From Chitinophagales bacterium (GTDB taxonomy: Bacteria > Bacteroidota > Bacteroidia > Chitinophagales > Chitinophagaceae), in assembly GCA_015655435.1 (NCBI GenBank), contig JAATFC010000241.1, positions 1-32,541 of the forward strand: a stretch of 32,541 nt of DNA, given 5' to 3'. Each line of letters begins with the position of its first letter. Within the stretch, counting starts at the first letter, position 1. Positions 1-32,541 of this stretch are shown piece by piece. The position numbers were made by a program, and so were the translations under genes. The notes under the pieces are model-generated. The model was not told the DNA's origin. It saw only the letters and a program-made list of their open reading frames with translations, and searched no databases.

Positions 1-1
1 G

Positions 2-898
2 ATTTACGACAATCTTTTGTTCTCTTCCACGATAGACCGTAACAAATTAATTATCAACGGTGATGTCATCAAAGAGGTCATCAACGGTACGCAGGAATTC
101 TTTGACGAGTTGTCCCAATACGGCGTTCAGATACATTATCTTGGTGGGGAAACGGCTGATGTGGGCGACGTTGTACGCACAATTGCAGTCAATGGCACAA
201 TGACGGCACGCTGGCCTAAAAACAAAATCATCACCAATGAAAGAATAGCCGCCGGCAACGTGATTGTTGGTTTTTCCAGTGCTGGACAAGCGGTTTATGA
301 AAAAGAATACAACAGCGGTCTCGGAAGCAATGGTCTGACAAGTGCGCGCCATGACGTATTGTCCAAACTATACGCTGAAAAATATCCCGAAACATGGGAA
401 CCTCAACTGGACAACGACGTAGTCTATATTGGTAAACAAAAGCTCACCGATACACTAGAAATCGATGGCAAGCAAATATCGGTTGGGAAACTATTGCTTT
501 CTCCAACGAGAACTTATGCACCATTGATGAAACGTATATTGGACGAGCATTTCGACGATATTTATGGCGTTATCCATTGCAGTGGCGGTGGACAAACCAA
601 GTGCATGAAATATTTGCCTAAAAATTTCCGTATTGTAAAAGACAATATGCTTCCTGTTCCGCCCATATTCCAACTGATTCAGGAAAATTCGGGTTCGAAC
701 GATCAAGAAATGTATCAAGTTTTTAATATGGGACAACGTTTGGAAATATTCACCAATGAAAACGCTGCGAAAGCACTGATTGACATCGCAAAAGAATTGA
801 ATATCGATGCGCAGATAACCGGCCGCGTGGAGGATTCCGACAAAAAAGAACTCAAAATCAAAACGCCAAACAACGGTTGGCTCGAATATTCTTTCTAA
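2..898 (+). CDS. purM: Phosphoribosylformylglycinamidine cyclo-ligase (AIR synthase), 5'-truncated
   Basis: PurM closes the imidazole ring of FGAM with ATP to make AIR, the fifth step of cytosolic purine synthesis. The reading frame is already open at base 2, so the N-terminus lies outside the window and the TTG at 17 is not a real start. The 298 visible residues include the GGETADVGD segment, the SNGLTSARHD segment, LLSPTRTYAP and HCSGGGQTK, and end after a typical PurM C-terminal domain (VFNMGQRLEIF). Bacteroidota PurM is usually about 390 residues, so roughly the first 90 are missing, including the start of the ATP-binding domain. The next gene follows after 34 bp on the same strand and could be cotranscribed, although the two have no obvious functional link. 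The assignment rests on long recognisable family blocks. Confidence 0.93.
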   Translation: MYDNLLFSSTIDRNKLIINGDVIKEVINGTQEFFDELSQYGVQIHYLGGETADVGDVVRTIAVNGTMTARWPKNKIITNERIAAGNVIVGFSSAGQAVYEKEYNSGLGSNGLTSARHDVLSKLYAEKYPETWEPQLDNDVVYIGKQKLTDTLEIDGKQISVGKLLLSPTRTYAPLMKRILDEHFDDIYGVIHCSGGGQTKCMKYLPKNFRIVKDNMLPVPPIFQLIQENSGSNDQEMYQVFNMGQRLEIFTNENAAKALIDIAKELNIDAQITGRVEDSDKKELKIKTPNNGWLEYSF

Positions 899-932
899 GA
901 AAAGTACAAACAAAACTCCAGAGATAGAAATC

Positions 933-1865
933 ATGTCAGCTACATCACAAGCGACAACCGATGCTCCGAATAACAATACCATTTTTATGGTTTGGAATTT
1001 CAAGGCAGGGGCGAGTACCGATACTATAAAATCAGCTTTTCAGACCGTATGTGCATTGGTCAAGAACCTCAACAATTCCGCAGCGGTTCGTTTTCCCGAT
1101 AAGCGCGTGAGCTGTGTAATGGGGATTGGTTATGAAGCATGGAAAACGTTGAACCTTCAAACGCCACATCCTAAAGAACTGACAAATTTTACTCCAATCA
1201 AGGGCGCAAAACACGAAGCCGTCTCTACTCCCGGCGACCTGCATTTTCATCTTCGAGGCGATCATTTCAGCATCTGTTACGATATGGCAAATGCGATTCA
1301 TGACGTATTGAAAGACGTAGCCAATTGTACGGAAGAAATCCATGGTTTCCGTTATTGGGACGGACGCTCTATATTGGGATTTGTGGACGGAACGGAAAAT
1401 CCGCAGGGCGATAAACGTGATTTCTTTGGAAAAGTGGGAAAGGATGACGCAGACTACGAAGGAGGTAGTTATCTTTTCGTACAAAAATATGTCCATAACA
1501 TGGACGCGTGGAATGAACTTCCGCCAAAAGAACAGGAAAACGTCATAGGTCGGTCTCGCGAACAGGACATCGAAATGTCCGACGAGGTCAAACCTAAAAA
1601 TTCGCATAGTGCATTGGCAAATGTGGGCGACGACAAGAAGATAGTCCGTGACAATATGCCTTTTGTCAATACGACCACGAAGGAAGTCGGTACTTATTTC
1701 ATTGCCTACGCAAGCACTTTCTCAACGGTACAGAAAATGCTGGAAGCTATGTTCATCGGCATTCCTACTGGCAATTACGATCGCATATTGGACTTTAGTA
1801 CAGCGCGGACAGGTAGTTTGTTTTTTGTTCCCACATTGGATATGTTGGACGATTTTTCAGGATAG
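933..1865 (+). CDS. Dyp-type haem peroxidase (YfeX/TyrA-like)
   Basis: This is a dye-decolorizing peroxidase, a haem enzyme that uses hydrogen peroxide to oxidise varied substrates. The 310 residues match the short cytoplasmic class: there is no Tat or Sec signal. The family signature GFVDGTENP lies at about residues 149-157 and carries the distal aspartate (Asp152). His225 in NSHSALANV is the probable proximal haem ligand, and Arg239 in the IVRDNMPF segment is the probable distal arginine. The ferredoxin-like fold continues through a C-terminal segment ending SLFFVPTLDML. It sits 34 bp after purM and just before tRNA-Thr. The physiological substrate cannot be told from sequence. No encapsulin gene or recognisable encapsulin-targeting tail is next to it. 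Confidence 0.92.
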   Translation: MSATSQATTDAPNNNTIFMVWNFKAGASTDTIKSAFQTVCALVKNLNNSAAVRFPDKRVSCVMGIGYEAWKTLNLQTPHPKELTNFTPIKGAKHEAVSTPGDLHFHLRGDHFSICYDMANAIHDVLKDVANCTEEIHGFRYWDGRSILGFVDGTENPQGDKRDFFGKVGKDDADYEGGSYLFVQKYVHNMDAWNELPPKEQENVIGRSREQDIEMSDEVKPKNSHSALANVGDDKKIVRDNMPFVNTTTKEVGTYFIAYASTFSTVQKMLEAMFIGIPTGNYDRILDFSTARTGSLFFVPTLDMLDDFSG

Positions 1866-1891
1866 TTTTTTTCTTAAAAAATTTATTTGCA

Positions 1892-1899
1892 TAACTTTG
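1892..1899 (+). promoter_or_regulatory. Bacteroidota -7 promoter element (TAACTTTG) for tRNA-Thr
   Basis: TAACTTTG fits the Bacteroidota sigma-ABfr -7 consensus TAnnTTTG. It lies 13 bp before the mature 5' end of the tRNA, as expected for a tRNA promoter. No convincing -33 TTTG was identified. Confidence 0.6.
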
Positions 1900-1912
1900 C
1901 ATCCGCAAAAAA

Positions 1913-1985
1913 GCCGATCTAGCTCAGTTGGTAGAGCAATTCATTCGTAATGAATAGGTCGAGGGTTCGAGTCCCTTGGTCGGCT
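1913..1985 (+). tRNA. tRNA-Thr (anticodon CGT)
   Basis: A complete 73-nt cloverleaf can be folded. The acceptor arm GCCGATC pairs with GGTCGGC (with one G-T pair) and the D stem is GCTC/GAGC. The anticodon stem ATTCA/TGAAT encloses the loop TTCGTAA with anticodon CGT at 1946-1948, and the T arm contains GGTTCGAGTCC. The anticodon reads the threonine codon ACG. CCA is not encoded. A rho-independent terminator follows 13 bp downstream, so it appears to be a single-gene transcription unit. Confidence 0.95.
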
Positions 1986-1998
1986 CAATTGAAATGAC

Positions 1999-2026
1999 AA
2001 AACGCAACCAATACGGTTGCGTTTTT
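1999..2026 (+). terminator. Rho-independent terminator after tRNA-Thr
   Basis: The stem AACGCAACC / GGTTGCGTT has a 4-nt loop (AATA/ATAC region) and a T run after it. It sits directly after the tRNA and before the intergenic repeat. Confidence 0.75.
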
Positions 2027-2118
2027 CTTATCCAAAACCTCTCATCAAATCAACATTTCTTTTTACAGATTTTACCTTAATCTAACTCATTGTACATTTA
2101 GGAATGTTTTAACTAGGC

Positions 2119-2220
2119 TAGGAGATTTCTCGCTCGTTCCTCACTCGAAATGACGATGATTATTTGAGAAACATTCAATCGCATGAACGTCATTTCGACT
2201 ATTAGGGAGAAATCTCCTAA
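2119..2220. repeat. Dispersed intergenic inverted repeat, copy 1
   Basis: Two imperfectly complementary arms face each other. The left arm, 2120-2155, runs from AGGAGATTTCTCGC to CGAAATGACG. The right arm, 2187-2218, runs from CGTCATTTCGAC to GGAGAAATCTCCT. Copies lie near 10226-10318 and 14841-14940. The 36-bp left arm is identical in copies 1 and 3. It lies in a gap between a terminator and a convergent gene and contains no credible ORF. The transcript could form a long hairpin. Confidence 0.85.
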
Positions 2221-2263
2221 ATTTTTAACTATCTTTCTTCCAAATGAAACAGGTTTATTTTAA

Positions 2264-3052
2264 TCATCTCCTCCCACCTCTGCTTCTGCCACCGCCCCTA
2301 TTCATCGGCACAGCGTGTTGCATAGGTTTAAATTCAGGCTCGCGTTGATGCTGTTGCCTAAAATTCTGATAGTTCTGATGCTCGTGATCGATGTTCTCCT
2401 GTTTAACCTGACCATTGTTGTTATTGTAATGCATGGATGTATTAGCTACCGCTGACTGGTGGCGCATACGTTGGTCAGGAGTCGCATGATAGTGTTGCTC
2501 GTTGGCATATTGACGTTCCGTAGCCGATGGTCTTGCTTCGATACCTCCTTTGCCATTGAAACTATAATGGTTGTTGTTAACTACGGCATAGTGGTTGTCC
2601 ACGTAAGTATTGTGGATAACGGTTCTGTTTACATTAGTCACAGCCGTATTGTAAACAAATGTATGACCTCTCCACATACCGCCATTGTAACCCGAACCAA
2701 AATAGCCAAAACCATAATTAATACCACCATAAAAACCAATATGCGCACCCCAATATCCAGCATGCCAAGCATAAGTGCCACCTACAAATCCCCAATAACC
2801 TGGAGTCCACAACATTCCTGGATCAGGTGGCAATGTCCAATATCCAGGAACCCAATAATAACCAGCCTCGGGAGAATGAGCCCAATATCCAGGAATCCAC
2901 ATATAACCGTCGCCCGGACATACGGGTTGACTATATGTAATCAATGCCGGAGGTGCAATATTGACAGACAGCCTTATCTGTGCATTTGTCCTAGTATTGA
3001 ATAGCAATACCAAGAACATTGCGAGCATCGTGTAAATATTTATCTTTTTCAT
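2264..3052 (-). CDS. Secreted WxPGYW-repeat (YXWGXW family) protein, paralog A
   Basis: The product is 262 residues with a Sec signal peptide, hydrophobic to about residue 22 and with probable cleavage after TNA. A tandem aromatic repeat follows: WIPGYW, WVPGYW and WTPGYW near residues 52, 67 and 82, then a degenerate WHAGYW near 96. The period is 15 residues with proline and glycine between units, the hallmark of the WXXGXW/YXWGXW repeat family. A Gly/Tyr-rich stretch follows (residues 102-125), then a polar Asn/His/Gln-rich tail and a basic Arg/Gly end. The molecular function of this family is unknown, and envelope location is inferred from the signal peptide. It is closely related to the next gene upstream (3313-4185), so the pair is a tandem duplication. 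No promoter element was found with confidence. Confidence 0.85.
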   Translation of the reverse strand: MKKINIYTMLAMFLVLLFNTRTNAQIRLSVNIAPPALITYSQPVCPGDGYMWIPGYWAHSPEAGYYWVPGYWTLPPDPGMLWTPGYWGFVGGTYAWHAGYWGAHIGFYGGINYGFGYFGSGYNGGMWRGHTFVYNTAVTNVNRTVIHNTYVDNHYAVVNNNHYSFNGKGGIEARPSATERQYANEQHYHATPDQRMRHQSAVANTSMHYNNNNGQVKQENIDHEHQNYQNFRQQHQREPEFKPMQHAVPMNRGGGRSRGGRR

Positions 3053-3256
3053 GATAAGTTGATTTAGCCATAATTTTTAAAATCATTCCAGTACAAATAC
3101 CATTTTAAAAAAACAATATCAGTACCGAAAAATCAGACCTTCGTAATTGTTTGATAGTTTAAATAGTGGAACATAATTATTTGCCAAAATGCAGCGTATC
3201 TATATTGATAAAATCCTTTAGGATAATTTTCCCAATATGAAAAAGTGAGCGCACAT

Positions 3257-3289
3257 AAAAAAAAGCGACCAATTCTGGTCGCTTTTTTT
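3257..3289 (-). terminator. Rho-independent terminator between the two WxPGYW genes
   Basis: An A-run/T-run flanked hairpin with stem AGCGACCA / TGGTCGCT and a 4-nt loop. It lies 24 bp beyond the stop codon of the upstream paralog and can terminate either strand. It shows that the two paralogs are mostly separate transcription units. Confidence 0.8.
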
Positions 3290-3312
3290 GTAAAACCTTA
3301 TACCTATATTTC

Positions 3313-4185
3313 TTATCGTCTGCCGTTGCTTCTATTGCTGTTGTTACCTTGAGTTTTATTGTTATTACTCTGACCTCTGTTACTGTTGACTTGAGTTTTA
3401 TTATTAGTACTTGACTGAGTTGCTTTTCCGTTGTTCACAGGAACGGCACGTCCCGTAGATTTGAATTCAGGTTCGTTTTGGTGCTGCTGCTTGAAATTCT
3501 GGTAATTTGCATGTTGATTGTCCAGATTTTCCTTTTGCACTTTTCCACCGTTGTTGTCATAGTGCAACGTCGTATTGGATGCAGCCGACTGCCTATACAT
3601 TTTTTGGTCCGGAGTCGATTGATAACGTTGTTGTTGACCATATTGGCGTTGTTGTGTCGTTATTCTAGTTGTTACGCCACCCTTTCCGTTATAACTAAAC
3701 CTATTGTTGTTAACCGTATAGTTTTTGTTGATATACGTGTTATGGATAACGGTAGTATTGATGCGCGTAACAGCCGTATTGTACACAAATCTATTGTCAC
3801 GCCACATACCTCCTATGTAACCGGTTCCAAAATATCCAAAGCCATAATTAATCCCGCCGTAAAAACCGACATTCTGACCCCAATAACCTGCATTCCAAAC
3901 ATAAGAAACACCGTTAAATCCCCAATAGCCCGGTGTCCACAACAATCCAGCTTGCGGAGGAGCAGTCCAATATCCGGGAATCCAATAATAGCCAGACTCT
4001 GGCGAATATCCCCAATACCCAGGAATCCACAAATAACCGTCTTCCGGGCATTCCGGCTGGTCATAAGTAACCAAGGTAGGAGGAGCTATATTGACGGAAA
4101 TACTTACCTGGGCTTTGGAACTCAGATTCAAAACCAACATTGCTGCTATTACTACCGCAATAGCAAAACCTTTATTTTTTTTCAT
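3313..4185 (-). CDS. Secreted WxPGYW-repeat (YXWGXW family) protein, paralog B
   Basis: The product is 290 residues from the ATG at 4185, starting MKKNKGFAIAVVIAAM, a typical signal peptide ending near SSKAQ. The open frame extends upstream to 4440, but that part overlaps the divergent kinase gene and precedes the signal peptide, so it is not used. WxPGYW units begin near residues 53, 68 and 83, with WNAGYW near 97, the same 15-residue period as paralog A. Both proteins share the block around VSVNIAPP, the GINYGFGYFG segment and the region around TVIHNTY. The tail is longer than in A and very rich in Asn, Ser, Gln and Thr, ending in NGRR. The role is unknown; an envelope or extracellular scaffold is only a guess from composition. 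Confidence 0.85.
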   Translation of the reverse strand: MKKNKGFAIAVVIAAMLVLNLSSKAQVSISVNIAPPTLVTYDQPECPEDGYLWIPGYWGYSPESGYYWIPGYWTAPPQAGLLWTPGYWGFNGVSYVWNAGYWGQNVGFYGGINYGFGYFGTGYIGGMWRDNRFVYNTAVTRINTTVIHNTYINKNYTVNNNRFSYNGKGGVTTRITTQQRQYGQQQRYQSTPDQKMYRQSAASNTTLHYDNNGGKVQKENLDNQHANYQNFKQQHQNEPEFKSTGRAVPVNNGKATQSSTNNKTQVNSNRGQSNNNKTQGNNSNRSNGRR

Positions 4186-4327
4186 GGTTAAAATATTTAA
4201 ATTTAGGACACTGGGAGAATGACTATTGTTTTCATGACCCAACATTTTCAAAGAATGCCAAACAAAGTAAGAGAATACAACCTGAATATTGTAAACATTT
4301 AATAATTTTTCGCCCAAATCCTGTTTT

Positions 4328-5278
4328 ATGTCGACGAGTGAAACATCTACACATCCATCCAAAGTTCGGATGACCTGTTTCGGAGAGATTCTGTGGGACA
4401 TTTTTCCCAATATGAAGAAAGCCGGCGGTGCACCATTCAATGTTTCCTACCATCTGAAAAAGATGGGCGTGGACGCTGCAATGATTAGCCGTATTGGAAA
4501 AGACGAACTAGGAAAAGAGCTTCTGCAAAAACTAGGAAACTGGCAAATACCCACCGAATTTATCCAAATAGACGAACGCCAAAGCACAGGAACTGTCATC
4601 GCTAACTTTGACGAAAACAACGAGCCGCATTACGACATCGTGGCCCCTGCCGCATGGGATTTCACCGAGTGGGCTGAGAATACGGAAATGCGTGTGAAAA
4701 GTTCAGATGCTTTTATTTTCGGTAGTTTGGGCGTTCGCAACCAAGTTTCCCGAAATACTTTGTGGCAATTGTTGGAAGTCACAAACTATAAAGTTTTCGA
4801 TGTCAATCTGCGTCCGCCGTTTGTGGATTTCAAACTAATCACGCAGTTGATGAAACAAAGCGATCTTGTCAAACTCAACGCGTCCGAACTCGAACAAGTC
4901 TTGTCCAATATGGGGAAACACTTTCCCAATACAAAAGACGGAATGGCTTTCCTACAAGAAGAGTTTCGTCTGGATGGCGTGATATTGACACAAGGCAGCA
5001 AAGGAGCGACATATCTGAACGGAGATACATTATACACAAGCGAGGTCGTTCCGGTGCAGATAGGCGATACGGTCGGAAGCGGCGATTCTTTTTTGGCAGG
5101 ATTCCTTTCGGGCAAGTTTCTGGGATTGAATCCCATAGACCAACCACTTTACAATGCAAGTATGTTGGCTGCATTCGTAACGAGCCATATTGGAGCTACG
5201 CCGGAATATGACACCTCGGACATTCAGGACTTCAAAGAAAGGAACGATGCTCCGGCGCATAGCAAAACACACGCTTAA
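4328..5278 (+). CDS. PfkB-family carbohydrate kinase (fructokinase-like)
   Basis: This is a ribokinase/PfkB-fold kinase that would phosphorylate a sugar with ATP in the cytosol; fructose is the most likely substrate given the closest remembered relatives. The 316 residues show the N-terminal GEILWDIFP and GGAPFNVSYHLKKMG (33-47) substrate-side segments, DVNLRPPF (158-165), KLNASELE (182-189) and the PfkB signature 2 GDTVGSGDSFLAGF (246-259) with catalytic base Asp253. The gene starts 142 bp from the divergent WxPGYW paralog. No transporter or glycosidase lies beside it, so pathway context is missing. Substrate specificity is inference, while the kinase family is clear. Confidence 0.88.
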   Translation: MSTSETSTHPSKVRMTCFGEILWDIFPNMKKAGGAPFNVSYHLKKMGVDAAMISRIGKDELGKELLQKLGNWQIPTEFIQIDERQSTGTVIANFDENNEPHYDIVAPAAWDFTEWAENTEMRVKSSDAFIFGSLGVRNQVSRNTLWQLLEVTNYKVFDVNLRPPFVDFKLITQLMKQSDLVKLNASELEQVLSNMGKHFPNTKDGMAFLQEEFRLDGVILTQGSKGATYLNGDTLYTSEVVPVQIGDTVGSGDSFLAGFLSGKFLGLNPIDQPLYNASMLAAFVTSHIGATPEYDTSDIQDFKERNDAPAHSKTHA

Positions 5279-5378
5279 TTCACCGTCTTATACGTCCACA
5301 AACAAATGAAAAAGTGACAACGACAAATAGCTTGTTCTCCATTCATAATTCCTAAATCGTAAATCATCAATCAACCGT

Positions 5379-5386
5379 TATCTTTG
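5379..5386 (+). promoter_or_regulatory. -7 promoter element TATCTTTG abutting the gldF start
   Basis: TATCTTTG matches TAnnTTTG, and its last base is only 5 nt before the A of the gldF ATG at 5391. With the usual spacing, transcription would begin at or next to the start codon, giving a leaderless mRNA. Confidence 0.55.
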
Positions 5387-5390
5387 CCCT

Positions 5391-6113
5391 ATGTGGATGA
5401 TTTGCACCAAGGAATGCAGACAATTTTTCAGTAGCCTGACCGGCTATATCGCTATTGTCACTTTTTTATTGTTGAACGGACTTTTCCTTTTCGTATTTCC
5501 CAATACGAGTTTGCTGGATTATGGCTATGCCAGTCTGGAAGGTTATTTCCGCATTGCGCCGTGGATTTTTCTGTTTTTGATTCCGACGATTACGATGAAA
5601 AGTTTTGCTGAAGAATACAAATCCGGCACATTTGAAATGCTGAAAACCTATCCACTGACACCCGCACAGATTGTCTGGGGCAAATTTTTCGGAGCGTTGT
5701 TCATCGTATTTCTTTCCTTGTTGCCAACAATCATTTATGCGGTTTCCATGCAAAAGCTGAGTGCAATTGGCGGCATCGATACAGGCAGCACTATCGGAAG
5801 TTATATCGGACTATTGTTGTTGGGAAGTGTATTCACAGCAATCGGCATTTGTACGAGTAGTTTTACGTCCAATACGGTAGTCGCATTTATATTGGGAGCG
5901 GTTATTTGTTTGTTTTTTTATGCCGGATTTGACGCAGTTGCGAGCCTTCCCGTTTTCCAAAATGGCGCGGACTATTATTTGCAGATGATTGGGCTCAATT
6001 TCCACTATAAAAACATCAGTCGTGGCGTTCTGGACATCCGCGACATTGTTTACTTTTTAGGGATTATTTACTTGTGTGCATTGGTAACGAGACGTAATAT
6101 TTTAATTAGGTAA
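5391..6113 (+). CDS. gldF: Gliding-motility ABC transporter permease GldF
   Basis: GldF is an inner-membrane ABC-2 type permease. With GldA (ATPase) and GldG it forms a transporter needed for gliding in some Bacteroidota, although many non-gliding relatives keep the genes. The 240-residue protein starts with a short amphipathic segment (KECRQFFSSLTGY) followed by about six hydrophobic segments, and has the ABC-2 features MKSFAEEYKSGTFEMLKTYP and PAQIVWGKFFGALF. The start MWMICTKECRQFF matches the usual GldF N-terminus. gldG begins 1 bp after the gldF stop codon, so the two are translationally linked. No gldA is visible in the window; the ATPase must be encoded elsewhere or be absent. A promoter element lies immediately before the ATG. 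Confidence 0.9.
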   Translation: MWMICTKECRQFFSSLTGYIAIVTFLLLNGLFLFVFPNTSLLDYGYASLEGYFRIAPWIFLFLIPTITMKSFAEEYKSGTFEMLKTYPLTPAQIVWGKFFGALFIVFLSLLPTIIYAVSMQKLSAIGGIDTGSTIGSYIGLLLLGSVFTAIGICTSSFTSNTVVAFILGAVICLFFYAGFDAVASLPVFQNGADYYLQMIGLNFHYKNISRGVLDIRDIVYFLGIIYLCALVTRRNILIR

Positions 6114-6114
6114 A

Positions 6115-7872
6115 ATGGCTTTTTTAGATAAAATATTGAAGAAAAAATACTGGTGGTTATTTGTATTGATACTATTGGTGGTATTGACTTTCGTAACGTC
6201 CATGTTGCGCTACAAAATCGACCTTACTGCCGAAAAAAGATTCACCATTACGCAACCTTCTAAAGAGTTGTTGTCCAATATAAACGAACCTGTAGAAGTT
6301 CAGGTTTTCCTAACAGGGGAACTTCCTCCGGACTATAAAAAACTAAGCATCGCGACTCAGGATTTATTGGAACAATACCGTGAACTAAGCAATAACAATA
6401 TCCATTTCAGTTTTGTAAAAGCAGGCGAGAACTTAACAGATTCCTTAAAGTATGATTTGTATGATAGTTTGGCTAGACTAGGTGTCGTTTTTGAAAACCG
6501 TCAAAACTTTTCGGACAAGGACCAAAAACAATCACAGCAATTGATTATGCCATCGGCATTGATTTCCATTGCAGGCAAACGTCCCATATCCGTTGACTTA
6601 CGCAGCGGTCGTACTATTTTCAAAAACTTCAATGTCGTCAACGACAATCCAGAGCCCGACAAAGAAGCTACACTGAATGCAGCGGAAGCTTTATTGGAAT
6701 ACAAGTTTTCCAACGCCATCAACAAACTCACACGAAAATCCGTTCCCACAATCGCTTATGCTGTCGGTAACGGCGAGCCCATCGACCTTACAATAAACGA
6801 CCTCGGCGAAACGCTCCGCAACGAATACAAATTAGGCGTTTTCGATTTGAAATCGGCTTACCCCAATCCGGAAAATATCAATACGCTTTTAATTGTAAAA
6901 CCTACCAAAACCTTTTCCGATACGGATAAGCTGAAACTTGACCAATACATCATGCACGGCGGCAAAGTAATCTGGTTTGTAGACAAACTATACGCGGAAC
7001 TGGATAGCCTGATGAATAGCAAAAAAGACTTCGTGGCTTACGACCGCAACCTACAACTAGACGATATTCTGTTCAAATATGGCGTGCGACTCAACAACAA
7101 TCTTTTGCAGGATTTGAATTGCGCCAAACTCCCGATAGTCATGGGTTACAATCCCGACAATAGTCCGCGCATGCAGCGCATGCCTTGGCCTTATTATCCT
7201 TTTCTCTCGTCCAATAATGACAATCCGATTTCCAATAATCTTGACCGTGTTTTGTCTATTTTTCCGTCAACGATAGATACGGTTGCAGCAGAAGGAATCA
7301 AGAAAACAATCTTGCTCGCGTCTGACACCAACAGTCGCATATTGGCATCACCGGCGATGGTAAGTCTGAGCAGTTGGCAGGACGACCCTGATTTTCGCAC
7401 TTTCAACAAAGCGCATAAACCTGTTGCAGTCTTATTGGAAGGAAAGTTCAAATCCTTGTACGCCAACCGTTTGACGCAAGCGGACATGGATTCCGTACAA
7501 GCCAACCTGGGAAAACCATTTTTGCCTCAATCGGAAAAAAATGGACAGCAGATCGTGGTCTCCAATGCTGGAATCGTGACCAACGCTGTGATGCAGACCA
7601 ATGGTCCGTTGCCTATGGGCGAATTGCCTTTTGACCAATATCGTTTTGCCAATCGAGATTTTCTGATGAATAGTGTGGACTATCTTACGTCTTCCAATCA
7701 TTTGTTTGTGGCGCGCAGCAAGGATTTCATATTGCGCCTATTGGACAAACAAAAAGTCGACGAACAAAAATCTATGTGGCAATTTGTTAATATTGCCTTA
7801 CCAATACTCTTAATAGTTGTTTTTGGATTTTTATTTCAATATATTCGTAAGAAGAGATACCAAACCAATTAA
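6115..7872 (+). CDS. gldG: Gliding-motility ABC transporter substrate-binding-like protein GldG
   Basis: GldG is the auxiliary subunit of the GldFG/GldA transporter. The 585 residues have one transmembrane helix near the N-terminus (about 12-31), a large periplasmic region, and a second helix near the C-terminus (about 556-577) followed by a basic tail (RKKRYQ). The opening KIDLTAEKRFTI and the segment VQVFLTGELPPDYKKL are typical of the family, as is the ABC-type uncharacterised domain with the VIWFVDKLYAELDS segment. It is cotranscribed with gldF. The length fits the family norm. The exact transported substrate is not established. Confidence 0.92.
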   Translation: MAFLDKILKKKYWWLFVLILLVVLTFVTSMLRYKIDLTAEKRFTITQPSKELLSNINEPVEVQVFLTGELPPDYKKLSIATQDLLEQYRELSNNNIHFSFVKAGENLTDSLKYDLYDSLARLGVVFENRQNFSDKDQKQSQQLIMPSALISIAGKRPISVDLRSGRTIFKNFNVVNDNPEPDKEATLNAAEALLEYKFSNAINKLTRKSVPTIAYAVGNGEPIDLTINDLGETLRNEYKLGVFDLKSAYPNPENINTLLIVKPTKTFSDTDKLKLDQYIMHGGKVIWFVDKLYAELDSLMNSKKDFVAYDRNLQLDDILFKYGVRLNNNLLQDLNCAKLPIVMGYNPDNSPRMQRMPWPYYPFLSSNNDNPISNNLDRVLSIFPSTIDTVAAEGIKKTILLASDTNSRILASPAMVSLSSWQDDPDFRTFNKAHKPVAVLLEGKFKSLYANRLTQADMDSVQANLGKPFLPQSEKNGQQIVVSNAGIVTNAVMQTNGPLPMGELPFDQYRFANRDFLMNSVDYLTSSNHLFVARSKDFILRLLDKQKVDEQKSMWQFVNIALPILLIVVFGFLFQYIRKKRYQTN

Positions 7873-7935
7873 CCTTTACGACTGAACAAAAGGCATCCGA
7901 AAAGTTCTAGTAAAAACAATCGCTCAGACACGACC

Positions 7936-8892
7936 ATGACACACACGCAACTCGCATATCTTATTTTTGGCATTGTACTATTGGCAGCGCTTTTGTTCGA
8001 TATCTTAGTATTGAGCAAAAAGGGGCACAAGACGACTATAAAAGAAGCATTGTTCCAAACTGGGTTTTGGACAGTGCTTGCGGTAGGTTTTGGCATTTTT
8101 GTATGGAAAGACGAAGGACTGAATTATGCAACCAAGTTTTTCAGCGCTTACCTGATGGAATGGAGCTTGAGTATTGACAATATTTTTGTATTTATATTGA
8201 TATTTGGGTTCTTTAAAATTTCGGACAAAGATTCTGCAAGAGCCTTACTTATTGGGGTCATGGCGGCTATAGTATTCAGAGTTTTGTTTATTGCAGTCGG
8301 CATTGAGTTGATCGATCGTTTTAGCTGGATTATGTACATTTTCGGGGCGATATTACTATATACCGGCATCAAGCTATTCATCCAAAAAGACGATCACGAA
8401 TTCAAACCGCAGGACTCGCCTATATACAAACTAGCCAACAAGTTTTTTACGGTCAGCCATCAAGAACCCAACGGAAAATTTTTCATAAAGGAAAATGGAA
8501 AACGCGCGATGACTAGCCTTTCGTTGGTAGTTTTGGTATTGGCGTTTACGGATATTGCGTTTGCGCTTGACAGTATCCCGACAGTGGTTTCACTCGTTCG
8601 CGGAGGTCCTAATGTTCCTTTTACCGAAGCGGATATTATGGTTATTTATTCCAGTAACATATTTGCCGTATTGGGTTTGCGTAGTTTGTTTTTCCTATTG
8701 AAAGGAGCAGCGGACAAGTTCAAATACCTGCAACAAGGCATTGCTTTTATATTGGTTTTCATCGGAGTGAAAATGCTGATTGAATTTTTCCATATTCACA
8801 TTTCCATCTATGTTTCCCTAGCGGTAATCATATTGAGTGTAACAGTTTCAATATTGTATTCGCTGTATCGGAATAATCGTGTGGAGGAATAG
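7936..8892 (+). CDS. TerC/Alx-family integral membrane protein
   Basis: TerC-family proteins are polytopic inner-membrane proteins linked to metal-ion export (notably manganese) and to tellurite or alkaline stress; the name comes from tellurite resistance. The 318 residues contain about eight or nine hydrophobic segments. Acidic membrane motifs conserved in the family are visible: EWSLSIDNIFVF, FTDIAFALDSIPTV and YSSNIFAVLGLRSLFF. No ter operon genes are adjacent, so a housekeeping Alx-like metal or pH role is more likely than tellurite resistance. It converges on chaA with only 24 bp between stop codons. Confidence 0.9.
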   Translation: MTHTQLAYLIFGIVLLAALLFDILVLSKKGHKTTIKEALFQTGFWTVLAVGFGIFVWKDEGLNYATKFFSAYLMEWSLSIDNIFVFILIFGFFKISDKDSARALLIGVMAAIVFRVLFIAVGIELIDRFSWIMYIFGAILLYTGIKLFIQKDDHEFKPQDSPIYKLANKFFTVSHQEPNGKFFIKENGKRAMTSLSLVVLVLAFTDIAFALDSIPTVVSLVRGGPNVPFTEADIMVIYSSNIFAVLGLRSLFFLLKGAADKFKYLQQGIAFILVFIGVKMLIEFFHIHISIYVSLAVIILSVTVSILYSLYRNNRVEE

Positions 8893-8916
8893 TGATTTTT
8901 TTTAAAAATAGTATTC

Positions 8917-10011
8917 TTACGGAAAAATCGTCAAAAACAGATACGCCGCGAATATTGTCAGCAACACAATTCCATACAAAACATTCGTTTTCCCCGTAAC
9001 AAGCGACAACATTACCGTAAAAATTGACAACATCAACAATACCGTAGATGTTGTGTCAATGCCCAATAATACAGGCGTATGGCTGAAAAAAGTGTAAATC
9101 GCCACTGCTGGAATTGTCAGTCCGATACTCGCGAGAGCTGAACCCAGAGCAAGATTCATGCTCGTCTGCAAACGGTCTTTTTTGGCAGCTTGCACAGCCG
9201 CAATACATTCGGGCAACAGCACTACCATCGCAATGATAATCCCCACAAGCGAGTTAGGAGCGCCCATAGACTCTACGCCCGTTTCTATAAAAGGAGAAAG
9301 CATTTTGGCAAGTAGGACGACTGCTCCCAAACAAACAATCAACAATAGCAAACTCAATATAGTTGTCTGTTTGGACGGTGGCGCAGCATGTGCGTTCTCA
9401 TCCTCACTAAGATGACCGTTTTCGTCAATCGGCAGGAAATAGTTGCGGTGCCGGACCGACTGTATCATCACAAACCCGAAATAAATAATCAAACTAACAA
9501 TAGCGACAAACACCAATTGCGGTTGTGAATATTGCGGACCAGGACGGCTAGTTGTATAGTTGGGCAATACCAAAGTCAATACCAGAATAGCACACAACGC
9601 AACTAAAGCAGAAGTCGCTGCATGTTTGGTTACGAACTGCTCCTTGTATTTTGTGCTTCCTACCAATATACAGATTCCAATAATGAACGTCAATATAATC
9701 ATAATAGCCGCAAAAACTGTATCGCGTGCAAGTGTGGTTGCCTTTTCGCCTCCTGACGACATCAGCGACACTATCAACGAAACCTCAATCACCGTCACCG
9801 CCAATGCCAATATCAACGTTCCGAACGGTTCGCCTACTTTCTGCGCCACTACTTCCGCATGATGCACCGCAGCCAGTACGCAGGCTATCAATACCACGCT
9901 CAATATGATGATTGGCAGAGTTCCTACCATCCCACCCATTGTGAAATAGGCAATCCAAGCCACTATTGGCGAAACAATGGTCCATATCGGAAGAGATAGT
10001 TTGGATTTCAT
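8917..10011 (-). CDS. chaA: Calcium/proton antiporter, ChaA family
   Basis: This is a cation/proton exchanger of the CaCA superfamily in the inner membrane, expected to export calcium or sodium/potassium in exchange for protons, especially at alkaline pH. The 364 residues contain about eleven hydrophobic segments. Two alpha-repeat motifs are visible: GEPFGTLILALAVTVIEVSL and, in the second half, GIIIAMVVLLPECIAAVQAA with ALGSALASIGLTIP. A charged cytoplasmic loop (about residues 190-225, DENGHLSEDENAHA) separates the halves. It is convergent with terC, another membrane protein linked to ions and pH. The family is clear; the preferred cation is inferred. Confidence 0.9.
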   Translation of the reverse strand: MKSKLSLPIWTIVSPIVAWIAYFTMGGMVGTLPIIILSVVLIACVLAAVHHAEVVAQKVGEPFGTLILALAVTVIEVSLIVSLMSSGGEKATTLARDTVFAAIMIILTFIIGICILVGSTKYKEQFVTKHAATSALVALCAILVLTLVLPNYTTSRPGPQYSQPQLVFVAIVSLIIYFGFVMIQSVRHRNYFLPIDENGHLSEDENAHAAPPSKQTTILSLLLLIVCLGAVVLLAKMLSPFIETGVESMGAPNSLVGIIIAMVVLLPECIAAVQAAKKDRLQTSMNLALGSALASIGLTIPAVAIYTFFSHTPVLLGIDTTSTVLLMLSIFTVMLSLVTGKTNVLYGIVLLTIFAAYLFLTIFP

Positions 10012-10416
10012 GGGAATGGATTTTTTGGCTATACAAACGTGAATCGTGTCCTTACGAAGATAAGACAGCAGGATGGCAGTTTTGTTTGGTAGGCGTCAAA
10101 AAATAATGATTTAACGTGAGTTCGGCAATCGAAATTGAATCTGAATTATATGTCTATTTGACCTTAATGATAGTATGAAAAGAAGAATAGCTTATTCAAG
10201 TAAAATTTTGAATAAAAAGCGGACAATGAGATTTCTCCCTAACGTTCGAAATGATGTTCAATTTTTGAAAGCTTATCAAAAAACATCGTCATTTCGAGTG
10301 AGGAACGAGCGAGAACTATTCTCACCGAAGGTAAATCTATTAGAAAAGGAAATCTTTCCCAATATGCGACGAACTAAAAAGCTCCTGGTATGTAGTCCTT
10401 ATTTTATATAGCTTTT
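10012..10416. other. 405-bp intergenic region without a gene
   Basis: The gap between the chaA start and the aroQ stop holds the second copy of the dispersed inverted repeat (about 10226-10318) and one CCAATAT motif near 10361. A 78-codon open frame (10175-10411) runs across the repeat but has no family features and is treated as chance. The chaA promoter should lie at the left end, but no clear TAnnTTTG element was found there. Confidence 0.7.
10226..10318. repeat. Dispersed intergenic inverted repeat, copy 2 (opposite orientation)
   Basis: The arms are GAGATTTCTCCCTAACG through CGAAATGATG (10228-10255) and CGTCATTTCGAGTGAGG through CGAGCGAGAAC (10287-10317). Compared with copies 1 and 3 the element is inverted and more diverged: one arm has TTCGAAATGATG instead of TTCGAAATGACG. 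It lies between chaA and aroQ. Confidence 0.8.
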
Positions 10417-10836
10417 CTAATCCACAAAATACCTAATCGCCAGCTCATATCCTTTCATTCCCAAACCGGCAATCGTACCAACCGCAACGGCTGACACATA
10501 AGAATGATGGCGAAACGCTTCGCGTTTGCTTATATTGGAGATATGCACTTCGACAACAGGCGTTTTGACAGCAGAAATTGCGTCGCGAATCGCAACGGAA
10601 GTGTGTGTGTAAGCGGCAGGATTCATCACAATACCATCATAGTCAAAACCGATTTCCTGAATTTTGGAAACCAGTTCGCCTTCGATATTGCTCTGGAAAT
10701 ACGTCAGTTCTATATTGGGAAATATTTTTTTCAAGACTTCGAAATACTCTTCAAAACTTTGACTGCCGTAGATTCCAGGTTCGCGTACTCCCAACAGATT
10801 GAGGTTGGGTCCGTTTAGTATGGCGATTTTCTTCAT
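10417..10836 (-). CDS. aroQ: Type II 3-dehydroquinate dehydratase
   Basis: AroQ catalyses the third step of the shikimate pathway, reversible dehydration of 3-dehydroquinate, as a cytosolic dodecamer. The 139 residues match the usual 140-150. The NGPNLNLLGVREPGIYG opening carries catalytic Tyr23. Asn72 and His78 sit in MNPAAYTHTS, catalytic His98 in VEVHISN, and Arg109 in the EAFRHHS segment. It is a single gene with no other aro genes nearby. A -7 element ends 5 nt before the ATG, suggesting a leaderless message. Confidence 0.96.
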   Translation of the reverse strand: MKKIAILNGPNLNLLGVREPGIYGSQSFEEYFEVLKKIFPNIELTYFQSNIEGELVSKIQEIGFDYDGIVMNPAAYTHTSVAIRDAISAVKTPVVEVHISNISKREAFRHHSYVSAVAVGTIAGLGMKGYELAIRYFVD

Positions 10837-10840
10837 AGTT

Positions 10841-10848
10841 CAAAAATA
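10841..10848 (-). promoter_or_regulatory. -7 promoter element TATTTTTG abutting the aroQ start
   Basis: Read on the minus strand, TATTTTTG ends 5 nt before the aroQ ATG at 10836. It matches TAnnTTTG, but T-rich DNA makes chance matches easier here than for the gldF element. Confidence 0.4.
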
Positions 10849-10955
10849 GTTAATAGTTGGACGTGACACGCCATTGCTGTAGGTAGATTGATAATTATTT
10901 AGGATTTTTGTACAACGAGTCTTTCTTCTATTTTCTCAATATTAAAATATCAATC

Positions 10956-11390
10956 GTGAAAAATGTAGCCTTCTTATTATTTTCTTCCTTGATTTTAAGC
11001 TGTACATCGTCCAAACCTACAGGCACGAGTGAAGTACCTTATACTATCGCACAAAACTATTTTGTAAAAAACGACGTCAAGGAAAACAATGCTTTCAAGA
11101 TTACGTCACAGGCTGAGTTGGATGCTAGTTACGGCATTGGCCGTACCATGTCTGACAATAGCAAACCGACAGTTATTGATTTCAGCAAATCATTTGCCAT
11201 TGCAGTCTTAGCTCCTGTATCGGATGAGATTTCAGGAATCCGTATAGAGTATTTGCAAAAAGGAAAGGATTCCTTATTCCTCCAATATAAAATCGAAAAA
11301 GGACAAAAGCAGAGTTTCTCTACTCGTCAAACAAAACTGTTGATTGTAGACAAGCAATACGACTTGCCTCTAAGCGTGTCAGAGAAATAA
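10956..11390 (+). CDS. Small putative lipoprotein, unknown function (possible PrcB-like domain)
   Basis: The best start is the GTG at 10956, giving MKNVAFLLFSSLILSC: a short signal peptide with lipobox LILSC and lipidated Cys16. The longer frame from a TTG at 10908 would put an unlikely extension before the signal. The mature part, about 128 residues, is mixed alpha/beta and includes FKITSQAELDASYGIG and KSFAIAVLAPVSDEISG. These vaguely recall the protease-complex PrcB C-terminal domain seen in other Bacteroidota lipoproteins, but this is a weak resemblance. The function is not recognised. It is followed by a strong bidirectional hairpin shared with carA. Confidence 0.65.
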   Translation: MKNVAFLLFSSLILSCTSSKPTGTSEVPYTIAQNYFVKNDVKENNAFKITSQAELDASYGIGRTMSDNSKPTVIDFSKSFAIAVLAPVSDEISGIRIEYLQKGKDSLFLQYKIEKGQKQSFSTRQTKLLIVDKQYDLPLSVSEK

Positions 11391-11398
11391 AGCAACCT

Positions 11399-11445
11399 GA
11401 ATAAACAAAAAAGCGACTGAAATTCAGTCGCTTTTTTGTTTATTC
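11399..11445. terminator. Long perfect bidirectional terminator hairpin
   Basis: Two 23-bp arms (11399-11421 and 11423-11445) are perfectly complementary around a single base. The GC core AGCGACTGAA / TTCAGTCGCT is flanked by A and T runs. The element separates the convergent lipoprotein gene and carA and can terminate both. A loop of one base means the top of the stem must open in RNA. Confidence 0.85.
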
Positions 11446-11465
11446 AGCAGAATTAGGATCGGATT

Positions 11466-12572
11466 CTAATTCATGTTTTCCTTAATCAGTTTGATGAAGT
11501 CGTCAAACAAATAACGGCTGTCATGCGGACCGGGCGTTGCTTCCGGATGATATTGGACACTGAATGCAGGCGTGTCTTTCAGGCGGATACCTTCGACGCT
11601 TTCATCATTTAGGTTCAGGTGCGTGATTTCCACATTTGGATTCTTTTTCACACCATCTGCATCGATGCCAAAACCATGATTCTGCGTAGAGATTTCGCTG
11701 CGACCCGTAATCAGGTTTTTCACGGGATGGTTCAGCCCACGGTGTCCGTTGTGCATTTTGAAAGTAGGAATGCCGTTTGCCAAAGCCAATAACTGGTGTC
11801 CCAGACAGATACCAAAAAGCGGTTTCTTTTCTTTCAATATTTCCTTGACGGATTCAATCGCATAAGGCATGGAAGAAGGGTCGCCAGGTCCATTGGAAAT
11901 AAAATAACCGTTTGGATTAAATTCTCTCAGTTTGGATACAGGCGTTTTCGCAGGGTACACTTTCATGTACGCACCGCGGTCGGACATACATTTCAATATG
12001 TTGCGTTTGATACCGTAGTCCATTACCGCAATACGTATAGGAGCATTTGGATCGCCGTAAGTATATTCTTCTTTTGTGGAAACTTCTTTAGCCAAATCCA
12101 AGCCATTCATGTCCGGAACTTTGGTCAACAAAGCTTTCAACTCCTCAATCTCCTGTGTTTCGGATGAGATTACACAGTTCATCGCACCTTTGTGGCGTAC
12201 ATGTATGACCAACGCCCTTGTGTCAACACCACTGATACCAACGATATTGTTGCTTTCCAGATAATCCTGCAAAGAACCGTCGGCCATCGGACGGGAATAT
12301 TTCGCTTCCAGACTGCGGCAGATTACGCCCTTTATCTTAACAGAATCACTTTCGGTATCTTCCGCTTTTACACCATAGTTCCCAACGTGAACGCTGTTCA
12401 TAATCAACATCTGTCCAAAATAACTTGGGTCGGTAAAAACTTCCTGATAACCGGTCATTCCCGTATTAAAACAAATCTCACCTCCGGCAATACCTATTTT
12501 ACCAAAGGATTTACCATGAAAAACCGTACCATCCGCTAACAAAAGAATGGCAGGTTGTTGTTGATTGGGCAT
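11466..12572 (-). CDS. carA: Carbamoyl-phosphate synthase small (glutaminase) subunit
   Basis: CarA hydrolyses glutamine and passes ammonia to CarB for carbamoyl phosphate, feeding pyrimidine and arginine synthesis. The 368 residues have the usual two-domain layout: an N-terminal CPSase small-chain domain (LADGTVFHGKSFG, NTGMTGYQEVFTDPSY) and a C-terminal class I glutamine amidotransferase domain. The nucleophile is Cys256 in GICLGHQLL, and the catalytic pair His342/Glu344 is in VQYHPEA. carB is not adjacent, a common arrangement in Bacteroidota. A TAnnTTTG element lies 24 nt upstream. Confidence 0.97.
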   Translation of the reverse strand: MPNQQQPAILLLADGTVFHGKSFGKIGIAGGEICFNTGMTGYQEVFTDPSYFGQMLIMNSVHVGNYGVKAEDTESDSVKIKGVICRSLEAKYSRPMADGSLQDYLESNNIVGISGVDTRALVIHVRHKGAMNCVISSETQEIEELKALLTKVPDMNGLDLAKEVSTKEEYTYGDPNAPIRIAVMDYGIKRNILKCMSDRGAYMKVYPAKTPVSKLREFNPNGYFISNGPGDPSSMPYAIESVKEILKEKKPLFGICLGHQLLALANGIPTFKMHNGHRGLNHPVKNLITGRSEISTQNHGFGIDADGVKKNPNVEITHLNLNDESVEGIRLKDTPAFSVQYHPEATPGPHDSRYLFDDFIKLIKENMN

Positions 12573-12595
12573 CTGTGCTAAAAAATTTAATTGCG

Positions 12596-12603
12596 CAAAA
12601 TTA
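12596..12603 (-). promoter_or_regulatory. -7 promoter element TAATTTTG for carA
   Basis: On the minus strand TAATTTTG is followed by about 23 nt to the carA ATG, implying a short leader of roughly 18-20 nt. There is no room for a pyrimidine attenuator between the two. Confidence 0.5.
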
Positions 12604-12671
12604 TCATGTAATTGTCAATTATCCGAGGTTTTGCCCAACAAATAATTGCAATCGTCTTTTCCAACAAAAAC

Positions 12672-12703
12672 AAACCCCGATAACCAAATGATTATCAGGG
12701 TTT
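12672..12703 (-). terminator. Terminator hairpin downstream of the short DUF1573 gene
   Basis: Stem AAACCC-GATAA / TTATC-GGGTTT with one mismatch and an 8-9 nt loop, 22 bp past the stop codon. The minus-strand transcript ends in a U-containing run. It also lies upstream of carA, separating the two units. Confidence 0.6.
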
Positions 12704-12725
12704 AAGATATGTTTCAATGTATATT

Positions 12726-13094
12726 CTACTTCACTACGTCACCGGTAATAATCAATACGGTTGGCTGGTCAATACCTGCAAATTTTACCGTAACGGATTT
12801 GTCAAAATGTCCCACGTTTTCCGCATTGTATGTAGCGCCTATTTCAGCGGTTTTGCCGGGCAGAATGGGTTTTTTGGGATATTCCGGAGTTGTGCAACCA
12901 CAGGAAGCAGTAGCCGTTTCGATGATTAACGGTTTGCTCGAGGTATTCGTAAAAGTGAATTTTGCAGTTGCGGGCTTGTTCAATTTTACATTTCCAAAAC
13001 TGTGTTTCGTTTCTTTAAATTTCGCCCCATTGTCTTGTGCCATGGATAATAATCCCGCCAATACAAAACAAACTAAAAAAGCTATTTTTTTCAT
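12726..13094 (-). CDS. Secreted DUF1573 protein (short)
   Basis: The product is 122 residues from the ATG at 13094 (a TTG one codon earlier is not needed). It starts MKKIAFLVCFVLAGLLSMAQ, a signal peptide. The rest is one DUF1573 immunoglobulin-like (ASH/HYDIN-type) domain, with the family pattern HSFGNVKLNKPATAKFTFTN, then the Cys pair SCGCTTPEYPKKPILPGKTA, then FAGIDQPTVLIITG. DUF1573 proteins are common exported proteins of Bacteroidota with no assigned activity. A longer paralog lies directly upstream on the same strand, with a separate promoter element for each, so they are probably independent transcripts. Confidence 0.88.
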   Translation of the reverse strand: MKKIAFLVCFVLAGLLSMAQDNGAKFKETKHSFGNVKLNKPATAKFTFTNTSSKPLIIETATASCGCTTPEYPKKPILPGKTAEIGATYNAENVGHFDKSVTVKFAGIDQPTVLIITGDVVK

Positions 13095-13119
13095 CAATCA
13101 AATTTTTAATTTAGTACTG

Positions 13120-13127
13120 CAAATATA
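13120..13127 (-). promoter_or_regulatory. -7 promoter element TATATTTG for the short DUF1573 gene
   Basis: TATATTTG on the minus strand ends 26 nt before the ATG at 13094 and sits in the 45-bp gap between the two DUF1573 genes. This supports separate expression of the downstream gene. Confidence 0.5.
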
Positions 13128-13139
13128 CCACCAGTTTTT

Positions 13140-13697
13140 TTAATTAGCCAACAACGAGTAACCTACGCGCGTTTTTATAAGTTCTTTAAAAGACTTCTTA
13201 TCAAGTTTCGTACTTATCGCCGTCGCATCAATATCGTCCACATCGCCATTGTCCTGATTATTGTCAACGGTCACGGGCAATTTTTCATAACCGACGCCGC
13301 GAAAACGCAAAACCTTTACGATGTTGCTGTTTGTCTTGTCTTGGAAAAGCAAGGTCAGGCTACGGTTAAATTTACCGTCCGCATATCCGTTGAAGTTGAT
13401 TTTTATGGAAAAAGTATCGCGTGGAGCATAAGGGCCGCGTTTCCATTCGGGAAGCGTGCATCCACAACTGACCTGTACATTCGCCAACATCAACGTGTCG
13501 GTACTGATATTCTGTATATGAACCGTGTAATCCACAGGTTTTTTGAACAAGATATTGCCAAAATCATGATCAGCGTCGTCTATTTCAATGTATTTGGACG
13601 CATCTTTTGGAACAGCTATTGCCGGCATCTTTTGGGCTTTTGTGGTCAATCCCGCCAGACACAGAATTCCTACTGTCACAACAACTCCGATTTTCAT
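13140..13697 (-). CDS. Secreted DUF1573 protein (long)
   Basis: The product is 185 residues with an N-terminal signal peptide (MKIGVVVTVGILCLAGLTTKAQ). A DUF1573 domain follows, with DADHDFGNILFKKPVDYTVH, the Cys pair in VSCGCTLPEWKRGPYAPRDT and FNGYADGKFNRSLTL. A C-terminal extension of about 50 residues is acidic then basic (NNQDNGDVDDIDATAISTK) and absent from the downstream paralog. The activity of the family is unknown, though its Ig-like fold suggests binding. The start is divergent from the glycosyltransferase gene, and each has its own -7 element in the 85-bp gap. Confidence 0.86.
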   Translation of the reverse strand: MKIGVVVTVGILCLAGLTTKAQKMPAIAVPKDASKYIEIDDADHDFGNILFKKPVDYTVHIQNISTDTLMLANVQVSCGCTLPEWKRGPYAPRDTFSIKINFNGYADGKFNRSLTLLFQDKTNSNIVKVLRFRGVGYEKLPVTVDNNQDNGDVDDIDATAISTKLDKKSFKELIKTRVGYSLLAN

Positions 13698-13714
13698 AGC
13701 CTAAATATTTGTAA

Positions 13715-13722
13715 CAAATTTA
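13715..13722 (-). promoter_or_regulatory. -7 promoter element TAAATTTG for the long DUF1573 gene
   Basis: TAAATTTG on the minus strand lies 18 nt before the ATG at 13697 and is back to back with the glycosyltransferase promoter element at 13771-13778. Confidence 0.45.
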
Positions 13723-13770
13723 CAATAAAAATCAACCTCATACCAATTTCCAAAATTATTACGATTCCAA

Positions 13771-13778
13771 TAACTTTG
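13771..13778 (+). promoter_or_regulatory. -7 promoter element TAACTTTG abutting the glycosyltransferase start
   Basis: TAACTTTG ends 5 nt before the ATG at 13783, giving a predicted transcription start at or beside the initiation codon. It is identical to the elements at 1892 and 22861. Confidence 0.55.
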
Positions 13779-13782
13779 CCTA

Positions 13783-14814
13783 ATGAAAATCTTGTGGTTA
13801 CAATCCTCCGAGGCAAAATTAAAATCCAATTATATCAAGGACATATTGGATACATTGCAACACCAATATGATTTTCATATAGTCCTTTCTTCAGACGAGC
13901 CTGCCCAATATGGCGACAAGAAAAACCTTATAGTTGTCGCCACCAGCAAAGTCCAAAACAAATTACGAACCTGGCTCGACAACAATCTGAAATATGCGCC
14001 AATATTGAAAAAATGGCACATCGACAAAATCGTATTGGCAGGTACTTTCCTGAAAGTGGAATCGATCTTACCTCAATATCTGATAGTTCCACACATCAAT
14101 TTTTCCATAAAAGAAGAAGACAAATCATTTGTACAAAACCATAATATTTCCTTCGTCACTTACGGAGAGAAAGTAAAGGAATCGATTTTATCAATTTGTC
14201 CAAACAAAGCCGTAACGCTTTACAATCCAAAAGTTTCCGAATTATTCAGACCTTTAAACTGGGAAGAATCTTTGGAAGTAAAAGAAATGTATTCGGACGG
14301 AAACGATTTTTTTCTAGTCAATAGTATTGGACAAAACGCAGACTATAGTGTCGATATTTTGAAAGGTTTTTCCGTATTTAAAAAATGGCAAAAGAGCAGC
14401 ATGAAAATCCTGTTTATCAGCGACAACATACAAGAATTGCAGGAAAAAATAGCGAACTACAAATACCGCGACGATGTCCGCATCATTAATCAACCAAATG
14501 AAAAAGAACTAGCCAATGTCATTGCCGCATCCTATTGCACTATACATCTTCCGAAAGAAGACGGCGACAACAGATTTGTATTGGAATCCGTCCAATGCCA
14601 GATTCCCGTTTTGCTGAAAAAAGAAAGTACCGCGCTGACTTGGTTAAAAGACAATGCTTTCTATATTGACACATTTTCAACAGAGACTTTGGGGCAAGCA
14701 TTCATCACGATGTACAAAGCGGAAAACGTGCGTTCGCATCACATCGACTATATGGAACATAATCCAATAAAAACGCAGCAGGACGGACTGGAAAATCTAA
14801 TGGCGGCTTTATAG
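13783..14814 (+). CDS. GT-B fold glycosyltransferase (group 1-like)
   Basis: This is a 343-residue soluble protein with two Rossmann-like halves. The N-terminal half begins MKILWLQSSEAKLKSNYIKD and includes KIVLAGTFLKVESILPQY. The C-terminal half includes FLVNSIGQNADYSVDILKGF and MKILFISDNIQELQEK. The last third has the donor-binding pattern of retaining GT-B enzymes, with KEDGDNRFVLESVQC followed by IPVLL. An acidic residue, a glycine and a later glutamate match the usual E-x7-E arrangement only loosely. The sugar donor and acceptor are unknown. It stands alone, not in a polysaccharide cluster, between DUF1573 genes and an intergenic repeat. Confidence 0.75.
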   Translation: MKILWLQSSEAKLKSNYIKDILDTLQHQYDFHIVLSSDEPAQYGDKKNLIVVATSKVQNKLRTWLDNNLKYAPILKKWHIDKIVLAGTFLKVESILPQYLIVPHINFSIKEEDKSFVQNHNISFVTYGEKVKESILSICPNKAVTLYNPKVSELFRPLNWEESLEVKEMYSDGNDFFLVNSIGQNADYSVDILKGFSVFKKWQKSSMKILFISDNIQELQEKIANYKYRDDVRIINQPNEKELANVIAASYCTIHLPKEDGDNRFVLESVQCQIPVLLKKESTALTWLKDNAFYIDTFSTETLGQAFITMYKAENVRSHHIDYMEHNPIKTQQDGLENLMAAL

Positions 14815-14840
14815 ATGGGCTAGAAAACAGAAAGATCTGA

Positions 14841-14940
14841 AGGAGATTTCTCGCTCGTTCCTCACTCGAAATGACGTTGTCTTTTGAAAGACATGCTAAA
14901 ATTCTAACGTCATTTCGACCACCGAGAGAAATCTCTCGCA
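14841..14940. repeat. Dispersed intergenic inverted repeat, copy 3
   Basis: The left arm (14841-14876) is identical over 36 bp to the left arm of copy 1. The right arm (14907-14938) runs CGTCATTTCGACC to GAGAGAAATCTCTCG. The inner spacer of about 30 bp differs from copy 1. It lies between the convergent glycosyltransferase and DUF3810 genes. Confidence 0.85.
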
Positions 14941-15000
14941 TTTCCCCAAATTTTATAGTCTAAATCCATAACGGTAAAGTTAATATACTCTTACAGGATC

Positions 15001-16092
15001 CTAAATTACGCCGTATTTCTTTTTGTACGCCATCAACAAAGAAATCACGTCACTATATGTATCAATTCCCTGCGGTTGATTATTGGACTTGAGATATTGT
15101 CCATAAATCATATTGACAACCTTACGGACTTTGGTACGGTAGGGCAGATAATACAAACGAATATCCCGAATATCCTTACGCACCAATGTATCCAAAGAAA
15201 GCCTAGCCTGGTGGTATTGGAGCGAATCACGCAGGAAAAGTTCGCTCGCTGCATATTGGTACATATCCAGATAAATAGAATACGAAAAGACTTTGTCATG
15301 TGAATGTGAGGCGGCCAGATAACCGACAAAATTAGCTTCATCTTCTGTCGCATAGCCCAACTGGTGCGCCATCTCGTGACAAGTAACCGAAGGTAAAACA
15401 ATAGGAGGTGTCACCGTATTAATCTGCGCCTCGCCGGAAAATGGATTATAGTAGCCCGTATAACCTAAATAGTTGCCAACCACGCCAAACAAAGACGCTT
15501 TTATACTCTTATTTTTATATTGGAGGAACGGATAGGTTTTGCTGACTGAATCGTAAGCTTGTATTGATTTTTGGAACAATTCCTTATGCGGAATAGCAAA
15601 CTGTTGAGGAGAAATATTTTTCCTGTAGTTGCTGGCTTTGACAGCGAGTTCCTCGGTTAGCTGCAATAAATCCTGCGTACTATAAGACTGTTTGTCCATT
15701 TGTAATTGGTAGGCAATTCCTTTTCGGTAATAGTTCCAACCCCAGAACATATAAAAAACCACATACAGAACACTCAATACCGTCGTCAGTTTTATCAACT
15801 TCGCACCGAAAATTTTCCACGTAATTTTTCGCCTAAAAAGGTTTTTCAAAAAACGGAAAACCTTTACCAAACAAGCGACTATCAACAACACGTAAAAAAC
15901 ATCGCCAATACTAAAAGGTAACCATCCAAACAAAAAGCGCAGCAACCTTGCAACATAAGGATATATACCTGTTGCATACCATCCTTCGACAGAGCTACTA
16001 TAACCAATAACGCACTTGACTAAAACGACCAGCAATATAACTATTCCAAGTCTTATCCAATAAGGTTTAAAGTTGACTGATGTTTTTTGCAT
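15001..16092 (-). CDS. DUF3810 membrane protein with zinc-protease motif
   Basis: The product is 363 residues from the ATG at 16092; a TTG four codons upstream is less likely. Three hydrophobic segments (about 12-31, 61-80 and 101-119) form an N-terminal membrane anchor. The C-terminal two-thirds is soluble and carries a metalloprotease motif: HEMAH at 239-243 within VTCHEMAHQLGYATEDEANF. Glu250 or Glu252 is a possible third zinc ligand. This matches DUF3810, a family of predicted membrane-bound zinc peptidases found mostly in Bacteroidota and Firmicutes. The substrate is unknown. The gene is separated from the upstream DUF6600 gene by a terminator. Confidence 0.85.
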   Translation of the reverse strand: MQKTSVNFKPYWIRLGIVILLVVLVKCVIGYSSSVEGWYATGIYPYVARLLRFLFGWLPFSIGDVFYVLLIVACLVKVFRFLKNLFRRKITWKIFGAKLIKLTTVLSVLYVVFYMFWGWNYYRKGIAYQLQMDKQSYSTQDLLQLTEELAVKASNYRKNISPQQFAIPHKELFQKSIQAYDSVSKTYPFLQYKNKSIKASLFGVVGNYLGYTGYYNPFSGEAQINTVTPPIVLPSVTCHEMAHQLGYATEDEANFVGYLAASHSHDKVFSYSIYLDMYQYAASELFLRDSLQYHQARLSLDTLVRKDIRDIRLYYLPYRTKVRKVVNMIYGQYLKSNNQPQGIDTYSDVISLLMAYKKKYGVI

Positions 16093-16181
16093 TTGTAATA
16101 TCAATGACTGTATGACACCTGTAAATCAGGTTTCGTTTATTCTGTCTTAAAGATAATTGTTTTTCCCTGAAAACTAAACGG

Positions 16182-16209
16182 AGAAAGGCTCATAGTTATG
16201 AGCCTTTCT
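16182..16209 (-). terminator. Terminator hairpin downstream of the DUF6600 lipoprotein gene
   Basis: Stem GAAAGGCTCAT / ATGAGCCTTTC with a 4-nt loop, about 20 bp past the stop codon at 16229. The T-run on the minus strand is short, so efficiency is uncertain. Confidence 0.6.
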
Positions 16210-16228
16210 GAAATATATCAATCAAACA

Positions 16229-17815
16229 TTAACGTCTTCCACCACTAGAACCTCTTCCAAATTTTCCTCCGTTGAAGTTTTCAGTACGAGTCTGTGTCGC
16301 GGGACGAGTTGTCGTTGCCGGAGGAGTTGACCTCTGCGTATTTTGTTGAAAACCTCCTCTGTTCGTGTTGGTAGCAGGTGCTGTTGTCTGCTGTTGAGGA
16401 ACAGTATTCTGTTGTCTATTTGGCACACTGTTATTAGTTGCTGGCTGTTGTGTAGGTGTCGTTGTCCTTCCGCTATTGGACGAACCTCGATTCCAGTTAC
16501 CATTGCCCCATCTAGTTTGCGTTCCTCCACTATTACTATTCGTATTGGTAGGAGCAGTTGGACGATTCACAGTCGGACTATTCGTACCCGTTGTTGGACT
16601 TGTAGTAGTAGGCTGTGTATTGTTCGCAGGCTGATTACCGTCAGTCCTTCTAGTAGAATTTCTAGTTTCATTCCCATTACTATTTCCCCTAGTCCAGTTC
16701 GGATTATTTGTTCCTCTATCGTTGTTGTTGGTAGTAGGGACTGTATTGGTTGGGTTCGTAGTATTGGTATTGTTAGTAGAAGTTCTACCTCCAAATCCAC
16801 CACGATTATTGTTGTTATTATTGTTGTTTACGGCCTCATTACTGTTCCTACCGGCGTTATTGTTGTTCGTAGGATTATTTCTTCCGAAATTATTATTTCC
16901 TTGGGTATTTGTAGTTCCCTGTGTGGTACGACCTCTACTATTGTTGTCGTTGCTTGCACCAGCGTTACGTCCTGGGCGGTACACACTCATCTGTCCGTTG
17001 GAAACACGACCGTTATTGGACGCATTATTGGACTGCACCACGCGAACCGTATTGACAGGGCGACCAGTGAATCGACTTACGTCCGCAGCTCTTGGCCCAG
17101 CAGAATAACGCACATTGTTGTTCACTACATTATAGTTATTGATGATAGTTGTGTTACGTATGTAAACATTGTTCTGCGCAACTGGCACATAGTAGCGATT
17201 CATATTGGAATAACCCATGTAACGGCCAGGTAGGTAAGTCCAATGATTGGTAGGGATAGAACCTATGGAAATATTGACACTTAGGTTCATACCCGGACCA
17301 ACGGGAGCCCATGCATAGTTGTTGGAAGCATTACCCCAATAGACCCAAGCTGGGGCCCACTGATATCCCGGTACCCAATACCAGCCAAGATTGGATGCAA
17401 ATCCCCAACGTCCGTAGTGGAACGGAGCCCAACCCCAACTATAACCTGAGTTCCAACTCCAACCTAGATTGGTATTGACCCAGCTACCGTTGGAATAGTA
17501 AGGACGGAAACTAGGGTCAGAACATACCCACACCTGTCCGTAGCTGCCATAGTTTGTCCAAGAACCGTATGGACTCAACGCAGAATAGAAATTGTTGTAG
17601 CTAATTTCCGGCTCATTACTATTGTTATAACCATCGTCATAGCTATTGTCATAGTTGTCATAATTAGTCTGAGGCTGAGGTTGGTTATAGACCGTACCAT
17701 TGTTACTAGGATATTGCTGTCCCTGCGAGTACACGGTGCAGCTTCCCAATCCCACCAGCATAAGCAAACCAGTCAAGGTTTTGCCAAGGTTTTTATTTAT
17801 GTAAAAATTTTTCAT
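16229..17815 (-). CDS. DUF6600-type lipoprotein with long Asn/Thr-rich tail
   Basis: The product is 528 residues from the ATG at 17815. A lipoprotein signal ends in LVGLGSC, with lipidated Cys26. A Tyr/Asn/Asp-rich linker follows to about residue 70. Next comes an aromatic domain (about 75-200) with YGSWTNYGSYGQVWVC, WGWAPFHYGRWGF and WYWVPGYQWAPAWVYW, typical of DUF6600 and related in style to the WxPGYW proteins at 2264-4185. The final roughly 270 residues are low-complexity Asn, Thr, Gly, Ser, Arg and Pro, ending GSSGGRR. The tail looks disordered and could span or decorate the envelope. The function is unknown. The repetitive codons create long antisense open frames that are not genes. 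Confidence 0.82.
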   Translation of the reverse strand: MKNFYINKNLGKTLTGLLMLVGLGSCTVYSQGQQYPSNNGTVYNQPQPQTNYDNYDNSYDDGYNNSNEPEISYNNFYSALSPYGSWTNYGSYGQVWVCSDPSFRPYYSNGSWVNTNLGWSWNSGYSWGWAPFHYGRWGFASNLGWYWVPGYQWAPAWVYWGNASNNYAWAPVGPGMNLSVNISIGSIPTNHWTYLPGRYMGYSNMNRYYVPVAQNNVYIRNTTIINNYNVVNNNVRYSAGPRAADVSRFTGRPVNTVRVVQSNNASNNGRVSNGQMSVYRPGRNAGASNDNNSRGRTTQGTTNTQGNNNFGRNNPTNNNNAGRNSNEAVNNNNNNNNRGGFGGRTSTNNTNTTNPTNTVPTTNNNDRGTNNPNWTRGNSNGNETRNSTRRTDGNQPANNTQPTTTSPTTGTNSPTVNRPTAPTNTNSNSGGTQTRWGNGNWNRGSSNSGRTTTPTQQPATNNSVPNRQQNTVPQQQTTAPATNTNRGGFQQNTQRSTPPATTTRPATQTRTENFNGGKFGRGSSGGRR

Positions 17816-18049
17816 TTCCAACTGTTTTTGGTGCTTGTTAATAATTGTTTTCCTGATTAGGAATAATCCAATATTAATGCCACAAGGTACAAATCCCTGC
17901 CATTTGTAGGTGGATTTGGTTAATATTTAGGTAAATTGTATTTTAGGCATACAGATTGCACCATCCATATCCATTAGTAAACAAAACCCTACCTTTACCG
18001 ATTGGATTATTTGCCATAGATAGAAGGCACAGGAATAAATTACAAGCAG

Positions 18050-18859
18050 ATGTTTTCATTTTTCAAGCCTAAGAAAGTCAAAGCCGACCTGTCGTTTATA
18101 GGCGTTGACATGCACTCACACTTATTGCCCGGACTGGACGACGGTCTGGAGCACATGGAAGATACAATTCGTTTCATCGGAGAGCTTCAGGAACTCGGTT
18201 ATGAAAAATTGATATGCACGCCACATACATTGGCGGAAGTGCACCCCAATACGCCCCTGACCATTCTGCCGAGATTGGCGGACGTAAGAGCGGAGCTGAA
18301 ACGGCAAAATATCCATTTTCCTATCGACGCAGCATCTGAATATATGACGGACATGAGCCTAGACGAAAAAATCAACAACGATTATCCCTTGCTCACTTTT
18401 GGTAAAAACCACAAACACATATTGATTGAAATGTCTTATCTGGCAGAATCGTCCAATATAGAAAACGTCATTTTCGCATTGATGGCCAAAGGTTTGCAAC
18501 CAATATTAGCGCATCCCGAACGGTACAATTATTATCACGGCAATATGCAACGTTACCATCGCATGAAGGAGTTGGGGTGTCTGATGCAGAGTAACCTTCT
18601 TTCTTTCTCCGGATATTATGGCAAACCCGTCCAAATCGCCGCCGAAAAACTGGCAAAAGAGAACCTGATTGACCTATTGGGTACCGACATGCACCACGAA
18701 AGACATCTGAACGCCTTAAAAGAATTGGCAACAAGAGCATCTTTTTACAAAACTATAGAACACCTCCATATCCAAAACCGTGAGCTGTTCCTGGACGAAG
18801 GCAAGGAAATTGTCAGTACCAAAATTCCCGATTATTTTAAAAATAACGCAGCGGTATAG
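18050..18859 (+). CDS. PHP-domain tyrosine-protein phosphatase (CpsB/YwqE-like)
   Basis: This is a metal-dependent phosphotyrosine phosphatase of the PHP superfamily, which in other bacteria removes phosphate from tyrosine kinases that control capsule export. The 269 residues keep the metal ligands: Asp20-Met-His22-Ser-His24, His59 in CTPH, Glu97, His155 in AHPER, and Asp213/His215 in GTDMHH. The cytosolic location is supported by the lack of a signal. No capsule or tyrosine-kinase genes are adjacent, so the partner kinase must be elsewhere. Bacteroidota genomes often carry this gene alone. Confidence 0.88.
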   Translation: MFSFFKPKKVKADLSFIGVDMHSHLLPGLDDGLEHMEDTIRFIGELQELGYEKLICTPHTLAEVHPNTPLTILPRLADVRAELKRQNIHFPIDAASEYMTDMSLDEKINNDYPLLTFGKNHKHILIEMSYLAESSNIENVIFALMAKGLQPILAHPERYNYYHGNMQRYHRMKELGCLMQSNLLSFSGYYGKPVQIAAEKLAKENLIDLLGTDMHHERHLNALKELATRASFYKTIEHLHIQNRELFLDEGKEIVSTKIPDYFKNNAAV

Positions 18860-18972
18860 TTTTCGAGTATTTAATATCTTTTGCTCAATATAGAAACAAA
18901 TTATCGTCCTACATCTAATTTCAGCTACATATGGCTTTAAAGCAAGTCAATAATTTTGCAATTAATAGAATT

Positions 18973-18988
18973 ATCGTAATATTGCGAT
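18973..18988. promoter_or_regulatory. ArsR operator 1 (ATCGTAATATTGCGAT)
   Basis: This 16-bp near-palindrome has one mismatched pair and lies 14 bp before the arsR ATG. It matches operator 2 at 19350-19365 over most positions (TCGnAATATTGC). It is a likely autoregulatory site where ArsR binds and is released by arsenite or a similar metal. Confidence 0.65.
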
Positions 18989-19002
18989 ATTAAAATTTAG
19001 AA

Positions 19003-19317
19003 ATGGGAGCAACAAAGACAGACCACTTTACAGACAAACAAAACCAAATTGCAACAATCGCAAAAGCTTTGGGACATCCTGCACGAATTGCAATCATTGA
19101 ATATTTACTTAAAGTAAACCAATGCATCTGTGGCGACATAGTAAACGAACTTCCTTTGGCTCAACCAACCATTTCTCAACATCTTAAAGAACTTAAAAAC
19201 GCAGGATTGATTAAAGGTAACATTGAGGGCAATTCGATTTGCTATTGCATAAATGAAAAGACTTTTGACATCTTGAAAAACTATTTCACAAAAATCATTA
19301 CAACTGTAAGTAATTAA
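19003..19317 (+). CDS. arsR: ArsR-family metal-sensing repressor
   Basis: This 104-residue winged-helix repressor contains the family core LGHPARIAIIEYLL, the recognition helix region QPTISQHLKELKNAGLI, and a wing ending in ISQH...GNSICYCINE. Possible ligands for arsenite or another thiophilic metal are Cys41 and Cys43 in QCICGD and Cys80 and Cys82 in ICYC. The Cys41-x-Cys43 pair occupies the region of the alpha-3 metal site of classical ArsR. It is followed by its own terminator, with a second operator downstream. It heads the arsenic module and is expected to repress both promoters. Confidence 0.9.
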   Translation: MGATKTDHFTDKQNQIATIAKALGHPARIAIIEYLLKVNQCICGDIVNELPLAQPTISQHLKELKNAGLIKGNIEGNSICYCINEKTFDILKNYFTKIITTVSN

Positions 19318-19338
19318 AAATGCTGTTAGCATTTTTTT
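19316..19338 (+). terminator. Terminator directly after arsR
   Basis: Stem AAAAATGCT / AGCATTTTT with a GTT loop and a following T run; it overlaps the arsR stop codon. It suggests arsR is a separate transcript from the downstream arsenic genes, at least in part. Confidence 0.65.
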
Positions 19339-19349
19339 TAATAACAACC

Positions 19350-19365
19350 ATCGCAATATTGCAAT
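19350..19365. promoter_or_regulatory. ArsR operator 2 (ATCGCAATATTGCAAT)
   Basis: A near-palindrome closely matching operator 1, placed 19 bp before the DUF6428 ATG and just after the arsR terminator. It implies an ArsR-controlled promoter for DUF6428, the 41-residue peptide and arsC. Confidence 0.65.
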
Positions 19366-19384
19366 AAAACGAAATAATAATTTT

Positions 19385-19855
19385 ATGAAATTATCAGAAT
19401 TAAAAACCATTCTACCAACATTAAACAATGTAGCGTTTCAATTGGAAAACGGAACTTTTGCTCCCGAACATTTTCACATTACAGAAGTCGGCTTTGTAAC
19501 CAAAAACTTCATTGACTGTGGCGGAACAATCAGAGAAGAAAAATCTGTGAATTTGCAGCTTTGGAATGCTAACGATTTTGAACACAGACTAAAACCGATA
19601 AAACTCTTGAACATCATTCATCTTTCAGAAGAAAAACTAAATATTGCAGATGCAGAAATTGAAGTAGAATATCAAACTGACACTGTCGGAAAATTTGGTT
19701 TGTCATTTAACGGACAAAACTTTGAACTAACCAATAAACCGACAGCTTGTTTGGCTTCGGACAAATGTGGAACAAATAAAAAAGGCAAGGTCAATTTATC
19801 CGAACTCAAGACTGCGGAAACCGTTTGTTGTGCACCAAATAGTGGTTGTTGCTAA
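19385..19855 (+). CDS. DUF6428 arsenic-operon protein
   Basis: A 156-residue cytosolic protein. Proteins of this kind are often found between arsR and arsC in Bacteroidota arsenic loci; their biochemical role is not known to me. The body contains FHITEVGFVTKNFIDCGG and NLQLWNANDFEHRLKP. The C-terminus is cysteine-rich: Cys residues in ACLASDKC, then CCAPNSGCC at the very end. A thiol cluster there could bind arsenite or another soft metal. It is the first gene behind operator 2 and is separated by 6 bp from the next small ORF. Confidence 0.75.
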   Translation: MKLSELKTILPTLNNVAFQLENGTFAPEHFHITEVGFVTKNFIDCGGTIREEKSVNLQLWNANDFEHRLKPIKLLNIIHLSEEKLNIADAEIEVEYQTDTVGKFGLSFNGQNFELTNKPTACLASDKCGTNKKGKVNLSELKTAETVCCAPNSGCC

Positions 19856-19861
19856 AACGTT

Positions 19862-19987
19862 ATGAAAGAAAAATTGATAAAATACAAAAAGCCAATTATC
19901 ATAACCGCTTCGGTAATCGTGTTGCAGTTGATATTTGGCTTTGATCCAAAATTTTGCATCATCAATATCATTTGGTTATTCGTTTAA
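19862..19987 (+). CDS. 41-residue single-span membrane peptide in the ars operon
   Basis: A 42-codon ORF with ATG at 19862, 6 bp after DUF6428, and TAA 3 bp before the arsC ATG. Its tight fit between two genes supports translation. The product starts with a basic segment (MKEKLIKYKK), then has a hydrophobic span of about 16 residues (PIIITASVIVLQLIFG), a short polar turn with one cysteine (DPKFC) and a second hydrophobic end (IINIIWLFV). It is therefore probably a small membrane protein, perhaps with two short helices. I do not recognise a family. A role in arsenic handling is only inferred from position. Confidence 0.6.
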   Translation: MKEKLIKYKKPIIITASVIVLQLIFGFDPKFCIINIIWLFV

Positions 19988-19990
19988 AAT

Positions 19991-20407
19991 ATGACAAAGA
20001 AAATATTAGTGCTTTGCACAGGAAACAGTTGCAGAAGTCAAATTGCTGAAGGTTATTTGCAACATTTTGCAAACAATAGAGCGGAAATTTATAGTGCAGG
20101 AGTTGAAACCCACGGAGTAAATCCCAAAGCAATCGAAACAATGAAAGAAGATAGAATTGATATTTCAAATCATACTTCTAACAATATTGACGAATATCGA
20201 CACATTGACTTTGACTTTGTGATTACGGTTTGCGACAATGCTAAAGAGCGTTGTCCATTCTTTCCAACCAAAGCAAAAAAGTTTCATCATAATTTCCCAG
20301 ACCCAGCAAAGGCAGTGGGAACCGAGGAAGAAATTAAAGAACAATTCCGAAAAGTGAGAAATGAAATCAAAGATTATTGCAAACAATTTATTAGTGAAAA
20401 CTTGTAA
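19991..20407 (+). CDS. arsC: Arsenate reductase (low-molecular-weight phosphatase fold)
   Basis: ArsC reduces arsenate to arsenite, usually with thioredoxin as reductant. The 138-residue protein has the LMW-PTPase P-loop CTGNSCRS with nucleophile Cys9 and Arg15 (Cx5R). Two further cysteines, Cys81 and Cys88 in VCDNAKERC, fit the thiol cascade of thioredoxin-coupled ArsC. The general acid Asp104 lies in the FPDPAKA segment. Arsenite made by this enzyme would normally be removed by an Acr3 or ArsB pump, but none follows here. The next 213 bp contain no pump gene. Confidence 0.92.
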   Translation: MTKKILVLCTGNSCRSQIAEGYLQHFANNRAEIYSAGVETHGVNPKAIETMKEDRIDISNHTSNNIDEYRHIDFDFVITVCDNAKERCPFFPTKAKKFHHNFPDPAKAVGTEEEIKEQFRKVRNEIKDYCKQFISENL

Positions 20408-20620
20408 CCGAAAAATAAGGACTGACGAGCAGTATGACAAAAAGAGTGGAGTTCATGGCTAACTTGAAGGTTCGTGCAAATGATATTACTAAGCGGCGGA
20501 CTCGAAACATTTATTTAGTTGGATCATATTGAAAATACCGTCACTATTCCCTGATTTTTTATCGAGAAAAAACGGGATGAAAACACTTTCCAACTACCTT
20601 TATTCAAACGAATAAAGCAA

Positions 20621-21769
20621 ATGTTTTCTCTTCCATACAGCAAGTTGCCCAATATAGGCTTGACTATTTTTTCGGAAATGAGCCAGCTTGCCGCACAATA
20701 CAACGCTATCAACCTCGGGCAAGGATTTCCAGACTATCCGATGGACGATAACTTGATTGCAGCGGTCAACAAAGCCATGCAGGACGGCAACAACCAATAC
20801 ACACACACCAACGGCTATCCGCTGCTACGTCAAAAGCTAGCCGAAAAAGTCGCAGAACTATACCAAACCAATGTCAATCCCGAAACACAAATAACGGTCA
20901 CGCCCGGTGGTACTTACGCGATTTATTCCGCATTGACGAGTTTTTTGTTGCCCGGCGACGAAGTAATTGTGTTCGAACCCGCTTATGACAGCTACGTTCC
21001 CAATATTGAACTTTGCCAAGCCATTCCGGTTTTCGTCAGGTTGGAAGCTCCTGATTTTCAGATACCTTGGCAGACAGTTCGCGAAAAGATTTCCCCTAAA
21101 ACCAAAGCCATCATCGTCAACTCTCCGCACAATCCGACCGGAAGCGTGTTGAGCGCACAAGACATGGAAACGCTAACGGAAATCACACGCGACACTTCCA
21201 TTATCGTTATATTGGACGAAGTGTATGAACACCTAATTTTTGACGATAAAAAGCACGAAAGCCTATTGCGTTATCCCGAACTACTGGAACGTGGTTTTGC
21301 CTGTTTTTCTTTTGGGAAAACCTATAATTGCACGGGCTGGAAACTTGGTTACGCCATCGGAGGAGAAGCGCTGATGAAGGAATTTCGAAAAGTCCACCAG
21401 TTCAATGTTTTCAGTTGTTTTACACCTACACAGGTTGCGTTTGCACATTTTTTGGATAATAAAAGTGCGTATCTGGAACTAGGAAAAAAGATGCAGGCTA
21501 AAAGGGATTTTCTTTTGGAAAAAATGAAGGCGACCGAGTTTGAACCTTTGCCATCTTTCGGCGGCTATTTTCAATGCTACCAATACAATGGCGAACGAAA
21601 AGAAACCGGAATCGAACTTGCCAAAATCATCACACAGGAAAAAAAGGTAACCACCATTCCGGTCAGCGCATTTTATCATGACGGCGGCTCGCCCAACCAG
21701 ATTTTGCGTTTCTGTTTTTGCAAAAAAGAAGAGACATTGGAAGAAGCGGCTTGGAGGTTGTCGAGATGA
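20621..21769 (+). CDS. PLP-dependent aminotransferase, methionine/kynurenine type
   Basis: This is a class I/II aminotransferase of the YbdL-like methionine/glutamine aminotransferase group, acting in the cytosol. The 382 residues are the usual length. The PLP lysine is Lys233 in SFGKTYNCTGWKLGYAIG, Asp199 in ILDEVYEHL contacts the pyridine nitrogen, and NSPHNPTGS (167-175) carries the conserved asparagine. The ending RFCFCKKEETLEEA keeps the substrate-binding arginine. The N-terminal SKLPNIGLTIFSEMS is typical of this subgroup. Methionine, kynurenine or glutamine are possible substrates; sequence alone does not decide between them. Confidence 0.87.
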   Translation: MFSLPYSKLPNIGLTIFSEMSQLAAQYNAINLGQGFPDYPMDDNLIAAVNKAMQDGNNQYTHTNGYPLLRQKLAEKVAELYQTNVNPETQITVTPGGTYAIYSALTSFLLPGDEVIVFEPAYDSYVPNIELCQAIPVFVRLEAPDFQIPWQTVREKISPKTKAIIVNSPHNPTGSVLSAQDMETLTEITRDTSIIVILDEVYEHLIFDDKKHESLLRYPELLERGFACFSFGKTYNCTGWKLGYAIGGEALMKEFRKVHQFNVFSCFTPTQVAFAHFLDNKSAYLELGKKMQAKRDFLLEKMKATEFEPLPSFGGYFQCYQYNGERKETGIELAKIITQEKKVTTIPVSAFYHDGGSPNQILRFCFCKKEETLEEAAWRLSR

Positions 21770-21923
21770 TGCAATAACACTCAATATTTTTTCTATTGTT
21801 ACTTTTCCTTGATGAAAAGTAACCAAAAATGAAGTCGTTGGCAGGCGAATGCTACGCACCGTTCAGCTACGGCTTCGGCTGTCGTCTTGCCGACACAGTA
21901 TCAGTTATGATAAACCGAAAAAA

Positions 21924-22796
21924 CTACGCAATCTCCTTCAGAAACTGTGAAGGTGTCATTCCCGTATTTTTCTTGAATACATTGGAAAAATAGGCATAAT
22001 CCTCATATCCAAGCCAGTCGGCAATTTCACTTAGATTTTTGGACGAATTGACCAGCATTCTTTTTGCCTCCAATATGACACGGTCCAGTATGATGTGGCT
22101 TGCAGATTTTCCTACAATCTGGTTGGCAATGCGGTTGAGATGTTTGGGAGAAAGGAACATTTTTGCTGCATAAGCTGCAACTGATTTTTCCTTTTTGAAA
22201 TTTTCCTCCAATAGATTCTCAAACTGACGATACCATTGCTGGTAAGTTCGTTGCGTTTTGCCTGTTCCCATTTGGTTTTTGACCAACGGGCGCAGTATTT
22301 CAATATAAATCTGCGTGATTAAAGTTGCGAGATAGATATTTTTCCAAAAACCATCCGAACTGTACTCCAACAGTAATTGTTGCCAAAGACGATGAAAATG
22401 TCCGTCAGGAACAAAAGGAATAAACAGCGATGGCAAAAAAAGCTGCTGAATGCGAAATTTTTGCAACTGGTTGTATATCAATTGTCTTTCGTCAAAAAGC
22501 AAATTGGAATGAAAGAAAATATAACCGTCGCAATCAGCCGACAGTTCCCAGGAATGTATCTGACCAGGATACAATATGAACAGACTTCCCGGTTCGACTT
22601 TATATTGGACAAAATCAATATCGTGTGTGCCCGTTCCGTGCGTGAAATAAACTACAACGGTAAAAGCATGCCGATGCGGCTTCTCAATATATTGATGAAA
22701 ACTGTTGAGGTGACCGCGCAGCGTATTGACGTAAAATTCATGCGAACTTTCAAACTGCTGAAACTGCCCAATATGTAAGGTATTGACCGTATTCAT
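21924..22796 (-). CDS. AraC-family transcriptional regulator with cupin-like N-terminus
   Basis: The product is 290 residues. An N-terminal AraC-type cupin/ligand-binding region (about 20-110) has HRHAFTVVVYF and GSLFILYPGQIHSWELS. A C-terminal pair of helix-turn-helix motifs (about 190-288) contains KMFLSPKHLNRIANQIVGKSASHII and the family ending IADWLGYEDYAYFSNVFKK-NTGMTPSQF. It is divergent from the DUF983 gene, each with a TAnnTTTG element in the 92-bp gap. It could control that neighbour or the aminotransferase, but no target site was recognised. The effector is unknown. Confidence 0.88.
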   Translation of the reverse strand: MNTVNTLHIGQFQQFESSHEFYVNTLRGHLNSFHQYIEKPHRHAFTVVVYFTHGTGTHDIDFVQYKVEPGSLFILYPGQIHSWELSADCDGYIFFHSNLLFDERQLIYNQLQKFRIQQLFLPSLFIPFVPDGHFHRLWQQLLLEYSSDGFWKNIYLATLITQIYIEILRPLVKNQMGTGKTQRTYQQWYRQFENLLEENFKKEKSVAAYAAKMFLSPKHLNRIANQIVGKSASHIILDRVILEAKRMLVNSSKNLSEIADWLGYEDYAYFSNVFKKNTGMTPSQFLKEIA

Positions 22797-22814
22797 AAAA
22801 ATGTCCCAATATTA

Positions 22815-22822
22815 CAAATATA
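22815..22822 (-). promoter_or_regulatory. -7 promoter element TATATTTG for the AraC regulator
   Basis: TATATTTG on the minus strand ends 19 nt before the ATG at 22796, giving a short leader. It faces away from the DUF983 promoter element. Confidence 0.5.
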
Positions 22823-22860
22823 TGTACTAATACAAACAGAAAAACTCATCACTGCTGATT

Positions 22861-22868
22861 TAACTTTG
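22861..22868 (+). promoter_or_regulatory. -7 promoter element TAACTTTG for the DUF983 gene
   Basis: TAACTTTG ends 21 nt before the ATG at 22889, a typical Bacteroidota arrangement. It is the same octamer as at 1892 and 13771. Confidence 0.55.
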
Positions 22869-22888
22869 TCCTATAATAAAAACACACT

Positions 22889-23359
22889 ATGAAGGCTCAA
22901 AATACAACCAAAAGCAGCAATGCTCTTATCAACACCTTGCAATGCAAATGCCCAAGATGTCGCGAAGGCAAACTATTCGTCAGCGCCAATCCCTACAAAT
23001 TGAGCCAGACAATGGCAATGAAAAAAGAATGCCCTGTATGCAAACAACCAACGGAAATCGAAGTAGGTTTCTATACTGGAGCGGCTTACGTCGCATACGC
23101 CTTGACCGTTGCATTAGCGGTCAGTATATTTGTAGCTTATTACGTACTGATTGGTTTTACGTTTTCGATTAATGACAACCGCATATTTGGCTGTCTGGCC
23201 ACGGCTGTATTGGCAATTGTTGCATTGACTCCGGTCGTTATGCGCGTGTCCCGTTCTATCTGGTTGAGCCTTTTCGTTTCTTATGAACCTGAATGGAAAA
23301 CGAGCGATGCCAACAGCTACGAAAGGACCAATCCCATAGGAATGGAAGCTGCTCATTAA
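22889..23359 (+). CDS. DUF983 zinc-ribbon membrane protein
   Basis: A 156-residue protein with an N-terminal cytoplasmic zinc ribbon (Cys21-Pro-Arg-Cys24 and Cys48-Pro-Val-Cys51, the pattern CPRC...CPVC). Two transmembrane helices follow (about 66-92 and 100-121). This is the DUF983 family, widespread in Bacteroidota and alpha-proteobacteria, with no established function. It has a terminator immediately downstream and is divergent from an AraC regulator. Confidence 0.87.
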   Translation: MKAQNTTKSSNALINTLQCKCPRCREGKLFVSANPYKLSQTMAMKKECPVCKQPTEIEVGFYTGAAYVAYALTVALAVSIFVAYYVLIGFTFSINDNRIFGCLATAVLAIVALTPVVMRVSRSIWLSLFVSYEPEWKTSDANSYERTNPIGMEAAH

Positions 23360-23363
23360 AAAA

Positions 23364-23396
23364 TAAAAAAGCGCGGTTGTAAGCCGCGCTTTTTGA
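23364..23396. terminator. Bidirectional terminator between the DUF983 and FKBP genes
   Basis: Stem AAAAAGCGCGG / CCGCGCTTTTT around a 7-nt loop, between two convergent genes. A/T runs on both sides allow termination in both directions. Confidence 0.85.
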
Positions 23397-23419
23397 AATA
23401 TGTTGGAATCAAATGATTC

Positions 23420-23857
23420 CTATTTTTTAACGTCTAACAGTTCAACTTCAAAAATCAAAGTACTGTTTGGTCCTATTTCCGCGCTGACTTGTTGCGAACC
23501 GTATGCCAAATCAGATGGCAAAAACAAACGCCATTTACTACCGACAGGCATCAACTGCAAGGCTTCCGTCCAACCTTTGATAACACGGTTCAGCGGAAAA
23601 GTGGCAGGCTGACCACGACGTACCGAACTGTCAAAAACTGTCCCGTTAATCAACGTGCCGTGGTAATGGCAAGTCACGGAATCCGTAGCCCCCGGTTTTT
23701 CGCCGTTTCCTTCGGTTATGATTTCATATTGGAGGCCGCTTGGCAATGCTACAACGCCGTCCTTTTTTGCGTTTTCTTCCAGAAAGACTTTTCCAGCTTC
23801 AGCATTTTGTTGCGCTTTCTCGTTTTTCATTGCAAATAATTTATCTGCTATTCCCAT
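23420..23857 (-). CDS. FKBP-type peptidyl-prolyl cis-trans isomerase
   Basis: This protein of 145 residues has an N-terminal helical segment (about 1-35, MFkNEKAQQNAEAGKVFLEE type) typical of FkpA/Mip-like proteins, and then one FKBP domain. It shows LPSGLQYEIITEGNG, VTCHYHGTLINGTVFDSS, RVIKGWTEALQLMPVGSKWR and DLAYG, the standard FKBP core with catalytic aromatic residues. No signal peptide is present, so it is probably cytosolic, unlike the usual exported FkpA. A -7 element with a 19-nt spacing precedes the ATG. Confidence 0.93.
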   Translation of the reverse strand: MGIADKLFAMKNEKAQQNAEAGKVFLEENAKKDGVVALPSGLQYEIITEGNGEKPGATDSVTCHYHGTLINGTVFDSSVRRGQPATFPLNRVIKGWTEALQLMPVGSKWRLFLPSDLAYGSQQVSAEIGPNSTLIFEVELLDVKK

Positions 23858-23876
23858 GTTTTCAATTTTTAATTGA

Positions 23877-23884
23877 CAAAGTTA
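23877..23884 (-). promoter_or_regulatory. -7 promoter element TAACTTTG for the FKBP gene
   Basis: Minus-strand TAACTTTG ends 19 nt before the ATG at 23857, implying a leader of about 15 nt. Confidence 0.55.
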
Positions 23885-24072
23885 CCACAATCCCCTAGCT
23901 TTCCATTCAAACGATGCAGTGAATTAACATTGCCTATTTTTTAAAAAGTTGTTGTTCGCAAAAACTTTTTTGCAATATGCTTGTTTCAATAGATATATGA
24001 TAACCAACATGAAAATAGTTTTTGGCCATTGTGGACCATGATTGTCATTTGTAATTATTTAAAAATATTATC

Positions 24073-24684
24073 ATGTCACCTCTCGACGAGTTGGAACCTC
24101 GATTCACAGCAATGAGGTCAACGGAAAACAAGATATTCTTATATGCTTTTTGCGTATTGATAGCACTTTGGCTCATTGAGATATTTTACCAGTTATTTCT
24201 CATCATTAGCCAATTGGTACATCAATCGGAAACGACGGATCCTTTTGGAAACGGCGTTCTTTTTGTCATAGGCTCCTTATTGGTATTGGGTTCCCTCATT
24301 TTAGTCACGAAAAAGAAAGAACCCTTTTACACACACTTGATTATAAACGAAGAGGGCATTACCTATTTTGACAATTATCATTTCCGTCCTAGAAAAATCA
24401 TCCACTGGACACAATTGGTATCCTCTCCACTAAAGTCCAACAACAACCAAAGAGACATCCTCTATCATCCGTTCTTCGTTGGGACCTCCGAGATAATGTT
24501 TTGGTATGAAGACCATGAAAAGCTGCTGTTACACAAAGAAAATTTTGGAGGTTATGGCTGGATTCCGCTTGTTTATAACAACAAGAAATGTCTCAAGTGT
24601 GCATTCATAACAGGAATATTGACGTATAGGAAAGACCTGCGTGTAGACCCAAAACTAATGAGGTATAAGGTCTACGCTATTTGA
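24073..24684 (+). CDS. Unknown two-span membrane protein
   Basis: I do not recognise this 203-residue protein. Two hydrophobic segments (about 21-47 and 61-79) are visible, with a short loop rich in Ser, Thr, Asp and Gly between them. A soluble C-terminal domain of about 120 residues follows, with YTHLIINEEGITYFDNYHFRP and KIIHWTQLVSSP. That arrangement, a beta-rich domain with an INEEGI turn, recalls small PH-like (YdbS/DUF304-type) membrane-linked domains, but this is a guess. Its 3' end overlaps the 3' end of mtgA by 8 bp on the opposite strand. No promoter element was assigned. Confidence 0.65.
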   Translation: MSPLDELEPRFTAMRSTENKIFLYAFCVLIALWLIEIFYQLFLIISQLVHQSETTDPFGNGVLFVIGSLLVLGSLILVTKKKEPFYTHLIINEEGITYFDNYHFRPRKIIHWTQLVSSPLKSNNNQRDILYHPFFVGTSEIMFWYEDHEKLLLHKENFGGYGWIPLVYNNKKCLKCAFITGILTYRKDLRVDPKLMRYKVYAI

Positions 24685-25357
24685 TAAGCGCGACGATATC
24701 CGGGTCATTTTTGATATGTGACATCTGGTTCAATATCCAGTTCGCATGCCATTGCACATAACGTTCGCCTGAAGTTGGCTGATATTTTTTCGGGTTGGGG
24801 AGGCAGGCGATAATCAATGCAGCTTCCCTTCTTGTTAGGTCTTTTGCCGGTTTGTGAAAGAAGTGCTGTGCGGCAGCTTCCACTCCAAAAATTCCGGGTC
24901 CCGTTTCTATTACATTAAGATAGACATTCAATATGCGCTTTTTGCCCCAGACGATTTCTATCACTTTTGTAAAATAAAATTCTGGAACTTTCCGGACGTA
25001 TTTCATCACGCCTTCTCCTTGCCAAAGAAAAACATTTTTAGCAGTCTGTTGGCTAATCGTACTTGCCGCGCCGCCACGCACTCTTTTTTTGTGTTTGGTC
25101 GAAAGGCTTTTCTCCATTGCATCCCAGTCAAAACCGCCATGGTCGGGAAACATCTGGTCTTCACTTGCAATTGCGGCCAACTTTATATTGGACGATATTT
25201 CGTCCGCACTTACATAATCCCGCGACAATCCATTTGCACCCAACCAACTACTCAACTGCGTCAATGTAATTGGCGGCATGACAAATCTGCAGCAGCCCGC
25301 ATAGACCGTAGATGTCAAAAATAAATACAGCAAAATCTTCCAAACGCGCTTCATCAT
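24677..25357 (-). CDS. mtgA: Monofunctional peptidoglycan glycosyltransferase
   Basis: MtgA polymerises lipid II into glycan strands (GT51 family) without transpeptidase activity. The 226 residues contain one N-terminal membrane anchor (about 5-24) and the GT51 motifs. Motif 1 is ASEDQMFPDHGGFDWDA with the catalytic glutamate. Motif 2 is GGASTISQQTAKN, a variant of GGSTITQQ. Motif 3 is KKRILNVYLN, and motif 4 is GIFGVEAAAQHFFHKP. A second ATG directly follows the first; either could be used. It ends overlapping the convergent gene at 24684. Confidence 0.94.
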   Translation of the reverse strand: MMKRVWKILLYLFLTSTVYAGCCRFVMPPITLTQLSSWLGANGLSRDYVSADEISSNIKLAAIASEDQMFPDHGGFDWDAMEKSLSTKHKKRVRGGAASTISQQTAKNVFLWQGEGVMKYVRKVPEFYFTKVIEIVWGKKRILNVYLNVIETGPGIFGVEAAAQHFFHKPAKDLTRREAALIIACLPNPKKYQPTSGERYVQWHANWILNQMSHIKNDPDIVALIK

Positions 25358-25455
25358 GAATCCAGGATTACGGCGGCGAAGTTAGCAATCCAATACCCAT
25401 TTTGCGAATAAGTCCATTAATATTTTACCAAATAAAAGAAGATTCGATTCCATAT

Positions 25456-25463
25456 TATCTTTG
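25456..25463 (+). promoter_or_regulatory. -7 promoter element TATCTTTG just before the NdpA-like gene
   Basis: TATCTTTG ends 8 nt before the ATG at 25471, implying a leader of only about 2-4 nt. It also argues against using the longer frame that begins at 25402. Confidence 0.5.
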
Positions 25464-25470
25464 CCACATT

Positions 25471-26517
25471 ATGACTGGAACAGACAACGCAATCCTTCGG
25501 CAAGTAATCGTACACAAAATCGGCAATCCTACGCGCGGCGAGGAACTCAAACTATCTGCCAACGCACTTACGCTCAATGACGATTTGGTCAAAGGATTGT
25601 TGAACAAATATTTCCTCGGAGCTTTCAACGAAAACGACCGCTACCATTTTTCACATCTGAACGATGTCGCGCTTAATGAAGTGTACAACTATGTCTCTTC
25701 GATTTTCGAAAATCCCAAATCCTTTTACGAACAGTCCGTTTGGCTTGCGCAGTTTTTGTACAGTAAGAGTACGCATGTAAAAGTAAAAGAAGGCGAGCTA
25801 TACGTTGCACATTTCGACAACGTCTTATTGGACAACGAAGAAGTCGAAGCCGTTGGTATTTTTAAAAGTGAAAGCAAGGAAACTTTTCTGAAAGTTTTTC
25901 CTCATGGCGAAAGTTACGAGGTCGCGCAGGAAGAAGGCATCAATATCAACAAACTAGACAAAGGCTGCCTGGTTTTCAGAAAAAACACGGCAGACGGATA
26001 TGTGTGTTGCGCAGTGGATGCGACCAATAAACAAAACGAAGCGCAATACTGGATTAATGACTTCCTGCAACTCAAACCATATGAAGACAGCTACCACAAT
26101 ACGGAAGACTATCTTTCCCTATGCAAACAATTCATTACCGAAGAGTATCCCGCAAAATTTGAAGTTTCCAAAAGTGACCAGATAGATATGATGAATCGCT
26201 CGATGGATTTTTTCAAAACGCAGGATCAATTTAATATTGATAACTTTACGCAGGACGTGATGCACCACGAAGAAGTGATTGATAGTTTCAAGGATTTTAA
26301 ACAACGTTATCAATCATCGCACGATGTTGCGATGGACGATGATTTTGACATCCACCTTTCCGCTGTGAAAAAACAGGCAAAGTTTTTCAAGCAAGTATTG
26401 AAACTAGACAACAACTTTTCTATTTACATTCACGGAAGGCGGGATCTAGTAGAGAAAGGACTGGACGAGGTTACTGGACAACAATACTATAAGTTTTATT
26501 TTCAGGAAGAAAAATAA
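25471..26517 (+). CDS. Nucleoid-associated protein (NdpA/YejK family)
   Basis: The product is 348 residues starting MTGTDNAILRQVIVHKIGNP, which matches the family N-terminus. The frame is open back to 25402, but a promoter element and this family start both point to 25471. The protein is soluble and mostly alpha/beta with no signal. The family binds nucleoid DNA in E. coli (YejK); its role in Bacteroidota is not defined. Segments such as FFKTQDQFNIDNFTQDVM and DDFDIHLSAVKKQAKFFK are characteristic of the C-terminal half. The gene is followed after 35 bp by a lipoprotein pair on the same strand. Confidence 0.82.
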   Translation: MTGTDNAILRQVIVHKIGNPTRGEELKLSANALTLNDDLVKGLLNKYFLGAFNENDRYHFSHLNDVALNEVYNYVSSIFENPKSFYEQSVWLAQFLYSKSTHVKVKEGELYVAHFDNVLLDNEEVEAVGIFKSESKETFLKVFPHGESYEVAQEEGININKLDKGCLVFRKNTADGYVCCAVDATNKQNEAQYWINDFLQLKPYEDSYHNTEDYLSLCKQFITEEYPAKFEVSKSDQIDMMNRSMDFFKTQDQFNIDNFTQDVMHHEEVIDSFKDFKQRYQSSHDVAMDDDFDIHLSAVKKQAKFFKQVLKLDNNFSIYIHGRRDLVEKGLDEVTGQQYYKFYFQEEK

Positions 26518-26552
26518 TATCAAAAAATATTCAACCAATAAACAGGAATACT

Positions 26553-26996
26553 ATGAGAATACTAACAGCATCACTAAGAAAAAACGCCATACAATTAGCT
26601 TCATTGCTATTGGCTGTGACTATGCTACTGATGACCTCCTGCAATCTAGTGTCAGAAAGTTTCTATCAAGGAAAACTAGCCGGCATGATTAACATGGTCA
26701 ATAAAAAATGTCCACGCATAGTTGCCACCGGCGTACGTCTGGACAGTGCATCTGTCCAACCCAAAAAAACAGTAACATTCCACTATACCATGACCGAAGT
26801 AGCTCTGGAAGACATAGACACTACCATATGGAAAAGAGCCGTAGATAGTGCACTGGTTGTCGACATACGGAAGGAAGTCGACCTAAAAGAACTCAGAGAA
26901 CATGACGTAACTTTTGTTTATGATTATTTGGACAAAAACAAACAAACAATTGCAAAGTTTTACATCACGCCTGACAAATACCAATTCAAGAAATAA
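26553..26996 (+). CDS. Lipoprotein of unknown function, tandem paralog 1
   Basis: The product is 147 residues with a lipoprotein signal ending LLMTSC (lipidated Cys30). The mature protein has VTFHYTMTEVALEDIDTTIW, then LKELREHDVTFVYDYLDKN, then FYITPDKY at the end. The same three blocks recur in the next gene (27036), so they arose by duplication. The fold appears alpha/beta; I do not recognise a named family. It lies 39 bp before the paralog, and with the phosphodiesterase gene it probably forms a three-gene operon. Confidence 0.75.
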   Translation: MRILTASLRKNAIQLASLLLAVTMLLMTSCNLVSESFYQGKLAGMINMVNKKCPRIVATGVRLDSASVQPKKTVTFHYTMTEVALEDIDTTIWKRAVDSALVVDIRKEVDLKELREHDVTFVYDYLDKNKQTIAKFYITPDKYQFKK

Positions 26997-27035
26997 AACA
27001 TCCAATATATTTTTAATCAACAAAAAACAACAACT

Positions 27036-27458
27036 ATGAAAAAGTCCTTTAAATCCATTTTAAAAACGCAACTATTGTCTGCTGTTTTATTAATCGTTAC
27101 AGTTTTTGCACTGCAATCCTGTGGCTCTGACATGAAAAGCAAACTAGAAAAAGTTGCCAAAGACATCAACACTAAACTTCCCATGGAGCTCGGCAACGGC
27201 ATCAAATGGACGAAAGCCGAAGTCGTGTCAGAAAAAACTTTCAGGTATGTCTATACACTTGAAAACATTAGCGCAGCCGACATAGACACAACTCAATTGA
27301 AAAAACAACAAACACCTGCGATGTTAGAGGCGATTAAAACACAACCGTCCTTGAAAGAATTTAGGGACAATGATGTCACAATGCAATACGACTACAACGA
27401 CAAAACCGGTAAATATGCCTATCAAATAATTATCACTCCGGAAATGTATAAAAAATAA
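27036..27458 (+). CDS. Lipoprotein of unknown function, tandem paralog 2
   Basis: The product is 140 residues with signal peptide and lipobox FALQSC (Cys29). It shares ADIDTTQL, LKEFRDNDVTMQYDYNDK and IITPEMYKK with its upstream neighbour, but the middle differs. The stop codon lies 2 bp before the ATG of the phosphodiesterase gene, so translation of the two is probably coupled. The function is unknown; envelope location is inferred from the lipobox. Confidence 0.75.
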   Translation: MKKSFKSILKTQLLSAVLLIVTVFALQSCGSDMKSKLEKVAKDINTKLPMELGNGIKWTKAEVVSEKTFRYVYTLENISAADIDTTQLKKQQTPAMLEAIKTQPSLKEFRDNDVTMQYDYNDKTGKYAYQIIITPEMYKK

Positions 27459-27460
27459 GC

Positions 27461-28408
27461 ATGGACTTACGCAAAATATTTCTTTTCGCTTTCACTATAT
27501 TGGTTGCCCTACAATCGTATAGTCAAGATTTTAAAATAATTCCGTTAGGCGTACATGGCGGACTCGAAGAAAACAACTTGTCATCCTATCTCGTCGCCAA
27601 TAAAAACAGCGATAAGTATATTGCATTGGACGCAGGAACTTTGCATGCAGGAATCGAAATCGTCGGAAAGAAATATTTTGGTAAAACCGCAACGAAAGCA
27701 CTTCAGGAAAATATAAGCGCCTATTTTATTTCGCATCCACATTTGGATCATCTAGCCGGATTAATACAAAATGCTCCGGCAGACACTAAGAAAACCATTT
27801 ACGGATTGCCTTTCACGGTCGATGCCATATCCAAACATTATTTCAGTTGGGACACTTGGGCCAATTTTGGGGACATGGGAGAAACTCCACAGCTTAAAAA
27901 ATATCATTTGCAGGAAATGAAAACAGATGAATCCATATTGGACTCATCGAGTGGACTTTCCGTAAAAGCATTTCCTTTATCTCATTCCAGTCCCGGAAAA
28001 AGTTCAGCCTTTCTGGTAGAAAATACAAATAACAATTACCTACTTTATCTTGGTGATACCGGAGCTGATACTATTGAACATCAATCCAATCTTCGGGATT
28101 TGTGGCAGCAAGTTGGCTCACTCATCACAAACCATAGACTAAAGAGCATCATGATTGAGGTTTCCTATCCAAATAGCCAGCCCAACAATCAATTGTTCGG
28201 ACATCTGAAACCCAAACTATTAAATCAGGAACTACAAAAACTAAGCGCATTTACCTCCAAGGAACAACTATACGATTTTCCTATTATAGTTATTCACATA
28301 AAGCCGGAAGGAGACAATGAAAGGACGATAAAAGAAGAGGTAAAAAAAGAAAATCCATTTCATATAAAATGGATTTTCCCGAAACAAGGCAAGATGATAC
28401 AACTGTAA
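27461..28408 (+). CDS. Secreted class II cyclic-nucleotide phosphodiesterase (CpdP/PDE1-like)
   Basis: The product is 315 residues with a signal peptide (MDLRKIFLFAFTILVALQSYS) and a metallo-beta-lactamase fold. The active-site motif HPHLDHLAGL (92-101) supplies His92, His94, Asp96 and His97, and matches the class II cAMP phosphodiesterase signature HxHLDHxxG. Later ligands are in LSHSSPGKSSAF and in YLGDTGAD. Such enzymes hydrolyse 3',5'-cyclic nucleotides in the periplasm of other bacteria; activity on cAMP or cGMP here is inference. It is the last gene of the lipoprotein operon and converges with the phosphatase gene 35 bp away. Confidence 0.82.
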   Translation: MDLRKIFLFAFTILVALQSYSQDFKIIPLGVHGGLEENNLSSYLVANKNSDKYIALDAGTLHAGIEIVGKKYFGKTATKALQENISAYFISHPHLDHLAGLIQNAPADTKKTIYGLPFTVDAISKHYFSWDTWANFGDMGETPQLKKYHLQEMKTDESILDSSSGLSVKAFPLSHSSPGKSSAFLVENTNNNYLLYLGDTGADTIEHQSNLRDLWQQVGSLITNHRLKSIMIEVSYPNSQPNNQLFGHLKPKLLNQELQKLSAFTSKEQLYDFPIIVIHIKPEGDNERTIKEEVKKENPFHIKWIFPKQGKMIQL

Positions 28409-28443
28409 AAATCTGTTTTGTAAAGAAAGAGAAATAATCGCCA

Positions 28444-29277
28444 TTACTCGAGATACAATTCTTTCAATTTATTTATCCTAGCTGCATCCAATCCCAAACC
28501 ATTCTGTATAAACAAGTCCAATGAACCGTATTGTTTTGCCAAAGCATCAAAAGATGCTAGTAAAAATTTTCCTTTTGCAATACCGTAATCCTTTGCTCTC
28601 TGAGGAGATACGCCATATTTTTTTACCAAAATAATAGCCACTTCCTCATTGTAGGATTTTCTGTACTTATTTGTAAGTTCATAGTCGACAATGATTTGCT
28701 GTTGGCCTACTCCTAACACATATTCAATCAATGCGGCACCGATACCAGTTCTATCTTTCCCACCAACACAGTGAATAATCATCGCACTGTCCTTAGGCAA
28801 ATCCAAAAGTTCCTGAAACATAGGCTTGTAACGGTCAGCCAGCGAAGAGACATTTCGGTAATAATTTTCTGCACCTTCATCGGACTGGGACACCGTACTT
28901 TTTTTCATGTCGGCTGCCATAGAGCCCCAATCATCAGGCATTCCATCGACGCTTCCAGCATCACAGGCTATATGCTTTATTTGTTTGGGTAATATGTCCG
29001 GTCCATAAGCAATCTCTTTAGGTCCACGAAAATCGACAACTTTTGAGTTATTTAACAACGACAACAACAATGTATCTTCCGGAGTGAGTCCTGCCAATGT
29101 TGCCGAACGGTAGATTTTTCCAGACTTTATTTTCTTTTTGTCTTTAGTTACATACCCACCAATATCTCTAAAGTTGTAAGTACCATGCAATGGCAGTTGA
29201 TTGTTCTGAGCAGAGACAGACGTAATTACCAATATGCTTGCGATAAATAAAAATATTTTATTGATGTTCCTGTTCAT
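28444..29277 (-). CDS. Secreted tyrosine-phosphatase-family protein (PF13350-type)
   Basis: The product is 277 residues from the ATG at 29277, starting with signal peptide MNRNINKIFLFIASILVITS. The frame is open 12 codons further, but those precede a good signal peptide. The catalytic loop is HCVGGKDRTG with Cys170 and Arg176 (Cx5R), and earlier family blocks are FRDIGGY, RSATLAGLTPED and VVDFRGPKE. Proteins of this family act on phosphotyrosine or phosphoinositides. Export suggests an external substrate. The first 20 bp overlap the end of the upstream PLC-like gene, so they are coupled. It is the last gene of the SusCD operon. Confidence 0.85.
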   Translation of the reverse strand: MNRNINKIFLFIASILVITSVSAQNNQLPLHGTYNFRDIGGYVTKDKKKIKSGKIYRSATLAGLTPEDTLLLSLLNNSKVVDFRGPKEIAYGPDILPKQIKHIACDAGSVDGMPDDWGSMAADMKKSTVSQSDEGAENYYRNVSSLADRYKPMFQELLDLPKDSAMIIHCVGGKDRTGIGAALIEYVLGVGQQQIIVDYELTNKYRKSYNEEVAIILVKKYGVSPQRAKDYGIAKGKFLLASFDALAKQYGSLDLFIQNGLGLDAARINKLKELYLE

Positions 29278-30064
29278 CTTTTTGTGATTTGAAATAAGTT
29301 GATATGGTTTCAATGTGGTCTGTATTGATATAGTCCACGCCCAACTGTTGAAATGTTTTCCATGTCAACAAGTTGTCGGGAGCATTCCAAAAGCGTACTT
29401 TTTTCCCTAATTGGTGTACTCGTTTGACTATTGAATCAAGTATGTGATATTCTTTTGGGGAAATAGGAAAAGTCCCATCCCATTTTACAAAATGGTGCAA
29501 ATCATCACTAAGCATAGCGATGTGTGACAATATTTCGGGTGAATACACATATCTAAACTGCCCATCAAACATAACAAAAATCGGCAATTCCTTCACTACA
29601 GATTCCGAAGGCAAATGTCCTGTAATGACGATAGGTGTATGAGGATTATGCAATATAGTTGGGAATTTTTCCAGTTCTTTCAATAGCGGATATATCTCAG
29701 AATCTCCGGCTGTTTTCATTTCAACTAGCAGTTGTAACAATTTGCCGGTATCGGAAAAAGGGTAAGGAGGATGTTTGGCTATTTCATTTTGCAATGGAAT
29801 AAGATACAGGCCGGCAAGGCTTATACTATCCACTAAATCCTTTTCATCATGCCCAATCAGAATTTTTCCATTTTTCCAATACGTGTCTGCTTCTATCGAC
29901 CCAAGCCCATGATTATATGCCAACCAAAACGGTTGCTTCTGCCTATAATCGTTGTGGGAATGGACCTTAGAAATCGTATAGTTTGTTTGCTGTGCAAAAG
30001 CAGATTGCATGGTGATGAGACACCATGCAATTATTAGAAATTTGATATTTTTCTTTCTATTCAT
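29258..30064 (-). CDS. Secreted PI-PLC/glycerophosphodiesterase-like protein
   Basis: The product is 268 residues from the ATG at 30064, which overlaps the susD stop as TAATG; an ATG two codons earlier is also possible. A signal peptide (to about SAFAQ) is followed by a TIM-barrel phosphodiesterase motif set: HSHNDY (35-40), SIEADTY (56-62) with Glu58 and Asp60, and GHDEKD (71-76). The closing INTDHIETI is typical of the glycerophosphodiester phosphodiesterase superfamily. The group is often annotated as PI-PLC/GDPD-like in Bacteroidota. The likely substrate is a phosphodiester such as a glycerophospho-alcohol; specificity is not determined. Confidence 0.83.
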   Translation of the reverse strand: MNRKKNIKFLIIAWCLITMQSAFAQQTNYTISKVHSHNDYRQKQPFWLAYNHGLGSIEADTYWKNGKILIGHDEKDLVDSISLAGLYLIPLQNEIAKHPPYPFSDTGKLLQLLVEMKTAGDSEIYPLLKELEKFPTILHNPHTPIVITGHLPSESVVKELPIFVMFDGQFRYVYSPEILSHIAMLSDDLHHFVKWDGTFPISPKEYHILDSIVKRVHQLGKKVRFWNAPDNLLTWKTFQQLGVDYINTDHIETISTYFKSQKDEQEHQ

Positions 30065-31590
30065 TACCATCCTGCATTTTGCTTGATTACACCACCGCTA
30101 TTATCGATTTCCTTTTGTGGAACAGCCCATACGGCATTTACAATAGGGTCAAATTTTCTAGCTGGCCATACTACTTGTCCATTTGAACCATGCGCAGGTA
30201 TGGCATAAGCAGCCGATGCATCACCCCAACGAACCAAATCTCTATGACGATCTGCGAACTCCCCTGTGAGTTCGCAACGTCTTTCCCTTTTCAGGTCTTC
30301 CATCGTCATACCTGTTTTGGGAGACAGCCCAGCACGAACGCGTATCCTATTCAGTTCTGTATCCCCTGTACCAGCACCCTTCAACATAATCGCAGCTTCC
30401 GCTTTAATCAAAAGCACTTCCGCAAAACGCATCAACGGTACGTTCAGATTGGTAGTAGGATTGTCCCCGTTAGGGCTCACAGTCGTTCCCACAGCATCTT
30501 TATATTTGAATGGATCCATATATTTTCTAAATTGATACCCAGACAGACTATTTAGGGAAGAATAAACCATATCATCCCCAAAGTAAGTAAAATGGTCGCC
30601 TGGTTTCAATATAGTTATGTCTCTACGTTTGTCCCCTGACACATAAGCATCATACAATTCTTTCGTCGGCATATAATATCCCCAACCGTTGTATTTGCCC
30701 CATCCTTTATTTTCTAACATAACGCCTGGTAAAATACTGCCCCAGCCACCAGACCCACCAGGTGTCGCCAATGCAGACCAGACATATTCCTTGCTATAAT
30801 TATTTTCAGCTTTGAAAACATCTCCAAAATCGGACAACAAATCCCTATTACCTTGATTGATGACAGAATCTGCATAAAGAATGGCATTGGCATAATCCTT
30901 CATATAAAGATAGGTTTTGGCAAGATAACCCCAAGCCGCAACTTTGTGAGGTCGCCCATAATTGTCGGTGGACATATCCTCGATATGGGAAAGATTCTGA
31001 GCTGCATTTTTTAATTCAGAAATGATATAATTATAGTTTACTGTAACATTTTCTGCACGTGGAGTAGCCTTGGAATCATCCATGTTTTCACGAGTAACTA
31101 ACGGCACACCCTGTCTACTATCCCCATAATTAGCAGCCAACTGAAAATACATCAAACCACTATTGAAATAGGCTTCTCCCAAGAACTGTTTCTTCTTAGC
31201 CTCATCTATCGACATGGTCGGTACATGCCGTATGACATCGTTGGCACTTCTGATAATGGCATATCTCCATTGCCATTGCGGTTCCATATAACTACCTCCA
31301 ATATAAGACGAATTGAAATTTCGGATATTGTCCGCTTCCGGCTTGACACGCCCGGTAACCATATCGTCACTTGCGTTGATAAACCAAAAAAGTCCTCTTC
31401 CGTAGAAATTATCTTGATCGAGATATGCATACATCGCATTGACTCCCAATTGGGCATCCTGCTCAGTCCTCCAATAGGTACTAGATGTGGGAGCTCCTTG
31501 AGGAGTGATATCCAACTTTTTGGAACAGGAATGCAGCACTGCAACCAGTCCAATACAAAGCGGGATTTGATATAAATATTTAAGTTTCAT
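30064..31590 (-). CDS. SusD/RagB-family nutrient-binding outer-membrane lipoprotein
   Basis: The product is 508 residues with a lipoprotein signal ending VLHSCSKK (Cys22). SusD proteins lie on the surface as the lid over a SusC-type channel and bind the substrate. Visible family segments include DITPQGAPTSSTYWRTEQDA, the TPR-like YLAKTYLYMKDYANAILYADSV, and the C-terminal PLMRFAEVLLIKAEAA, RVRAGLSP and RRCELTGEFADRHRDLVRWG. It starts 18 bp after the susC stop and its stop overlaps the next gene start. The ligand is not evident, and no glycoside hydrolase lies in the operon within the window. Confidence 0.94.
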   Translation of the reverse strand: MKLKYLYQIPLCIGLVAVLHSCSKKLDITPQGAPTSSTYWRTEQDAQLGVNAMYAYLDQDNFYGRGLFWFINASDDMVTGRVKPEADNIRNFNSSYIGGSYMEPQWQWRYAIIRSANDVIRHVPTMSIDEAKKKQFLGEAYFNSGLMYFQLAANYGDSRQGVPLVTRENMDDSKATPRAENVTVNYNYIISELKNAAQNLSHIEDMSTDNYGRPHKVAAWGYLAKTYLYMKDYANAILYADSVINQGNRDLLSDFGDVFKAENNYSKEYVWSALATPGGSGGWGSILPGVMLENKGWGKYNGWGYYMPTKELYDAYVSGDKRRDITILKPGDHFTYFGDDMVYSSLNSLSGYQFRKYMDPFKYKDAVGTTVSPNGDNPTTNLNVPLMRFAEVLLIKAEAAIMLKGAGTGDTELNRIRVRAGLSPKTGMTMEDLKRERRCELTGEFADRHRDLVRWGDASAAYAIPAHGSNGQVVWPARKFDPIVNAVWAVPQKEIDNSGGVIKQNAGW

Positions 31591-31608
31591 TAGAATAAAA
31601 AATTTGAA

Positions 31609-32541
31609 TTAGAAATTAATATTGGCTCCTATAATGAAAGAACGAGACTGCGGATACCTAGCCATGTCTATCCCATATTGGTCCATACCTAGCTCTGGAT
31701 CAAAGCCACTATATTTGGTAAAAGTCAATAGATTGTTGGACGTGACATAAAATCTTGCACCCTGTATTTTTATCTTTTTAATCAAATTACTAGGAACTGC
31801 ATAGCCAATAGTCGCACTCTTAACTCTCAAGTAAGAACCACTCTCAAGATAAAAATCGGAGTTCGTTCCAAAATTTCCGTTGGCGTCGCTTGCCGTGATA
31901 CGAGGAATATTTGTATTGGTATTCGTGGGAGTCCATGCGTTTAAAATATCTTTTAGCATATTATAGTTCTGACCAACCCCGGCATTCAGACCTGTATATT
32001 TTAAGGCATTGAAAATCTTGTTGCCTCCAACTCCTTGCAGAAACAGATTAAGGTCAAATCCTTTGTAACTAAAATTCAGACTAGTATTGTATGTTATTTT
32101 CGGATATCCGCTACCGCTCGCAACACGATCATTGTTGTCAATTTTTCCATTACCATTTGCATCGACAAACTTAATGTCTCCGGGTTTTGCATTCGGTTGA
32201 ATCAAGTTTCCGTCTGCATTGACATATTTGTTTATTTCGTCCTGCGACTGGAATAATCCTGCTGTTTTTACCAAATAATAAGAATACAAAGGTTGCCCTA
32301 CCTGCAAACGTATTGGAGTGAGTGCGCCTCTGACGTTAAAGTCAACAGAAGAAGATGTTATACCATTAGGCAGGGACAATAGTTTGTTACTCAACGTTGT
32401 CACGGACGCGTTGATACTATATTGGAAATCCTTTTTAGAATCGCTAGTATAGTTAAAACCAAACTCAAAACCTTTGTCTTGCGCATTGCCACCGTTTTGC
32501 CATTGTCCAGACACACCCGTCGTTCCCGCTAACGGCACATA
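31609..32541 (-). CDS. SusC/RagA-family TonB-dependent receptor, C-terminal part
   Basis: The frame runs off the right edge, so only about 310 C-terminal residues are seen, and the GTG at 32538 is internal. The segment is beta-barrel with alternating aromatic residues. It contains GEFGFNYTSDSK-type strands, KPGDIKFVDANGNGKIDNNDR, a calcium-like DxNGNGKID loop typical of SusC-family barrels, and the last strand ending in SFIIGANINF with terminal phenylalanine. It transports the ligand captured by SusD. The missing part should hold the plug, the TonB box and most likely a carboxypeptidase-like domain. Confidence 0.93.
   Translation of the reverse strand, partial: YVPLAGTTGVSGQWQNGGNAQDKGFEFGFNYTSDSKKDFQYSINASVTTLSNKLLSLPNGITSSSVDFNVRGALTPIRLQVGQPLYSYYLVKTAGLFQSQDEINKYVNADGNLIQPNAKPGDIKFVDANGNGKIDNNDRVASGSGYPKITYNTSLNFSYKGFDLNLFLQGVGGNKIFNALKYTGLNAGVGQNYNMLKDILNAWTPTNTNTNIPRITASDANGNFGTNSDFYLESGSYLRVKSATIGYAVPSNLIKKIKIQGARFYVTSNNLLTFTKYSGFDPELGMDQYGIDMARYPQSRSFIIGANINF

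Follow-up and report, generated by a model that had tools for sequence, protein, structure and literature searches.

The question raised by this locus is what a SusC/SusD-type operon accompanied by two predicted phosphoesterases takes up and breaks down, and whether its substrate is a phosphoester rather than a glycan, as the first-pass annotation had proposed. The window, i.e. the whole stretch of DNA analysed here, is one complete contig (G000:C253, 32541 bp) whose right end falls inside susC. Four minus-strand genes occupy positions 28444-32541, namely the 3' part only of susC (31609..32541), susD (30064..31590), a secreted GDPD/PI-PLC-fold phosphodiesterase (29258..30070, with the start at either 30064 or 30070) and a secreted Cx5R phosphatase (28444..29277). 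The spacing between susC and susD is 18 nt, the susD/diesterase junction is formed by a TAATG motif (1-nt overlap with the start at 30064), and the diesterase and Cx5R phosphatase genes overlap by 20 bp. The gene set and the tight packing previously claimed were both confirmed, the former by profile matches for all four genes. Within the visible part of the operon, Pfam analysis recovered only phosphoesterases and no carbohydrate-active enzyme, up to the contig end within susC.

The susC gene is cut short because the window is the entire contig; its 5' two thirds and the operon promoter are situated past the contig end, and no orthologue-level match to the missing N-terminal part was found elsewhere in the 82%-complete assembly (best match 35%). 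The 310 C-terminal residues available match the SusC-like TonB-dependent transporter profile TIGR04056 (E 1.2e-72), and the susD product, a surface lipoprotein with the lipobox LHSC at Cys22, matches PF07980 (5.1e-28) and PF14322 (1.3e-16), so that the window possesses a SusC/SusD-like pair as described for phosphate utilisation systems. In most complete homologues, genes for an ECF sigma factor and FecR are located upstream of susC, which suggests induction by an imported ligand, with sensing of the imported substrate acting alongside, or in place of, Pi control.

The diesterase matched PF13653 above the cut-off, and PF03009 fell slightly short of it (23.3 vs 23.6 bits). Searches of PDB sequences with this protein returned no useful match, and matches were obtained by fold. 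Its AlphaFold2 model (pLDDT 91.5) most closely resembles the GDPD 3no3 (Z 16.6) and the Ca-dependent PI-PLC 5fyr (Z 15.1), followed by B. subtilis GlpQ 5t9c (Z 15.0). According to the predicted model and the alignment, the protein has the TIM-barrel fold, the two catalytic histidines and the acidic metal ligands of the GDPD/PI-PLC superfamily, and residues H35, H37, N38, E58, D60, H72, K117, R224 and D230 are invariant among 33 diesterase relatives. Since the scores against GDPD, PI-PLC and GlpQ lie within 1.6 Z of one another, the modelled fold would indicate the chemistry and not the substrate, and cannot separate the GDPD from the PI-PLC substrate class. In two other loci (L085 9320-12589 and L207 8983-12249), the same diesterase domain is fused to a PF04185 phosphoesterase in proteins of ~1090 aa, another way of joining a diesterase to a phosphoesterase.

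The Cx5R phosphatase belongs to PF13350 (E 9.6e-53) and matches PDB 8dhi (5.5e-26) and M. tuberculosis PtpB 1ywf (3.4e-10); a literature search on 8dhi yielded nothing relevant. Its P-loop, HCVGGKDRTG, conforms together with the Y_phosphatase3 domain to the HCXXGKDR[TA]G signature of the atypical lipid phosphatases (ALP), several of which hydrolyse phosphoinositides (PMC3091653), and a secreted soil member with broad specificity also accepts InsP6 (PMC6409689). By sequence, the window enzyme is therefore of the ALP type and a putative member of this phosphoinositide-phosphatase family. The predicted secretion of both enzymes was upheld, the diesterase and the phosphatase carrying N-terminal signals ending in AFA|Q and VSA|Q, respectively; as both signals are plain and have no lipobox, the two proteins are most likely located in the periplasm rather than on the surface.

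Outside the window genus, the usual neighbours of the Cx5R phosphatase are different TonB-dependent transporters, namely SusC/SusD-like_2 pairs or else lone receptors accompanied by an AraC regulator. In two uncultured genomes, a GDPD-PhoA gene is oriented divergently from a cluster of SusC/SusD-like_2 and phosphatase genes, which is a second context tying the Cx5R phosphatase to GDPD-PhoA. One operon (L079 8349-10254) combines SusC/SusD-like_2 with a free alkaline phosphatase and a Cx5R phosphatase, placing two monoesterases side by side. Genes for a DUF5690 membrane protein, a TIGR03364 FAD oxidoreductase and a PhnX-like hydrolase recur near Cx5R phosphatase loci (L241 65-2497, L226, L068, L069, L075 and L063 1830-3680), which suggests a link to the breakdown of aminophosphonates or phospho-amines.

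A survey of 294 family genomes (E 1e-15 for the phosphatase, 1e-25 for the diesterase and 1e-80 for SusD) gave matches in 26, 93 and 27 genomes, respectively. The diesterase is encoded directly downstream of SusD in 13 of the 27 genomes with SusD, against a roughly estimated chance expectation of ~0.06 among these 27 genomes for a diesterase close to SusD; the adjacency is not due to chance. Eleven family genomes, including that of the window, have a SusD at least 57% identical, nine of them with the diesterase immediately downstream, and all nine diesterases come with a phosphatase, seven as fusions of PF13653 to PhoA (PF00245) and two with an ALP phosphatase (the window and the same-genus genome G198). 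When family loci were combined with those from a genome-wide scan, 36 distinct SusD loci were obtained: 20 have a GDPD-PhoA fusion directly downstream, three have a Cx5R phosphatase, which in L064 is not accompanied by a diesterase, and 13 have no recognisable enzyme there. The last group includes L155, where a stretch of N interrupts the locus and PhoA lies beyond it; the SusD-PhoA fusion seen there is only apparent, since this stretch separates two genes. The GDPD-PhoA unit also occurs in Spirosoma, Pedobacter, Chryseobacterium and Chitinophaga, and the form with a free diesterase and a Tyr-phosphatase was found only in the window genus. Conservation of the complete four-gene set, which the first-pass annotation had asked about, is thus confined to that genus, and what is widely retained is the combination of diesterase and monoesterase.

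The window and G198 proteins are sisters (100/99) in the diesterase tree. Both SusD proteins fall within the clade formed by the SusDs of GDPD-PhoA loci (99/96) and are not sisters there. As the diesterases are sisters and the SusDs are not, a free diesterase of single origin, together with the phosphatase, takes the place of the fusion behind two related SusD lineages, the bootstrap of the larger tree being not fully settled.

Taken as a whole, the operon is probably of the phosphate utilisation system (PUS) type, importing a small phosphodiester conjugate through SusCD for diester and monoester cleavage in the periplasm. SusD and SusC would capture and import the conjugate, the GDPD/PI-PLC-fold enzyme would cut the diester in the periplasm, and the ALP-type phosphatase would then take the phosphate off the resulting monoester, yielding Pi and an alcohol, inositol or a sugar. 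This account draws on gene order, protein families, signal peptides, predicted fold, catalytic residues, the diesterase/monoesterase pairing and the single diesterase origin, all as read from sequence; from these we infer the periplasmic site and the release of Pi as the benefit. Regarding the earlier reading of diester cleavage followed by monoester removal, the conserved pairing, the GDPD/PI-PLC fold and residues and the ALP signature all argue for the two activities, while the order of cleavage itself is likewise inferred. Counting against the PUS-type account are the 13 of 36 loci that have no enzyme, the ECF/FecR genes upstream and the GH89 and HGSNAT genes in the same-genus operon.

The convergent gene to the left (27461..28408, plus strand) encodes a secreted class-II cyclic-nucleotide phosphodiesterase (PF02112, E 1.1e-47), in line with the first-pass annotation, and was considered as a third enzyme of the system. 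This was rejected: no PF02112 homologue was found near any of the ~160 compared loci, and the gene is regarded as a neighbour outside the system because it is absent beside all related loci. Just upstream of it lie two tandem small lipoprotein genes (26553-26996 and 27036-27458), which look paralogous and have no Pfam match.

Two of the alternatives, a plain scavenging system and one for glycosyl-inositol-phosphates, are narrower versions of the PUS-type account, and the confidence placed in them overlaps with that placed in it. That broad-specificity enzymes simply scavenge phosphate from glycerophosphodiesters or phospholipid headgroups, with no glycan involved, is a possibility that we hold tentatively and lean against. 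Molecules small enough for porins should not need SusCD pairs, which speaks against such substrates, as do the ECF/FecR regulation of the homologues and the presence of GH89, HGSNAT or GH92 neighbours in several of them. In its favour, the diesterase fold is nearest to GDPDs, the visible window operon is restricted to phosphoesterases, and the PUSII system of Flavobacterium is Pi-induced (PMC8115612).

The glycan-related neighbours concern the claim that a phosphoester, and not a glycan, is what the operon serves. In the same-genus genome G198, the operon continues after the phosphatase, with 11-bp gaps, into genes for a GH89 alpha-N-acetylglucosaminidase and a NagX/HGSNAT-like N-acetyltransferase; this GH89 gene (L063 5210-7434) is interrupted in the assembly, its coding sequence being spread across two frames (654 aa and a remainder of 94 aa) through either sequencing error or decay. 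Two Spirosoma-type genomes, from another order, encode SusC/SusD, GH29, GH89, HGSNAT and GDPD-PhoA in a row, relatives in Niastella and Longitalea have HGSNAT alone after the diesterase or the fusion, and in Ilyomonas and two further cases the diesterase has a GH92 gene beside it. In locus L238 (1191-14851), which resembles a larger phosphoglycan locus, genes for GH92, the diesterase, an MGH1-like GH, a PHP-domain protein and a stand-alone PhoA follow one another. In view of the same-genus, Ilyomonas and Spirosoma loci, the words 'rather than a glycan' are not supported as they stand, and the statement that no glycosidase is present holds for the visible window operon but not in general.

These neighbours point to a narrower reading, in which a glycosyl-inositol-phosphate headgroup bearing alpha-glucosamine (GPI-/GIPC-like) would be the substrate and the window a reduced form of the system. 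The steps would be N-acetylation by the NagX/HGSNAT-like protein, removal of alpha-GlcN(Ac) by GH89, opening of the diester by the PI-PLC-like enzyme and dephosphorylation by the ALP phosphatase; we consider both this substrate and this series of steps unlikely. In humans, HGSNAT and NAGLU, the lysosomal pair of heparan sulfate breakdown, jointly remove terminal alpha-glucosamine. In the Spirosoma loci and the same-genus operon, homologues of the two sit side by side, which by analogy would imply removal of a terminal alpha-GlcN; unlike the lysosomal pair, they occur with a phosphodiesterase and a phosphatase, and neither is found beside the window operon. Alongside a PI-PLC-like enzyme and an ALP phosphatase, the HGSNAT and GH89 neighbours would make a GlcN-inositol-phosphate headgroup a coherent candidate substrate. 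HGSNAT lies beside the diesterase in six of ~107 family hits, compared with ~0.25 expected by a rough estimate, although five of these six come from a single genus. Glycosidases are absent from most related loci, only one genome of the family has GH89 beside the diesterase, and the sole GH89 of the window genome is on a different contig with no related gene adjoining. The inability of the fold to tell GDPD from PI-PLC also weighs against this reading, whereas the activity of ALPs on phosphoinositides, and of one soil member on InsP6, favours it (PMC3091653, PMC6409689). A literature search for a GIPC and GPI link returned nothing relevant. The wider proposal of a SusCD-based pathway for GPI anchors or plant/fungal GIPC headgroups, proceeding via N-acetylation, GH89, the diesterase and the ALP phosphatase, is in our estimation doubtful and rather unlikely.

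The truncation within susC, and the glycoside hydrolases carried by the same-genus and other homologues, might suggest a conventional polysaccharide utilisation locus whose remainder is missing beyond the contig end and in which the phosphoesterases are accessory enzymes, but complete homologues have ECF and FecR genes followed by unrelated genes upstream of susC, not GH clusters, and most homologues have no downstream GHs, leaving this explanation quite improbable. Least probable of all as a substrate is a fragment of a teichoic-acid-like phosphodiester polymer carrying alpha-GlcNAc side groups, which would be broken down by a GlpQ-like diesterase and a phosphatase, joined in some relatives by GH89. 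GlpQ does rank among the close structural matches, and some homologues have GH89 with a glucosamine N-acetyltransferase, but the likeness to GlpQ is no better than that to PI-PLC, no other teichoic-acid enzyme was seen and the literature search gave no precedent.

Under the preferred PUS-type reading, the locus would add a second, independent answer to the monoesterase step in Bacteroidota phosphoester-uptake loci, and would tie ALP phosphatases, mainly known as virulence factors, to nutrient acquisition. The recurrent set of GH89, NagX/HGSNAT, PLC/GDPD and phosphatase makes alpha-glucosamine next to a phosphodiester a testable substrate class, and a GPI/GIPC pathway, if true, would mean that these enzymes serve nutrition in environmental bacteria.

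Among known systems, the ALPs (MptpB, the Listeria and Leishmania members and Pho16B; PMC3091653, PMC6409689) share with the window phosphatase the PF13350 domain, the HCXXGKDR[TA]G P-loop and secretion; unlike them, the window enzyme is encoded in an outer-membrane nutrient-uptake operon of an environmental Bacteroidota member. The SusCD loci of Flavobacterium that are induced by Pi depletion were described and named phosphate utilisation systems by Lidbury 2020 (PMC8115612), and the window resembles them in that SusCD is co-localised with a predicted periplasmic phosphodiesterase and phosphomonoesterase (PF13653 and PF13350, with signal peptides) and not with CAZymes. PUSI of F. johnsoniae, with two periplasmic phosphodiesterases (Fjoh_4172/4173; PMC8115612), is likewise a combination of SusCD with predicted phosphodiesterases (PI-PLC-like and cyclic-AMP-type), but their Pfam families (pf00149, pf16670) differ from those of the window and an ALP phosphatase is absent. 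The closer counterpart is PUSII, in which PusCD2 (Fjoh_3250/3251) lies beside PhoA1 (Fjoh_3249; pf00245 + pf13653) and which is induced by Pi depletion (PMC8115612). As in the window, SusCD is next to secreted phosphoesterases and not CAZymes, and a PF13653 diesterase is paired with a monoesterase; in the window this monoesterase has its own gene, for a PF13350 ALP-type phosphatase, whereas in PUSII it is a fused PF00245 domain. Window homologues, unlike PUSII, often have ECF/FecR genes upstream, and GH89 and HGSNAT are further components of the same-genus operon. The domain pair of PUSII is present in the 20 fusion loci, a likeness judged by published domain content and gene arrangement, and a Chryseobacterium locus (L259) combines the SusD type of the window with a GDPD-PhoA fusion. 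Membership of the window in PUSII was rejected, given PF13653 alone with PF13350 and no PF00245 fusion, and the absence of the PF13653-PF00245 fusion led us to class it as PUSII-like in working, a functional equivalent of the PUSII arrangement in which the PhoA half would have been replaced, in the window genus, by a separate ALP phosphatase. Since PUSII has been published (PMC8115612), the principle of a SusCD operon for a phosphoester, as put forward in the first-pass annotation, was already known in 2020; the phosphoesterase pairing on which it was based stands, and the exchange of the monoesterase represents a variant of that principle.
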